Source of the DNA: Myxococcaceae bacterium
Lineage (GTDB): Bacteria; Myxococcota; Myxococcia; Myxococcales; Myxococcaceae
Length of the DNA: 64,000 bases
Direction of reading: 5' to 3'
Assembly (NCBI GenBank): GCA_016926755.1
Contig: JAFGNZ010000048.1
Coordinates: 1-64,000, forward strand
Both the position numbers and the translations under genes were made by a program. The notes below the pieces were generated by a model. That model saw only the letters and a list, made by a program, of their open reading frames with translations. It did no database searches and was not told where the DNA came from. Positions 1 through 64,000 of the stretch are shown piece after piece. Each line of letters opens with the position of its first letter. Within the stretch, counting starts at the first letter, position 1.

Positions 1-522
1 CTCGCGCAGCACCTCGGTGAGCGCCACCGCGGCCACCAGCGTCAGCTCCGGCGCGCGCTGCGGCGGCAGCTCCGGGCGGAGGATGGCGGAGAAGTAGAGG
101 TTGAGCCCCGGCGGCGACACCCACGTGCGCCCCCGCCGCCCCTTGCCCGCCGTCTGCTGCTCCGTCACCACCACCTCGCCGTGCTCGGCCCCCTCCTGCC
201 CCAGCCGGAAGGCCAGCTCGTTGGTGGAGGCCAGCGTCTCATGGAAGTGGAGGGTGTGGCCGAGATCGTGCGTGGAGAGCAGCGGCCTCAGCTCCAGCTC
301 CGTCAGCCGATCCGGCACCTCCACCAGGCGGTAGCCGCGCGCCGGCACCGCTTCGATCCGGTAGCCCTTTTCCCTCAGCGCCTCCACGTGCTTCCACACG
401 GCGGTGCGGGACAGGCCCAGCTTGCTGCAGAGCGCCTCGCCGGAGGTGAAGTCATCCCCACCATCGGCGAGGAAGCCCAGGATCAGCTCTTCCTGTGTCT
501 GCTCGGAGCTCTCAAGAGCCAT
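1..522 (-). CDS. birA: Biotin--[acetyl-CoA-carboxylase] ligase BirA (3' part outside window)
   Basis: Minus-strand translation starts MALESSEQTQEELILGFLADGGDDFTSGEALCSKLGLSRTAVWKHVEALREKGYRIEAVPARGYRL...; N-terminal HTH followed by HFHETLASTNELA...GKGRRGRTWVSPPGLNLYFS, typical of BirA. Confidence 0.9.
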   Translation of the reverse strand, partial: MALESSEQTQEELILGFLADGGDDFTSGEALCSKLGLSRTAVWKHVEALREKGYRIEAVPARGYRLVEVPDRLTELELRPLLSTHDLGHTLHFHETLASTNELAFRLGQEGAEHGEVVVTEQQTAGKGRRGRTWVSPPGLNLYFSAILRPELPPQRAPELTLVAAVALTEVLRE

Positions 523-618
523 GGCGGCCTCTCTGGAAAGGAGGCCCAGGGTACGGAAGCCCCGCCCCGGCACGCAACGGGACGGGCCCGCCAGGGAGCG
601 CGCGGCACGCTCGAATGC

Positions 619-1944
619 TCAGCCGCCAGCACGCAGCACCCCGGGCCCCTCCTCGATGCGGATGAGCTGGGTGGGCGTGCGTGTGCTGCGCAGCGCGTCA
701 ATCCACTGCACGGCAGCCTGGACGTCCTGCTCCCGGGCGGTGTGGGTGAAGACGACGATGGTGGCGTGCGGATCCTCCGGCCGGGACGGGCGCTGGATGA
801 CGGAGGCCAGGCTCACGCCCTTCTCGCCGAGCACCGTGGCGATGCGGCCGAGGACGCCTGGCTCATCGCTCACGGAGAAGCGCAGGTAGTAGGGGCCGCG
901 CCGCTCGCTGGAGGGGATGCGAGGCACATCCTGCAGGTACGGCGAGCAGAGCATGGGCAACCGGCCCGAGACGCCGGCCAGCAGGTTGCGGCACATGTCG
1001 ATGATGTCCGACACGACGGCGCTGCCCGTGGGCAGCGAGCCCGCCCCCAGGCCGGAGAAGAGGGAGGCGCCGAGCGCCGCGGACTGGAGCAGCACCGCGT
1101 TGAAGGCGCCGCGCACGTCCGCCAGCGGGCTGGCCGAGGGGATGAAGGACGGGTGCACGCGCACGTCCAGGCCTTCGGGGTGGCGCCGGGCGGTGGCCAG
1201 CAGCTTGAGGACGTAGCCCGCCTCGCGGCCCAGCGTGATGTCCACCGGCCGCAGGGAGGTGATGCCCTCCACGTGCACGTCCTGGGGGGACACGCGCGCG
1301 GCGAAGGCCAGCGAGGCCAGCAGGCACAGCTTCTGCGCCGCGTCCATCCCGCTCACGTCCAGCGTGGGATCCGCCTCGGCGTAGCCCAGCTTCTGCGCCC
1401 GGGCCAGCGCGTCCTCGTACGTGGCGCCCTCGTCCGCCATGGCCGAGAGGATGAAGTTCGTCGTCCCGTTGACGATGCCGTGGATGGAGGACACCCGATC
1501 CGACGCGAGCGCCTCGCGCAGGGTGCGGATGATGGGGATGCCGCCGCAGACGGCGCCCTCGAAGTGCAGATCCAGGCCGCGCGCGAGCGCCTGGGAGAAG
1601 AGCTCCTCCCCGTGGGCGGTGAGCAGCGCCTTGTTGGCGGTGATGACGCTGCGCCCCGAGGCGATGGCCCGCTCCAGGTAGTCCTTGGCGGGTGACAGGC
1701 CGCCCATCAGCTCCACCACCACCGACACCTCGGGATCAGCGAGGATGGAGGCGATGTCCCGCGTAATGATCGCGGCGGGCACGTCCTCGGGCCGCGCCCG
1801 GCCCGCATCCCGCACGAGGATGTGGCGCACTCGCACCCGCGCCCCCAGGCGCCGCTCGATGTCCCGCGCGTGATCCGTGAGGATCCGGTACGTGCCGAGC
1901 CCTACGTTGCCCAGGCCCAGCAGCGCGATGCCGATCTCTTTCAT
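619..1944 (-). CDS. hom: Homoserine dehydrogenase with C-terminal ACT domain
   Basis: MKEIGIALLGLGNVGLGTYRIL... NAD-binding start, ELMGGLSPAKDYLERAIASGRSVITANKALL, GIVNGTTNFIL, C-terminal ACT-like YYLRFSVSDEPGVLGRIATVLGEKGVSLASVIQ. Confidence 0.95.
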   Translation of the reverse strand: MKEIGIALLGLGNVGLGTYRILTDHARDIERRLGARVRVRHILVRDAGRARPEDVPAAIITRDIASILADPEVSVVVELMGGLSPAKDYLERAIASGRSVITANKALLTAHGEELFSQALARGLDLHFEGAVCGGIPIIRTLREALASDRVSSIHGIVNGTTNFILSAMADEGATYEDALARAQKLGYAEADPTLDVSGMDAAQKLCLLASLAFAARVSPQDVHVEGITSLRPVDITLGREAGYVLKLLATARRHPEGLDVRVHPSFIPSASPLADVRGAFNAVLLQSAALGASLFSGLGAGSLPTGSAVVSDIIDMCRNLLAGVSGRLPMLCSPYLQDVPRIPSSERRGPYYLRFSVSDEPGVLGRIATVLGEKGVSLASVIQRPSRPEDPHATIVVFTHTAREQDVQAAVQWIDALRSTRTPTQLIRIEEGPGVLRAGG

Positions 1945-1953
1945 GATCTCCCC

Positions 1954-2553
1954 TCAGCCCTGCCCTGACTTCGTCTTGTAGGCCGTCAGCTCCAGCCACG
2001 TCTGCGGAATCCGCCGCCCCCCCCGCTCGGCATCCAGCTGGATGCGGACGATGCCCACGCCGGGCGCGAAGGTGAACGTGTTGATGAGCGTGGTGTCCGC
2101 GTCCACGCGGTTGCGCCCCTCCACCTCGACGCAGTTCTGGAACACGCCCGCGGGCGCCTCGCAGGGACCGCCGGCGCGGAGGATCTGGTAGCGCTCCGTG
2201 GAGGAGACCGACACCACGTTCGTCCACGAGCGCCCGGTCTCCACCGGCCCGCGCAGCAGGTAGCGCTTCTGGTCCCGGATCCCGAAGCTGTCCACCCTGA
2301 GCTGGCCGCCCTGGCTGTCGTGGAAGAAGCCCTCCTCCTCCTTGAGGATCTTCACCTCCACCTGCTTGTCACTCCGGCCGTTCACCGCGTACGTCCAGCT
2401 GTTGCCCACGGCCAGCGGGTAGTAGTCGGCCACCGACCCGGCGCCCTCCGACTCCCGCGGCGGCTGCTCCGCCGCGGTATTGCTGGCGCAACCACTCCAC
2501 CCCAGGGCCGCGGCCACCAGGGCCAGCCCACCAACGACAGAAGAGACCTTCAT
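1954..2553 (-). CDS. Predicted lipoprotein of unknown function
   Basis: Signal peptide with lipobox (ALGWSGC); no recognised domain. Confidence 0.65.
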   Translation of the reverse strand: MKVSSVVGGLALVAAALGWSGCASNTAAEQPPRESEGAGSVADYYPLAVGNSWTYAVNGRSDKQVEVKILKEEEGFFHDSQGGQLRVDSFGIRDQKRYLLRGPVETGRSWTNVVSVSSTERYQILRAGGPCEAPAGVFQNCVEVEGRNRVDADTTLINTFTFAPGVGIVRIQLDAERGGRRIPQTWLELTAYKTKSGQG

Positions 2554-2556
2554 TTT

Positions 2557-3471
2557 TCAGTGATCCGCGGGGGTCGTCCCACGCGCCTCCGGTGTAGCCA
2601 GCTTGCGTGATGCATAGAGCGTGTCCAGCGCCTGCTGCGCCGCCGCCTGGATGGCCGGCTGATCGTGCCCCTGCGCCACGGTGAAGAGGTACGCCTCCGC
2701 CTCCGCGCCGCCGATCTCCCCGAGCGCGAAGACGATCTCCTGCAGGAAGCCAACCTCCTTGCCCTTGGACAGATCGATGAGCGCGGGCACGGCGCCAGGC
2801 GTGCGCATCTCCACCAGCGCCCCGATGGCCCGGCGCACCGTCTCCGCCTCGTTCGACTTGAGCTGCTCGATGAGCAGCGGCGCGGCCGCCGGGTGCCGGC
2901 GCTCGGCCAGCGCGCGCAGGGCGAACTCGCGGACGCGCGGATCCGTCGCCTGGAGATCCCGCACCAGCCCGACGTTGTCCCGCTCCAGCGCCGCAAGCTG
3001 CAGCGCGGCCGACTCGGACACCTGCCGCAGCGCCGACTCCAGCGCCGCGTGCAGCGCCTCGCGCCGCCCCTCGGGCGTCTCCGCGCCCAGCCGGATCTCC
3101 CCCAGCCCCACCACCTCGTAGCGCTCGGGCAGCTCCCCGCCGAAGCGCTCCAGCACCAGGGTGGCGCCGACCTCGGCGTAGGTGTGCCGGCCGTCGTCCT
3201 TCAGCAGCTCGCGGGTGAAGGGCAGCTCCAGGGTGAGCCGCCACCCGCGCCGAGGGCCTGGCTCCTTGCCCTGGGTGAGCTCGAAGCGCTTGCTGGACTC
3301 CAGGGCCTGGCGAAAGAGGGCGCGCACCTGCTCCGGCCCCAGCGCGAGCTGGGAGTTGTCCGTCAGCGTCTCCCCCGACAGCCGCACCTCCTCCACCGGG
3401 TAGCGCGGCGCCTGGGAACGGCAGGCGCCGAGCAGCAGGACGCAGGCGGTGAGGAGCAGGGCCGGCTTCAT
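2557..3471 (-). CDS. Lipoprotein with HEAT-like repeats
   Basis: MKPALLLTACVLLLGACRSQ lipobox; LQATDPRVREFALRALAERRHPAAAPLLIEQLKSNEAETVRRAIGALVEM... HEAT-like repeats. Confidence 0.75.
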   Translation of the reverse strand: MKPALLLTACVLLLGACRSQAPRYPVEEVRLSGETLTDNSQLALGPEQVRALFRQALESSKRFELTQGKEPGPRRGWRLTLELPFTRELLKDDGRHTYAEVGATLVLERFGGELPERYEVVGLGEIRLGAETPEGRREALHAALESALRQVSESAALQLAALERDNVGLVRDLQATDPRVREFALRALAERRHPAAAPLLIEQLKSNEAETVRRAIGALVEMRTPGAVPALIDLSKGKEVGFLQEIVFALGEIGGAEAEAYLFTVAQGHDQPAIQAAAQQALDTLYASRKLATPEARGTTPADH

Positions 3472-3518
3472 GGCCCTCTTAAAATACCCCACTCTCCCCA
3501 CCCGCGTCCCGCGCTGCG

Positions 3519-5435
3519 TCAGGTGGCGCTCCCCTCGGACGAGCCGCTGCTTGGCGGAGGCGGCGGTGGCGGCGGAGGCTCGGGCGCCCGGGGGGCCTCG
3601 CCCCCTGCGGAGCCTCCTTCACCGGAGGGCGCAGCCGCGGCGGGCGCCCCTTCGGTGGGAGCAGCTCCCGCGGGGGCGGCACCGGGCGCACCGGCCTCGG
3701 CCCCACGGCTGCCACGGCCGCGACGGCCCCGGCGGCGGCGGCGGCGGCGCTTGCGATCACCCGGCGCGGCGCCTCCCTCGGCGGGCGGCGCCCCCTCGGG
3801 ACGACCCGCCCCACCCACGAAGGCGCTCGCGGCCTCGAGATCCTCGTCCTCCCCCTCCTCTTCGCCCTCTTCGCCCTCTTCGCCCTCTTCGCCCTCCTCG
3901 CCCTCCTCCTCGGACGCGGCCAGGGGCTCGGCGGGCGCGGGCGCGGGCACGGCCTCGCGGCGCGGCTCCACTGCCTCCTGGGGCTTGGACTCCTCCTCGC
4001 CAGCCTCCTCGCCCTCGCGCTCGGCCTCGAGCTCGGGAGCGGGCGCGGCCTTGGCCTTGGCCTTGCGAGGCGGCTCCGCTCCCCCCTCCTCGCGCGCCTG
4101 CTTCTCGCGCTGGCGCTCCTCGCGCCGGCGCTGCGCCTCCTCGGCGTCCAGCCGCGCCGCCTCGAAGAAGCGCTCGTCCAGATCGAACAGCTCCACCTGG
4201 GTGACGGTGACTGCTGTCTTCGCCTCGAGGAACTTCTCGCCCAGCGCGTCGCCGCACCACAGCATCACCAGCGCGCCGCTGGCCTGCGCCTCGGAGCGCG
4301 CGTCGCCGCGCACATCCCCCGCGCTCACCAGCAGGCCCACCTGCGCCGAGTAGTGGCCGAGATCCCGCCGCAGCTCCTGCACCGTCTTGCGATCGATGGA
4401 GGGGGCGCCCTTGAGCATCCGCACCGCGTAGCGCAGCTCCACGCTGCCCTCGCGCTTGCGCGCGGTGAGCAGCGGGCCTTCCTTGGAGCGCTTGGCCACC
4501 TTCAGCTCGCGGAAGTGCAGCGCGTGCATCATCTTCACGACGGACTTCTCGAAGGTGCCCACGTCCGCATCGCCCAGGCGCTTGCGCAGCGCGCGAGCGA
4601 CGGAGCGACGCGCGTCCTTGAGCGTCGTCTTGAGCGTGGTGAGCAGCGCCTGATCCACCGGGGCCTCGGCGCCGGCGGCCGCCGCGGCCTTGCCGAGCAC
4701 CGGGCGCCCATCCTGCAGCGGGATCCCCAGCGCCGCGGCGAACGCGGCCTGCAGCTCCAGCGGTGGCGGCTCGCTGGGCGCGCCCGCGCGCTCCAGGGTC
4801 ACCACCTCGCTGGTGTGCTTGTTGAAGGCGAACTGGGGACGGCGGCCCGCGTCGATGCGGCGCTGGTTGTCCTCCAGCAGCGCGGTGAGCACCACCTCCA
4901 CGGTGATGTCCTCGGGCGCCAGCTCGCGCGAGCGCGCACGCTCGATGAGCTGCTCGGCGCGCAGCCCGCCCTCCGCCTCGCTGAGGATCTCGAACACCAC
5001 CTCGGGAAGTGGCGGGAACCGGCGCTTGCGGCCACCCCGCTGCTCCTCCTCCTCCTCCCGGCGGCGCTTGCGCTCTCCGCCTCGACCCGCCACGCGCACG
5101 TGATCGTTGCGGGGCTCCGGGTGGCGCTCCACCGGACGCAGCGGAGGCAGCTCCTCCTCCGGATGGGGCTCCACCACCCCTGTCTGCGCCAATGCCTCGG
5201 GATCCTCCGGCAGCGACCAGTCCGCCAGAGCGAAGGTATCCTTCGCGGTCACGATCACCTTGCGATCGCGCGTCCTTCGTGCCATCGCGGCCAGGCGCGA
5301 CAGCATGGTCATCTCTGGCGTTTTCCCTACGTGGGACAGCAGGTTCTGAGCGATGGATTTCTCAGTAATTTCCAGAAAGTGGAGGGGGTGACCTTCGCTC
5401 TCCAGGATTCGGAGCGCGGCCTCGTAAAATGTCAT
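3519..5435 (-). CDS. HARE-HTH domain protein with restriction-endonuclease-like (Mrr-like) region and acidic/basic low-complexity C-terminus
   Basis: MTFYEAALRILESEGHPLHFLEITEKSIAQNLLSHVGKTPEMTMLSRLAAMARRTRDRKVIVTAKDTFAL fits HARE-HTH; FEKSVVKMMHALHFRELKVAKRSKEG... resembles Mrr_cat; tail GEEGEEGEEGEEGEEEGEDED then KRRRRRRRRGRRGRG. Confidence 0.75.
   Translation of the reverse strand: MTFYEAALRILESEGHPLHFLEITEKSIAQNLLSHVGKTPEMTMLSRLAAMARRTRDRKVIVTAKDTFALADWSLPEDPEALAQTGVVEPHPEEELPPLRPVERHPEPRNDHVRVAGRGGERKRRREEEEEQRGGRKRRFPPLPEVVFEILSEAEGGLRAEQLIERARSRELAPEDITVEVVLTALLEDNQRRIDAGRRPQFAFNKHTSEVVTLERAGAPSEPPPLELQAAFAAALGIPLQDGRPVLGKAAAAAGAEAPVDQALLTTLKTTLKDARRSVARALRKRLGDADVGTFEKSVVKMMHALHFRELKVAKRSKEGPLLTARKREGSVELRYAVRMLKGAPSIDRKTVQELRRDLGHYSAQVGLLVSAGDVRGDARSEAQASGALVMLWCGDALGEKFLEAKTAVTVTQVELFDLDERFFEAARLDAEEAQRRREERQREKQAREEGGAEPPRKAKAKAAPAPELEAEREGEEAGEEESKPQEAVEPRREAVPAPAPAEPLAASEEEGEEGEEGEEGEEGEEEGEDEDLEAASAFVGGAGRPEGAPPAEGGAAPGDRKRRRRRRRGRRGRGSRGAEAGAPGAAPAGAAPTEGAPAAAAPSGEGGSAGGEAPRAPEPPPPPPPPPSSGSSEGSAT
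3858..3906 (+). repeat. In-frame 9-bp tandem repeat (cctcttcgc-type) encoding GEE repeats
   Basis: Repeated 'cctcttcgc cctcttcgc cctcttcgc cctcctcgc' visible in the + strand inside the HARE-HTH gene. Confidence 0.85.
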
Positions 5436-5521
5436 CGACTATTCCCCAAGAATTTCGAACGGTTACAAAAATGTAGGTCCGTATGGGCGGCGGATGGTAG
5501 CCACCGGTATTCTGGCTTGTC

Positions 5522-5541
5522 AACGAAGGGAAACGAAGGGA
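5522..5541 (+). repeat. Exact 10-bp tandem duplication AACGAAGGGA x2 covering the putative RBS region
   Basis: Sequence ...tcAACGAAGGGAAACGAAGGGAaaggATG; directly upstream of the 5546 start codon. Confidence 0.9.
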
Positions 5542-5545
5542 AAGG

Positions 5546-7735
5546 ATGACCCGGTTCCGACTCGGACAGCGCTGGAAGCGCGAACCCACGGCCGCCCCAG
5601 TGGATTCCATCGCCTTGGAGCTCGATGGCGTGAATCTGCTTGCCGGCGCGGTGGAGGAGCCGCTCGCGGAGGTGGTGCCCTCCCTGGTGGGGGCGGCCGC
5701 GGCGCTGCGTGCGGGCCGCCGCCGGCTGGTCCAGGTGTCGCTGGCCGAGGCCAGCCTGGAGCTGGTGGTGCGGCGCGCCGGGCCGGAGGTGGAGCTGTCC
5801 GTGGCGAGCCTGGGGCGTCCAGCCCGCCTGCTGCGCCCCCCGGTATGGGTGGAGCTCGAGGAGTTCGCCCAGGCGGCGCGGGAGTGCGCGGAGGGTTTCC
5901 TGGAGGACATTGAGGAGGCGGCGCCCGGAGCGCTCCCCTCCTCCGTCTCCCGGGGGCTGAGCGAGGCGCTGCGCCTGCTCGGGGGCCCGGTGAGCACGCC
6001 GCGTGAGGCCCCGCCCGAGCCCTTCACCCGCCGCGTGGAGCCCCCCGAGGAGCTGGGCTTCGGCTTCGAGCTGAAGGATCCGGCGGATCTGCTGCGCACC
6101 TATGAGAAGGGACAGGGCGCGGCGCTGGGCTCGCTGCTGTGCTCGGGCGAGGTGTGGCTGTCGCTGCCGGGCCGGCCTCAGGCGTGGCGCGCCCCGGGCC
6201 CGCCCTTCCTCACGGCGCTGGAGCTCTCCCGGCAGGCCGGGGAGCTGGCGCGCGCGGTGGAGCTGGGCGAGCCGCGCTTCTTCCTCGAGTTGGGAGGGGT
6301 ACGCCCGGCGCTGGCGCTGGAGCTGAGCGCGGGCCGGGGAAAGCTGGGCGCCGGCGCGGCCTTCCCGCTGGATGGCTCGGCGCTGGCCGCGGCGATGTTC
6401 CACCTGGGCCACACCCTGGCGCTGGCCGTCGCCGAGCGGGAGCGGAGCCAGTCCAGCAACCCCTACCTGGTGGAGCTGACCGAGCGTTGCCGCGAGGGGC
6501 TCTCCCACCTGCGAGGCGCCGTCCAGCCTCCCGAGGACTCTGGCGAGGCGCGGGGGCGCAACCGCTCCTCCCGCCGCACCGGGCGCCCCATCCCCGCCCC
6601 CGGCCGCCTGCGCCGGCTGCGCTTCGACAAGCGCTGGGAGCAGCGGAGACTGGCCGGCGCGGAGACGGCGCAGCTCCTGTTGAGCCGCCAGGGCCCCGTG
6701 TTCTGCTCGCGCGAGCGGGCCTGCGCCTTCGCGCGCAAGGATGGGAAGGTGCTGTGGAGCCGCGAGGCGAGCCAGGGCGTCGCGGCCTCGGCGGACGGGT
6801 ACGTGGTGACGGCGGACGCGGACCGCGTCTACTGCTTCGTGGGCGCGGGGGCGAGCGCGCGGTGGCTGCACGATCATGACGGCCTGCCGTTGGGCCCGCA
6901 GCTGGTGCGCCAGGAGGGGCTGCTGATCACCCTGTCCGATGACCGCACGGTGCTGGCCTTCGCCGAGGCGGCGGGCCGCGAGGTGTGGCGCCTGGCGCCC
7001 TCGCGCACCCAGCGCAGCTGGCTGGCGATCCAGGGCCACCGGGCGCTGCTGTCCACGGACGCGGGCTACCTGTACGGGCTGGACACCGCGGATGGCCAGG
7101 TGCGCTACCGCATGCGCGCGCCGCTGCCCTTCCAGGGAACGCCGGTGGCCTGGGGCAAGCGCTTCGTGGCGACGCTCGGCAAGGGCACGCACCACGCGCT
7201 GCTGCTCGCGGACGCGCACAGCGGGGACGTGGCGTGGACGCGCGAGTTCCAGCTGGCCACGCCCTCCGCCCCGCTGCCGGTCCGCACGCGCGTCTACCTC
7301 GCCGGGGAGCAGGATCTGGAGGGCGTGCTGCTGTGCCTGGATCTGCGCGGGAGGGTGCTCTGGGAGCGCCCGCTGCACCTGGGCGCGGGGCCCTTCGCGC
7401 TAGCCCCCCTGCCGCGTGGGGTGCTGGTCACCTCCGCCAACGGCTCGGCGGCGCGGGTGGACACCACCGGAGAGCTGGACTGGCGCGTGGGCGCCGTGGG
7501 AGAGCCGCTCGCCATGGCGCTGCCGGCACGCACCTCGCGCGGCGTGGTGCTCATCCCGGGCGAACAGGTGCGCGCGGTGGATCCGCGCGGCGGGCAGGTG
7601 CTGGCCGAGGTGCGCGCCGGGGCGGGGCTCGTGGCCCTCCAGACGGACTCCCGGCTCGGGCTCTACTTCCTGGACGACTCCGGCTCGCTGTCCGCCTACC
7701 AGCTCATGTCCCACTTCGCCGTGGTGGAGGGCTGA
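5546..7735 (+). CDS. PQQ-like beta-propeller repeat protein
   Basis: Repeated DGKVLWSREASQGVAASADGYVVTADADRVYCF / GREVWRLAPS / SGDVAWTREFQLATPSAPLPVRTRVYLAGEQ / GRVLWERPL motifs. Confidence 0.8.
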   Translation: MTRFRLGQRWKREPTAAPVDSIALELDGVNLLAGAVEEPLAEVVPSLVGAAAALRAGRRRLVQVSLAEASLELVVRRAGPEVELSVASLGRPARLLRPPVWVELEEFAQAARECAEGFLEDIEEAAPGALPSSVSRGLSEALRLLGGPVSTPREAPPEPFTRRVEPPEELGFGFELKDPADLLRTYEKGQGAALGSLLCSGEVWLSLPGRPQAWRAPGPPFLTALELSRQAGELARAVELGEPRFFLELGGVRPALALELSAGRGKLGAGAAFPLDGSALAAAMFHLGHTLALAVAERERSQSSNPYLVELTERCREGLSHLRGAVQPPEDSGEARGRNRSSRRTGRPIPAPGRLRRLRFDKRWEQRRLAGAETAQLLLSRQGPVFCSRERACAFARKDGKVLWSREASQGVAASADGYVVTADADRVYCFVGAGASARWLHDHDGLPLGPQLVRQEGLLITLSDDRTVLAFAEAAGREVWRLAPSRTQRSWLAIQGHRALLSTDAGYLYGLDTADGQVRYRMRAPLPFQGTPVAWGKRFVATLGKGTHHALLLADAHSGDVAWTREFQLATPSAPLPVRTRVYLAGEQDLEGVLLCLDLRGRVLWERPLHLGAGPFALAPLPRGVLVTSANGSAARVDTTGELDWRVGAVGEPLAMALPARTSRGVVLIPGEQVRAVDPRGGQVLAEVRAGAGLVALQTDSRLGLYFLDDSGSLSAYQLMSHFAVVEG

Positions 7736-7768
7736 GCGGCCAGGGCCGGGCGGGGAGGCCGCGGCCTG

Positions 7769-8677
7769 CTACCGGGCCGCCTTGGAGGGATCGATCTCCT
7801 CCTCCGCGCGCTCCTCCTCCGTGGCGCCCTCCCACTTCATGCCCTGGCTGAGCTTCCAGTCCGAGGGCACGTCCAGCTTCCACAGGTAGGTGGAGCTCGC
7901 GGTGCCTCCCGAGGCGGCGCGCGAGCTCACCTTGAAGGTGATCTCCATCTTCGCCACCTCGCTGGGCACCAGGTCCATGTCGTAGTGGCCCAGCACCATC
8001 TGCGGCGGGAACTCGGAGATGTAGCGCTCGGGGTAGTCGATCTTGTTGGCCGGCTCGGTCCCCCGCATCTCGCCGATCAGCTTGCCCTTGGCGTCCGTGA
8101 GCTTCCACGCCGCCTCGAAGGAGGCGCTGGTGACCATCTTCTTCACCTTGCCGTCCTCCTTCAGGTCGCGCTGGGCACCCCAGAGCACCAGCTGGAAGCG
8201 CACCTGCGGCTGGCCCTGCACCATCACCACATCCGAGGAGACCACATCCAGGCGCATCCCCTTGTCCGTGGCCGTCCACACCGGCTGGTAGCGGCCCTTG
8301 CGGAACACGTCGAACAGCTTGCGCGTGTACTCGTAGACCGCCTTGCGCTCCACGAGCTTCTCGTCCTTGCCGCCCTCGGCCCTGCGCTCCACCTCGGAGA
8401 TGTACGAGTCGAACTCCTTGTTGCCCTTGTACCGGGTCAGGTGGCCCTCCACCTGCTCGAACCAGGCCTTGAAGAAGGCGTTCACCTCCTCCCGGTAGGC
8501 GTTCTCATCCGGGTTGGTACGCAGCCACCCTACCCGCTCCAGGTAGTCCTTCTGGATGCGGGCCATGTCCGCCTCCCGCTGGGCCTCCAAGGTCTGGGCG
8601 CTCAGCCTCCGGTAGAACAGGACCGAGGCGACGATCACACCTGCGAGGATGACGAGGACACCGAAGTAACGCTTCAC
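7769..8677 (-). CDS. Membrane-anchored hypothetical protein
   Basis: N-terminal TM segment MKRYFGVLVILAGVIVASVLFYRRL, good myxobacterial codon pattern, fills the gap between neighbours. Confidence 0.65.
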   Translation of the reverse strand: MKRYFGVLVILAGVIVASVLFYRRLSAQTLEAQREADMARIQKDYLERVGWLRTNPDENAYREEVNAFFKAWFEQVEGHLTRYKGNKEFDSYISEVERRAEGGKDEKLVERKAVYEYTRKLFDVFRKGRYQPVWTATDKGMRLDVVSSDVVMVQGQPQVRFQLVLWGAQRDLKEDGKVKKMVTSASFEAAWKLTDAKGKLIGEMRGTEPANKIDYPERYISEFPPQMVLGHYDMDLVPSEVAKMEITFKVSSRAASGGTASSTYLWKLDVPSDWKLSQGMKWEGATEEERAEEEIDPSKAAR

Positions 8678-8730
8678 GCGGAGACTCTCCTTAGGCGTTC
8701 GGGCGCACAGTGATAGAAGAATTCCCCTGA

Positions 8731-9765
8731 GTGATCCAGGCCACGGGAACCCACCTGCTGACAGTACCGCTCCCCTTGGAGGAGGGCGGCCTACTAGACG
8801 GCGCCCAAGTCGCCTATGAGACCTATGGGGAACCGTCCGGCGAGAACTCGGTGGTGCTACTGCACGACATGGCCCAGTCCCACCGCGCCCTGGGGCCGCC
8901 GGAGTCGTCTGCCTACCAGCCGTCCGGGTGGGGGCGGGAGCTGATTGGAGAGAAGCGCCCGCTGGATCCCACCAGCCTCCACATCATCTCCATGAACCTG
9001 CTGGGCAGCCCCTTTGGGACGACCTCGCCCATCACCGAGGATCCCTTCACGGGGCAGACGCTGGGTCCGGCGCTGCCGCCGCTGACGACGCTGGACATGG
9101 CGCGCACGGTGGCCGCGCTGCTCAGGAGCATGGGGCTGCGCCGCGTGCGGGCGCTGGTGGGCGTGGGGCTGGGGGGCCAGGTGGCCTTGCGGCTGGCTGC
9201 CCTCTTCCCCGAGCTGACGGCCGGCGTGGTGACCATCGGCGCGGCGCGCATGCTCCCAGAGGCGCTCCGGGCGCGGATCGGTCAGTTCCAGCAGATCCTC
9301 TGGCTGGACCCTGAATACAAGGAGGGCTTCTACCGGCACGGCGCAGGGCCGCTGCGGACCATGCGCAAGCTGCGGCTGGAGTACCTGCGGCTGCTGTACG
9401 GCCGCGAGTACCTCGCGGCCCGCCACCGCGACATCGAGGCCGCCGAGCGGGCGCTGGAGGCGGACGCCGAGGACTTCGCGAAGATCTTCGATCCGAATGC
9501 CTGGATCCTCATGTGCCTGGCCTACTCGGGGTGCGATCTGACGGAGTACCTGCCCAAGGTGCAGGCGAAGGTGCTGCTGATCGCGGGCGCCTCGGACGTG
9601 CTCGCCCCGCCGGCGCGCGTCCGAGAGACGTACCACCTGCTGACCGCCTCGGGCGTCCAGGCGCGCTACCACGAGCTGCAGGGGGCGAGCGATCACGGCG
9701 CCCTGCTCACCGAGACGCGCCGCATGCACGGCCCGGTGCGCGACTTCCTGCGCCGGCTGCGCTGA
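8731..9765 (+). CDS. Alpha/beta hydrolase, homoserine O-acetyltransferase (MetX)-like
   Basis: GAQVAYETYGEPSGENSVVLLHDMAQSHRA, NLLGSPFGTTSPITEDPFTGQTLGPALPPLTTLDMA, VLLIAGASDVLAPP...ELQGASDHGALL; GTG start. Confidence 0.8.
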   Translation: MIQATGTHLLTVPLPLEEGGLLDGAQVAYETYGEPSGENSVVLLHDMAQSHRALGPPESSAYQPSGWGRELIGEKRPLDPTSLHIISMNLLGSPFGTTSPITEDPFTGQTLGPALPPLTTLDMARTVAALLRSMGLRRVRALVGVGLGGQVALRLAALFPELTAGVVTIGAARMLPEALRARIGQFQQILWLDPEYKEGFYRHGAGPLRTMRKLRLEYLRLLYGREYLAARHRDIEAAERALEADAEDFAKIFDPNAWILMCLAYSGCDLTEYLPKVQAKVLLIAGASDVLAPPARVRETYHLLTASGVQARYHELQGASDHGALLTETRRMHGPVRDFLRRLR

Positions 9766-9773
9766 CGGACGGC

Positions 9774-10409
9774 CTACCTGGGGGCGTGGGGCACGACCAG
9801 CTTCGCGCGCAGCGCCCCCACCAACATCCCGATGGCGATGTCGTTGTTGCCGCCATGGGGGATGATGATGTCCGCGTGATGCTTGGAGGGCTCCACGAAG
9901 CCCATGTGCATGGGGCGCACGTGGCGCAGGTACTGGCTGACGACGTGATCGAAGTCCCGGCCGCGATCCTTGATGTCGCGGGTGAGGCGCCGGAGGATGC
10001 GCAGATCGTCGTCCGCGTCGACGTAGATCTTCACGTCCATCTCGTCGCGTACCTCCTTCATGTGCAGCACGAGGATCCCCTCGATGAGGATGATGTCCCC
10101 GGGCTCCACGCGCGCCACCTCCGAGTGGCGGGAGGAGGTGCGGAAGTCGTAGACGGGCTTGTCGATGGCCTGGCCGGACTTCAGCTGCTTCAGGTGGTGG
10201 ACGAGCAGCTCGGTGTCGAACGCGTCCGGGTGATCGAAGTTCACCTGCCGCCGCTCCTCGAGCGGCATGTCCTCCAGGTCCCGGTAGTACGAGTCCTGAT
10301 CGATGAAGGCGACACGGCAGTCGGCCAGCGCCTCGCGGACCTTCCGGGCGACGGTCGTCTTGCCGGACGCGGTACCGCCCGCGATGCCAACGACGAGGGG
10401 TGACGACAT
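9774..10409 (-). CDS. udk: Uridine kinase
   Basis: MSSPLVVGIAGGTASGKTTVARKV Walker A; DQDSYYRDLEDMPLEERRQVNFDHPDAFD; VYDFRTSSRHSE; IILIEGILVL. Confidence 0.92.
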   Translation of the reverse strand: MSSPLVVGIAGGTASGKTTVARKVREALADCRVAFIDQDSYYRDLEDMPLEERRQVNFDHPDAFDTELLVHHLKQLKSGQAIDKPVYDFRTSSRHSEVARVEPGDIILIEGILVLHMKEVRDEMDVKIYVDADDDLRILRRLTRDIKDRGRDFDHVVSQYLRHVRPMHMGFVEPSKHHADIIIPHGGNNDIAIGMLVGALRAKLVVPHAPR

Positions 10410-10535
10410 GGCGCGCCACCTATCGCAGCGGCCAGGAGTGCGCAAGGCTGTGTGGGAAACCAGACAAACCGGGAGGCGCGCGCGGCTCTTCCGGCTTTGC
10501 GGGAGGAGAAACCCGGGCCTTGAAGCCCTGCGCGG

Positions 10536-11852
10536 CTACCGCGTCACCACCGGCGGAGCCGCGCGATCGTTCCGGTAGATGACGCCCTCTTTCATCACGA
10601 AGAAGACCTGCTGTGTGCGGCGGATGTCCTGGAGGGGATCCCCCGGCACGGCGACGACATCTGCCAGCTTGCCGGCCTCCAGCGTGCCGAGCTGGTTTGC
10701 CAGCCCGAGCAGCTCGGCGGCCACGGAGGTAGCCGAGCGCAGCGCCTCCGCGGGCGCCAGCCCCGCCTCCACCAGCAGCGCGAACTCCTCCGCGTTCCGC
10801 CCATGGGCGAAGACTCCGGCATCCGTGCCGAAGGCGATGCGCACCCCTCGCGAGATGGCCTTGCGCACGGCCTGCCGCGCGCTCGCCTCGGCCGCCTTGA
10901 ACTTGGGGATCTGCTCGGGCGACAGCAGGCCCTTCTCGTAGCGCTCGCGCACGCCGCGCAGGGCGATCATGGTCGGCACGTAGAAGGTCCCCTTGCGCTT
11001 CATCAGCTCGAGCGCCTCGTCATCCAGGAAGGAGCCGTGCTCGATGGAGTCCACGCCCGCGCGGATGGCGCGCCGGGCCCCTTCGGCGCCGTGGGCGTGC
11101 GCGGCCACCTTGCGCTTGCGCGCGTGGGCCTCGTCCACGATGGCGTCCAGCTCCGCCTGGGTGAGCTGCGGCGAGTCCACGTCATCGTTGCGGCTGAGCA
11201 CTCCGCCGGTGGCGCACACCTTGATCAGATCCGCGCCGTATTTGATGTGCTCGCGCACCTTGGCGCGCAGGGCCTCGGGGCCGTCGGCCACGCCCTGGCC
11301 GGACTCCTGTGCCAGCAGGCCCTTGCGCCAGGAGTTGCCTCCGTCACAGTGCCCCCCCGTGGTGCCCAGCCCCGAGGTGGCGGCGACGATGCGCGGCCCC
11401 ACGGCCCTGCCTCGGCGGATGCCGTTGCGCAGCCCCACGTCGATGAAGTCCTCGCCGCCCAGGTTGCGGACGGTGGTGAAGCCCGCCATCAAGGTGGTGC
11501 GGGCATAGGGCAGCGCCTCCACCGTCCGCTCGGCGACGGTGCGCTGGAGACGATCAAGGACGTCCTGCCGCCAGTCCTCGCCCGGCTGGCCGGTGATGTG
11601 CGTGTGCGCATCCATGAAGCCGGGCAGCAGCGTGGCGTCCCCCAGCTCGATCACCTCCGCCCCGGCCGGCACGGGGGCGCGCGAGCCCACCGCGGTGATC
11701 TTCCCCTCCGTCACGATGACGACGCCGGGGGTGATGAGCTTGCCGCTCTTCGCATCGAAGAGGCGCGCGGCCTTGAGGACGACGGGCTTGGGAGGCTCGG
11801 CGGCGGAGGCTGGCAGCACACAGAGCAGGGCGAGCAGGAGCGCGGTTCGCAT
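10536..11852 (-). CDS. Secreted amidohydrolase family protein (imidazolonepropionase/Xaa-Pro dipeptidase-like)
   Basis: Signal peptide; GDATLLPGFMDAHTHITG; VAAHAHGAEGARRAIRAGVDSIEHGSFLDDEALELM; RIAFGTDAGVFAHGRNAEEF. Confidence 0.88.
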   Translation of the reverse strand: MRTALLLALLCVLPASAAEPPKPVVLKAARLFDAKSGKLITPGVVIVTEGKITAVGSRAPVPAGAEVIELGDATLLPGFMDAHTHITGQPGEDWRQDVLDRLQRTVAERTVEALPYARTTLMAGFTTVRNLGGEDFIDVGLRNGIRRGRAVGPRIVAATSGLGTTGGHCDGGNSWRKGLLAQESGQGVADGPEALRAKVREHIKYGADLIKVCATGGVLSRNDDVDSPQLTQAELDAIVDEAHARKRKVAAHAHGAEGARRAIRAGVDSIEHGSFLDDEALELMKRKGTFYVPTMIALRGVRERYEKGLLSPEQIPKFKAAEASARQAVRKAISRGVRIAFGTDAGVFAHGRNAEEFALLVEAGLAPAEALRSATSVAAELLGLANQLGTLEAGKLADVVAVPGDPLQDIRRTQQVFFVMKEGVIYRNDRAAPPVVTR

Positions 11853-11891
11853 GCGCCGCATTCCTGCCGCTCCATGCCATCACGTCAAGCG

Positions 11892-13538
11892 TCACCCGCG
11901 CCGCGCGAGCCCCCGCCACAGGGCCTCCGCGAGCAGCGAGGGGGCGATCTCCTGCTCCGGGAGCGGCGCCTTGGCGAGCGAGCGCAGCAGCTCGATCAGG
12001 CCCGGGGGCGCCGTCTGCACCTCCAGCCCTCCTCCCCGCTTGCGGCGGACGGCGAAGCGCCACGGCCGGGACACCGCGCGCCGGGCCGTCTGCGCCAGGG
12101 ACTCCAGGCCGCTCACCTCCAGCGTGCCGCTCGCCCAGGCGCGCCCGGTGAGGTGGCGGCGCAGCGAGCGCGCGGCGTAGACGAGCTCGGTCAGATCGGC
12201 GGGGAAGGTGCCCACCCGCGCGTCGTCCACGAGCCCCACCTGCCCCGGGTTGGGAGGCAGCACCGGCAGCTGCATCGCCGTGGGGAGGAACGTCTCGAAG
12301 GAGAGCGCCGCGGCGGCTCCGTCATCCGGCTGCTCTCGGAGGCGCCGTCGGGCGAAGGACAGGAACGTGTGGCCGAGCGAGCGGCCGGAGCCCTCGAACA
12401 GCTCGCGAAACTCGGAGGAGGAGGTGAAGGCCAGCAGCCCCTCGCGAGAGCCCGCCAGCAGCAGGCGGGAGAGCGGAAAGTCCCGATCGAGCTGCTCGGC
12501 CACCACGGCGAGGCGGAAGTCCGTCTCCGCGACGCTGCCCTCCACGTCATCGGAGGCCACGGGCCTGCGGGCGCCATGGCCCAGATCGAAGAGCTCCCAG
12601 GGCCGGCTCACGTTGCCCAGGGGTGGCGGCTCCGCCCGCGCCGGCGTGAGGAGCAAGGGCTCCCGCTCCTGCCGGGGCACCAGCTGGCGCAGGCGGCGCA
12701 GCGTGAGCAGGGCGACCTCGGGCGGGTGCCCATCTCCCTCGAACGTCACCGCGCGCAGGGAGGTGCAGCGTGGAAGCACCTGATCGAGCAGCCCGAAGAG
12801 CTCCTCGCGCACGGGCTGGGTGTGATCGTCCACGTAGAAGCGGCGGCTCCCCCGGCGTGTCACCACGCCACCGGCGATGTGGATCTCGATGACCCGGTCG
12901 AGCGGGAAACCGTCGAGCCCGGCCTCCAGGGGCAGCTCGGCGGAGAGCTGGTAGCTGAGCAGGTGCCCCAGATCGATCAGGAGCGGCAGCCCGGTGCGCG
13001 CCTGGAGCCGGGCCATGAACTCCAGCACGTGCATGTCCCCGCGCCGGGCGAGGACGGCGGGGTTCTCCAGCGCCAGGGGCACGCTCAGCATGGACTGGGC
13101 GTGGAGCGCGTGCGCCGCGCAGTCCTGCAGGCCCTCGTTGGTGAGGGGCGGCGAGATGTAGAGGTAGCCCGGGAAGGCCTGAGCGCCGGCGTGCCACCAG
13201 CCCACGTCGTTGCCCACCCAGCGGCTGCCCACGGTGCGCGCGTGCGCATCCAGCTCGGCGAGGGCCTCGGGCGGCTCCAGCTCGGGCCCGTAGAGGTTGA
13301 GGTGCACCGGGTGGAAGAGCACCGGCACCTGCGGGAGGCGCCGGTGCATCTCCGGGAACAGCGTGGCGTGCTCCTTCATCTCCTCGAAGGACAGCGGGGC
13401 GCTGTACTCGACGAAGTCGAAGAGCCCGGGCTCCTCGTCGAGCAGCCGGTACGGGTGGGGCTGATCGCCCGCGTTGAGGTTGCTGCTCAGGCCCAGCCCG
13501 CGCCAGGGCAGCGTCCAGGAGGTGGTGGAAGACGGCAT
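11892..13538 (-). CDS. DUF692/MNIO (MbnB-like) family protein with ~250-aa C-terminal extension
   Basis: GLGLSSNLN, FDFVEYSAPL, VLFHPVHLNLYGPE, LALENPAVL, LPLLIDLGHLLSY, DRVIEIHIAGG, FYVDDHTQPV, AVTFEGDG fit the DUF692 TIM-barrel motif series. Confidence 0.8.
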   Translation of the reverse strand: MPSSTTSWTLPWRGLGLSSNLNAGDQPHPYRLLDEEPGLFDFVEYSAPLSFEEMKEHATLFPEMHRRLPQVPVLFHPVHLNLYGPELEPPEALAELDAHARTVGSRWVGNDVGWWHAGAQAFPGYLYISPPLTNEGLQDCAAHALHAQSMLSVPLALENPAVLARRGDMHVLEFMARLQARTGLPLLIDLGHLLSYQLSAELPLEAGLDGFPLDRVIEIHIAGGVVTRRGSRRFYVDDHTQPVREELFGLLDQVLPRCTSLRAVTFEGDGHPPEVALLTLRRLRQLVPRQEREPLLLTPARAEPPPLGNVSRPWELFDLGHGARRPVASDDVEGSVAETDFRLAVVAEQLDRDFPLSRLLLAGSREGLLAFTSSSEFRELFEGSGRSLGHTFLSFARRRLREQPDDGAAAALSFETFLPTAMQLPVLPPNPGQVGLVDDARVGTFPADLTELVYAARSLRRHLTGRAWASGTLEVSGLESLAQTARRAVSRPWRFAVRRKRGGGLEVQTAPPGLIELLRSLAKAPLPEQEIAPSLLAEALWRGLARRG

Positions 13539-13574
13539 CGCCCTACCCTATCCGCGGATGTTACACGGAGGGCC

Positions 13575-14303
13575 ATGTTCCATCGCAAGGGGCCGACGTT
13601 TTTCGAGCTGGCGCGGCAGGCGCTGTCCTCGATCGAGCGCGGCTACGATCTGCTCGCGCCCAAGTTCGAGTACACGCCCTTCCGCACGCCGGATCCGGTG
13701 CTGAAGACGGCCATGGCGCAGGTGGGTGCGCCGGGCTCGATCGATCGCGCGCTGGATCTCTGCTGTGGCACGGGCGCGGTGATGCGCTTCCTGCGCCCGC
13801 TGTGCCGCCAGGAGGTGGTGGGCGTGGATCTGAGCCGGGGGATGCTGGCCGAGGCGCGCAGGCTGCTGGCGGATGCGCCCGGGGCGGCGGCCATCACGCT
13901 GGTGCAGGCCAACGCGCTGGAGCTGACGTACGAGGCGGAGTTCGACGTGGTGACGAGCTTCGGCGCCTTCGGCCACATCCTGGAGGAGGACGAGCCGCGC
14001 CTCGTGGAGGTGATCGCCCGAGCGCTACGGCCAGGGGGGCGGTTCGTCTTCGTCACGGCGCACCCGCCCTCGGTGCTCCACCCGGGCTACTGGATGGCCA
14101 AGGGCTTCAACGCGGCGATGCGCGTGCGCAACGCGATCTGGAAGCCAACGTTCGTCATGTACTACCTGACGTTCCTCGTGCCGCGAGCCCGAGAGCTGCT
14201 GGAGGCCCAGGGCTTCGAGGTGGACGTGCGCGACGGGCTGCTGCCCCGCCCCTTCTCGGGCTACAGCATCGTCGTGGCAACGAAGAAGAACCCCGCCGCT
14301 TGA
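13575..14303 (+). CDS. Class I SAM-dependent methyltransferase
   Basis: ALDLCCGTGAVMRFLRPLCRQEVVGVDLSRGMLAEARRLL; FDVVTSFGAFGHI; ALRPGGRFVFVTAHPP. Confidence 0.85.
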   Translation: MFHRKGPTFFELARQALSSIERGYDLLAPKFEYTPFRTPDPVLKTAMAQVGAPGSIDRALDLCCGTGAVMRFLRPLCRQEVVGVDLSRGMLAEARRLLADAPGAAAITLVQANALELTYEAEFDVVTSFGAFGHILEEDEPRLVEVIARALRPGGRFVFVTAHPPSVLHPGYWMAKGFNAAMRVRNAIWKPTFVMYYLTFLVPRARELLEAQGFEVDVRDGLLPRPFSGYSIVVATKKNPAA

Positions 14304-14336
14304 GCCCCGTGCGCGGACCCGAGAGACTGACACCCC

Positions 14337-15977
14337 ATGGCCGTGGATCCGCTCTGGTACAAGGATGCCGTCTTCTATGAGCTCCATGTGAGATCGTTCG
14401 CCGACGGCAATGGCGACGGCATCGGCGACTTCGTGGGCCTCACCCAGAGGCTGGACTACCTGGCGGACCTCGGCGTGGACTGCCTGTGGCTGCTGCCCAT
14501 GTCCCCCTCGCCCCAGCGGGACGATGGCTATGACATCGCGGATTACCGCGGCATCCACCCCCAGTACGGCACGCTGGAGGACTTCCGCACCTTCCTCCAG
14601 GAGGCCCACGCGCGGGGGCTGAAGGTGCTCACCGAGCTGGTCCTCAACCACACCTCGGATCAGCACCCCTGGTTCCAGGAAGCGCGCGCCTCGCGCACCA
14701 GCCCCCGGCGCGACTGGTACGTGTGGAGCGACACGGACCAGGGCTACCCCGGCGTGCGCATCATCTTCCGCGACACCGAGCGCTCCAACTGGACATGGGA
14801 TCCGGTGGCCGGCCAGTACTTCTGGCATCGCTTCTTCAGTCACCAGCCGGATCTCAACTACGACAACCCCGAGGTGCGCGAGGAGATCTGGCGCATCATG
14901 CGCTTCTGGCTGGAGCTGGGGGTGGACGGCTTCCGCGTGGACGCGGTGCCCTACCTGCTGGAGCGAGAGGGCACCTCCTGCGAGAACCTCCCGGAGACGC
15001 ACCAGGTGCTGCGCTGGCTGCGCCAGCGGCTCGAGGAGGCTTACCCGCACCAGAAGGTGCTGCTGGCCGAGGCGAACATGTGGCCCGAGGACGTGCGCCC
15101 CTACTTCGCCAACGGGGACGAATTCCACATGGCCTTCCACTTCCCCCTCATGCCGCGGCTCTTCATGGCGCTGCGGCTCGAGGATCGCAAGCCGGTGGTG
15201 GAGATCATGGAGCGCACTCCCGCCGTCCCCGAGCCATGCCAGTGGGGGCTGTTCCTGCGCAACCACGACGAGCTCACCCTGGAGATGGTCACCGACATCG
15301 AGCGGGACTACATGTGGGACGAGTACGCGAAGGATCCGCTGGCCCGCCTCAACCTGGGCATCCGCCGGCGCCTCACGCCCCTGCTGGAGGGAGATCGCCG
15401 CCGCGTGGAGCTGACGAACGCGCTGCTGCTGTCGCTCCGGGGCAGCCCCTTCCTCTATTACGGGGATGAGATCGGCATGGGGGACAACATCTCCCTGGGA
15501 GATCGCCACGGCGTGCGCACGCCCATGCAGTGGTCCGGCGGCTACAACGCGGGCTTCTCCAGCGCGGACACGGACCGGCTCCACGCCCCGCTGGTGGCCA
15601 ACCCGCTGTATGGCTACCCGGTGGTGAACGTGGCCGCGCAGTCGCAGAGTGACAGCTCGCTGCTGGCCTTCATGAAGCGGCTGCTGCGCGTGCGCCGGCA
15701 GAAGGCCCGCCTCTTCGGGCGAGGGACGCTGCGCTTCCTGCGGCCGGCCAACCACCGCGTGCTGGCCTACGTGCGCGAGCTGGAGGGGGAGGTGGTGCTC
15801 GTGGTCACCAACCTGTCCGGCGCGGCCCAGGCGGTGGAGCTGGAGCTGGGGGAGCTGGAGGGCGCGATCCCCGTGGAGCTGTTCGGCGGGAGCCTCTTTC
15901 CCCGGGTGAGCCACGCGCCCTATGTGCTCACCCTGGCGCCCTATGGCTTCTACTGGCTGGAGCTGCGCTGGCTCTGA
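14337..15977 (+). CDS. treS: Maltose alpha-D-glucosyltransferase / trehalose synthase
   Basis: [104 protein letters not shown]. Confidence 0.92.
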
Positions 15978-16019
15978 TAGGGGGAGGAGCGGCCCGAGCG
16001 CCCACCGCCCGGCAGCCCC

Positions 16020-17303
16020 ATGGCCATGCGCAGACCCAGCCTGCTGTCCGACACGCTCCTCAGGGATTTGATGGCGGCGGGCCAGGCGGACGTCCTGGTG
16101 GGCATCCCCACCCTGGACAACGCGGCCACCGTGCGCCCGGTGGTGCGCGCGGTGACGAAGGCCTTCGCCACCCACCTGCTGCGCGAGCGCACGGTGCTGC
16201 TCAACGTGGATGGGGGCTCCAAGGACGGCACGCCGGAGCTGGTGCGCGGGGCCGGACTCGAGCCAGGGGACCTGGTCCAGGAGACCCATCCGCTGAGGAC
16301 GGTGCACCGCATCTCCACGCCCTACCACGGGCTGCCCGGCCGCAGCGGCGCCCTGCGCACGCTCTTCATCGCCGCCGAGCTGCTGCGCGTGCGCGCGGTG
16401 GTGGTGGTGGATCCGGACTCCACCGCGCTGGACGCGGCGCAGCTCTTCCACCTGGTGGCGCCGGTGTTGAAGGAGGGCGTGGACTATGTGCGGCCTGTGA
16501 GGCCCCGCTCGCCCTGGGAGGGGCCGCTGGTGACGCAGCTGGTGCGCCCCCTGCTGCGCGCGGCCTACGGCCAGCGCCTCCTGGAGCCAGTGGACACGGA
16601 GCTGGCCTGCTCGGGGCGCTTCGCCGCGCAGTGCGTCCGCGAGCTGGCCTGGGAGCACCCCGCCGCCGAGCATGGCCTGGACGTGTGGCTCACCAGCGCG
16701 GCGCTGCGGCGCGGCCAGGTGCTGGCCCAGGTGCCACAGGCGCACCGCCCCGAGCCCGAGCGCGGTCGCCAGCCACCGCTCATCACCGTCTTCACCCAGG
16801 TGGTGGGCGCGGTGCTCGACAGCCTGGAGGCCACGGCCGAGGACTGGCTGCCCGTGCGCGGCTCGCGCGAGGTGCCGGTGCGGGGCGCGCTCTCGCCGGT
16901 GGGAGCGGCCCGGCCCGCCTTCGACGCGCAGGCGCTGGTGCGCTCTTTCCGTGAGGGGATGATGCTCCTGCGGCCGTTGCTCGAGGAGGTGCTCTCGGCG
17001 CAGGTGCGGCAGGAGCTCTGGGCCGTGGTGACGGGCGCCTCTCCGGCGATCAGCGATGGCCTGTGGGCGCGCTGTGTGTATGACGTCGTCGCCGCCCGCC
17101 ATCACCGGGTGATGGGGCGGGATCAGCTGGCGCAGGCGCTGCGGCCTCTGTACCAGGGGCGCCTGGCGGGCTTCCTCTCCGAGACGGCGGAGCTGGGGGC
17201 CGCCGAGGCCGAGGCGCGGCTGGAGGCGCTGGCGCTCGCCTTCGAGGAGCAGAAGCCCTTCTTGATCGAGCGGTGGAACGCGGGACCCCGAGGTGGACCA
17301 TGA
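16020..17303 (+). CDS. GT-A fold glycosyltransferase, glucosyl-3-phosphoglycerate-synthase (GT81)-like
   Basis: LLNVDGGSKDGTPELVRG, VVVVDPDSTALDAAQLFHLVAPVLKEGVDYVRP, GPLVTQLVRPLL, AAEHGLDVWLTSAALRRGQVLAQVPQAHRPE; pattern matches GpgS/MpgS-like enzymes. Confidence 0.65.
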   Translation: MAMRRPSLLSDTLLRDLMAAGQADVLVGIPTLDNAATVRPVVRAVTKAFATHLLRERTVLLNVDGGSKDGTPELVRGAGLEPGDLVQETHPLRTVHRISTPYHGLPGRSGALRTLFIAAELLRVRAVVVVDPDSTALDAAQLFHLVAPVLKEGVDYVRPVRPRSPWEGPLVTQLVRPLLRAAYGQRLLEPVDTELACSGRFAAQCVRELAWEHPAAEHGLDVWLTSAALRRGQVLAQVPQAHRPEPERGRQPPLITVFTQVVGAVLDSLEATAEDWLPVRGSREVPVRGALSPVGAARPAFDAQALVRSFREGMMLLRPLLEEVLSAQVRQELWAVVTGASPAISDGLWARCVYDVVAARHHRVMGRDQLAQALRPLYQGRLAGFLSETAELGAAEAEARLEALALAFEEQKPFLIERWNAGPRGGP

Positions 17304-18004
17304 TGGAAGAGCTTCTCTCCTTGTTGCGCGCGGCGTGGGCGGACTTCCTCCGGCTGCTGGCGCACTTCCTCCCCCGGCTGCTGGCGATGCTGATCATCCT
17401 CCTGGTGGGGTGGGCCGTCGCCGCGGTGGTGCGCGCGGTGGTGCGGCGCGTGCTCGGGTGGGTGCGCTTCAACGCGCTGCTGGAGCGCGCTGGGACGGGG
17501 GCGCTCCTGACGCGCGCGGGGGCACCCACGGCGGACCAGCTCGTGGGCTCGCTGGTCTTCTGGGTGATCTGGCTCGGCTTCCTGCTGTCGGGCTTGCATG
17601 CGCTGGGGATCGCCGGCGCGGAGGCCCTGGCCACGGACTTCCTGCGCTTCGTCCCCAAGCTGTTGGTGGCGCTGCTGGTGCTGGTGGCGGGCTTCGCCCT
17701 GGCCAACTTCCTGTGGCGCGTGGTGCTGCTGGCCGCCGTCAACGCGCACATCCCCCAGGCGCGCTTGCTGGGGGCGCTGGTGCGAGTGCTCGTCATCGTG
17801 GCGGCCGGGGCCATGGCGCTCGAGCAGGTGGGGATGGCGGAGACGGTGGTGCAGACCGCCTTCGCCATCTTCCTCGGCTCGGTGATGCTCGCGGCGGCCA
17901 TCGCCTTTGGGCTGGGCGGGCGCCACGCGGCGCGGCGCTTCCTGGAGGAGAAGCTGCTGGCGCCCCCGCGCGAGCGGGACACCGATGGCCCCTCCCACCT
18001 GTGA
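17300..18004 (+). CDS. Mechanosensitive-channel-like TM-helix membrane protein
   Basis: Repeated TM segments with FLPRLLAMLIILLVGWAVAAVVRAVVRRVL and FVPKLLVALLVLVAGFALANFLWRVV (TM_helix repeat); start overlaps previous stop. Confidence 0.7.
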   Translation: MMEELLSLLRAAWADFLRLLAHFLPRLLAMLIILLVGWAVAAVVRAVVRRVLGWVRFNALLERAGTGALLTRAGAPTADQLVGSLVFWVIWLGFLLSGLHALGIAGAEALATDFLRFVPKLLVALLVLVAGFALANFLWRVVLLAAVNAHIPQARLLGALVRVLVIVAAGAMALEQVGMAETVVQTAFAIFLGSVMLAAAIAFGLGGRHAARRFLEEKLLAPPRERDTDGPSHL

Positions 18005-18085
18005 GGCGGCGAGGCCGCGCCTACCCGCGCGCCGTGCGCAGCGCTCGCGCGGCCCCTCGCATCATCTCCCCGAGCCCCCGCCCTC

Positions 18086-18739
18086 TCACGCCGGTTCGCT
18101 CGGCTGCTCTTCCTGCTCGATCAGCCCCTGCTCGATGGCCATCTCCCGCAGGTGGGCCTTGATGCGCTGGAACTGCTGGCGCAGCGCCGTGGCCTTGCGC
18201 GTGAGCGTCGCGCTCGTCACCGGCTCATCCGAGTCCCACATCACCCGCGCCACCTCCGTCCACGCCAGCCGCTGATCCACGCGCAGGATCAGCAACATCC
18301 GCTCGTCGGGCTCGAGGCTCTCACGCAGCGCCCGGAAGCGCTCCTTCACCGAGGTCCGCTGCCACGGGCGCGTGTCGGAGCGCTGGCGCAGCGACGCCTC
18401 GGGGATCCCCGAGGCGCTCACAGGCGTCTCCCGCGCCGCTGGCGAGTGCACCAGCTGGTAGCAGGCGTTGCGCGCCAGGCGATAGGCCCACGTCCGGAAG
18501 GAGCTCTCCCACCGGAACGAGGGCAGCCCCTTCAGCAGGCTCTCACAGAAGACGCTGAACGCATCCTTGGCCAGCTCCGGGTTGTGGAGCACGGAGGCCA
18601 TCAGCCGCATGATCTCCATGCCGTAGCCCTGCAGCGCGCGCTCCACCGCGCCCCCCGTGTCTCCGCGCTGCGCCAACTCTCGGATCTCCTGCTCCAGCTT
18701 CTCGCGATCATTCGCCATCGTCGTCCCCCGTGTGTCCAT
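18086..18739 (-). CDS. Sigma-70 family RNA polymerase sigma factor
   Basis: AKDAFSVFCESLLKGLPSFRWESSFRTWAYRLARNACYQLV (region 2) and LEPDERMLLILRVDQRLAWTEVARVM (region 4). Confidence 0.8.
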   Translation of the reverse strand: MDTRGTTMANDREKLEQEIRELAQRGDTGGAVERALQGYGMEIMRLMASVLHNPELAKDAFSVFCESLLKGLPSFRWESSFRTWAYRLARNACYQLVHSPAARETPVSASGIPEASLRQRSDTRPWQRTSVKERFRALRESLEPDERMLLILRVDQRLAWTEVARVMWDSDEPVTSATLTRKATALRQQFQRIKAHLREMAIEQGLIEQEEQPSEPA

Positions 18740-18785
18740 GGCTCGTCTCTCCGTGGCTGGAGTCCCGAGCTCCCTGCTGTGATGC

Positions 18786-21700
18786 CTAATGGGGCTCCAG
18801 GAGCGGCTGGTTCCCCCTCAAGCCCCTGAGCTGGCGCTCCAACGCCTGCTCCACCTTCCGGGCGAAGCCGTGCGCGCCCTGCTGGCGGGCCACCTCGATG
18901 CCATGCATGAAGGACACCGTGGCGGCCGCCTCGTGGCCGAGCGCCCGGAGCAGCTCGCCCTCGATCCGGTGGAGCTCCACCTCGTAGGAGCGCTCTCCCA
19001 GGGTGTCCGCCCAGCCCAGGGCATGCGTCACCGCGGCCATCCCCTGCGTGTGCTGCCCCAGCTTCAGGTGGAAGTCCGCGATCATTCCGAGGAACAGCGG
19101 CATGCCGGCGCGGATCCCCGCGTTGCGCCACCTCACGAGGTTGGCCCGCAGGAGGCTCAGGGCCTCCCGGGGAGAGCCCTGCTCGGCCAGCGCCCAGCTC
19201 TTGATGAAGACGGACCAGCCCAGCCACAGCCGGAACCGGTGCTCCGTGGAGAGCGCGATGCACCGCTCGGCGCGCTCCAGGGCGCACGTCGCCTCCCCGC
19301 GCAGCTGGCACGCCAGCGCGGTGTAGTTGAACGCCATGGCCAGGGTGTGGGGGTGTCCGATCTTCTCCGCCAGCGCCACCGCCTCCTCACCATAGGCCCG
19401 GGCCCGCTCGTCACGGCCGATGGCCGACTCGACGACGGAGCCGTAGGCCAGCGCGATCACCCGCGGGTTCACCCACTCCTGCACGGCGAGCGCCCGGTGC
19501 CGCTCGAGATCGCACTCCGAGAACTCCAGCGCGCGCTCCAGGTGCTGGAGGGCCACGGGCATCTGGCCCCAGGTGAAGGCGTTGACGGCCAGCATCCGGT
19601 GGCCCATCGAGCGCAGCTCGGCGCTCTGCTGGCGCTCCCCCACGCTCACCAGCAGCTCGGCCAGCTCCTGGGCCACGTTGAACTTCGCGCGCATGAAGTA
19701 GTACGCGAACGAGCCCCAGGTGGAGGCGCGCAGCTGCGGCAGCCTGTCCCCCACCTGGTGGAACAGCTCCAGGGCCCTGCCGTAGGTCTGCTCCACCTCG
19801 CGGGCCCGCACGCTGCGCGTCTGCATGAGGGGAAGGCCCAGGGCCACCATGAGCTGCAGCTCCTGCTCGGGGCTGCGCGCGGACTCCGGGAGGCTGCGCA
19901 ACAGCCGGAGCGCCTGGTTCAGGTGGCTGATGGCCTCCACGTTGGCCGAGCGCAGGCTGGCGCGCTCTCCGGCCCTCGCCCAGTAGCGGATGGCTGGCTC
20001 CAGCTCGCCTGCCTCCGTGTAGTGGTGGGCCAGCATCTCCGGCTGGGTCGCCACCAGCTCGGGGAACTGGGCGGCCAGCACCTGGGCGATGCGCCGGTGG
20101 TACTCCCGCCGCGTGCGCCGCAGCAGGGACTGGTAGGCCGCGTCCTGGATGAGCGCGTGGCGGAACTCGTACCGAGGCTCGGTGGCGCCCTCCGCCTGCT
20201 GGAGCAGGCCCGCCTGCAGCAGCCCGGAGAGATCCTGTGAGAGCGCCAGCTCGTTCCGGCCGGAGAGCGTGGCGAGCAGCACGTGGCTGAAGCCGCGCCC
20301 CACCACGGCGCACAGCTGGGCCAGCGCCTTCTGCCGCCGGGGGAGCATGTCCAGTCGAGCCAGCAGCAGCCCGCTCAAGGTGACGGGGATGGAGGAGTGC
20401 TCCTCGGAGGCCGCGCCCGTGGAGGGCCGCTCCACCACCATGCGCGTCATCTCCTCGACGAAGAGCGGGACGCCGTCCGTCTTCGCTACGAGCTGCTCGA
20501 TGGTCTCCTCCGGCAGCGCTCGCCCGCTGGCGGACTGCCTGACCAGCTCCGCGGTGAGCGGCGGCGGCAGGCGCTCGAGCGTGAGCAGGTGGAGCCGCTC
20601 GGCCTGACGCCAGGAGGGCTGGAAGTCCGGACGCGCCGTGAGGAGGACGTAGAGCCTCGCCCCCTCGAGGCGCTCCAGCAGGAAGCCGAGCAGCTCCAGC
20701 GTGGAGGGATCGGCCCAGTGCAGATCCTCCACGACGGCGAACACCGGGCGCTCCTGGCTCATCCGCAGCAGCACCGTCGTCAGCGCCTCGATCATCTTCT
20801 CCTTCAGCCGCTCCGGGGCGAGCCGCAGATGGGGAGACTCCTCGGCCACGGGCAGCGAGAGGAAGGTGGCCAGGAGGCGCTGGTGCTCCGGCGGCAGCCC
20901 CGCGGCCCGCATGCGCCCCTCCAGCTTGCGCAGGTTCACCTGGGGGCTCCCCTCGGGATCGAGCCGCAGCAGGTGCTGGATCAGCTCGATCACGGGGTAG
21001 AAGGCGCTGGTGCTGAACTGGGCCCAGCACTGGCACCTCAAGCGGATGGCCCCCTCCGCGGACACCCGATCTCGCAGCTCCAAGAGGAGGCGCGACTTGC
21101 CAATACCCGCCTCGCCCCGGACGAGGACGAAGGCGCCCGTGCCCTCCCGCGCCTGCTCCCACCAGCTCAGCAGCTGGCGCAGCTCGTGCTCCCGGCCCAC
21201 CAGCGGCGTGAGCGGCCCGGCGGCATGGGCCCGCTCGAAGCGAGTCGCCGTGCGCTGCTCGCGCAGCAGTCGGTAGAGCTCCAGCTTCGCCACGCCCGCC
21301 AGCCCCTGGAAGAAGCGCGGGCCGAGCGGCTCGGTCCGGAAGGCTCCCCGCACGAGCCTCCACGTGGTGTGGCTCAGGCACGCCGTGTCCGGCGCCGCCT
21401 CCTTCGCCAGCCAGAGCGCGATCTTCGGCGCCTCGCCCTGCAGGGCCGACGTCCTCCCCCTCAGCCCGAGCGGGAGGTTGTCCATCACCACGGTGTCCGT
21501 ATGGAGGCCCACCTTCACGGTGAGCTTGCGGCGCGGCAGGTATGGCAGCTTCTGCTGGATCGCCGTGCCCAGGTGCGTCACCAGGTAGAGCCCCGCCCGG
21601 GCCGCCTTCTCCGAGTCCTCCTCCAATGCCTGGGGATAGCCGAAGCAGGCGAGCACCTCGTCCCCCACGCACGTGGCGATGAAGCCCCCGTGCTGCTGGA

Positions 21701-22850
21701 TGATCTCCGAGCAGGACTGGTGGAAGGCCCCCTCCAGCTCGCTGAAGTCCTCCATGTCCAGGTGCTCCGCGAGCCCCGCCAGATCGGCCAGCCAGCACGC
21801 CACCAGCGTCACCTGCCGGCGCTGGGGCGCCAAGCCCCGAGGCTCATCACGCCAGGGCGTGAGGCGCTCTTCGATGCGGCGCAGGCGATCGCGGAGCTCC
21901 ACCGCGCTGGAGAGGCGCTTGGCGGGATCCTTGGCCAGCAGCTCCGCCGCGAGCTTCTCCAGCTCCTCGGGCAGCTCCGGGCGCCGCTCACGCACCGAGG
22001 GCACCGGCGCCGGGGAGAGCACCCGCTCGCGCAGCTCCGAGAGGCGCAGCTCCGTATAGGGAGGCTCTCCCGTGAGCAGCTCGAAGAGCAGGATCCCCGC
22101 AGACCAGAGGTCCGTGCGCTCGTCCTGCGCCTCGCCCCTCCACTGCTCTGGCGCCATGTAGGCGGGCGTCCCCGCCGCTGGCAGGTTGGGGGCCGCCGGG
22201 AAGATGGCCGCGGCGAGGTAGGCCAGTCCGAAGTCGAGGATCTTCACCTGGCCTTTGCGGGAGATGAAGACGTTGCCCGGCTTGAGATCCCGGTGGATGA
22301 CGTGCTGCTCGTGGGCATGCACCAGCCCCGCGGCGACGGCGCTCATGATCTCCAGGGCGCGGGGCAGCGAGGGCCATTCCCGTTGCAGGAGCAAGGCCAG
22401 GCTCTCCCCTTCCAGGCACTCCATCACCAGGAAGGGGACCTTCGGTTCCCACGGCGCACCGCTCCACTCGGCCACGTCGAAGATGCGCACGATGTTGTCG
22501 TGATCCAGCTGGGCAATGGCCCTCGCCTCCTGCCGAAGCAGGGCGCTCATCGGCACCTCGACGAGCCCCTCTCGAGGGAGCAGGAACTTGAGGGCCACCA
22601 CGCGCTGGAGCTCCTTGTCCCGGGCCCGGAAGACCAGCCCCATGGAACCGCCGCCCAGCCGCTCCAGGATCTCGAAGCGCTGCCCGTCCGCGCCGCCCAT
22701 CCGCTCTCCCGGCGCGGGCGCGCGCAGCGGGACGGACACCTGGGCCACCTGACGCAAGAGCGAGTCCTCGAGGTCCGCGTCATCGGCCTCGTCCCACGGA
22801 GCCTCAGGCTCGCGTGTCTGCTCGTCTGGGTGCCCGTCGCCTTGACGCAT
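18786..22850 (-). CDS. Ser/Thr protein kinase - class III cyclase-like - AAA ATPase - TPR fusion protein (TOMM kinase/cyclase fusion-like architecture)
   Basis: RFEILERLGGGSMGLVFRARD...HRDLKPGN...DFGLAYL kinase; RRQVTLVACWLADLAGL...CVGDEVLACFG cyclase-like; VRGEAGIGKSRLLLELRD Walker A; long C-terminal TPR region. Confidence 0.88.
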   Translation of the reverse strand: MRQGDGHPDEQTREPEAPWDEADDADLEDSLLRQVAQVSVPLRAPAPGERMGGADGQRFEILERLGGGSMGLVFRARDKELQRVVALKFLLPREGLVEVPMSALLRQEARAIAQLDHDNIVRIFDVAEWSGAPWEPKVPFLVMECLEGESLALLLQREWPSLPRALEIMSAVAAGLVHAHEQHVIHRDLKPGNVFISRKGQVKILDFGLAYLAAAIFPAAPNLPAAGTPAYMAPEQWRGEAQDERTDLWSAGILLFELLTGEPPYTELRLSELRERVLSPAPVPSVRERRPELPEELEKLAAELLAKDPAKRLSSAVELRDRLRRIEERLTPWRDEPRGLAPQRRQVTLVACWLADLAGLAEHLDMEDFSELEGAFHQSCSEIIQQHGGFIATCVGDEVLACFGYPQALEEDSEKAARAGLYLVTHLGTAIQQKLPYLPRRKLTVKVGLHTDTVVMDNLPLGLRGRTSALQGEAPKIALWLAKEAAPDTACLSHTTWRLVRGAFRTEPLGPRFFQGLAGVAKLELYRLLREQRTATRFERAHAAGPLTPLVGREHELRQLLSWWEQAREGTGAFVLVRGEAGIGKSRLLLELRDRVSAEGAIRLRCQCWAQFSTSAFYPVIELIQHLLRLDPEGSPQVNLRKLEGRMRAAGLPPEHQRLLATFLSLPVAEESPHLRLAPERLKEKMIEALTTVLLRMSQERPVFAVVEDLHWADPSTLELLGFLLERLEGARLYVLLTARPDFQPSWRQAERLHLLTLERLPPPLTAELVRQSASGRALPEETIEQLVAKTDGVPLFVEEMTRMVVERPSTGAASEEHSSIPVTLSGLLLARLDMLPRRQKALAQLCAVVGRGFSHVLLATLSGRNELALSQDLSGLLQAGLLQQAEGATEPRYEFRHALIQDAAYQSLLRRTRREYHRRIAQVLAAQFPELVATQPEMLAHHYTEAGELEPAIRYWARAGERASLRSANVEAISHLNQALRLLRSLPESARSPEQELQLMVALGLPLMQTRSVRAREVEQTYGRALELFHQVGDRLPQLRASTWGSFAYYFMRAKFNVAQELAELLVSVGERQQSAELRSMGHRMLAVNAFTWGQMPVALQHLERALEFSECDLERHRALAVQEWVNPRVIALAYGSVVESAIGRDERARAYGEEAVALAEKIGHPHTLAMAFNYTALACQLRGEATCALERAERCIALSTEHRFRLWLGWSVFIKSWALAEQGSPREALSLLRANLVRWRNAGIRAGMPLFLGMIADFHLKLGQHTQGMAAVTHALGWADTLGERSYEVELHRIEGELLRALGHEAAATVSFMHGIEVARQQGAHGFARKVEQALERQLRGLRGNQPLLEPH

Positions 22851-23141
22851 CTCCCCGCCCTCCGGCGCCCCTCATGGGAGCACCCTCGGCGCAGCGCCTC
22901 GACACACGTTAGGAACCCCGCAGGCGGCGGGCAACGAGCCTCGGCCCGCAGGGCAGGCCAGCGCGGACGCGCGAGCAGGCAGGTGCCTGCCCCTCCCAGC
23001 GCCAGCCATCGGCACAGGCGAGCCACGCTGAATGAGCGCGCGCATCCTGTCCCCCAAGTGGCCCGTACCCCATCACACAAGGAGTGCGACAACTCGATCC
23101 GGACAGAGAGACCTTAGAGAGAACAAAAGGCAGGCGACACC

Positions 23142-23627
23142 ATGAGCACAATCCTCCTCGTAGACGATGAACAGGAAATGCTCGACCTCTTCACCGAGGT
23201 GCTCGAGTTGATGGACCACCGCGTCCTCGGAGCCCGCGACGGGCGCGAGGCGCTGGCCCTCGCCCGAGAGGCGTCGCCGGATCTCGTGGTGACGGACTGG
23301 AACATGCCGCGCATGACTGGGCTGGAGCTGTGCCACGAGCTGCACGAGGACGAGCAGCTGCGCGACATCCCCATCATCCTGCACAGCGCCGCGGGCAACC
23401 CGCACGCCCCGGGCGTCCAGTTCGTCCCCAAGAGCTGTGCGCTCGAGGAGTTCGAGGAGCTCGTGCGCAAGCTGCTCGCCAGCACCCACTCGCGGCGGAA
23501 GGTGGCATGTCTCGAGTCCCAGGGCTCACGGGCTCCACCCACCGCCCACCACGCGCCCGCGCGCTCGTCGAGCCCGGGCCTCAGGTTCGACCTGGACTGC
23601 GAGGCTGCATGTTCAACGGCACACTGA
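23142..23627 (+). CDS. Response regulator (receiver domain only)
   Basis: ILLVDDEQEMLDLFTEVLELM, LVVTDWNMPRMTGLELC, IILHSAAG, VQFVPKSC. Confidence 0.88.
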   Translation: MSTILLVDDEQEMLDLFTEVLELMDHRVLGARDGREALALAREASPDLVVTDWNMPRMTGLELCHELHEDEQLRDIPIILHSAAGNPHAPGVQFVPKSCALEEFEELVRKLLASTHSRRKVACLESQGSRAPPTAHHAPARSSSPGLRFDLDCEAACSTAH

Positions 23628-25207
23628 CCCTCATCACGAAGATCCGGCCGGGAGCGGAGGAGTCGCTCGTGGCCACCCTGAAGGCGGTGGATCACCGCAT
23701 CCAGGCCGGAGCGCCCCAGCCCTTCGAGGAGTTGGAGGAGCTCCACTTCGCGCACTGGGCCATCATGAGGCCGCCCGCTGGGAGCCAGCTACCGTCGGGG
23801 GCCCCTGGGAGCAGCCACCTGATCTTCGGAGTTGACCTCTGCCTGCCGGGGCTCCCCTCCCGCAGGGCGAGGCTCCGGATCTCCGTCGAGCACCTCGTGG
23901 ACGGACTGCTCCGCCACGGGCTCCAGCCCGGCGTCGAGCTCCTCGACGCGATCTACCGCCACTGCGAGGACTATCCCGAGCGCGGGCTGGAGGCTCCCTC
24001 GGAAGTCAAAGCGTACCTGCTGCGAAACGCCGTGAAGTACACGGCGCGGCACGTCGACTTCGCCTACCGCGTCACCACGGTCCAGGGCATCCAGGGCCTC
24101 ATGAGCCTGCGGGCCGAGGTGGAGGAGTACCTGAACGATCGCCAGCTGCGCCCGCTGCTGGAGCAGCTCACGCTGGACGAGCTGCACCAGGCGCTCCGGG
24201 AGCGACTCGGCGCACGGCTCGCGCACCTGTCCGGGCCGGAGTGGGATCGGCGCCTGGCCTCCGCCCTGCTCGAGGCGGCTCGCGCGACGGTCGGCTACGC
24301 GCTGCCTGGCCTGTTCGTCCGGCTCGCCACTCGCCTAGCGGAGCGCTTCCGCAAGGAGCAGCGCACCCTGGGGAGCGCGACGATCCCGGATCCGCTGCGC
24401 GAGGAGATCGACGCGCGGCAGCACCCGGTGCAGAACTCCATGATCCTCGTCTCGACGCTCCCGGAGGGCCGGGGCGCCCGGTTCAAGCAGTGGCTCGCCC
24501 TGAGGCTCGTCAACTGGCGGGTGCAGCGCAACGTCGTGGGCCTCAACGACATCCGGGCCATCCACTTCGCGCGCTGGGTCAGCTTCGATCGCGGCTCCGA
24601 GAAGCGGCTGATCTTCATGGTCACCTACGATGAGAGCTGGGATGCGTACATCGACTCGTTCATCGACAACGAGCAGGTGAGCCGGTTCCTCAAGGCCATC
24701 TGGCACGTGACCAAGGGGTTCCCCCAGGGCAAGCCCTTCGTGGAGCCCTTCAAGGCGTGGATCCGGAGCGTGCAGTGCCCCACGCTGGCCTGGTACAGCG
24801 CCTACCGTCATGGCAGGGCCGCGCGACAGGAGGGGGTGGACTCAAGCGACATCTCGGTCACCGATCTGCATGAGGCCCTCCAGCTGCGGAGAGTGCTCGC
24901 CCGCGAGAGCCTGCACGGCCCGGGCGGCCTGCAGGCGCGGAGGGCCCTGAGGAGCTTCCTGGAGCTGGGGAGGTTCCCGTTCCAGAAGAAGGTGATGGGC
25001 TTGGGCGTGGCGCTCTTCCACGTCCTGGCGGATCGGACGTCCCGCATCCGCCTCTGGCTCGAAGAGCTGCGGAGGACACTGCATGCCGCTCTGGGAGAGG
25101 AAGGGAAGTCGAGGAGGCTCACGGTTACGCGCGCGCCGGACATTGCCGTCGCTGCGCACCTGGAGGCGCGGGCGCGGGAGACTGGGGGTACCCTCCAGCA
25201 CCCCTGA
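23609..25207 (+). CDS. Uncharacterised protein with two tandem ferredoxin-like-fold (Dyp/Cld-like) segments
   Basis: Two similar segments: LTLITKIRPG...ELHFAHWAIMRP...HLIFGVDL and MILVSTLPEG...AIHFARWVSFDR...RLIFMVTYD; ATG overlaps the 3' end of the response regulator. Confidence 0.6.
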   Translation: MFNGTLTLITKIRPGAEESLVATLKAVDHRIQAGAPQPFEELEELHFAHWAIMRPPAGSQLPSGAPGSSHLIFGVDLCLPGLPSRRARLRISVEHLVDGLLRHGLQPGVELLDAIYRHCEDYPERGLEAPSEVKAYLLRNAVKYTARHVDFAYRVTTVQGIQGLMSLRAEVEEYLNDRQLRPLLEQLTLDELHQALRERLGARLAHLSGPEWDRRLASALLEAARATVGYALPGLFVRLATRLAERFRKEQRTLGSATIPDPLREEIDARQHPVQNSMILVSTLPEGRGARFKQWLALRLVNWRVQRNVVGLNDIRAIHFARWVSFDRGSEKRLIFMVTYDESWDAYIDSFIDNEQVSRFLKAIWHVTKGFPQGKPFVEPFKAWIRSVQCPTLAWYSAYRHGRAARQEGVDSSDISVTDLHEALQLRRVLARESLHGPGGLQARRALRSFLELGRFPFQKKVMGLGVALFHVLADRTSRIRLWLEELRRTLHAALGEEGKSRRLTVTRAPDIAVAAHLEARARETGGTLQHP

Positions 25208-26702
25208 GGCCGAGCAGGCGCGGGCCGACATGCAGGGGCTGCTCCTGCACGGGTACAAGGAGATGAACAGCGCCGGGTTCCTGTTCCTGAAGATCCAGGA
25301 TGCCCGGAGGTGCGGCCAGTGGCTGCGGGAGCTCCTGCCCGCGCTGACGACCGCCGCCACCCGGCCCCGCGAGGAGGTCCATCAGCAGGAGTCGTGCCTG
25401 AACCTCGCGCTCACCTGGGAGGGGCTGAAGGCGCTGGGCCTGGAGCGAGCGGCCCTGGAGACGTTCCCCTTCGAGTTCCGCAAGGGAATGTCGGAGCGCG
25501 CGCGCGTTCTCGGAGACACGGGGAGCAGCGCTCCCGAGCACTGGGAGTTCGGTGGGACCCAGAGGGACGGCCGCTCCCAGCGGGAGCTCCACCTGCTGCT
25601 GGTGATCTATGGGCGTGATGAGGAGACGCTGAACGCCCTGCTGGCCCAGCACCGCGCGCGCTTCGCGGCAGCGGGCCTGGAGGAGATCTACTGCCAGCGC
25701 ACCCGCCACCTGAAGGAGCAGACGGAGCTCGCCGGCAGGCCCTACACGTTCCTCAGGGAGCACTTCGGCTTCCGTGACTCCCTCTCGCAGCCCTCGATCG
25801 AAGGGTTCAGGGATGCCGCCGGCGCCCCTCCCAGCTATGATCCCGCCCCGCTCAAGGCGGGAGAGTTCATCCTGGGGTACGAGAACGAGTACGGCGAGAG
25901 GCCGCCCTCCCCCAGCGTCTCCGCGAGCCAGGATCCGGCCGGCTGGCTCGGGGAGTCCTGGGAGGAAGAAGGCCGCAAGGATCTGGGACGCCACGGCACC
26001 TACCTCGTCCTGCGCAAGCTCCAGCAGGACGTCAGCGCCTTCAACGACTTCGTCGAGCAGCACAGAGCGCTCGCCGCCCGCCACACTCCGGATCCGGAGA
26101 AGCAGGCGGAGTGGCTGAAGTCCCGGATGATCGGGCGCTGGCCCGACGGCGCGCCCTTGAAGCCAGGCGAGGCCGAGCAGCCCGCGCAGCCACCGGTGAC
26201 GGAGCACGGGATCTCCAATGCGTTCGACTTCCGCGCCGATCCCCACGGCTTCGGCTGCCCGCTGACGTCCCATACGCGGCGCGCGAACCCGCGAGACTCG
26301 CTGCCCCCGGAGCGCGCGCTGTCGCTGATGATCAGCCGGCGGCACCGGATCCTCCGCCGCGGCATTCCCTACGGGCCTCGCTATGATGCGGATCGCGAGG
26401 GCCAGGAGCGAGGCCTCGTCTTCGTCAGCCTCAACGCCAACATCGCTCGGCAGTTCGAGTTCATCCAGCAGAGCTGGATGAACAACGAGAAGGCGGGAGG
26501 ACTCTATGACGAGAGGGATCCGGTCACCTCCAGCGTCGAGAGCGGCAGGCTGACCCTCCCGGAGCGGCCCCTGCGGCTCTGCCTGACGGGGCTCCAGCAC
26601 TTCGTGACGATGAAGGGCGGCGGGTACTTCTTCCTGCCGAGCGTGCGAGCGCTCCATTTCCTGGCCGAGCTCGCCCCCCAGCCGCCGTCACAACCTGCCT
26701 GA
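25083..26702 (+). CDS. Dyp-type peroxidase family protein (start uncertain; alternative ATG near 25231)
   Basis: ADMQGLLLHGYKEM, FGFRDSLSQPSIEGF, GEFILGYENEYG, HTRRANPRDSLPP, RHRILRRGIPYGPRYD, GLVFVSLNANIARQFEFIQQSWMN are Dyp signatures. Confidence 0.85.
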   Translation: MPLWERKGSRGGSRLRARRTLPSLRTWRRGRGRLGVPSSTPEAEQARADMQGLLLHGYKEMNSAGFLFLKIQDARRCGQWLRELLPALTTAATRPREEVHQQESCLNLALTWEGLKALGLERAALETFPFEFRKGMSERARVLGDTGSSAPEHWEFGGTQRDGRSQRELHLLLVIYGRDEETLNALLAQHRARFAAAGLEEIYCQRTRHLKEQTELAGRPYTFLREHFGFRDSLSQPSIEGFRDAAGAPPSYDPAPLKAGEFILGYENEYGERPPSPSVSASQDPAGWLGESWEEEGRKDLGRHGTYLVLRKLQQDVSAFNDFVEQHRALAARHTPDPEKQAEWLKSRMIGRWPDGAPLKPGEAEQPAQPPVTEHGISNAFDFRADPHGFGCPLTSHTRRANPRDSLPPERALSLMISRRHRILRRGIPYGPRYDADREGQERGLVFVSLNANIARQFEFIQQSWMNNEKAGGLYDERDPVTSSVESGRLTLPERPLRLCLTGLQHFVTMKGGGYFFLPSVRALHFLAELAPQPPSQPA

Positions 26703-26742
26703 GCCCGCTCTCTCCCGTTGGACCTTCCAGGGAGCGCAGCGG

Positions 26743-27708
26743 ATGGAGCGACGGGGATGGACATGGGTGTTGGCGCTGGCGTTGATCTGCGGGGGCGGTG
26801 TGGCGACGGCCTCCCCCGCGGCCACCGCGCGAGCCCAGGGTGGAGAGAGCCCACCGCCCGTCCCGGCGTCGGACGGTGGAGCTCCTCGCCTGGGCCAGTC
26901 CGCGCCCTTCCTGGGCGTGGTGATTCCCCATGACTCCGTCGACCTGAGCTCGAAGTTCGAGGGTCGGCTGGAGCGCCTGGAGGTCGACGTGGGCGACACC
27001 GTCCGGAAGGGCGACGTCCTGGCGCGGCTCGATGTCCGCCCGCTGGAGCAGGAGCTGGCGGCCGCGCGCGCCACGGTGCAGGGCTCGCGCGCCGAGGAGC
27101 AGGCCGCCTCCCTCGCGCTCGCCGAGGCTCGGGAGAAGAAGGGCCGGTACTTCACCCCGCGCTCCCTCGAGCTGGGCGTCTATTCCAAGGAGGAGCTGGC
27201 CACCATCCGCTACCAGGAGAGCACCGCGCTCGCACGGCTGCAGGCGGCCCGAGCCCGCACACGGGAGCAGCAGGCCCGCGTGGTGGACCTGGAGCAGAAC
27301 GTGAGCGAGGCCGCCCTCGTAGCGCCCTTCGACGGCGTCGTGGCCACCCGTCCGGTGAGCCCTGGCGCGCGGGTCGCGGCAGGGCAGCCCATCCTCCGCC
27401 TGCTGAGCACCGGCGGCAGGAAGATCCGCTTCGCCGTCCCCGAGGAGGAGGCACGGCGGCTGGAGCCCGGCTCGCCGCTGCGGTTGTTGATCGATCCGCA
27501 AGGCCTCACGCTGGCGGGAGTCGTGGAAAGCATCACCCCCGAGGTGGACGCGGCGGCCCGCATGGTGTTCGCCGTCGCGGCCTTCGGCGAGCCGCCACCG
27601 GACACGGTCGCCACAGGCATGGTGGCCCACGTCCAGTCGATCCCGGCGCCCGAGCGCGTCAGTCAGCAGGAGACCGCCGCCCCCACCCCTACCCGGAGCG
27701 GGCCCTAG
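26743..27708 (+). CDS. HlyD/RND-type periplasmic adaptor protein
   Basis: KFEGRLERLEVDVGDTVRKGDVLARLDVRPLEQELAAARATV... ALVAPFDGVVATRPVSPGARVAAGQPILRLLS. Confidence 0.85.
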   Translation: MERRGWTWVLALALICGGGVATASPAATARAQGGESPPPVPASDGGAPRLGQSAPFLGVVIPHDSVDLSSKFEGRLERLEVDVGDTVRKGDVLARLDVRPLEQELAAARATVQGSRAEEQAASLALAEAREKKGRYFTPRSLELGVYSKEELATIRYQESTALARLQAARARTREQQARVVDLEQNVSEAALVAPFDGVVATRPVSPGARVAAGQPILRLLSTGGRKIRFAVPEEEARRLEPGSPLRLLIDPQGLTLAGVVESITPEVDAAARMVFAVAAFGEPPPDTVATGMVAHVQSIPAPERVSQQETAAPTPTRSGP

Positions 27709-27763
27709 CGCCTCGCCGGGAGCTGGGACGCGCGCCCGCGCGGCCAGCCCAGGAGCACGAGAC

Positions 27764-28711
27764 ATGGAAGCCGTTCGCTCGAAGATCTTCCGAGAGGAAG
27801 CACTGCGCCATCACGAGGGCGCTCAGCAGGAAGGAGACGTGCTCCGCATCTCTCCGGCCTGGACCCGGTGGACGTACTGGGTGCTGCTGGGGCTGCTGCT
27901 CGCGGCGCTGGGGTACTCCTTGCTGGGGACGCTGCCCGAGTACGCCTCCGGCCCCGCCCTGGTGATCGTGGAAGGCCAGAGCCACCTGACGGTGGACACG
28001 CCAGGCATCGTGTCTTCCGTGGAGGTGCGGCCCGGGCAGCGGGTGGAGCCAGGCCAGGCGCTGGTGAGCTTCCGCTCCCAGGAGGAGACGGTCTCCCTGG
28101 AGCGCATCCAGCGCGAGTTCCAGCTCCAGCTCATCCGGGTGCTGAGAGATCCCTCGGATGAGGGGGCCCGGGAGACGCTCACCTCGCTGCGCGCGGAGCT
28201 CGAGCTCGCCCAGGCGCGGCAGCAGGCACGCACCCTGCGCGCGCCCCATGCGGGCGTGGTGAGCGATCTGCGGATCCGCCCTGGCCAGTACGTGGCGCCG
28301 GGAGAGGGCGTCGTCTCCGTCGTGGGCGATGATGTGGAGGTCTCCCTCCTGGCGCTGCTGCCGGGCGGGCAGCGCCCCCTGCTGGAGCCGGGCCGCCCCC
28401 TGCGGGTGGAGCTGGACGGCTTCCACCATGAGTACCACACGGTCACGATCGAGTCCGTGGGGGACGAGATCGTCGGCCCCACCGAGGTCCGCCGTTTCCT
28501 CGGCCCGGAGATCGCGGACGCGCTGCAGCTCAACGGCCCGATGGTGCTGGTGAGGGCGCGGCTGCCGGCCGCGACCTTCCAGAGCAAGGGCCGCACCTAC
28601 AACTACTTTGACGGGATGCTGGCGCGAGCGGACGCGCGGGTGCGCAAGGAGCGCATCCTCGTGGCGCTGGTGCCGGGACTGAAGGGAGCACTGGGCTATG
28701 AAGACCGCTGA
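27764..28711 (+). CDS. HlyD-family secretion adaptor (bacteriocin-exporter type)
   Basis: N-terminal TM, VDTPGIVSSVEVRPGQRVEPGQALVSFRS, LRAPHAGVVSDLRIRPGQYVAPGEGVVSVVG; overlaps the exporter gene. Confidence 0.8.
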   Translation: MEAVRSKIFREEALRHHEGAQQEGDVLRISPAWTRWTYWVLLGLLLAALGYSLLGTLPEYASGPALVIVEGQSHLTVDTPGIVSSVEVRPGQRVEPGQALVSFRSQEETVSLERIQREFQLQLIRVLRDPSDEGARETLTSLRAELELAQARQQARTLRAPHAGVVSDLRIRPGQYVAPGEGVVSVVGDDVEVSLLALLPGGQRPLLEPGRPLRVELDGFHHEYHTVTIESVGDEIVGPTEVRRFLGPEIADALQLNGPMVLVRARLPAATFQSKGRTYNYFDGMLARADARVRKERILVALVPGLKGALGYEDR

Positions 28712-30920
28712 GGCGAAGGTACAGCCGCTGGCCGACCGCTTCCCTGCCCTGCGAAACCTGCAGGCACGGGCGCGGGGACGGATTCCGCTCGTGCGGCAGC
28801 TCTCGGAGACCGAGTGCGGCGCGGCGTGCATCTCCATGGTGCTGGGCTTCCACGGCAAGCCCGTGCGGCTCGAGGAGGTCCGGCAGGCCATGGGCGTCGC
28901 GCGCGACGGCGTCTCGGCGCTGGACATCCTGCGCACGGCGCGCACGTTCGGGCTGCGGGGCCGGGGCGTGTCGATTGACGAGGAGGCGCTGCGCTACCTG
29001 CCGACAGGCACCATCCTCCACTGGCAGTTCTCCCACTTCGTGGTCTTCGAGCGGCTGGGCCGGGACTGCGTCCACCTGCTGGATCCGGGGCAGGGCCGGC
29101 GGCGCGTGCCCATGGAGCGCTTCCGCCAGGCGTTCACGGGCGTGGCCCTGCTGCTCGAGCCCGGCGAGCACTTCGAGCCGGGCAAGGCCCGCCCGCGGCG
29201 CGCCTCTCGCTACGCGATGCAGGTGCTCCAGCAGTCGCACACGCTCACGCGGGTGCTGGTGATGTCGCTGGTGCTCCAGCTCTTCGCGCTGGCCATCCCG
29301 GTGCTGACGGGGCTGGTGGTGGATCGCGTCGTCCCGCGCGGGGACGTGCACCTGCTGGGCGTGGTGGCCGTGGGGCTCATCGCGCTGACGGGCTTCCAGC
29401 TCCTCACCGCGCTCATCCGCAGCCACCTGCTTCTGGAGCTGCGCACGCGGCTGGACTCGAACATGACGTTGGGCTTCGTGGAGTACCTGATGGGGCTGGC
29501 CTGGTCGTTCTTCCAGGTCCGAGCGGCGGGAGATCTGCTGGCGCGGCTGGGCAGCAACGCCACCGTGCGGGAGATCCTCTCCTCCAGCGCGCTCACCGGG
29601 CTGCTCGACGGGACGCTGGTCATCCTCTACCTGGGGTTGATCTTCGTGGTGAGCCCGCAGCTGGGGCTGATCGTCCTGGGGCTGGGGCTGCTGCAGATCC
29701 TCATCCTGGTGCTCTCCACGAAGAAGCAGCGCGCCCTCATGTCGGAGACGCTGGAGGTGGAGGCGAAGAGCCAGAGCTACCAGGTGGAGATGCTCACGGG
29801 CATCCAGACGCTCAAGGCGTTCGGCGTGGAGCACCAGGCGGTGCAGCGCTTCTCGGAGCTGTTCGTGAACGTGCTCAACGTTTCCCTGCGGCGGGGTCGG
29901 CTGACGGCGTGGGTGGAGGCCCTCAACGGGAGCCTGCGCATCGCCGCGCCGATGGTGCTGTTGAGCTTCGGCGCCCTGCAGGTGCTGAGCGGGGGGATGA
30001 CGTTGGGCGCCATGCTGGGGCTCAACGCGCTGGCGGGAGCGCTGCTCGTGCCGCTCTCCAACCTGGTGAGCACCGGCAGCCAGCTCCAGCTGCTGGGCAG
30101 CTACATCGAGCGCATCGACGACGTGTTCGACACCCCACCCGAGCGGGATCCCACGAAGCCCGGACAGGCGGCGCAGTTGAAGGGGGGCATCGAGCTGGAT
30201 CGAGTCTCCTTCCGCTACGCGCCCACCGCTCCGCTGGTGGTGAAGGACGTCTCGGTGCGGATCGAGCCGGGGCAGTTCGTGGCGATCGTGGGGCGCTCGG
30301 GCGCGGGGAAGTCCACCCTGGCCAACCTGTTGCTGGGGCTGTACCTGCCCACCTCGGGGCGGGTCCTCTACGACGACGCGGATCTGGCGGATCTGGACCT
30401 GCAGTCGGTCCGCAGCAGGATGGGAGTCGTCCCACAGGAGCCGGCCTTCTTCAGCACCACGCTGCGCGCGAACATCGCGCTGAGGGATCCCACGCTGCCG
30501 CTGGAGCGGATCACCGAGGCGTCCAAGCTGGCGAGGCTCCACGAGGACGTGCTGGCCATGCCCATGGGCTACGACACCCCCCTGGTGGATCGGGGCGCGT
30601 CGCTCTCGGGGGGCCAGCGTCAGCGGCTGGCCCTGGCCCGGGCGCTGGTCCACAACCCGGCCGTGCTGTTGCTGGACGAGGCCACGAGCGCGCTGGATGC
30701 CATCACGGAGGGCCGGGTGCAGGAGGCGCTGGCGTCGCTGCGCTGCACGCGGATCGTCATCGCCCACCGGCTGAGCACGGTGGTGGACGCGGATCTCATC
30801 CTGGTAATGGACGACGGGCAGCTCGTGGAGGCCGGGCGCCACGAGGAGCTGCTGTTGAAGCGCGGCGTCTACGCGGAGCTGGTGCGCGCCCAGCTCCAGA
30901 AGACGGGCCGGCTGGAGTGA
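28698..30920 (+). CDS. C39 peptidase-containing ABC transporter (bacteriocin/peptide exporter type)
   Basis: LVRQLSETECGAACISMVLGFHG (catalytic Cys), HWQFSHFVVFERLGRDCVHLLDPGQG (His/Asp), [49 protein letters not shown]. Confidence 0.93.
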   Translation: MKTAEAKVQPLADRFPALRNLQARARGRIPLVRQLSETECGAACISMVLGFHGKPVRLEEVRQAMGVARDGVSALDILRTARTFGLRGRGVSIDEEALRYLPTGTILHWQFSHFVVFERLGRDCVHLLDPGQGRRRVPMERFRQAFTGVALLLEPGEHFEPGKARPRRASRYAMQVLQQSHTLTRVLVMSLVLQLFALAIPVLTGLVVDRVVPRGDVHLLGVVAVGLIALTGFQLLTALIRSHLLLELRTRLDSNMTLGFVEYLMGLAWSFFQVRAAGDLLARLGSNATVREILSSSALTGLLDGTLVILYLGLIFVVSPQLGLIVLGLGLLQILILVLSTKKQRALMSETLEVEAKSQSYQVEMLTGIQTLKAFGVEHQAVQRFSELFVNVLNVSLRRGRLTAWVEALNGSLRIAAPMVLLSFGALQVLSGGMTLGAMLGLNALAGALLVPLSNLVSTGSQLQLLGSYIERIDDVFDTPPERDPTKPGQAAQLKGGIELDRVSFRYAPTAPLVVKDVSVRIEPGQFVAIVGRSGAGKSTLANLLLGLYLPTSGRVLYDDADLADLDLQSVRSRMGVVPQEPAFFSTTLRANIALRDPTLPLERITEASKLARLHEDVLAMPMGYDTPLVDRGASLSGGQRQRLALARALVHNPAVLLLDEATSALDAITEGRVQEALASLRCTRIVIAHRLSTVVDADLILVMDDGQLVEAGRHEELLLKRGVYAELVRAQLQKTGRLE

Positions 30921-30922
30921 GC

Positions 30923-31954
30923 TCAGCCGACGTTGCGCAGGAGCTCTTCGCCGGCCTCCACCAGCTGCCGCACCTCGTCGATCAGCTGATCCGAGCGCAG
31001 ACGACCGGACAGGAAGACGTGGGCGCCCAGCTGTCGTGCTCGCTCATCCTCATGGAGTCGGCCCGCCAGCACGAGCTGCCCGCGGATCTTCTGCCGTGTC
31101 ACCGCCTCCACGGACTGGAGCGGCGCCAGGACCACGGTGTGATCGCTGGCCTTCACGACGTCCTCGGTGCGGGCGACGCGGGCCCAGAGGCCCTCATCCT
31201 CCAGCAGCTTGAGCAGGCCCTCGGTGGCCTGGGCGCCCCAGCCATACACCCAGATCTCGGGTTCAGCCTCGGCGACGAGCTTCGGCTCCAGCTGCACGCG
31301 GGGCATCTCCGGCTCGGTGACGCGGGCGTGGGCGGGCAGATCCGTCACCAGCGGCAGCATCACGGGCAGGCCCTCCTGGTGAACGGTGGGGACGGCGGTG
31401 CCCTGGAGGAGAGCACCGAGCATCAGGTACTCAGCGCGATCGGTCACCAGGGGCAGGTGTTCATCCACCTCGGGGAGGGGGATGGGCTCGATGGGGCGGT
31501 GGGCGTCGATGAGGTGGGGGTAGTAGAGGCGCTCGATGGCGCGGGAGATGGCGCCATCGGTGGCCAGGAGCGCGACGACGCGCTTGCCGGTGGCGCTGGC
31601 CACTTCGTCCAGGGTGGGAGGGAGCGCGGGGGCGGCGGCGGCCACCACGAGGATCGAGTCACGGGGCCCTTCGAGGCGGAGGGGGATCACGCGACAGGTC
31701 TCGGCCAGCTGAGCGGGCAGCAGGTCCGCGAGCTTCTCGTTGAGGGGCTCCTGGTCGAGGAAGACGACGGGGAGTTGGGCCTGACCGGCGAGGAGCTCGA
31801 GCACCTGCTGTGCGGTGCAGAAGCCCATATCGACGACGACCTGGCCCAGGGGGACTCCCCACTTGTTGTGGAAGCCGAGAGCCGCGCGGAGCTGAAGGTC
31901 ATCGATCAGCCCGGTCGTCTGCAGGAGGTCGCCCAGTCGCTTCTTCCGGATCAT
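30923..31954 (-). CDS. MshEN / GspE N-terminal domain protein
   Basis: KRLGDLLQTTGLIDDLQLRAALGFHNKWGVPLGQVVVDMGFCTAQQVLELLAGQAQLPVV fits the MshEN motif pair; no ATPase domain follows. Confidence 0.75.
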   Translation of the reverse strand: MIRKKRLGDLLQTTGLIDDLQLRAALGFHNKWGVPLGQVVVDMGFCTAQQVLELLAGQAQLPVVFLDQEPLNEKLADLLPAQLAETCRVIPLRLEGPRDSILVVAAAAPALPPTLDEVASATGKRVVALLATDGAISRAIERLYYPHLIDAHRPIEPIPLPEVDEHLPLVTDRAEYLMLGALLQGTAVPTVHQEGLPVMLPLVTDLPAHARVTEPEMPRVQLEPKLVAEAEPEIWVYGWGAQATEGLLKLLEDEGLWARVARTEDVVKASDHTVVLAPLQSVEAVTRQKIRGQLVLAGRLHEDERARQLGAHVFLSGRLRSDQLIDEVRQLVEAGEELLRNVG

Positions 31955-32126
31955 TCGCGCCCTTGGGGTGTGAGACTCCAGCCCTCATCAGGAGGGCCCT
32001 GCACGAATTGTCGGAAGATGTGGTGCGAAAGTTTCCTTATGTAATGAAGCCGACCCCTTTTTCACTACAGCTGAATCTTCCACCCAGCCCCACCCAGACT
32101 GAGCGTCCTGGGAGAGCGGGACGGCC

Positions 32127-32171
32127 GGTGCGGGCGGACCCGTCTGAGCAGCCGACGGGGGGACCCGCACC
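32127..32171. other. Nested inverted repeat / strong hairpin
   Basis: GGTGCGGG-cgga-CCCGTC-tgagcagcc-GACGGG-gggа region closing with CCCGCACC; 14 bp of stem in two blocks, with outer CGGC/GCCG extension. Confidence 0.7.
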
Positions 32172-32212
32172 GAGCCGAGGGGCCCGCGACCTTGTGTTTC
32201 CGGTCACTGGCC

Positions 32213-32917
32213 CTACTTGGGTTGGAGATCGTTCTTGCTCTGCTGGGCCATCGCGGCCATGGCGCGCAGGTTGGGCTCGCTGGCGTCACTGAACCGCTTG
32301 ATGATCTCGTCGTAGACGGTGACGGCCTCGGGGGCGCGGTTCTTGAGCCTGAGGAACACCGACTTGCTGAAGAGCGATCCAGCCACCAGCTGGCGCAGCG
32401 GCGGCTCACTGGCCTCGCCATACCGGCGGATCACCTCGTCATAGAGAGGCAGAGCCTCATCGGCGCGATTCAAGGTCCCCAGGGCATTGGCCTTGTTGTA
32501 GAGCGCGCCCGCGATGGGCACGGGGATCGCCGCGCCCGGCTTGCCATCGAAGCGCTTGAGCACCTCATCACAGACGGCCACGGCCTCATCCGGCCGATCC
32601 AGCTCCCGCAGGATGTTGGACTTGTGGAGGAGCGCCTTGGCCAGCACCTCGCGCAGCTTGTCCTCGCCCTTCCCTTCGAACTTCTGGAGCACCTCGTTGT
32701 AGAGGGCCAGTGCCTCCTCGAACTTCTTCAGGTGATGCAGGGCGAGGCCCTTGTTGACGTACGCCCGGGCCACCATCACCCAGACATCCGCCTCGCTCGA
32801 GCCGGAGAACTTCTGGATCACCTCATCGTAGAGCGGCAGGGCCTCCTCGATCCGGTTCGCATCCATCAGGGCAATGCCCTTCTCGACGAGCGCTCTCCCC
32901 TCAGTATCGGCAGCCAT
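32213..32917 (-). CDS. TPR repeat protein
   Basis: Repeated units such as EEALPLYDEVIQKF / EEALALYNEVLQKF / DEAVAVCDEVLKRF / DEALPLYDEVIRRY / PEAVTVYDEIIKRF. Confidence 0.85.
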   Translation of the reverse strand: MAADTEGRALVEKGIALMDANRIEEALPLYDEVIQKFSGSSEADVWVMVARAYVNKGLALHHLKKFEEALALYNEVLQKFEGKGEDKLREVLAKALLHKSNILRELDRPDEAVAVCDEVLKRFDGKPGAAIPVPIAGALYNKANALGTLNRADEALPLYDEVIRRYGEASEPPLRQLVAGSLFSKSVFLRLKNRAPEAVTVYDEIIKRFSDASEPNLRAMAAMAQQSKNDLQPK

Positions 32918-33070
32918 GGATTCCTCTCCTCATCCTGTTCACCGAGGGTGCCCCTCGGCAGTGCCTGAAGCAGTCGGAGGCCCGAGGCCTCCCCGGCGCC
33001 GGAGCGTGTCCGCTCGCCCCGCCAATGTCCAGCACGAGTTAAGGACTTTTCCTGCTTCGCGAGGGACGCG

Positions 33071-34300
33071 CTACTCCGAGCGCATCGCCTCCACGGGATC
33101 CAGCCGGGCCGCGCGCGCCGCCGGGTAGATGCCGAAGATGAGCCCCACGCCGGAGCTCATCCCCAGCGACAGCGCGACCGCCCAGGGTGGCACCACCGTG
33201 GGGAAGCCCAGCATCCACCGCCCCAGGAACGCCAGCCCAAAGCCCACCGCGACTCCAATGGCCCCGCCCACCAGCGACAGCATCACCGCCTCGGTGGCGA
33301 ACTGGCCCAGGATGCGCCGCTTGCGCGCCCCCAGCGCCTTGCGGATGCCGATCTCCCGCGTCCGCTCCGTCACCGACACCAGCATGATGTTCAGGATGCC
33401 GATGCCCCCCACCACCAGCGACAGCAGGCACACCCCGAAGCCCGCGATGGTGATGACCTGCGAGAGCTGGTTGAACGTCTGCGTCATCGACTCGTTGGTG
33501 TGGAGCTCGAAGTTGTTCTCCTCCAGGGGCCCCACCCCCCGCCGGCGCCGCAGCAGGTTCGTCACCTCGTCCTGCGCCCTCTGCACCAGCGCGCCGTCCT
33601 TCGCCTGGACGTTGAGATCCAGCGAGCGGTTCTTCCCATAGAGCGGCTGGAACGTGCGCAGCGGCATGATGACCAGGTTGTCCATGCTCATCATCCCCAG
33701 GAAGCTGCCGCGCCGCTGCAGCACCCCAATGACGGTGAAGGGCCGGCCTTTGATGCGGATCTCGTGCTGGAGCGGGTCCGTCCCCGGGAACAGCGCCTCC
33801 GCCACGTCCAGCCCCACCACGGCCACGCTGCGCCCGTCCACCGCCTCCGTGTCGCTGAAGAAGCGGCCGGAGGCCACGGTGATGCCGCTGGTGTCCAGGT
33901 ACTCGGGCGTGGTGCCGAAGACGCGCACCGAGGGTCGCGTCTCCTGGCTGGAGGTGGCCACCTTCTGGCCGCCCTCGTCATCCGCCGGGGCCACCACGCC
34001 CACGGAGGGGCACGACTCCTGGATGGCCCGCGCGTCCTCCAGCGTGAGGTCCGGGCGTCGCGCGTACTTCGCCCAGTTGAACCGGCCGAAGCCGCTGGGC
34101 CACTTGCTGGACTGGAAGGTGTTGGCGCCCAGCTGGGACAGATCCCGGTTCACCTTGATGCGCAGGCCCTCGATGAGGGCCATCATCGTGATGACCGTGG
34201 TGACGCCGATGACGATGCCCAGCAGCGTCAGCAGCGAGCGCAGCGGGTTGCCCAGGAACGTCCCGAAGGCCAGGCGGAGGTTGTCGAGGAAGGCTCGCAT
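33071..34300 (-). CDS. ABC transporter permease, MacB/FtsX-like
   Basis: [76 protein letters not shown]. Confidence 0.92.
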   Translation of the reverse strand: MRAFLDNLRLAFGTFLGNPLRSLLTLLGIVIGVTTVITMMALIEGLRIKVNRDLSQLGANTFQSSKWPSGFGRFNWAKYARRPDLTLEDARAIQESCPSVGVVAPADDEGGQKVATSSQETRPSVRVFGTTPEYLDTSGITVASGRFFSDTEAVDGRSVAVVGLDVAEALFPGTDPLQHEIRIKGRPFTVIGVLQRRGSFLGMMSMDNLVIMPLRTFQPLYGKNRSLDLNVQAKDGALVQRAQDEVTNLLRRRRGVGPLEENNFELHTNESMTQTFNQLSQVITIAGFGVCLLSLVVGGIGILNIMLVSVTERTREIGIRKALGARKRRILGQFATEAVMLSLVGGAIGVAVGFGLAFLGRWMLGFPTVVPPWAVALSLGMSSGVGLIFGIYPAARAARLDPVEAMRSE

Positions 34301-34309
34301 GCTTTCGGC

Positions 34310-35539
34310 TCACTCGTAGCGGAGCGCCTCCACGGGATCGAGGTTCGCAGCGCGCGCGGCCGGCCAGATGCCGAACAGCAGGCCCACCACGCCCGCGAAG
34401 GCCACGCCCGCCACCACGGTGAGCGGCTGCACGTCCGCCGCCAGGGGCGTGATGAGCGACACCACCTTCGCCGTGCTCAACCCCACCGCCGTCCCCAGCG
34501 CCCCGCCCACCGCGGACACGGCGGAGGCCTCCATGAGGAACTGGAGCACGATGGTCTGCTTGCGCGCCCCCAGCGCCCGGCGGATGCCGATCTCCCGCGT
34601 CCGCTCGCGCACGGACACCAGCATGATGTTCATGATGCCGATCCCCCCCACCAGCAGGGTGATGAGCCCCACGCCCATCGCCACGCCGTAGAGCGCGCCG
34701 GTGAGCTGCTGGTAGGTGTTGGCCAGCATCTCCGGCCGGTTGATGGAGAAGTCGTCCGGCGCCCCCGCGGGCGTGCCCCGCACGCGGCGCAGGATGCCCA
34801 CGAGCTGATCCTCCGCGCGCTTCACGTCCTCGGCGCTGGTCACCGCGATCGCGATGCTGAAGGAGCGCTGCTTGCCGAACATCGCGTAGAAGGTCTTGAA
34901 GGGGATCTGCACCATGAGATCCTGGCTCTGGTCGAGGATCTTCCCCTTGCGCGACAGCGTGCCCACCACCTGGAAGGGCCGGCCATCGATCCGGATGGTC
35001 TGCCCCAGGGGGCTGATGCTGGGGAAGAGCCCGGCCGCCACGTCCGCGCCGATGACGGCCACTGGCCGCGTCGTCTCGTTGTCGGCGTCCGTGATGTAGC
35101 GGCCCGCCGTCACCTCGTAGCCGGAGATCATGAGGTACTCGCCCGTGACTCCGTTGATGCCCACGGTGGCCAGCTGCTCTTCCCCGTGGGCCACGTCCGA
35201 CGCGCGCCCCACCACCGGGGAGATGGCGGAGATGTAGCTGGACTGGGCGCGGATCTGCTCCACCTGCGGCAGGGTGAAGTCCTTGCGGTTGCGGTACAGC
35301 CACCAGTCGCCCCGCATCACCCAGGGGAACTTGGACACTTGGAGGGTGTTGGCGCCGATGGTGGCCAGCTGTCGATCGAAGGACGAGTTGAGCCCCTGGA
35401 TGATGCCCACGATGGCCAGCAGCGTGGCCACGCCGATGCCGATGCCCACCGTGGTGAGCACGGTGCGCATGCGGTTGGCCTTGAGCGAGAAGAGGGCGAT
35501 GCGCACCCCCTCCAGCACATCGACGCGGAAGGCCTTCAT
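34310..35539 (-). CDS. ABC transporter permease, MacB/FtsX-like
   Basis: [52 protein letters not shown]. Confidence 0.92.
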
Positions 35540-36300
35540 GCGCCGCCCGCCGCCTGCGCCACGGGCAGCTCGCGATCGGCGAGCGCCACCTCGCGGCCGG
35601 GCCCGTCCGCCACCACCTGCCCGTCGCTCAGGCGCACCGCGCGCGGACAGCGCGCCGCCAGCTTGGGCTCGTGCGTGACGAGCACCAGCGTGTGCCCGGC
35701 CCGGTGCAGCTCCTCGAAGAGGCGGACGATCTCCTCGCCCGTGGCCGAGTCCAGGTTGCCCGTGGGCTCGTCCGCCAGGAGCATGGAGGGCTCGGCCACC
35801 AGCGCCCGAGCAATGGCCACGCGCTGGCGCTGGCCGCCGGACAGCTCGTTGGGCTTGTGATGCATGCGGTGGCCCAGCCCCACCTTCTCCAGCGCCGCCC
35901 GCGCCCGCTCGCGGCGCTCACGGGCCGACACCCCCCGGTACACCAACGGCAGCTCCACGTTGGACTGCGCCGTCTCCCGGGGCAGCAGCTGGAAGGTCTG
36001 GAAGATGAAGCCGATCTCCTTGTTGCGGATGAACGCCAGCTCGTCATCGCTCATGCGCGAGACGTCCTTCCCGTTGAGGAAGTAGCGCCCGCTGGAGGGC
36101 GTGTCCAGGCACCCCAGCAGGTTCATCAGCGTCGTCTTCCCCGAGCCGGACTGGCCGATGATGGCCACCCACTCGCCTCGGGTGATGCCAAAGGAGACGC
36201 CGCGCAGCGCCCGCACCTCCTCGCCGCCCACGGTGAAGACGCGGGTGATGTCCTCCAGGGAGATGAGCCGGCCCTCGCGGGCCTCATGCTCGGACGTCAC
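35536..36300 (-). CDS. ABC transporter ATP-binding protein, MacB/LolD-like
   Basis: [63 protein letters not shown]. Confidence 0.93.
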
Positions 36301-37565
36301 GACTTCTGCCCGCCCTTCATCCCGCCCGGGCCGCCCATGGAGGCCTCGTTCACGGTGTCCCCGGCGTTCAGCTCCTTGGAGAGGAGGCGGTAGGGGCCCT
36401 CCACCACACGATCGCCGTCCTGCAGCCCTTCGACGATCTCCAGCTCCGTGTCCGAGGCGATGCCCGTGCGCACCCGGCGCACCTGCGCCTTGCTGTCCGT
36501 GTCCACGACGAAGACGACCTTGGCCAGCGACTCCGTCTTTCGCCGAGCCGTGATCCCCCCACCCTCCACCGGCGGCTTGTAGTCCGGCAGGCTCTTCTCC
36601 GAGCGCACCGTGACGGCCTGGATGGGCACCAGCACCGCGTCATTGTGCGTCTCCGCGGCGATGCGCACCTCCGCGCTCATGCCCGGCAGCACCCCTGGAG
36701 GCCGTGTGTCCAGCGCCACCGTGATGGGGAACGTCGTCACCTCCGCCTCGGTGCCCGGGTTCTTGATCAGGGCCTTCTGGGCGATCTCCACCACGGAGCC
36801 CTGGAAGATCTGGCCCTCCAGCGCATCCACCGTCACCTCGGCGGGCTGGCCGGGCTTGAGGTGCACCACCTCGTGCTCGCCCACCTCGATCTTCACCTCC
36901 ATGGCGCTCAGGGCGGCGATCGTCATCACCACGTCCTCGGAGAAGTCCGAGCCGCGCACGCGCTCCCCCACCTCGCGAGACAGCTCGATCACGTTGCCGT
37001 CGATGGGTGACACGAGCGTCGTCTTCGACAGGTTGCTGGCCGCCTCGTCATACACGGCGGACGCCTGCTCGAAGCGCTGCCGCGCCGCCGCCACCCGCGC
37101 CGCCGCCGTGTCCCGGGCCGCGGCCGACTGCTCCAGCTCCGCGGCGGACGCCAGCCCCTTGCCCACCAGCGACTCCACGCGCACGTACTCGGCGGCGCTG
37201 CGCTGGGCCTCCACCTCGGAGACCTGGACCTCCGCCTTGGCCGCGTTCTGCGACGCGCGCGCCTGGTTCACCGAGGCCTCGAAGCGCCGCCGATCGATCT
37301 TCCCCAGCACCTGCCCCTTCGTCACCCGCTCCCCATCCTTCACCAGCAGCTCCACGAGATCGCCGGAGAGGTTGGAGGAGATCTTCACCGTGGTGGCGGC
37401 CTGCACCTTGCCAGCGCCCGTGATGGTGCGCGTGATGGAGCCCTTGCGAGCCTTGGCCACCTGCACCTCGACCGTGGGAGGCGGCCGCTCCCGCAGCCCG
37501 CCCGCAGTAATGGCGGCAGCCCCCAGGAACAGCACGCCAGCAATCACCGCCTTCCACCACTTCAT
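36297..37565 (-). CDS. HlyD/MacA-type efflux periplasmic adaptor
   Basis: [64 protein letters not shown]; overlaps the ABC ATPase gene. Confidence 0.9.
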
Positions 37566-38935
37566 TTCGACTCTCCCGGGCTCAGGCTGCCCACGGCCCG
37601 CATCAGGGCGAAGCGGGCGATCTCCACGTTGACTCGGTTCTCCAGCAAGGCCAGCTCCGCCTGGGTGAGCTTGAGCTGCGCATCGCGCACCTCCAGCGTC
37701 GAGCCGGCCCCGGCCTTGAAGCGCTCCTCGGCCAGCGCCAGGCTCTGGACGGCGGCCCCACGGTTCTCCGCCGCCAGGCGCGCGGCGATGATCTGCGTCT
37801 GCAGGGACTCCACGGCGGTGCGCACCGAGGCCTCCAGCTCGCGCTCGGCCTGCGTCAGGTTCAGCTCCGCGGTGCGACGGGACGCCTCGGCCTGGCTCAC
37901 CTGGGCCCGGGTGGCGAAGCCGCTGAAGAGATCCCACTGCAGCACCACCGCCCCGCTCACGTTGTTCTGCAGGTTGGGCTCGCTGAAGACAGGGCCCGCG
38001 TTCGGGCCCGAGCGCGAATAGGAGCCCTGGCCCAGCAGCCGAGGGATGTAGGCGGCGCTGGCGATGTCCCGCCCCAGCTCCGCGACGCGCACCTGCTGCT
38101 GGAGGGCGCGGATGAGCGGGCGACGCTGGCGGGCCTCGGACAGCGCCTGCTCCAGGGCGGGCGCGGGCGCGGGCGTCTCCCGGAGGGTGCCAGGATCCTG
38201 GGCCAGGAGCGGCGTGGTGCCAGGCCGGGCCAGCCACGCGGCCAGCTGCCCCTGGTCCGTCACCAGCTGCGAGCGGCGCTGCACGAGGTTGATGCGATCA
38301 TTGCCCAGGTTCACCAGGGCGGACAGCTCCTCGCCCCGGCCCACGCGGCCCGCCTGGAAGAGGGCCCGAGCGCGCTCCAGCTGCTCCTCGCTGCGCCGCA
38401 CGGTGGCCTCCAGCACCTGGATGGTGGCCTGGGTGCGGTACAGGTTGAAGAAGCGGTTGATGGCCTCCAGCTCGGAGGCGTCCGCCTGCTCCTGCGCCTG
38501 GCCGCGCGTGGCATCCGCCGTCACGCCACTCTGCTCGAGCTGCTTCCAGAGCGCCCGGTCATAGAGGACCTGCGACAGATTCAGCGAGATGTCGTAGTTG
38601 CCGTTGCCGGAGGAGGCCTGGATCCCCTCCTGGAGCACGAAGCCTTCTCCCGAAGGATCGGGCACGGGGACGAGGGCACGCCTCCGGCCGGAGTAGGCCC
38701 CGCCGGCGCTCACGGAGAAGCCCAGCTGGGGCAGCAGGGACGCGCGCGAGAGGCGGATGCCCTGCTCCGCGCGCTCCACGTCCAGCAGCGAGAGCAAGGC
38801 CTGGGTGTTCCTCCTGCCCTCGGCGCGGGCCTCCTCCAGGGTGATGGGCGTGGCGTTGGCGCCGGGAGCGGCGCTGGAGCCAGGAGGAGTCTCCGGCGCG
38901 GCGGCCAGCAGCACCGCGAGAAGAAGCGCGCTCAT
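37562..38935 (-). CDS. TolC-family outer membrane efflux protein
   Basis: ITLEEARAEGRRNTQALLSLLDVERAEQGIRLSRASLLPQLGFSVSAGGAYSG...; LEVRDAQLKLTQAELALLENRVNVEIARFALMRAVGSL. Confidence 0.9.
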   Translation of the reverse strand: MSALLLAVLLAAAPETPPGSSAAPGANATPITLEEARAEGRRNTQALLSLLDVERAEQGIRLSRASLLPQLGFSVSAGGAYSGRRRALVPVPDPSGEGFVLQEGIQASSGNGNYDISLNLSQVLYDRALWKQLEQSGVTADATRGQAQEQADASELEAINRFFNLYRTQATIQVLEATVRRSEEQLERARALFQAGRVGRGEELSALVNLGNDRINLVQRRSQLVTDQGQLAAWLARPGTTPLLAQDPGTLRETPAPAPALEQALSEARQRRPLIRALQQQVRVAELGRDIASAAYIPRLLGQGSYSRSGPNAGPVFSEPNLQNNVSGAVVLQWDLFSGFATRAQVSQAEASRRTAELNLTQAERELEASVRTAVESLQTQIIAARLAAENRGAAVQSLALAEERFKAGAGSTLEVRDAQLKLTQAELALLENRVNVEIARFALMRAVGSLSPGESK

Positions 38936-39669
38936 CGTCCACCTCGCATACCCGGACCACCAGGGCCACCGGGCCCACCGGCCATGGCTGGCAGGCCAAT
39001 CATGAAGACCCCCACATACATGGCATAGAGCACCACGGCCAGCAGCAGCGCCCGCCCGCGGCGCATCCCCGTGGCCGAGGACAGGCCCAGCCCCATCAAC
39101 CCCACGCTCCAGAGGTTGAAGAAGTCCACCGCGCCCAGCACCCGCTTGAGCTTCGGGGTCAGCCCATCGAGCATTGCCAGGCTGGAGGGCACCAGGGTGC
39201 TCACCCGCGCCTCGGTCATCGTGTACTGCGCCGCGGCGCAGCCCGAGAAGATGAGGTGGTACAGGGCGAGGGGCAGCATGGCGATGGCGGCCACCGCCAT
39301 CACGCGCCCGAACGCGGCCGGCGTGCCGAAGAGCCAGGCGACGAACCACAGCGCCGCCGCCAGCATCAACACCTGCAGCGGCATGACGAAGACGCCCTTG
39401 GCGATGCCACCGACGAGCGCCTTGCGCGAGGCCGTCTGGATCTTGTCGGCGATCTCGCTCTCGGAGAGCCGGCCGAGCTCCCCCGCCATCTGCAGTTGCT
39501 GGATGGTGGCCGGGGCCACATCCCAGCGCAAGGCGAAGACGGTGCCCGACAGCGACACGGAGAGGCACAGGAAGAGCAGAGGCCACACCCAGCGGCGAGC
39601 TTCGATGGCGGCCTGCATCCCTTCGAGCGGGTCGACGAGGACTTGGACGGGTTGAGCGAGAGAGGTCAT
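38932..39669 (-). CDS. Yip1 family membrane protein
   Basis: MTSLAQPVQVLVDPLEGMQAAIEARRWVWPLLFLCLSVSLSGTVFAL; multiple TM segments; NLWSVGLMGLGLSSATGMRRGRALLLAVVLYAMYV. Confidence 0.75.
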   Translation of the reverse strand: MTSLAQPVQVLVDPLEGMQAAIEARRWVWPLLFLCLSVSLSGTVFALRWDVAPATIQQLQMAGELGRLSESEIADKIQTASRKALVGGIAKGVFVMPLQVLMLAAALWFVAWLFGTPAAFGRVMAVAAIAMLPLALYHLIFSGCAAAQYTMTEARVSTLVPSSLAMLDGLTPKLKRVLGAVDFFNLWSVGLMGLGLSSATGMRRGRALLLAVVLYAMYVGVFMIGLPAMAGGPGGPGGPGMRGGR

Positions 39670-39889
39670 AAGAGCGAGAGGTTCTGGCACTTTACGTCGA
39701 AGGCCGCCCCGTCATTGCCTGAGGCATGGAACTTGGGCCATGGAAATCGGGCCGCCGAACAGCCGAGCAACCTGCCACATTCCATGAATTCAGCGGGGTT
39801 GGCCCTACCTTGTAGCGGGCTGTAGCAGAAATTTTGCGGCCGAGATCGAGAGGGTGTATTTGCTCGGCTGCCCGCTTGCCGGAGCTCCA

Positions 39890-42460
39890 ATGGTCGACAG
39901 CACGGACCTCGCGCAGGTACTCCACGAGGCGAAGGACATTGCCCAGAGCGTCGCACAGAAACTCAGCTCCGCCCATGTATTGCTGGCGCTCTTCACGGTG
40001 GACAACCCCGCCCAGGTGCTCCTCAAGGAGAAGGGCATCGACGAGGATGGGCTGCTGGAGCTCATGACGGAGGCCCCCGCGGAGGAGGAGCACCTCGTCC
40101 GCGAGCTGTGCCAGCGGGCCCGGGTCATCGCCCAGCAGTGCGACTCGCGGGAGGCGGACTGCCTGCACCTGCTCATCGCGTTCGCGCGGGTGCGGTGCGC
40201 GGCGAACGAGCTGCTGACCCAGGCGGGGGTAGACCTCATCGGCCTGCGCACCACGGCGCTCTCCTACTTCACCAGTGGCCGCATGCCTCGGAAGCTGCAG
40301 TCGGGCCGGGCCCAGCCGCAGGCGCTCGGGTCGCGCTACCCGCTCGGGCGGCCCCTGGGTGCCCCGCCGTCTCCCCTGCCCCAGTCCGCCGTCGCGCTGA
40401 GCCTGCCTCGGCCGCCGACGCCGAGCCGGCCCTCGCTGCCCGCAATCTCGCCGAGGGATCTCATTGATGAGGACGAGGGCCGGGACGAGGCTCCTCAGGC
40501 TGCCGCGCCCGCGCCGCCAGCCCCCGCGGCCCGCGCCATCCCCGTTCCTCCCGCACCGCCCCCCCAGGCCGCGCCGCCTCCCCAGACTGCGCCGGTGGCC
40601 CAGGTCGCGCCAGCGCCTCGGCCCGCCTCCCCTCCTCCGGCGCCGCTGCCGGTGCTGAAGGGGGACGCGCTGGCGCTGGATCCCAAGGTCTTCCCGCTGC
40701 TCACCTCACTGGGCCGCAACCTGAGCCAGCAGGCGTCACAGGGGAAGCTGGATCCGGTGGTGGGCCGGGCCCGGGAGATCGAGGAGGTCATCGACATCCT
40801 CGGCAAGCGCCGCACCAACAACCCGTGCCTGCTGGGAGAGGCGGGCGTGGGCAAGACGGCGGTGGTGGAGGGCGTGGCGCAGCAGCTCGTGACGCTGCGC
40901 GGCACGCTGGCGACGAAGATCCTCATCGAGCTGGACATGGCCTCGCTGGTGGCGGGCACGCAGCTTCGGGGCTCGTTCTCGGAGAAGCTGAACGCACTCA
41001 AGGAGGAGGTGCGGCGGGCAGACGGGCGGGTGGTGGTCTTCATCGACGAGATCCACACGCTGGTGGGCGCGGGCTCCACGGGGGATGGGCCGCAGGACGC
41101 GGCCAACGAGCTGAAGACGGCGATGGCGCGCGGGGAGTTCCCGTGCATCGGCGCGACGACACATGACGAGTTCCGGAAGTTCATCACGCAGGATCCGGCG
41201 CTGGAGCGCCGCTTCACGCCGGTGGTGGTGAACGAGCCGTCGGTACCGGAGACGGTGGAGATCCTCCGAGGCGTGATTGGCCGGTACGAGGAGCACCACG
41301 GGCTGAGGTACGCGCCGGAGGCGCTGGAGGCGGCGGCGTCGCTGGCCTCGCGCTACGTGACGGATCGCTTCATGCCGGACAAGGCCATCTCGGTGGCGGA
41401 CCTGGCGGGCTCGCGCTGCCGCCGCGAGGGCAAGCGCTCGGTGGAGCCGGCGGACGTGGCGCGGGTGGTGGCGAAGCTGGCGGGGGTGCCCGAGGAGCGG
41501 CTGCTGCTGGGCGACTCGGCGCGGCTGCTGAGCCTGGAGGCGGATCTGTCGCAGCGGGTCATCGGACACGAGGAGGCGGTGACGCGCATTGCCCGGGTCA
41601 TCCGGCGCAACTACGCGGGCTTCTCCTCGCGACGGCCGATGGGCTCGTTCCTGTTCCTGGGGCCCACGGGGGTGGGCAAGACGGAGATGGCGCGGGCGCT
41701 GGCGGAGGTGCTCTTCGGGAACAAGGACGCGCTGGTCCGGCTGGACATGAGTGAGATGGCGGAGTCGCACGGGGTGTCGCGGCTCATCGGCTCGCCGGCG
41801 GGGTACGTGGGGCACGGCGAGGGCGGTCAGCTCACCGAGCCGGTGCGGCGGCGCCCCTCGTCGGTGGTGGTGCTGGACGAGATCGAGAAGGCACACCGCG
41901 AGGTGCAGCTGCTGCTGCTCCAGGTGCTGGAGGAGGGCCGGCTGACGGACGGCAAGGGTCGGCACATCGACTTCTCGAACACCGTCATCGTGTTGACGAC
42001 GAACCTGGGGGCGGAGGCGTTCTCACGCACGGGCCGGCCGCTGGGCTTCGGAGCGGACGCGAGCGCGGGCGCGCAAGGCGACATGGAGACCGCGAGCGCC
42101 GCGGCGCGCAGGGCCTTGCCCCCGGAGCTGTGGAACCGCATCGACGAGCGGCTGCCGTTCCGTCCACTGCGGGAGGTGGAGGTGGCGAGGATCGCGACGC
42201 TGCTGCTGGCCGAGAGCAGCAAGCGGCTCGCGACGGAGCGGGGCATCGAGTACGTGGCGGGAGAGGACGTGGTGGGCCTGCTGCTGAAGTCGGGCGGGTT
42301 CGATCCGCAGCTCGGGGCACGGCCGATGCGCCAGGTGGTTCAGCGGCTGGTGGAGGCGCCGTTGGCGGAGCGCATCCTCCAGGGGGAGTTCGTGGCGGGC
42401 GATCGCGTGCGCGTGGCGGTGCACGAGAGCCAGCTCGCCTTCCAGCTCGTATCGGCCTGA
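39890..42460 (+). CDS. ClpA/ClpC-type AAA+ ATPase with long Pro/Ala-rich linker
   Basis: Clp N-domain SSAHVLLALFTVDNPA...CLHLLIAFARV; GEAGVGKTAVVEGVAQQL and GPTGVGKTEMARALAEVLFGN P-loops; TTNLGAEAFSRTGRPLGFGAD. Confidence 0.9.
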   Translation: MVDSTDLAQVLHEAKDIAQSVAQKLSSAHVLLALFTVDNPAQVLLKEKGIDEDGLLELMTEAPAEEEHLVRELCQRARVIAQQCDSREADCLHLLIAFARVRCAANELLTQAGVDLIGLRTTALSYFTSGRMPRKLQSGRAQPQALGSRYPLGRPLGAPPSPLPQSAVALSLPRPPTPSRPSLPAISPRDLIDEDEGRDEAPQAAAPAPPAPAARAIPVPPAPPPQAAPPPQTAPVAQVAPAPRPASPPPAPLPVLKGDALALDPKVFPLLTSLGRNLSQQASQGKLDPVVGRAREIEEVIDILGKRRTNNPCLLGEAGVGKTAVVEGVAQQLVTLRGTLATKILIELDMASLVAGTQLRGSFSEKLNALKEEVRRADGRVVVFIDEIHTLVGAGSTGDGPQDAANELKTAMARGEFPCIGATTHDEFRKFITQDPALERRFTPVVVNEPSVPETVEILRGVIGRYEEHHGLRYAPEALEAAASLASRYVTDRFMPDKAISVADLAGSRCRREGKRSVEPADVARVVAKLAGVPEERLLLGDSARLLSLEADLSQRVIGHEEAVTRIARVIRRNYAGFSSRRPMGSFLFLGPTGVGKTEMARALAEVLFGNKDALVRLDMSEMAESHGVSRLIGSPAGYVGHGEGGQLTEPVRRRPSSVVVLDEIEKAHREVQLLLLQVLEEGRLTDGKGRHIDFSNTVIVLTTNLGAEAFSRTGRPLGFGADASAGAQGDMETASAAARRALPPELWNRIDERLPFRPLREVEVARIATLLLAESSKRLATERGIEYVAGEDVVGLLLKSGGFDPQLGARPMRQVVQRLVEAPLAERILQGEFVAGDRVRVAVHESQLAFQLVSA

Positions 42461-42488
42461 GGCGGCTGGCGAGGCTCCTCCGCGGCCG

Positions 42489-42866
42489 TTACTTCTGGCA
42501 GACAAGCTGGGAGCCCGACAGAGAACAGGAGCGGCACTCCTCCGTCTCCACGAGCACCCCCATCCGGCACTCGAGCACGGCGAGTCCATCAGCGCGGCAG
42601 AGGCCTCGGCCCTCGGCGCTGAGCGCGCAGTTGTCCCCCGCGAGGTTGGCGGAGGTGTCGCAGTGGACGGTGCCGTCCAGCTCCGCGCAGCCGCGCGGGC
42701 CCTTGCAGGGAAGCGCGCGCCACTGGCCTTGACGGCACTCCAGCGCCTCCGCTTCGTCGCGGCAGACGTAGCCACTGACCTGGCACGAGTCGCCAACATC
42801 CGGGCCACCGCACCCGGAGAGGAAGAGAGAGCCAACGAGCGGAAGGAGCGCAAGAAAGCGGTTCAT
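42489..42866 (-). CDS. Cys-rich duplicated lipoprotein
   Basis: MNRFLALLPLVGSLFLSGCGG lipobox; two related Cys-rich halves (GDSCQVSGYVCRDEAEALECRQGQW..., GDNCALSAEGRGLCRADGLAVLECRMGV...). Confidence 0.65.
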   Translation of the reverse strand: MNRFLALLPLVGSLFLSGCGGPDVGDSCQVSGYVCRDEAEALECRQGQWRALPCKGPRGCAELDGTVHCDTSANLAGDNCALSAEGRGLCRADGLAVLECRMGVLVETEECRSCSLSGSQLVCQK

Positions 42867-42901
42867 TCAGGTGCCGACTATCCCGGGCGAAGCCAGGCCG
42901 G

Positions 42902-43906
42902 TCAACCGCCGAGCGTCTCCCGGAAGAAGCGCCGGAAGTTCCCCCCGAGGATGCGCTCCACGAGCGGCTCCGGGTGGCGGCGCAGCAGCACCTCGGTGAG
43001 GCGGGGCAGATCCGTCACGTCGCGCATGCCCTTGGGCAGCGCCACCATCCCGTCATAGTCCGAGCCGATTCCGACGCCCTCCTCTCCCATGACCTTCAGC
43101 GCGTGCTCGATGTGGCGGGCGACGTCCTCCAGCGTGTCCCCCCCCAGGTAGACGGGCGCCAGGATGATGCCGACCACCCCGCCTCGGTCCGCGATGCGGC
43201 GGAGCGACTCATCCGAGAGGTTGCGCCACCCGCCCCCCGCGCCTCGCACGCCCGTGTGCGAGGAGAAGAAGCGCACGGAGGGAGTGGCGAAGAGCTCCTC
43301 CAGCGTTCGCTCGGAGGCATGCGCCACATCCACGCTCAGGCCCACGCGCGCCATCTCCGCCACCACCTCATGGCCCAGGGACGTGAGGCCGCGGTTACCC
43401 ATCATCGGAAAGGAGGAGCCCCCCAGCTCGTTGTTGGAGAGGTGGGTGAGGCCCATGAAGCGCACGCCTCGCCGGTGCAGCTCGGCGAGCCGCTCCACGC
43501 GCCCCTCGATGGCATGCCCTCCCTCCACCCCGAGGACGGCGGACAGCCGCCCCTGAGCGAGGTTCTCCTCCAGCATCTCGGCCGTGGTGGTGATGCGCAC
43601 CTGGCCCTCGGAGCGCTGGCAGAACTCCGCGAGCCGATCGATCTGCCACACTGCCCGCGTCCACTCGCTGGAGCGCGCCTCACGGGGCCAGCCACGCCAG
43701 GCCGCGAACACCGGGAAACCACCAATGAAGGGGAAGCCACGGGTGACGAGGGTGAAGCACTGCAGCTTCACCCCGGCCTCGTGCAGCCGGGGGAAGTCCA
43801 CGTGCCCTTGGCTGGAGCGAGCACAGAGGTCGCGGTTCCACATGAGCGAGTCCGCATGACCATCCGCGATGCACCAGCGCCGGTGGAGTTCCTTCACGTC
43901 GCTCAT
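42902..43906 (-). CDS. Membrane (renal-type) dipeptidase family protein
   Basis: CIADGHADSLMW, VLGVEGGHAIEG, RFMGLTHLSNNELGGSS, VDVAHASERTLEELFATPSVRFFSSHTGVRG, VGIGSDYDG. Confidence 0.9.
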   Translation of the reverse strand: MSDVKELHRRWCIADGHADSLMWNRDLCARSSQGHVDFPRLHEAGVKLQCFTLVTRGFPFIGGFPVFAAWRGWPREARSSEWTRAVWQIDRLAEFCQRSEGQVRITTTAEMLEENLAQGRLSAVLGVEGGHAIEGRVERLAELHRRGVRFMGLTHLSNNELGGSSFPMMGNRGLTSLGHEVVAEMARVGLSVDVAHASERTLEELFATPSVRFFSSHTGVRGAGGGWRNLSDESLRRIADRGGVVGIILAPVYLGGDTLEDVARHIEHALKVMGEEGVGIGSDYDGMVALPKGMRDVTDLPRLTEVLLRRHPEPLVERILGGNFRRFFRETLGG

Positions 43907-44040
43907 GCAGGCAGTCTCGGGCTTCGCACCCCGGAGGACAAGCCGGACTCCACGGCACACGCCCCTGTACGCTGCTCAGCGAACAAGGACGACGGAGGGC
44001 GCGCCCCAGCTCACCGCCTGGGCGCGCCCGGGCGCGTGCC

Positions 44041-45195
44041 TCACGGGTGCGACTTGCGGGGAATCAGTCCGGGAGGCCTGCTGAGGTTGTCATCCGTTTC
44101 CGGCAGCTGCGCCCCCCCGCCGTGCTGAATGGCCTCCGTGCGGAGCTGGGAGATCTCCTGCGCCGCGGCCCGGGAGCCGTAGCACCGCCCGAACCCACCG
44201 AGGAAATCCCAGAGATCATCACGCATCTCCAGTCCAGACTGGTAGCGCTGGGCGGGATCGCGCTGGAGCGCGCGCATCACGATGGCCCGCATGGGAGCCG
44301 AGAGCCTCTGCGTGGCGCGCGCCACGTGCTCCGGGTGGAAGCGCTCCATGCGCATGGCCATCTCCGGGGCAGGGACCCAGCTCTGCTCCTCGCTCTGTAG
44401 CGCGGCCTGGGTGGCGTTGGGCGCTCCGGCCATGCTCATGGCCTGTTCCACCTCCGGCAGGTCGAGCAGGTGCTTGCCCGTCGTCAGCTCCAGGAGGACC
44501 ACTCCGAGGGAGAAGAGGTCGGAGCGTGCGTCCAGCGGCTGGAGCATGAGGTACTCCGGGGAGGAGTAGGCAATGTCCCCCTTGAGGAGAGGGCCTACCG
44601 TCGCCAGGCGCCCCTCCATCTTCGAGTAGGCGACGGCGAAGTCCGTGAGCTTGACGCGCCCGTGCGAGCCCAGGCGGATGTTCCGCGGGCCGACGTCCCG
44701 GTGGATGATGCCCAGAGGCCGGCCCTGGGCGTCCCGCTGCGTGTGCGCATAGTGGAGGGCATCCGCCACCTCGCCCACGACATAGGCCGAGAACTCTTCG
44801 GACATGGGCTGCGCCCGCATGGCCGTGAAGTTGAGCAGGGCCTCCAGGGAGATGCCCTCCACGTGCTCCATGACGACATAGGGTGAGCCCTCGTGCATGC
44901 GCACCAGGAACATCTGGGCGATGCAGGGGTGGTTGAGCTGGATGATGAGCTTGAATTCCTCCAGGAGCCGGGCGCGCTCGACCGCGTTGGAGGGCTCTCG
45001 CAGGCGTTTGATGATCACCGAACCACCCACGACATCCGCATAACGGCGGCGCGCGAGCAGCACCTCTCCATTGCTCCTGGCCCCCAGGTACCGGATGAGT
45101 TCGTACGAGGTGGCACCGGAGGAGAAGAGGATGACGGGTTTGGACGTGGGACGCTCAGGGGGTGAGGACATCTCGTGCACTCCTTGGATGGGCAC
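44041..45195 (-). CDS. Serine/threonine protein kinase (alternative start MSSPPERP at 45171)
   Basis: VIIKRLREPSNAVERARLLEEFKLIIQLNHPCIAQMF; IIHRDVGPRNIRLGSHGRVKLTDFAVAY; YSSPEYLMLQPLDARSDLFSLGVVLLELTTG. Confidence 0.88.
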   Translation of the reverse strand: MPIQGVHEMSSPPERPTSKPVILFSSGATSYELIRYLGARSNGEVLLARRRYADVVGGSVIIKRLREPSNAVERARLLEEFKLIIQLNHPCIAQMFLVRMHEGSPYVVMEHVEGISLEALLNFTAMRAQPMSEEFSAYVVGEVADALHYAHTQRDAQGRPLGIIHRDVGPRNIRLGSHGRVKLTDFAVAYSKMEGRLATVGPLLKGDIAYSSPEYLMLQPLDARSDLFSLGVVLLELTTGKHLLDLPEVEQAMSMAGAPNATQAALQSEEQSWVPAPEMAMRMERFHPEHVARATQRLSAPMRAIVMRALQRDPAQRYQSGLEMRDDLWDFLGGFGRCYGSRAAAQEISQLRTEAIQHGGGAQLPETDDNLSRPPGLIPRKSHP

Positions 45196-45230
45196 GCGAA
45201 TGGCCGCGCGTGTGACGGCGGGAGAGCAGG

Positions 45231-45371
45231 CCTACCTTATAGGTATGGTGTCCGGCATCCTACCAGAAAGCGCCTGCGTCCACGCATCATCCGTGCTGCC
45301 AGGTAGGATTGCCGGGAAGAACCTCATGAGTCACTACCCTACCAAGGGGGGCAGACATTCGCGGCCCTACC
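45231..45371. repeat. Cluster of CCTACC/GGTAGG motifs including inverted repeats, upstream of the kinase gene
   Basis: CCTACC at 45231, 45259, 45338, 45366 and GGTAGG at 45302; TACCT-TAT-AGGTA palindrome at 45233-45245; CCGGCATCCTACC versus GGTAGGATTGCCGG inverted pair. Confidence 0.75.
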
Positions 45372-45407
45372 CCGGGGGCATGGCGGCGAACTCCGCGCCG
45401 GATAAAG

Positions 45408-45439
45408 AGAAAACGGCCCCCGCCGCAGCGAGAGCCGTT
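45408..45439 (-). terminator. Rho-independent terminator-like hairpin
   Basis: Minus strand reads AACGGC-T-CTCGC-TGCG-GCGGG-GGCCGTT followed by TTCTCTTT. Confidence 0.65.
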
Positions 45440-45448
45440 CCCCTCTCC

Positions 45449-45655
45449 TCAGTCCCTGGCCGGACGGCCCTCCTTCTGCGACGCGGCGTTGTCCTGCATC
45501 ACGCGGGTATGGTCGCCCGTCTCGAGCTTCGGCTCGGCGCTGTCGTTGCTGAAAGCCCTCAGCACGAGCCAGTCGCCTGGGGTGGAGCTCATGCGCCGCT
45601 GGGCGACCGTGAGCTCTTCCTGCTCCTCACGCTCGCCGGGCCGCCCGGGCTCCAC
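45449..45655 (-). CDS. Small hypothetical ORF (tentative)
   Basis: 68-aa ORF (GTG start) 15 nt downstream of the lipoprotein gene and directly before the terminator-like hairpin; no homology recognised. Confidence 0.3.
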   Translation of the reverse strand: MEPGRPGEREEQEELTVAQRRMSSTPGDWLVLRAFSNDSAEPKLETGDHTRVMQDNAASQKEGRPARD

Positions 45656-45670
45656 GGCCCGACAACCGCT

Positions 45671-46210
45671 TCACCCTCCCCCGTCCGTCCCTCCATCCGG
45701 GGGAGTACCGCCGTCGGTACAGAAGGGCGCTCCACCGGTGGCCCAGCGGCCGATGAGGGCGCGCTCCTGGGGCGTGGGCGCGGGCTGCCCCAGGGGAGGC
45801 ATGTTCTGGAACCTCACGACGCGCAGATCGATGGTGGGGGCCATCTCCAGGGCTCCGACTTGAGTGCCCCCATCCGAGTTGTAGAAGTCCAGCCGGAAGC
45901 CATCGCGACCGCTGTTGGTGGTCTCAGGCCCGTGGCAGTTTGAGAGGCAATAGGTGGCCATGAGGGGCTGGATGTCCGCGCACCAGGTGGGCACGGGGCC
46001 CTGCGGGGGCTCTCCCCCATCCGAGATGTCGGGCAGTCCGAGCACCTCACAGGTGCGGCCTGCTCCCGGGCGCGCCGAGACACACACGTACGAGTCCGGG
46101 CAATCCTCCGCGATCTCGCAGCTCTTCCCGGCGAAGTCGGCCACCGAGACGACGCAGCCCACGACAACCAGGGCCGCGGAGACACACACACTGAAGACGG
46201 CTCTTTTCAT
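45671..46210 (-). CDS. Lipoprotein with CX3CH cytochrome-like motif
   Basis: MKRAVFSVCVSAALVVVGC lipobox; CADIQPLMATYCLSNCHGPETTNSGRDGFRLDFY; Asp-Gly-rich tail. Confidence 0.7.
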   Translation of the reverse strand: MKRAVFSVCVSAALVVVGCVVSVADFAGKSCEIAEDCPDSYVCVSARPGAGRTCEVLGLPDISDGGEPPQGPVPTWCADIQPLMATYCLSNCHGPETTNSGRDGFRLDFYNSDGGTQVGALEMAPTIDLRVVRFQNMPPLGQPAPTPQERALIGRWATGGAPFCTDGGTPPDGGTDGGG

Positions 46211-46233
46211 GGTGGGCTCGGTTGTCTCCCGCA

Positions 46234-46749
46234 TCAGGGAGTACCCCCGTCACAGAAGGGCGCGCCAACCGCTGCCCACCGGCCCAACAGCGCGCGCTGC
46301 GCATCGGACGGGGATGGGCTGTTCGCCGGAGGCATGGTCCGGATTTCGAAGGCGCGGTACCTGATGCGGCTGGCCATCTCCCTGGCGCCCTTCGGCTGCC
46401 CCGCATCGGGCTCGTAGTAGTCCAGCCGGAAGTCGTTCTGTCCGCTGTTGTTGGTCAGGGGCCCGTGGCAGTTCGCGGTGCAGTACCCATCCAGCACGGG
46501 CTTGATGTCCGCGCAGTACGTGGGCGGCACGCCTGCATCCGTGGGGCCCGCATCCGAGGCAGCCGGGCGCGGTGGGTAGATGATCTCGCAGAAGCGCTGG
46601 CCCTCCGGCCCCACGCAGGCGTAGGACTCGGGACACTCCGCGTCGAGCTGGCACGAGGTGCCCGCGAGCTCGTCCTGCGAGATGAGGCAGCCCGCCGCCG
46701 TCAGCACGGCCACGAGCGAGAGAAAGCCACCTGTCAGCCTTGCGTCCAC
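46234..46749 (-). CDS. Lipoprotein with CX3CH cytochrome-like motif (paralogue of adjacent gene)
   Basis: AAGCLISQDELAGTSCQLDAECPESYAC; CADIKPVLDGYCTANCHGPLTNNSGQNDFRLDYY. Confidence 0.7.
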   Translation of the reverse strand: MDARLTGGFLSLVAVLTAAGCLISQDELAGTSCQLDAECPESYACVGPEGQRFCEIIYPPRPAASDAGPTDAGVPPTYCADIKPVLDGYCTANCHGPLTNNSGQNDFRLDYYEPDAGQPKGAREMASRIRYRAFEIRTMPPANSPSPSDAQRALLGRWAAVGAPFCDGGTP

Positions 46750-46758
46750 GCGTCCTCT

Positions 46759-47193
46759 TCAGAAGTGGAAGGTGAGACTCGCCGCATCCGCGGCAGGCTC
46801 CGGAAGGAACTCCAGCAACAACCCGTAGGCGAGCGTGAGGCCCGCCACCCCATACATCACGTTCGCGGTGGCGGCGGCGGTGCGAGACCGATCCAGCGCG
46901 GCGCGAGACTCCCGGGCCGTCTCCAGGCTCTCCGCCCGCCGGGCCTCCCCCCGCGCGAAGTAGCTGAACCCCACTCCCCCCAGCAGCAGGACGCCGCCCG
47001 CGACGTAAGCGTAGCGGTGGCCCTGGATGAAGGGCTCCGGGGCGCGGGTGGGAGCATCCAACCCCGCGGGGGCGGCGGGGGCCGGGGCCGGCTTCGAGGC
47101 TGAAGCGGGGGCCTTGGGTTTGGCGGCGGCCGCCGGCAGGGCAAACGTCAACGCCAGGACGGAAGCGGCGATCCGGCTGCTAGCAGTGAGCAT
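46759..47193 (-). CDS. Hypothetical membrane protein with Ala/Pro/Lys-rich N-terminus
   Basis: Signal peptide, [20 protein letters not shown], two TM segments. Confidence 0.55.
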
Positions 47194-47300
47194 GGGGGTG
47201 AGTATAGCGGGGCATTCCCCCGCAGCAGCAGGTCCGTGCTCGTTGACAGGGAGGGTGCGCACTTGTAGTGCGTCGGCATCCAGGCAAGGAGCAGCCCACC

Positions 47301-47501
47301 GTGACGGTATGGGTCAACGGAGAAGCGCGCGAGCTGCCCGAGGGCACCACCCTCGCGGCGCTGCTCGAGTTACTGCGCGTAGGAGGACCGGGCGTGGCGG
47401 TGGAGGTGAACGCGGAGGTGGTCCGCCGCGCCAGGCATGCCGAGCACCACCTCCACGCGCAGGATCGCGTGGAGATCGTCACCTTCGTGGGTGGCGGCTA
47501 G
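47301..47501 (+). CDS. thiS: Sulfur carrier protein ThiS
   Basis: [43 protein letters not shown]...[12 protein letters not shown]; ubiquitin-like with C-terminal GG. Confidence 0.88.
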
Positions 47502-47509
47502 GAGAGCAC

Positions 47510-48291
<782 letters not shown>

Positions 48292-48292
<1 letters not shown>

Positions 48293-48957
48293 TGCCCGCG
48301 CTGCCTCGGCTGATCGTCATCACCGACTGGCGGCTCCCCCGGACGCGGCTGCTCTCGGCCCTGGAGCGGGCGCTGGAGGTGGGCCCCACGGTGGCCGTTC
48401 AGCACCGCCACCCGGACGCGCCCGCGCGCACCTTCCTGGAAGAAGCACGGCTGCTCGCGGCGCTATGCCAGGCACGCGGCAACCCGCTCTTCGTCAATGG
48501 GCGGCTGGACGTGGCGCTCCTGGTAGGCGCGCACCTTCACCTGCCGGCCAGGGGCCCCACGGTGGAGGACGCCCGTCCCTACCTGCCCGCGGGAAGGTGG
48601 GTGAGCGCCGCCGTCCATGACGCGGACGAGGCCCGGCTTGCCCGAGGCGCGGACCTGGCGCTGGTGAGCCCCGTATACGCACCGGGCTCCAAGCCAGGAG
48701 ACAGCCGGGCTCCGCTGGGCCCGGAAGGCTTCCGAGCGCTGGCGGCGGCCCTGCCCTGTCCGGCGTTGGCGCTCGGTGGCATCACCCCCGAGAGGGCCTT
48801 CCTGCTTCCCGAGGCCCATGGGTTCGCGGTCATCTCCGCCATCCTCGAGGCGGAGGATCCGGCCGCCACGGCGCGGGCCCTGCTGGCGGCGGCAACGCGG
48901 GCTGTAGAGCCAGGGGCCCCCCTCCCGCCAGCCTCCCCCCGCCAAGAGAGGGCCTGA
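48292..48957 (+). CDS. ThiE/TenI family protein (thiamine phosphate synthase or thiazole tautomerase-like)
   Basis: VQHRHPDAPARTFLEEARLL, GNPLFVNGRLDVALLVGAHLHLP, GADLALVSPVYAPGSKPG, ALGGITPERA; overlaps the thiG stop. Confidence 0.8.
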
Positions 48958-48979
48958 GTCGCGGTATGCTGCCGCCCCC

Positions 48980-50020
48980 GTGAGCTCCCCTACCAGCATC
49001 AAGGACCTGCGCCCGCTCGCCCTCGGCGAGCTCATCGACCGCTCCGCCACCTTCTGGCGGGCCCACCTCAAGCCGCTCTTCATGCTGTGCTTCGGCTTCG
49101 AGCTGATCAACTACATCCTCAGCAAGGGCGTCATCGTCGCCCTGGAGCGCAGCAATGCCCTCTTCCAGGGCCAGGAGGAGCTCCAGTCTCGGATGGAGGG
49201 CGATCCGACGAGCGTACTCGGTGATGTCAGCGTGATGATGCTGGCCTCCATCGGCCTCTGGTTCGTGCTCGTCTGGAGCTACTGGCTCGCGACCCTGGTC
49301 GTCGCCCGGTACGTGGTCCCCATCCAGCTCGGTGAGCCCGCGAGCCCGGCGGAGAGCCTGCGCCGAGGCTTGAGCCGGCTGGGCTCCCTCACCGGCGCCT
49401 ACCTCCTCTCGAACCTCTGGGGCCTCGGCGTCAGCCTGCTGCTGGTGCTCCCCGGCGCCATCCTCGCCGGAGTGGGCGCGCTCATGGGCCGGAGCACCTC
49501 CAGCTCGGGCGTCGCGCTCCTGGGTGTCCTGCTGCTCGCCGGAGGCATGATCCTGGGCCTCCTCGGCGCGCTGGCCGCGCTCCTCTGGTACTTCCTGCGC
49601 TTTGCCCTCCTGGCTCAGGTGTTCGCCATGGAGGATCTGCCCGCCACCCGCGCATTCCGACGCTCGGGAGAGCTCATCTCCGGTCGCGTCCAGCCCGGCT
49701 TCATGGGCCGCGTCAAGGTCCGAGCGATGATCCTCTTCACCGCCATCTTCGGCATCCTCATCGCCGTGAGCTTCACCTTCAGCCTCCCGGCCTGGATCGT
49801 CCGCATGGCCTACGGCCACCTGACCGATCCCTCCGCCGCCGCGACCAACCCCATCCCCCAGCTCCTCCTCGTTCCCGTGGAGCTGTTCCAGGTGGTGGGA
49901 CAGTCCCTCTTCACCCCGCTGGCGCTCGTCTTCTCCGCGATGTTCTACCTGGACATGCGGGTGCGCCGTGAAGGGCTGGATCTCGAACGCCGCCTCGACT
50001 CCCTCCGCCCCGCCGCATGA
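48980..50020 (+). CDS. Multi-pass membrane protein of unknown function
   Basis: RPLALGELIDRSATFWRAHLKPLFMLCFGFELINYIL and several TM helices. Confidence 0.7.
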   Translation: MSSPTSIKDLRPLALGELIDRSATFWRAHLKPLFMLCFGFELINYILSKGVIVALERSNALFQGQEELQSRMEGDPTSVLGDVSVMMLASIGLWFVLVWSYWLATLVVARYVVPIQLGEPASPAESLRRGLSRLGSLTGAYLLSNLWGLGVSLLLVLPGAILAGVGALMGRSTSSSGVALLGVLLLAGGMILGLLGALAALLWYFLRFALLAQVFAMEDLPATRAFRRSGELISGRVQPGFMGRVKVRAMILFTAIFGILIAVSFTFSLPAWIVRMAYGHLTDPSAAATNPIPQLLLVPVELFQVVGQSLFTPLALVFSAMFYLDMRVRREGLDLERRLDSLRPAA

Positions 50021-50047
50021 CGTGGCCCCTCCAGACCTGAGCCCCGC

Positions 50048-50929
50048 GTGCTGACCCTCGCCCTCCCCCTGCTCCTTGCCGTGGTGCCGTGCACCGATCT
50101 GGAGGCGGACCTCCACCTCATCGAGGAGGCCTCGAAGAGCCGTCCCGACGAGCTGCCCTCCCTCATCGAGGATCTCGAGGGGAGCGCCGGAGGAATGCCG
50201 CTGCGCCCTGCCGGCAACCTCCCCGCCGAGCAGCTCGCCAGCGACGTGGCGGCCCGTCTGCGAGCGGCCTGCGAACTCCAGGAGGCGACGGCGCGCTCAC
50301 AGGCCCCTCTGCCCGCGAGTGAGCCGGACCGGCTCCGCTCCATCCTCGACCGGGCCGAGTTCGCCCAGGCCCGCCAGCGCAACACCGATCTCCTCCAGCG
50401 CATCATCCGCCAGCTCGAAGACTGGATCATGCGCCTCTTCCAAGCCCGCGGCGCCGAGGGATACTCCGCCACCGCGCGCGCGGTAGTGCTGGGACTGGCC
50501 CTCGCGGTGTTGCTCGGGGGGCTCTTGCGCTTCCTCCGCTCGCGCCGTCCCGCCGCGGCCCAGCCCTCGTCCAGGGAGGAAACCACCGCGCCGCTCGAGC
50601 TCGACTCCCCACGCGAGCACCTCCAGCGCGCCCAAACAACGCTCGCCTCGGATACCCGCGAAGCCATCCGCCAGGGCTTGCTGGCCCTGCTCTCCACGCT
50701 GGAAGAGCGACAGCTGGCCCGACCCGATCGCGTGAAGACGAACCGCGAGCTCGCCGCCGAGCTGCCAGATCGTGGGGCTCCCGCCCTCCTCGTCCAGGAG
50801 GTGGAGCGGCTGGTGCGCTGGTACGACCGCACCTTCTACTCGCTGTCTCCCGTACCTCCCGAAGAGGCCGCGCGCTTCGTGGCGGACGTGGAGCGCCTGC
50901 ATGCCTCACCGCCGGGAGGGGTGGCATGA
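50048..50929 (+). CDS. DUF4129-like membrane protein
   Basis: Single TM, C-terminal LVQEVERLVRWYDRTFYSLSPVPPEEAARFVADVERL. Confidence 0.65.
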   Translation: MLTLALPLLLAVVPCTDLEADLHLIEEASKSRPDELPSLIEDLEGSAGGMPLRPAGNLPAEQLASDVAARLRAACELQEATARSQAPLPASEPDRLRSILDRAEFAQARQRNTDLLQRIIRQLEDWIMRLFQARGAEGYSATARAVVLGLALAVLLGGLLRFLRSRRPAAAQPSSREETTAPLELDSPREHLQRAQTTLASDTREAIRQGLLALLSTLEERQLARPDRVKTNRELAAELPDRGAPALLVQEVERLVRWYDRTFYSLSPVPPEEAARFVADVERLHASPPGGVA

Positions 50930-52110
50930 AGAACCTGCGCCCCCTCCTCTTCTTCGGAGTCCTCATCGCCGTGGCGGCGGCGCTGGGGCTGGCAGCGCGG
51001 CAGGCACCGCCGCAGTCCACCCTCCCTTCCGTGGACAACCCAGGCCCGCTCGGGCTGCGCGCGCTCTACCTCTATCTGCGCGAGGGCGGTGCCGACATCG
51101 CCGCTCACCGTGACTCTCTGGAGACCCTGCCCTCCCAGCTCCGGACCGTCGTCATCGCGGCGCCTCAGGCCCGGGCCGTGTCCTCCGCGGAGGTCGAGCA
51201 ACTGCAGCGCTTCGTGCGCGCCGGAGGAACCCTCGTCCTGCTCACCTCGCGGGAGAAGGAGAAGGGCCAGCCGGCGCTGGAACAGTGGCTGGAGTTGGAG
51301 CGGGGCTCCTTGCTGCCCGCGAGCTCACGCGGCCTCCCTGACGGTGCTCAGGATCTCGCCGGAACCACCGTGCAGGTGTGGCTCCCCGCGGGCGCGGCGC
51401 GCGGCCTGAGCGGGCTCCGGGTTTCACGCGACCTGGGCGTCACCGTGGGACTGCCAGAGGCCGTGCCCCTCGCGGGCCTGGAGGACACCATCGCGCTGTG
51501 GCGGCTCGGCCTGGGCCAGGGCGAGGTGTACGTCGCGGCGGGCCCGGACCTGGCGGAGAACCGGCGGCTGGAGCTGCTGGACAACCTGCGCTTCTGGGAC
51601 GCGCTCGCCGCCCGGGGCCCCCTGGCGTTCGACGAGTTCCACCACTCGGAGGCGCCCCCGCCACCTCTCTCACGGGGCCTCTGGGTATTCGCGCTCCAGT
51701 GCCTGGCCGTGGGGGCGCTCTATGTCTTCGCCCGGGGAACCCGCTTCGGCGCACCGCGGCCCCAACTGCCGGAGCGGCACCGCTCGGCGCTCGAGTACGT
51801 GCAGGCCCTGGGCTGGCTCGCGCGCCGAGCCAGGGTGGAGCGCGAGCTGCTGCCCGAGATGGCCCGACACCTGCGCCAGCTCATGCAAGACCGGCTGGGC
51901 ATCCCCCTCGCGCTCTCCGAGGAGGAGGCCGCCCGGATGCTGGAGCAGCGCTGCGGCGTTCCTCCCTCACACTACCTGGAGGCACGCGCGGAGCTGGCGC
52001 GGACGCTGGACCAGCGAGACATCTCCCCGAAGGACTATTCCCGCGTGGCGGCCCGGTATGCGCGGCTGGAGTCCGTCATCACCGGCCGCGCCTCCACTGA
52101 CACCGCCTGA
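50926..52110 (+). CDS. DUF4350-like membrane protein
   Basis: N-terminal TM, TLPSVDNPGPLGLRALYLYLREGGADIAAHRDSLETLP, AFDEFHHSE; overlaps upstream gene. Confidence 0.7.
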   Translation: MKNLRPLLFFGVLIAVAAALGLAARQAPPQSTLPSVDNPGPLGLRALYLYLREGGADIAAHRDSLETLPSQLRTVVIAAPQARAVSSAEVEQLQRFVRAGGTLVLLTSREKEKGQPALEQWLELERGSLLPASSRGLPDGAQDLAGTTVQVWLPAGAARGLSGLRVSRDLGVTVGLPEAVPLAGLEDTIALWRLGLGQGEVYVAAGPDLAENRRLELLDNLRFWDALAARGPLAFDEFHHSEAPPPPLSRGLWVFALQCLAVGALYVFARGTRFGAPRPQLPERHRSALEYVQALGWLARRARVERELLPEMARHLRQLMQDRLGIPLALSEEEAARMLEQRCGVPPSHYLEARAELARTLDQRDISPKDYSRVAARYARLESVITGRASTDTA

Positions 52111-52131
52111 GCCCACGCCTCCCGGAGCGCG

Positions 52132-53334
52132 CTACAGGCTCCGGCCTGCCTTGATCATCGCCTCGCCCACGTGGGCGCGGAGCTCCTCGACGCGGGCCTC
52201 CCAGCTCTCGTGGAAGATGCGCTCGGCGCGCTCGCGGCTGGGGCCCGCGCCCTCGGCGAGGCACTCGTCCACCTCGCGCACGAAGTCCTCCGTGGAGGTG
52301 GCCAGCCTGCACAGCCCCACCTTGCGCACCTCGGGGATGTCCGTGGACACCACGGGGAGCCCGGCGGCCAGGTACTCGCGGACCTTCAGCGGGTTGGCGT
52401 TGAGGGTCAACTCGTTGACCTTGAAGGGCATCAGGGCCAGATCGAACGCGCGGCAATAGCCCGGCAGGCGCGTGTACGGCTTGCGCCCCAGCAAGTGGAT
52501 GTTGGGCACCACCTTCATCGCGGCCACGTCGCAGTCCGGCGCCACCTTGCCGATCAGGACGACGGAGCCCTCCGGGTGCGCCTTCGCCGTGGCGATGATC
52601 GCCGCTTGATCCACCCAGTCCGCCACCAACCCGAAGAAGCCGATGATGGGCCTGGGCAGGCGGGCGATGTCCTCTGGGATGGCGGTGGCCGGATCGCACG
52701 CCTTCACGAAGTGCTGGAAGTCCACGCCGTGGCGCACCAGCACGGTGCGCGGGTTCACCTTCGCCTTGTTCTCGCGCAGGCGCTCAGCGGAGGTGATCAC
52801 CAAATCCGCCCTCTGCAGCAGCCGCTCCTCCAGCTCCGCGATGTGGCGCCCGTTCGTGTCACTGAACGCGGAGAACTCGTCCACGCAGTGGTAGACGACG
52901 AGCTCCTCGCCCAGCGTGCCCGACACGGGCGCGGAGGCCGGCAGGAAGGACCAGGAGATGGGCCGCTTGAAGTGGAGCCTGCGCATCGCCTGCTTCACCT
53001 GGAGCCGCAGCAGCTCGCGGTTCGCGGCCCGCACCACCTCCGAGCCGTAGAACGGGAGGGCCAGCGGCGCCAGCACGAAGAGGTTGGGCTCCACCTCGCG
53101 GAGGCCCTCGGTGAAGGAGGACAGCTTCCTCCAGATGCGCTGAAGATCGTGCGCGTTCGCCTTGGGCGCGCGGTTGCCAATGCTGTTGACCCACAGCACG
53201 CGGTTGTCCCTCGAGAGGATCCGCATGATGTGGACCTTGGACAGGGGATCCCCATCCCAGTCGTTGGAGAAGACCACCAGGTCCCGTCCTCGCAGGGCCC
53301 GGCGTGCCAGATCCATGTCTTCGCTGCGCCGCAT
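52132..53334 (-). CDS. Glycosyltransferase (GT-B, family 1/4-like)
   Basis: DLVVFSNDWDGDPLSKVHIMRILSRDNRVLWVNSIGNRAPK; VVYHCVDEFSAF; PLKVREYLAAGLPVVSTDIPEV. Confidence 0.85.
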   Translation of the reverse strand: MRRSEDMDLARRALRGRDLVVFSNDWDGDPLSKVHIMRILSRDNRVLWVNSIGNRAPKANAHDLQRIWRKLSSFTEGLREVEPNLFVLAPLALPFYGSEVVRAANRELLRLQVKQAMRRLHFKRPISWSFLPASAPVSGTLGEELVVYHCVDEFSAFSDTNGRHIAELEERLLQRADLVITSAERLRENKAKVNPRTVLVRHGVDFQHFVKACDPATAIPEDIARLPRPIIGFFGLVADWVDQAAIIATAKAHPEGSVVLIGKVAPDCDVAAMKVVPNIHLLGRKPYTRLPGYCRAFDLALMPFKVNELTLNANPLKVREYLAAGLPVVSTDIPEVRKVGLCRLATSTEDFVREVDECLAEGAGPSRERAERIFHESWEARVEELRAHVGEAMIKAGRSL

Positions 53335-53377
53335 GTCCCGTCTCCTGTGTGGAAGGCCAGAGAGCGCCGCTCAGGCC

Positions 53378-54436
53378 TCAGCTGGCCACCCTGGACCGCG
53401 CGCTCCCGAGCCGCGACGCCGACAGCTCCTCGTACAGCCCCAGCATCACCGGCCCCGCATCCGGCGAGGCCACCGACACCGGCCCCTGGGCCAGCGCCTG
53501 CCTCACCCGCTGCGCGAGGTCCGGCGCATGGCCGGCCCGGAAGAGGTACGTCCCCTCGGGCCTGGCGCACGCATCGCTGGCCACGCAGGGCACGCCCAGC
53601 GCCAACGCCTCGCGCACGGAGATGGCATCCCCGTCATGAGTCGTGGGACGGACGAACGCGTCGCACCGCGACAGCAGGGCGAGCGCCTCCTCATGCTCCA
53701 GCTCGCCCAGGTCCTCCAGGTGCGCCGCCACCCGGGCCTCGCGAGCATCCCGCGCGAACTCCGGAGAGCGCGTCCCCGGGCCGAAGACCGCGAGCCCCAC
53801 CTCCGGCAGCTCGTCCGCGATCAGCCGGAGCGCGCGGAACATCACCATCCGCCCATAGATGGGCGAGGGGTGATGCGCCATCGCCAGCAGCGGCTTGCGC
53901 CGGGTCCGGGCCCGCTCCACCGCGTCCGTTACCAGCCCTGGCCGCACCTGCGAGGCGCAGAACGCCGGGTGGACGAGGATCTTCCCCGCCGGTACGCCGC
54001 AGCCAACGAGCGCTCCCTTCACCGCCTCCGATACCGCGATCACTTGCGAGTAACCGACGAGCGCCGCCCGGGCGAAGGCCCGGTGCGCCGAGGAGGCCGC
54101 CAGGAAGTCCGGCAGCACCCCCGAGTGCAGGGTGATGAGGCGGGGTGAACGGGGCGCCGGGAGGCCAGCCGCGACGGCCAGCATCCAGGACTTCGGGTTG
54201 TTGCCGCTGGTGTGGACGTGCACCGTCCACCCAGCGCTCAAGAATCCCGCGAGCCGCAGGCCGAACTGCGCGAGGGAGCGGACTGGGGTGACGTCCGGAG
54301 CCGGCCGGCCGCCCTTGCCAATATCCAACACCTTCGCCTCGACGCCACGCTCGCGTAGAAATCGATGGAGCTGCTGAACGTGAATCGCCACACCGCCATG
54401 GGGCGGTGGGTAGTCGCCAACGAGGAGCACTCGCAT
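53378..54436 (-). CDS. Glycosyltransferase family 4
   Basis: MRVLLVGDYPPPHGGVAIHVQQLHRFLRERG; GDAISVREALALGVPCVASDACARPEGTYLF. Confidence 0.88.
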   Translation of the reverse strand: MRVLLVGDYPPPHGGVAIHVQQLHRFLRERGVEAKVLDIGKGGRPAPDVTPVRSLAQFGLRLAGFLSAGWTVHVHTSGNNPKSWMLAVAAGLPAPRSPRLITLHSGVLPDFLAASSAHRAFARAALVGYSQVIAVSEAVKGALVGCGVPAGKILVHPAFCASQVRPGLVTDAVERARTRRKPLLAMAHHPSPIYGRMVMFRALRLIADELPEVGLAVFGPGTRSPEFARDAREARVAAHLEDLGELEHEEALALLSRCDAFVRPTTHDGDAISVREALALGVPCVASDACARPEGTYLFRAGHAPDLAQRVRQALAQGPVSVASPDAGPVMLGLYEELSASRLGSARSRVAS

Positions 54437-54454
54437 GACGCTGGGACCTCCCGG

Positions 54455-54967
54455 CTACTGGAGCGCGGTGTGGGTGGCCCGGCCTTGAACCTGCCGGAGG
54501 GGCAGCAACCCCATCTCAATCTGGTAGGTCGTGAGCGGATCCGGATCCTTGCGGATCTCGCGCGCCGGCACTCCCGCGACGACCGTGGCCGCCGGCACAT
54601 CCTTGAGGACCACCGCGTTGGCGCCGATCACCGCGAAGTCGCCGATGTGGATGTTGCCGAGGATCTTCGCCCCCGCGCCGATGCGGACATAGTCCCCGAT
54701 GACCGGCGCACCCTCAATGCCCGAGCGTCCGCCGATGGTCACCTGCTGGGAGATGAGGCAGTGGCGCCCCATCTTCGTCGCCTTGTGGATGACGACTCCG
54801 ATGCCGCCATACCCGAGCTGCGTGCCTTCACCGAGCTCCGCCTCGTACGGGATGTACGAGCTGTGCAGATAGTAGATGGCCTTGCGCAGCAGATCCGGAA
54901 CCAGCGGAACTCCGCGCTGGTGCAGCCTGCGCGCGAGCCGATACAGCGACATCCCGTCCACACCCAT
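54455..54967 (-). CDS. Left-handed beta-helix (serine-acetyltransferase-like) acyltransferase
   Basis: GGIGVVIHKATKMGRHCLISQQVTIGGRSGIEGAPVIGDYVRIGAGAKILGNIHIGDFAVIGANAVVLKDVPAATVVAGVPAREIR. Confidence 0.9.
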   Translation of the reverse strand: MGVDGMSLYRLARRLHQRGVPLVPDLLRKAIYYLHSSYIPYEAELGEGTQLGYGGIGVVIHKATKMGRHCLISQQVTIGGRSGIEGAPVIGDYVRIGAGAKILGNIHIGDFAVIGANAVVLKDVPAATVVAGVPAREIRKDPDPLTTYQIEMGLLPLRQVQGRATHTALQ

Positions 54968-55054
54968 TGCTCCCTCCCCATCAACCCGTGGACCGGAAGC
55001 TAGGTACCCACCCCTGAGGAAGGAAGTCCTCCCCAGGAGTCCGGTCCCCCTCAC

Positions 55055-56572
55055 TCATGCCGCCCCGCGGGACCGCATGGCCGCGAGGACGCGCAGCGGC
55101 CGGACCCCGGTGGCGTACAGCACCGCCACGTATCCAATGCCGAACAGCACTCCGGCGACGGTCAGCGGGAGCAAGCGCCAGAAGAAGCCCTCGGGCAGCT
55201 CGTCCCAAGTGCCCAGGCTCCCCGCGCGCAGCGCGAAGATGCCGGCCCCCGCCGCGACGGCCGCCAGGGCCGCCTTGCCCAGCTCGGACCAGGGGAGGAC
55301 GTCCCGGATCCGCAGCCGCCGCTCCGGCGTGGACAGCGCCGCGGGCACGCGCGCCAGCAGCGTCACCTTGCCCACCAGCTCCGCCACCGCCCAGGAGACG
55401 ATGCCCCCCTTCATCCCAAAGTGACGCACGCCCAGCCAGACGAGCGGCACCGTCACCACCGCCTTGATGAGGTACGAGACGAAGATGGAGCGCGTGTACC
55501 CCCTGGCGCGCAGCACGCCATCCATCGGCAGGATGGACATCACCACGCCCAGCACGCTCACTCGGAAGATGGGCACCGCGGGGTGGAACTTCGCGCCAAA
55601 GAGCGCGCCGATGAACTCGGGCGCCGCGGCGAAGAGGAACGCGGCGAACGGCAGGAACACGAAGGAGAGCTTGCCCGCCGCCTCGCGGAAGGCCCCCACC
55701 GCCTCCTCCAGCCGGCCCTCCTTCTCCAGCTCGCCCAGGCGCACCATCAGCACCTCGCTCGTGGGCGTATAGAGGAGATCCACCACCGGGAGCTGGAAGC
55801 AGCCCACCCGGTAGAGCGCGTACAGCGCCGGAGCCACCGCCCCCGCCACCACGAACAGGTGCGCGTTCTGCTGGGGAATGGAGAGCGCCATGGCCGCGCC
55901 GAACGGGGCCGCATACACCAGCTGCTCGCGCAGCAGCCCTCCGCTCACCAGCGGCCCGGTAGTACCCCGAAGCGCGATCAGCCAGGCCGCCAGGTAGCGC
56001 AGGCCGGCGAGCCCCGCCACCGCCATCATCATCCCGTGCAGGGAGGCCCCCAGCAGGCATGGCACCACCATGGCCGCCGCCCGCAGGCTGTCCGACACCA
56101 GGTACGCCACGGCGGACTGCCGGGTGCGCCCCTGGCTGGTGAGGGACACCTCCAGCGGGAACGCCCCCATGGTCAGCGCGGTGTAGAGCGCCAGCTCCAC
56201 CTGGTACTCCAGGAGCGCGGGGTTGGAGAACAGCCTCGACACCGGCTCCAGCAGCCAGAACACCAGCCCCGCCCCCGTCACCCCCGCCAGGGACATGAGC
56301 AGCATCGTCTGCCCCAGGTAGGGCCGCTTCTGCTCCACCCGAGGCAGGAAGTAATACAGGCTCTGCACCACGCCGAACGGCAGGACGTAGGCGAGCGTCG
56401 CGGTGATCAGGAAGAGCTGGTAGTACGTCCCATACTCCTCGAGGCTGAGCACCCGCGCGAGGACGAGCGGAATGGACAGCGTCAGCACGGCGGTGAACAG
56501 CCGGGCCAACACCAGGGGACCGGCCTTGCCCAGGAACGACGCGGGCGAGGCCGGCACCGAGGAGGTGCTCAC
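55055..56572 (-). CDS. Polysaccharide flippase (Wzx/MATE-like)
   Basis: FLGKAGPLVLARLFTAVLTLSIPLVLARVLSLEEYGTYYQLFLI; about 12 TM segments; GTG start. Confidence 0.85.
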   Translation of the reverse strand: MSTSSVPASPASFLGKAGPLVLARLFTAVLTLSIPLVLARVLSLEEYGTYYQLFLITATLAYVLPFGVVQSLYYFLPRVEQKRPYLGQTMLLMSLAGVTGAGLVFWLLEPVSRLFSNPALLEYQVELALYTALTMGAFPLEVSLTSQGRTRQSAVAYLVSDSLRAAAMVVPCLLGASLHGMMMAVAGLAGLRYLAAWLIALRGTTGPLVSGGLLREQLVYAAPFGAAMALSIPQQNAHLFVVAGAVAPALYALYRVGCFQLPVVDLLYTPTSEVLMVRLGELEKEGRLEEAVGAFREAAGKLSFVFLPFAAFLFAAAPEFIGALFGAKFHPAVPIFRVSVLGVVMSILPMDGVLRARGYTRSIFVSYLIKAVVTVPLVWLGVRHFGMKGGIVSWAVAELVGKVTLLARVPAALSTPERRLRIRDVLPWSELGKAALAAVAAGAGIFALRAGSLGTWDELPEGFFWRLLPLTVAGVLFGIGYVAVLYATGVRPLRVLAAMRSRGAA

Positions 56573-57765
56573 GTAGGCTCCCCCTTCGGGCCGAAGCCTT
56601 CGCTCCGGCCGAGCAGGCGACTGGCGGCGACCGCCGCGGATGAGTGCGTGCGCCTGCCCGGCACCGGGCGGCTCATGCCCAGCACACCGAAGCAGTCGTC
56701 GAGCTGGCACCCGGTGAGCGCTGCCGAGTATTCCCCGAGCACCCCGATGCTGAAGTTCTCCCACAGCACCTTGCGCTTGAGGGTGAACGGATCCCCACCG
56801 ATGCGGTTGGGCAGATCCTCGGTGGTGACGCCCGAGCGGAACCCGTTGGCCTTCAGGACGGCGATGATCTCGTCCGAGTACCAGCCATTGCAGTAGGCGA
56901 AGTCCCTCACCTGGATCTGCACCTCTCGCTCGATGGCGAGCTTGGACTCGACGATCTCCCGCGTGACGACCTCGGGCGGCTCCAACGTCAGCACGGTGTG
57001 CCCCAGCGTGTGGGCGCCGAACTCGAAGCCGTCCCGCGCCATGCGGCGCACCTCGTCCCAGCTCATGAGCTCGCCCTGCTCCGGCAGCAGGTCCGGGCCG
57101 CCGCCCAGCTCCTGCTCGAGCGCCTCGATGAGCTCCAGGAGCACGCCCGCCGGGTGCTCTCCGATGAAGTCATCCAGCGCCGCCGAGAGCGGCTTCTTCC
57201 CGGAGAAGACAGGCCCGAGCAGCTCCAGCGCCGGCCCCGGCAGCGCGCTGAAGTACGGCCGGAACCCCCGCTGCCCGGCGCGGAGCACCAGGTGGAAGAG
57301 CCGGTCGTGGTTGAAGCGCCGATTCGTGCCGATGAAGTCCGTCGGCAGGTAGATGATGGCCGGCACGCCCATCCGCCTCAGCAGCGGGTACGCGTACCGA
57401 TACACGTCCCGGTACCCGTCATCGAAGGTGACGACGCACAGATCCCGCTTCGCCACCCTGCGCCCGGTCATCACGCCCACTGCATCACCGATGCTGGCGA
57501 ACTCGTAGCCTGCCGCGGCGGCCTCCTCCAGGTGCCGCCGCAATGTCTCCTGCGAGATGAGCAGCCCCGGAATGGAGCGCTGCATCTCACCCGTGAGATC
57601 CTCAACCACCCGGTGGTAGCTCACGATGAGGATGCGCCTTCCTCCCGACTGGCTCCGGCGGTACGCCGCCATTGCCTTGCGCATCCCGCTGTAGTGAAGC
57701 ACCCCGGCGGCCGCTACCTTGACCACCCTCCGCGCCAACCGACCCGCCCCCATGACCTCCCCCAT
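56569..57765 (-). CDS. Polysaccharide deacetylase (NodB-like)
   Basis: ILIVSYHRVVEDL, LCVVTFDDGYRDVYRYAYPLLRRMGVPAIIYLPTDFIG, FEFGAHTLGHTVLTLEPPEVVTREI. Confidence 0.88.
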   Translation of the reverse strand: MGEVMGAGRLARRVVKVAAAGVLHYSGMRKAMAAYRRSQSGGRRILIVSYHRVVEDLTGEMQRSIPGLLISQETLRRHLEEAAAAGYEFASIGDAVGVMTGRRVAKRDLCVVTFDDGYRDVYRYAYPLLRRMGVPAIIYLPTDFIGTNRRFNHDRLFHLVLRAGQRGFRPYFSALPGPALELLGPVFSGKKPLSAALDDFIGEHPAGVLLELIEALEQELGGGPDLLPEQGELMSWDEVRRMARDGFEFGAHTLGHTVLTLEPPEVVTREIVESKLAIEREVQIQVRDFAYCNGWYSDEIIAVLKANGFRSGVTTEDLPNRIGGDPFTLKRKVLWENFSIGVLGEYSAALTGCQLDDCFGVLGMSRPVPGRRTHSSAAVAASRLLGRSEGFGPKGEPT

Positions 57766-57968
57766 GTGCAGAGCAACTCCTGCCTGCCCGGAATGCACGG
57801 GGGATGCCAGGGCCAAAGCCAGCGGATAGGGCCCTCTGCACCGGCCGGCGGGAAAGCCAGCCTGAAGTTCCTGGAACAAATGGGCCCAGCGGGAGAAAAA
57901 TTTTCCAGATCCCAAGAACACGTTCCGCGCGCGCCGGCCCCCCCTCCTCAGCGTAGAGTGTGCGCCGT

Positions 57969-59069
57969 ATGACTCTGCCACTCGCCGGCCTGCTCCTCCT
58001 GCTGTCCACCGCCGCTGGCGCGCAGCCCGCCGCCACGCCCCCGGCCACTGCGCCGCTGTCCTCCCCTCCCCTGCCCTCGGGCTCGGATCCGTGCGCCGCC
58101 ACCGAGGCCGACTACAACGAGGCCTTCGACGCGCTCGTGCGAGGAGAGGATGAGCAGGCGCTCGCGGCCCTCGAGCGCGTCCTGGCCTCCTGCCCCACCC
58201 ACCCGTACGCGACCGAGTTCGCCCGGCTCGCGCGGAGCCGGCTCAACCCTGGAGCGAAGCTGGCGGAGGCGGCCCTGCTCGGCCCGGAGAAGCCCTCGGG
58301 CTTCGCGCGGGGGAGCCTGGTGGTGTGGCAGACGCTCCACGGCGGGGCGCAAGGAGCCCTGCTGTGCGCGATCGTCGACTGCGATGGCCGAGTCGTCCTC
58401 GGCGCCTCGCTCGCGGGAGCGGCCCTGGGCGCCACGGCTTCATGGCTGCTGACCAACGAGGGGATCACCTCGGGCCAGGCGGCGGTGATCAACTCGGGGA
58501 CGACCTGGGGCGTCTGGTACGGCATCGCCGCGCTCTCGATCTTCGACATGGGCGACGAGGCCGCGCTCGGGACCGTGATGGCCAGCATGGCGGGCTTCAC
58601 GGTGGCGGGCGTCGCCCTGTCCCACTTCACCACCCCCAACGCGGGCCAGGTCTCCATGGCCAACTCGGGCGGCCTGTGGGCGGGCGTGGTGTCGGCGCTC
58701 TTCCTCATCACGGTAGATGACGGGGACACGGCGACCTTCTTCGGCATCGAGTCAGTGGTCACCGGAGCGGGCCTCCTCACCTTCGCGCTCCTCTCCCAGT
58801 CCTTCCCCGTGTCCCGCGGCCGGGTGCTGCTGATCGACTCGGGCGGCATCCTCGGCGGCCTGCTGGGCGCGGCCACCGTGGCCCTCTTCGGTGGGGAGAG
58901 CGATCCCATCGCGATCGGCGCCGGGATCGGAGCGCTCAGCGGCCTGGGCCTCACCACCTGGATCACCCGCGACTTCGATGATCCCTCGCCCTCCAGCCCC
59001 CAGGTGACGCTCGCGCCCACCCTCATGGGCCGTGAGGGTGCGGGCCTGGTCCTGGGAGGGCGCTTCTAG
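57969..59069 (+). CDS. Hypothetical membrane protein with internal SG-repeats
   Basis: Signal peptide; repeated GQAAVINSGTTWGVWYG / GQVSMANSGGLWAGVV / GRVLLIDSGGILGGLLG. Confidence 0.65.
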   Translation: MTLPLAGLLLLLSTAAGAQPAATPPATAPLSSPPLPSGSDPCAATEADYNEAFDALVRGEDEQALAALERVLASCPTHPYATEFARLARSRLNPGAKLAEAALLGPEKPSGFARGSLVVWQTLHGGAQGALLCAIVDCDGRVVLGASLAGAALGATASWLLTNEGITSGQAAVINSGTTWGVWYGIAALSIFDMGDEAALGTVMASMAGFTVAGVALSHFTTPNAGQVSMANSGGLWAGVVSALFLITVDDGDTATFFGIESVVTGAGLLTFALLSQSFPVSRGRVLLIDSGGILGGLLGAATVALFGGESDPIAIGAGIGALSGLGLTTWITRDFDDPSPSSPQVTLAPTLMGREGAGLVLGGRF

Positions 59070-59158
59070 CTGGCCCTCCCGAGAGCAAGGGGGCAGCCAG
59101 CGACAAGCCGGCTTTCACTGGAGAAAGGCGCGGTTTCCGGTTACGAACGCTTCCCTCG

Positions 59159-59824
59159 ATGCAAGCCCCCGCCCCCGCCTCGCCTCCCGCGATCGCACTG
59201 CACGACGTGAGCAAGCGCTATGGGCGCCACTGGGCCCTGGCGCGCCTCACCTACTCCCTGCCGCCTGGCCGCTCCCTGCTCCTCACCGGCCATAATGGCT
59301 CCGGGAAGACCACCCTGCTCCGCCTGGTGGCCACCGCCCTGAGCCCCACGGCCGGACACATCGAGGTGCTCGGGCGGAACACCGTGAGCGACCGTGACAC
59401 CGTGCGTCAGAACATCGCGCTCCTGTCCCACGCCAGCTTCCTCTACGAGGATCTCACGGCCCAGCAGAACCTCACCGTGCTTGCCCGCCTGCTGGGGCTG
59501 CCCTCTCCCACGGACGTGGCCAACGAGTTGCTGACGCGGGTGGGCCTCACGCGCCGCACCCAGAGCCCCGTGCGCCAGTTCAGCGCCGGCATGCGCAAGC
59601 GCCTGGCCATCGCGCGGCTCTTGATGAAGGCGCCGAGCCTGGCGCTGCTGGACGAGCCCTTCGGGGAGCTGGATCCGTCCGGCATCCAGGCCATGGAGAC
59701 CATCATCGGCGAGCTGAAGGCCTCGGGCGTCACCGTCATCCTCGCCACCCACCTCATCGAGCAGGGGCTGTCCCTGTGCGAGGAGCGCCTCCACCTCAGC
59801 GAAGGCCGGGCGGTGGCCGCGTGA
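59159..59824 (+). CDS. ccmA: Heme exporter ATP-binding protein CcmA
   Basis: LTGHNGSGKTTLLRLVATALSPTAGHIEVLG; FSAGMRKRLAIARLLMKAPSLALLDEPFGELDPSG; followed by ccmB-F. Confidence 0.88.
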   Translation: MQAPAPASPPAIALHDVSKRYGRHWALARLTYSLPPGRSLLLTGHNGSGKTTLLRLVATALSPTAGHIEVLGRNTVSDRDTVRQNIALLSHASFLYEDLTAQQNLTVLARLLGLPSPTDVANELLTRVGLTRRTQSPVRQFSAGMRKRLAIARLLMKAPSLALLDEPFGELDPSGIQAMETIIGELKASGVTVILATHLIEQGLSLCEERLHLSEGRAVAA

Positions 59825-60516
59825 AGCGCCCCGCCCCCATTGGCCTGTTCCGGGCCGCCTTCGTCCTGCTGGGAAAAGATCTTCTTATCGAGTGGCGCAC
59901 CCGCGCTCGCCTCAACGCGCTGGTCTTCTTCTCGCTCTCCACGCTGCTGCTCTTCTCCTTCGCGCTGGGCCCGGACACCAAGCTGCTCGAGCGCAATGCG
60001 GGCGGCTACCTGTGGCTGGCCATCCTCTTCGCCAGCACCCTCTCCATGGGAGAGTCCTTCCGGATCGAGTACGAGAACGCCTGCCTGGATGGCCTGCGGC
60101 TGGCCCCTGCGGACGCGCGCGCCATCTTCCTGGCCAAGGCCATGGGCAACACGCTGCTGCTCGTCGCGCTCGGCGGCCTGCTCATCCCCGTGATGGTGGC
60201 CCTCTACGGGGTGAAGGTGGTGCTGGGTGTCGGCCCGCTCCTGGCCACGCTGGCGCTCGGGTGTATGGCGCTCGCCGCCCCGGGGACCGTGTATGCAGCC
60301 ATCGCCAGCAACGCACGCGCGAGGGACGTACTGCTACCTCTGCTATTGTTCCCGCTGATTGTTCCCGCCCTGCTGGCCTCGGCCAAGGCGATGATGCTGG
60401 TGCTCCAGGGAGACCCGATGAATCAGCTCAACTCATGGTTCGGTCTGCTGGGCGGGTTCAACCTGATCTACTGGGGCCTGGGCTTCGCCCTCTTCCCCCG
60501 AGTCATCGAGGACTGA
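59821..60516 (+). CDS. ccmB: Heme exporter protein CcmB
   Basis: KDLLIEWRTRARLNALVFFSLSTLLLFSFALGPD; LWLAILFASTLSMGESFRIEYENACLDGLRLAP. Confidence 0.92.
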   Translation: MKRPAPIGLFRAAFVLLGKDLLIEWRTRARLNALVFFSLSTLLLFSFALGPDTKLLERNAGGYLWLAILFASTLSMGESFRIEYENACLDGLRLAPADARAIFLAKAMGNTLLLVALGGLLIPVMVALYGVKVVLGVGPLLATLALGCMALAAPGTVYAAIASNARARDVLLPLLLFPLIVPALLASAKAMMLVLQGDPMNQLNSWFGLLGGFNLIYWGLGFALFPRVIED

Positions 60517-60518
60517 TC

Positions 60519-61226
60519 ATGGGCAAGTTCTTACGAATGGCATTGCCACCCATCGCGCTGGGGCTGCTGGTGACGGGCCACTACATCGGCCTGGCCGTGG
60601 CCCCTCCGGATCGCGAGATGGGAGACGTGCAACGCATCATGTACGCCCACGTCCCCGCGGTGTGGATCGCCCTGATGGCGCTGACGATCAACTTCATCTG
60701 CTCGGTGGTGTACCTGTTCAAGCCGAGCTGGAAGACGGACTCGCTGGCGGAGGCCTCCGCCGAGGTGGGGCTGCTGTTCGGCACGGTGGGCGTGCTGCTG
60801 GGCGCCATCTGGGGCCGGCCCACCTGGGGCGTCTACTGGACGTGGGATCCCCGGCTGACGACGGCGGCCATCCTGCTGGTGTCCTACATGGGCTACATGG
60901 CGCTGCGCCGCTTCGTGGAGGATCCGGAGAAGCGCGCGGTGTGGAGCGCCGTGGTGGGCATCATCGCCGCGGTGGATCTGCCCATCATCTGGTACTCGGT
61001 GAAGTGGTGGCGCAGCCTGCACCAGGTGCAGTCCTCTCCGAAGACGGTGGATCCGGAGATGGTGCTGCCGCTGCGCATCAGCGCCTTCGCCTTCCTGGCC
61101 TTCATGATCCTCTTCATCCTCCACCGCTACCGGATCGCCCTGCACGAGCGGCAGGCGGAGGTGGCCCTGCCTGACGCGCTGCCCACGGACGGCCCTCAGG
61201 CCAACCGCACCCCGGGGGTGGTGTGA
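60519..61226 (+). CDS. ccmC: Cytochrome c biogenesis protein CcmC
   Basis: MGDVQRIMYAHVPAVWIALMA; IWGRPTWGVYWTWDPRLTTAAILLVSYMGYMALRRF; VDLPIIWYSVKWWRSLHQ. Confidence 0.95.
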   Translation: MGKFLRMALPPIALGLLVTGHYIGLAVAPPDREMGDVQRIMYAHVPAVWIALMALTINFICSVVYLFKPSWKTDSLAEASAEVGLLFGTVGVLLGAIWGRPTWGVYWTWDPRLTTAAILLVSYMGYMALRRFVEDPEKRAVWSAVVGIIAAVDLPIIWYSVKWWRSLHQVQSSPKTVDPEMVLPLRISAFAFLAFMILFILHRYRIALHERQAEVALPDALPTDGPQANRTPGVV

Positions 61227-61414
61227 TGAGCGCGCTGATGACGCTGACGGTGCTGGCCCAGGCGGCCGCGGGAGAGGTCGGCAGCGGCCGCATCCAGGGC
61301 GGCTGGGGCTATGTCTGGGTCAGCTATGGCATTACCTGGGGCGCGTTCGCCCTGTACTCGCTATCGCTGTGGCTGCGGCGCCCGAAGAACTCGCCTGCTG
61401 GACCGAAGGAGTAA
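61223..61414 (+). CDS. ccmD: CcmD-like small membrane protein
   Basis: GGWGYVWVSYGITWGAFALYSLSLWLRR; position between ccmC and ccmE. Confidence 0.75.
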   Translation: MMSALMTLTVLAQAAAGEVGSGRIQGGWGYVWVSYGITWGAFALYSLSLWLRRPKNSPAGPKE

Positions 61415-61417
61415 GCC

Positions 61418-61903
61418 ATGACACCTGTCGCGCGTAACCGCCTCATCCTCGTGGGGGCCCTGTTGGTGGCCGGCGCCGGCCTGGCCGTGGTGGCCTTCGG
61501 CAAGATCGGCGACAACCTCGTCTACTACTGGAGCCCCGCGGAGATGCTGGGCCAGGGGGAGAAGGCCTACGGCCCCACCATCCGCCTGGGCGGCGTGGTG
61601 AAGCCCGGCTCCATCCAGTGGAACGCCGAGCACACCACGCTCCACTTCCACGTGGCCACCGATCACACGCCGGGCTCCGCCAGCGTGCTGGTGCGCTCCA
61701 CCGAGGTGCCGCCGCAGATGTTCCGGGACGGCATTGGCGTAGTGGTGGAGGGCACCTTCGACAAGTCGCAGGTGTTCGCCTCCAACCGGCTGATGGTGAA
61801 CCACTCCAACGAGTACCGCGCGCCCAAGCCGGGCGAGGAGCCGCGCAAGTGGCAGGAGACCGTCGAGGGCTCCACCACCGCGTCGGCCACGGGGGCGCAG
61901 TGA
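61418..61903 (+). CDS. ccmE: Cytochrome c maturation chaperone CcmE
   Basis: NRLILVGALLVAGAGLAVVAFGKIGDNLVYYWSPAEML; IRLGGVVKPGSIQW; VVVEGTFDKSQVFASNRLMVNHSNEY (C-terminal heme-binding HxxxY). Confidence 0.92.
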   Translation: MTPVARNRLILVGALLVAGAGLAVVAFGKIGDNLVYYWSPAEMLGQGEKAYGPTIRLGGVVKPGSIQWNAEHTTLHFHVATDHTPGSASVLVRSTEVPPQMFRDGIGVVVEGTFDKSQVFASNRLMVNHSNEYRAPKPGEEPRKWQETVEGSTTASATGAQ

Positions 61904-63924
61904 ACGCAACGATTGGATACGGGCTGGTGCTGGGCGCGGTGGCGTGCGCCGCGTTCGGGGCCGTGGTCGGCCTGGTGAGCGGGCTGCGCCGCAACGAGGC
62001 GGGCTCGCCGTGGGTGATGCGCGCGGTGTGGGGCTTCTTCGCCTGCATGGCGGGCTCCAACCTGACGATGGTGTACGCGCTGCTCACCGACGACTTCAGC
62101 ATCAAGTACGTGGCCCAGGTGGGCAGCCGCGCCACCCCCACCGTCTTCAAGGTGGTGTCGCTGTGGAGCGCGCTGGAAGGCTCCATCCTCTTCTGGGGCA
62201 TCATCATGGCGTCCTTCGTGTTGGCGTTCGCGCTGGCGCACCGGGATGAGCACAAGCGCTACATGTCCCTGGCGCTGGGCACCATGCTGGCGGTGGGCGT
62301 CTTCTTCTCCTTCCTGATCGCCGGGCCGGCCAACCCCTGGCACACGCTGTCGCCGGTGCCGCCGGACGGGCCGGGGCCCAACCCGCTGCTGCAGAACCAC
62401 ATCCTCATGGTCATCCACCCGCCCATGCTCTACCTGGGCTACGTGGGGATGACGGTGCCCTTCGGCATCGCCGTGGCGGGGCTGCTGCGCGGGGAGATCG
62501 GTGATGCGTGGATGGCGCCCCTGCGGCGCTGGACGCTGCTGGCGTGGACGTTCCTCTCCGTGGGCATCATCCTGGGCTCGTGGTGGGCGTACGCGGTGCT
62601 GGGCTGGGGCGGCTACTGGGCATGGGATCCGGTGGAGAACGCCTCGTTCCTGCCGTGGCTGACGGCCACCGCCTTCATGCACTCCACCATGGTCCAGGAG
62701 CGCAAGCAGATGCTGCGGCTGTGGACCATGAGCCTGGCCCTGGGCAGCTTCATCCTCACCATCCTGGGCACGTTCATGACGCGCTCGGGCATCTTCAACT
62801 CGGTGCACTCCTTCACCCAGTCGGACATCGGGCCCACCTTCCTGGTGTTCATCGCCATCCTGCTGGTGCTCTCCATCGGCCTGCTGGCCACGCGCGGGCA
62901 CCTGCTGGTGGCCCAGGGCCAGATCCACTCCGTGCTCTCGCGCGAGACGAGCATCCTGGTGAACAACCTGGTCTTCGTGGCCATCACCTTCACGGTGCTG
63001 CTGGGCACGCTCTACCCGCTCATCTCCGAGGCGGTGCGCGGCGTGCGCGTGAGCGTGGGCGAGCCGTACTTCAACAAGATGGCGGTGCCCGGCGGGATCG
63101 CCGTGCTCTTCCTGATGGGTGTGGGGCCCATGCTGCCGTGGGGCACCCCGGACAAGGCGGCGCTGAGGCGGCAGTTCATCATCCCCGCCTCGGTGGGCCT
63201 GGTGGTGGCGCTGGCGTGCTACGTGGCGGGGCTGCGCGGCTTCTACCCGCTGCTCACCTTCGGGCTGGCCAGCTTCGCCACCGTCATCACCCTGCGCGAG
63301 CTGGTGGCGCCGGTGCGCGTGCGCATGAGCGAGCGCAAGGAGGGGCTCCTCACCGCCGTCGTCCAGAGCGCCTCCAAGGCTCGCCGGCGCTTCGGCGGCT
63401 ACGTGGTGCACCTGGGGATCGTCATCATCATCGTGGCGGTGGCGGCCTCGTCCGCCTACGTGCAGCACACCTCCGGCACGCTGCGCGTCGGGCAGACGCT
63501 GACGCTGGGCGGCTACCAGCTGGAGTACCTGGGCGTCTCGGAGGGCCAGGAGCCCCACCGCACCTATATGGCGGCGCGCGTGAAGGTGACGACGCCGGGC
63601 GGCGCGGTGCAGGAGTTCCAGCCGCGGCTCAACTACTACGAGCGCAGCACGGATCCCATCGGCACCCCCGCGGTGCGCGAGTCGCCGAAGGAGGATCTCT
63701 ACATGTCGCTGATGGCCTTCTCCCAGGGAGGCGCCACGGCGAGCCTCAACGTGTGGGTGTTCCCGCTGGTGGGGTGGATCTGGTACAGCATCCCCGTCCT
63801 CGTGCTGGGCTCGCTCATCGCGCTGTGGCCTTCTCGGCGGCGGGTGGCGGTGGGCGCGAGCGCTCCGGCCACGGGCGCCGCGCCGCCGGTGCCGGGCAGT
63901 GACATGAACCGGGGTGCCGCATGA
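61900..63924 (+). CDS. ccmF: Heme lyase subunit CcmF
   Basis: FKVVSLWSALEGSILFWGIIM; HPPMLYLGYVGMTVPF; SWWAYAVLGWGGYWAWDPVENASFLPWLTATAFMHS; GTG start overlapping ccmE. Confidence 0.96.
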   Translation: MNATIGYGLVLGAVACAAFGAVVGLVSGLRRNEAGSPWVMRAVWGFFACMAGSNLTMVYALLTDDFSIKYVAQVGSRATPTVFKVVSLWSALEGSILFWGIIMASFVLAFALAHRDEHKRYMSLALGTMLAVGVFFSFLIAGPANPWHTLSPVPPDGPGPNPLLQNHILMVIHPPMLYLGYVGMTVPFGIAVAGLLRGEIGDAWMAPLRRWTLLAWTFLSVGIILGSWWAYAVLGWGGYWAWDPVENASFLPWLTATAFMHSTMVQERKQMLRLWTMSLALGSFILTILGTFMTRSGIFNSVHSFTQSDIGPTFLVFIAILLVLSIGLLATRGHLLVAQGQIHSVLSRETSILVNNLVFVAITFTVLLGTLYPLISEAVRGVRVSVGEPYFNKMAVPGGIAVLFLMGVGPMLPWGTPDKAALRRQFIIPASVGLVVALACYVAGLRGFYPLLTFGLASFATVITLRELVAPVRVRMSERKEGLLTAVVQSASKARRRFGGYVVHLGIVIIIVAVAASSAYVQHTSGTLRVGQTLTLGGYQLEYLGVSEGQEPHRTYMAARVKVTTPGGAVQEFQPRLNYYERSTDPIGTPAVRESPKEDLYMSLMAFSQGGATASLNVWVFPLVGWIWYSIPVLVLGSLIALWPSRRRVAVGASAPATGAAPPVPGSDMNRGAA

Positions 63925-64000
63925 AGCGGTGGGGAATCACCTTGAGCGCCGTCGCCCTCTGCGGGGCGCTGCTCTACGTGCTGCTGCAGGGCTTCGGGCG
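63921..64000 (+). CDS. 5' end of probable membrane-anchored thiol:disulfide oxidoreductase (CcmG-like), truncated by window edge
   Basis: Overlapping ATG after ccmF; MKRWGITLSAVALCGALLYVLLQGFG is an N-terminal anchor; identity inferred from operon position. Confidence 0.45.
   Translation, partial: MKRWGITLSAVALCGALLYVLLQGFG

Follow-up and report, generated by a model that had tools for sequence, protein, structure and literature searches.

A putative peroxidase operon and a LanT/PCAT-like C39 exporter are adjacent, probably independent modules in a Myxococcaceae genome

The stretch of Myxococcaceae DNA analyzed here (64 kb, referred to below as the window) carries six ORFs on the forward strand between positions 23,142 and 30,920, all recovered at the coordinates that an earlier note on this DNA had given them. 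The first encodes a receiver-only response regulator of 161 amino acids (23142..23627; Pfam Response_reg, 7.5e-20), whose stop overlaps the start of the next gene by 19 bp, an overlap that is kept in seven relatives. This second gene (23609..25207) encodes an uncharacterised protein of 532 amino acids, which we call P2 and describe, from its predicted model and its genomic pairing, as a tandem ferredoxin-fold partner of DyP. A GTG at 23330 had been listed as its start, but it is spurious and the true start is the ATG at 23609. The third gene (25230..26702), most likely beginning at ATG 25230, codes for a DyP-type heme peroxidase of about 490 amino acids (TIGR01413, PF21105 and PF20628; Pfam DyP_N and Dyp_perox_C). 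After a gap of 40 bp come two HlyD-type adaptors, the periplasmic HlyD1 (26743..27708; 321 amino acids; Pfam HlyD_3 and HlyD_D23; above the TIGR01730 cut-off), with a signal-peptide-like segment at its N terminus, and HlyD2 (27764..28711; 315 amino acids; HlyD_D23 and HlyD_3), with a single hydrophobic segment, also N-terminal. The last gene, overlapping that of HlyD2 by 14 bp, encodes a LanT/PCAT-like C39-peptidase ABC exporter of 740 amino acids (28698..30920; Pfam C39, ABC_membrane and ABC_tran). On the reverse strand, divergent from the response regulator-P2-DyP genes, lies the gene for a Ser/Thr kinase-AAA-TPR protein of 1354 amino acids (18786..22850; Pfam Pkinase, AAA_16 and TPR_12), followed on the same strand by a Sigma70 region-2-like gene (18086..18718; PF04542). 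Rfam and tRNA scans of the 64-kb window gave no matches. PADLOC, a search for anti-phage defence, matched neither P2 nor DyP, and the kinase, the ABC transporter and the receiver protein matched only models that apparently share those general domains.

The third gene product is a DyP-type peroxidase, as judged by its family score (114.3 bits against TIGR01413, with a cut-off of 100.5) and by its distal Asp183, proximal His348 and distal Arg376 (numbering from ATG 25230). The same three residues are found in known DyP-type peroxidases, the best PDB sequence match being 8re3 ("Peroxidase, putative"), and they are conserved across the P2-paired DyPs (Asp in 77/79, His in 78/78 and Arg in 78/78). 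These P2-clade enzymes differ from the known ones in that GFRDS replaces GXXDG and in being paired with, or fused to, P2. A DyP_N search of the window genome found no second match besides this DyP. The next gene after P2 is DyP in all 78 complete loci, which span about ten phyla, and in 24 loci the two are fused into one ORF. The distance matrices of P2 and DyP were correlated at 0.86 (no more than 0.09 in 1000 permutations), a value that partly reflects species phylogeny. A structure model of the fused protein was poor (pTM of 0.56) and gives no usable interface.

P2 itself belongs to no Pfam or NCBIfam family, with only scattered weak matches among the 60 members scanned, and a single-sequence scan of genome contigs retrieved no homologues, so that an alignment-based search is needed. 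The AlphaFold2 model (pLDDT of 82, pTM of 0.79) consists of two ferredoxin-like segments in tandem. The "two Dyp/Cld-like segments" that had been proposed from the sequence thus hold as regards the tandem ferredoxin-like architecture but not as regards kinship, the nearest solved folds being ABM/SchA-like; no DyP or Cld profile matched P2, and neither family appeared among the Foldseek matches listed. The best of these was WhiE-ORFI (9lmn), an ABM/SchA-like polyketide protein (E value of 9.7e-6, query TM-score of 0.32). By Foldseek, such tandem ferredoxin-like halves are shared with dimeric alpha+beta barrel proteins, both those of the ABM/SchA-like kind and others (also CT0912, 3gn6), from which P2 differs in its low identity (11%) and in the hydrophobic segment that most members carry between the halves (51/60). 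In the P2 of the window this segment is weak (mean hydropathy of 1.21). The Pfam ABM profile gave no match to P2. The motif IHFARW is invariant.

A third heme enzyme was fused to the pair or encoded nearby in 49 of 80 P2-DyP loci, namely a P450 in 36 and a catalase-related protein in 13 (nearest solved relative, 3e4w). ORFs with the arrangements P450-P2-DyP and DyP-P450 exist in other bacteria; in the window, neither a P450 nor a catalase-related gene lies beside the pair. No clear fourth recurrent partner emerged from 136 neighbouring proteins. Fungal linoleate diol synthases are fusions of a heme peroxidase and a P450, and the P2-DyP systems of other bacteria similarly join a heme peroxidase domain and a P450 in one chain or operon, although the peroxidase is a DyP instead of a member of the peroxidase-cyclooxygenase superfamily and there is an additional P2 domain. 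In the Rhizobiales fusions, GF[ATG]PTN stands where P450s usually have an acid-Thr pair. Loss of the P450 acid-alcohol pair was considered as general evidence of hydroperoxide chemistry and discarded, since most readable separate P450s retain Asp or Glu. A heme-supply link, suggested by DyP lying near DoxX and HemA in relatives G004, G005 and G020, was likewise dropped, as it was not seen in G001 and G003. A literature search on P2, DyP-P450 fusions and the DyP/catalase-related link returned nothing relevant, which does not imply absence from the literature. What most DyP peroxidases do in the cell is acknowledged to be unsettled (review, PMC8197335). For this DyP group, P2, beside or fused to the peroxidase across about ten phyla, and the frequent P450 or catalase-related third member provide a concrete lead to the natural substrate.

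The divergent kinase gene is part of the peroxidase module. It adjoins the response regulator, P2 and DyP in relatives G001 to G006 and G034, is rearranged in G013 and G033, and moves together with the Sigma70 region-2-like gene across relatives. Kinases and nucleotide cyclases are also found near P2-DyP loci.

The exporter has the domain arrangement of the C39 (AMS/PCAT, LanT-like) type, in which a triad-bearing peptidase shares one chain with ABC membrane and ATPase domains. The Cys, His and Asp that the earlier note had picked out are indeed present and align to the catalytic triad of LahT150, Cys27/His101/Asp117 (PMC6363468), which is also the nearest solved protease (6mpz, 4.7e-32). Among NCBIfam models, the NHLP bacteriocin exporter TIGR03796 scored best, over the full length, at 619 bits, below its curated cut-off of 853.3, so the protein is not a member. 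In the AMS/PCAT lanthipeptide transporters (LanT; LahT of Lachnospiraceae) the same N-terminal C39 triad precedes the ABC transmembrane and ATPase domains. The window exporter, a Gram-negative form, differs from them in that its operon includes two HlyD adaptors and in being located apart from its likely substrates.

A motif search from 23 to 34 kb agreed with the earlier note in finding no double-glycine precursor ORF. A modification enzyme and a double-glycine precursor linked to the exporter, usual though not strictly required, are not found in the window, and the loci in its own genome are unlinked. There are two of these, on other contigs and with no exporter, each combining a LanM (TIGR03897; DUF4135 and LANC_like) with double-glycine precursors (TIGR03898), both TIGR models scoring above their cut-offs. 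The genome-wide counts rest on profile searches. By that approach this exporter is the only C39 peptidase of the genome, an assembly of 409 contigs in which a second exporter could be hidden. In the single-contig genome G005 there is also one C39, with LanM and precursor about 3.7 Mb away. Like AMS/PCAT transporters, exporter orthologues adjoin LanM and mersacidin/lichenicidin-type precursors, as in G013 and G033 (77%), where the exporter is directly upstream of a precursor of this type and a class II LanM. The sole C39 and the two exporterless LanM loci bear out the option that the substrate is encoded elsewhere, and the exporter most likely serves a set of lanthipeptides from other parts of the genome, which would be the missing substrate. 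The transporter-less lanthipeptide clusters of these myxobacteria could then be exported via one shared, distantly encoded C39 exporter, although its specificity for these peptides in this strain is our inference.

Comparison with relatives shows that the peroxidase pair and exporter form separate modules. The best exporter orthologues (75 to 90% identical) adjoin DyP only in the window; the distance to the peroxidase is 5.2 kb in G006 and 13.9 kb in G002, and in G004, G005, G013, G020, G033 and G034 the exporter is unlinked to DyP or on another contig. DNA similarity breaks at 23.76 and 26.68 kb, with the kinase/response regulator and exporter blocks matching G002, G006 and G020 at 80 to 86% and the P2-DyP block best matching a remote G020 locus at 71%. 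A candidate promoter element of the exporter block, CGTCACAAC (26686..26694, forward strand), proposed from its conservation, lies 57 bp before HlyD1, which in the window places it inside the final codons of DyP. Nine orthologous exporter loci each carry this invariant element exactly once; it occurs once in the 64-kb window and was absent at ten more distant exporter loci. As a signal common to exporter and lanthipeptide loci it was rejected, being missing at the latter.

These are very probably two independent modules that happen to be adjacent, a signalling-linked P2-DyP peroxidase operon and a lanthipeptide exporter using precursors from elsewhere. The first would comprise a signalling-linked operon of response regulator, P2 and DyP (23,142-26,702), together with the divergent kinase gene (18,786-22,850); here P2 may bind DyP directly, hold it at the membrane and present a lipophilic substrate; in other bacteria, the P450 or catalase-related protein would act on the P2-DyP product. 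The second (26,686-30,920) would be the HlyD-HlyD-C39/ABC exporter, preceded by an upstream element of its own, and would process and export class II lanthipeptides from the two distant loci.

As for what the pair does, it is possible, though we rather doubt it, that P2-DyP is a detoxification unit, with P2 feeding or anchoring DyP so that H2O2 or organic peroxides are removed at the membrane, the P450 and catalase-related proteins acting as stress enzymes and the kinase sensing oxidative stress. The conserved catalytic residues of DyP, the catalase-related neighbours with their relationship to 3e4w and the nearby kinases and nucleotide cyclases are consistent with this, but P450s, unusual for peroxide removal, make up the most frequent type of third partner and occur fused to the pair, and a fused protein dedicated to DyP would fit a defined substrate better. 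Rather unlikely, and put forward as speculation, is a widespread P2-DyP multi-heme complex, with an interchangeable P450 or catalase-related enzyme, that acts at the membrane to make or transform oxidised, oxylipin-like lipid signals and is linked to kinase or cyclic-nucleotide signalling. If so, it would be a bacterial counterpart, with an unrelated peroxidase, of two kinds of oxylipin synthase, the heme peroxidase-P450 type of fungi and the catalase-related type of corals. We regard as unlikely a role in secondary metabolism (polyketide or aromatic), where P2 would be an ABM/SchA-like monooxygenase or cyclase and DyP and the P450 would tailor the product; the fold match to WhiE-ORFI and the invariant IHFARW, suggestive of an active or binding site, point that way, but no synthase gene recurred among the 136 neighbouring proteins scanned and the pair occurs across about ten phyla without a surrounding cluster.

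The suggestion of the earlier note that all six genes form one export system, in which a heme peroxidase matures the C39 exporter's cargo or is required for it, takes in the common strand, the short DyP-HlyD1 gap and the rough proximity in G002 and G006, but it is highly improbable and the link is unsupported, because pair and exporter are not adjacent, and mostly not even near, in relatives, the six-gene order was not found in any other genome searched, the exporter retains its own upstream element, its orthologues adjoin LanM and precursor instead, and a C39 exporter lies within 10 kb at only 1 of 80 P2-DyP loci (about ten phyla), in the window's own genus. Under the preferred reading of two modules, read-through transcription from DyP into HlyD1 is possible in the window, since the gap is only 40 bp. 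Some lineage-specific regulatory link between the exporter and the peroxidase module is also possible, because the exporter is near that module in G002 and G006 and adjoins the kinase-response regulator pair in G020.

The six same-strand genes described in the earlier note are real, with gene starts refined and all annotated domains confirmed by Pfam. On the forward strand, they encode a receiver-only response regulator (RR; 23142-23627), an uncharacterized protein without a Pfam match in the scan of window proteins (P2; 23609-25207), a DyP-type heme peroxidase (DyP; 25230-26702; the single DyP_N match in the window genome), two HlyD-type adaptors (HlyD1, 26743-27708; HlyD2, 27764-28711) and a C39-peptidase ABC exporter (28698-30920). 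A 1354-aa Ser/Thr kinase-AAA-TPR protein is encoded divergently upstream of RR (18786-22850). On the strand opposite to the exporter, and convergent with it, lies a gene for an MshEN-domain protein (Pfam; 30923-31954), with 2 bp between the two gene ends.

The new element of this analysis is the P2-DyP unit. Scanning a P2 alignment against one genome per species (84,980 species) yielded 145 loci, of which 80 were kept. Judged from record titles, several of them those of metagenome bins, P2 loci span Myxococcota, Armatimonadota, Bacteroidota, Cyanobacteriota, Acidobacteriota, Pseudomonadota, Gemmatimonadota, Chloroflexota, Actinomycetota and Planctomycetota. P2 was followed by a same-strand DyP in 78/80 loci, the remaining two being cut by a contig edge; both formed a single ORF in 24 loci, and the gap was mostly <100 bp in the other 54. 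The correlation between the P2 and DyP distance matrices was 0.86 (n = 71), against at most 0.09 among permutations; shared phylogeny is part of this signal. DyP retained its distal Asp in 77/79 cases, and its proximal His and distal Arg in 78/78 each; the His, Ala, Arg and Trp of the P2 motif IHFARW were retained in 81/81. In relatives, a P2-like gene with a single domain (142 to 177 aa) lies directly 5' of four DyPs that have no tandem P2. Other DyPs of relatives (L031, 8855-10426; L032, 6265-7856; L033, 9470-11082) belong to operons encoding a single-domain P2-like protein, an uncharacterized 300-to-356-aa protein and DyP, in that order. P2 and DyP very likely act together and, because fusions exist, their contact is likely direct.

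The predicted fold of window P2 (pLDDT 82, pTM 0.79) has a helical middle flanked by two ferredoxin-like halves. Of the "two Dyp/Cld-like segments" claimed earlier, the twofold architecture stands and the resemblance finds no support: there is no DyP or Cld among the Foldseek matches listed, which include the ABM/SchA-like WhiE-ORFI (E = 9.7e-6), ABM-type proteins and CT0912, a ferredoxin-repeat protein. Hydropathy over a 19-residue span reached at least 1.6 in 51/60 P2 homologues, usually at a common central position; the window P2 peaks at 1.21. P2 could tether DyP at the membrane and handle a lipophilic substrate, a proposal to which we give an even chance.

A P450 was fused to or encoded beside P2-DyP in 36 loci (fusions being P450-P2-DyP in Rhizobiales and DyP-P450 in Acidobacteriota), and a catalase-related protein, with 3e4w as its closest solved relative, was fused or close in 13. 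The window and close relatives have the kinase, and no P450 or catalase-related gene beside P2-DyP. Bacteroidota loci encode Ser/Thr kinase-AAA-GAF-cyclase proteins, and Rhizobiales loci a cyclase-TPR protein. Fungal heme peroxidase-P450 fusions (PMC4420034) and coral catalase-related enzymes (PMC5617202) are the analogues for a possible reading, held at low confidence, in which P2-DyP would carry out oxylipin-like chemistry with either partner. In the Rhizobiales P450-P2-DyP fusions, the P450 I-helix reads GF[ATG]PTN, so that the acid-alcohol pair lacks its customary acidic member (L099, L111, L120, L124, L127, L129, L136, L137, L139, L144, L145 and L149). Methylococcales P450 partners carry a long extension at the N terminus and measure ~677 aa (L125, 4339-6375, with a GST_C_2 match; L134, 2906-4945; L159, 6993-9026).

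The six-gene order was not conserved when the window genome and 58 relatives were searched with DyP, the exporter and P2, and the six genes, the kinase and the kinase's neighbour were mapped at the loci retrieved. The kinase and RR-P2-DyP occur together in the window genome and seven relatives (G001 to G006 and G034), all seven of which retain the 19-bp RR-P2 overlap, and are reshuffled in G013 and G033. HlyD-HlyD-C39 is intact in nine genomes and adjoins DyP in the window alone, so the coupling of peroxidase and exporter that had been proposed is not supported. The distance between exporter and DyP is 5.2 kb in G006 and 13.9 kb in G002; in G004, G005, G013, G020, G033 and G034 the two are unlinked or on different contigs. 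In G020, the kinase-RR pair adjoins the exporter and P2-DyP is on a separate contig. The peroxidase module is also present in G001 and G003, which have no close exporter orthologue. The proximity is a chance or lineage-specific neighbourhood.

DNA comparison splits the region into three blocks: 18.3 to 23.76 kb and 26.68 to 30.92 kb are 80 to 86% identical to G002, G006 and G020, and 23.8 to 26.64 kb best matches the remote G020 P2-DyP locus (71%). The exporter block begins ~60 bp 5' of HlyD1. The element CGTCACAAC occurs exactly once at each of nine orthologous exporter loci, 57 bp from the HlyD1 ATG where the start is certain (up to ~63 bp by match starts), and is absent from 10/10 more distant exporter loci. 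The window copy (26686-26694) lies within the final DyP codons and is the only one in the 64 kb, versus 0.17 expected from shuffling. Given this conservation, the exporter probably keeps its own promoter.

The exporter's C39 Cys, His and Asp are present, as claimed, and align with the catalytic triad of LahT, a lanthipeptide transporter whose double-glycine protease is the closest solved one (6mpz, E = 4.7e-32; PMC6363468). In G013 and G033, an exporter orthologue (77% identical) is directly followed by a 79-aa GG-leader precursor and a class II lanthipeptide synthetase (LanM). Profile search found one C39 peptidase in the 9.59-Mb window genome, whose two LanM genes lie away from it on contigs C279 and C128; the LanM stretches examined there contain no exporter. 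C279 also carries three precursor-like ORFs (two tested, both above the TIGR03898 cut-off), and C128 one, which is above it too. This bears out the suggestion that the substrate is encoded elsewhere. A C279 precursor with core TGCTGPVRKTCGIVICP aligns with the exporter-linked G013 precursor TGCDGPERQTCGIINCS, and the LanMs of C279 and G013 are 66% identical. The single-contig genome G005 has the same arrangement, with one C39 and LanM plus precursor ~3.7 Mb away. Of the genomes without a close exporter orthologue, G003 has no strong LANC_like hits and G001 a single weaker one. We conclude that this is a shared lanthipeptide exporter, and infer its specificity in the window strain.

In G004 and G005, a GG peptide gene of unassigned kind (52 to 54 aa; L056, 6178-6336; L057, 5794-5958) faces the exporter; the peptides have the core KPKHQVTVKPDGTIVIVVYR, without Cys, and that of L057 has no NCBIfam match. 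They are possibly a non-lanthipeptide substrate. Among the more distant C39-HlyD exporters found in relatives, and by appearance rather than profile, those of L062, L063 and L070 have LanM-like genes and precursor-like peptides in their vicinity, and those of L065 and L067 large LanB/LanC-looking proteins, with other GG peptides also near that of L065. The lanthipeptide repertoire of the relatives looks rich and is mostly uncharacterized. On contig C70 of the window genome (L078, 3146-6743), consecutive genes for an APH-like kinase, a HopA1-family protein and a LanC-like protein resemble the synthetase set of class V-type lanthipeptides, here in a myxobacterium.
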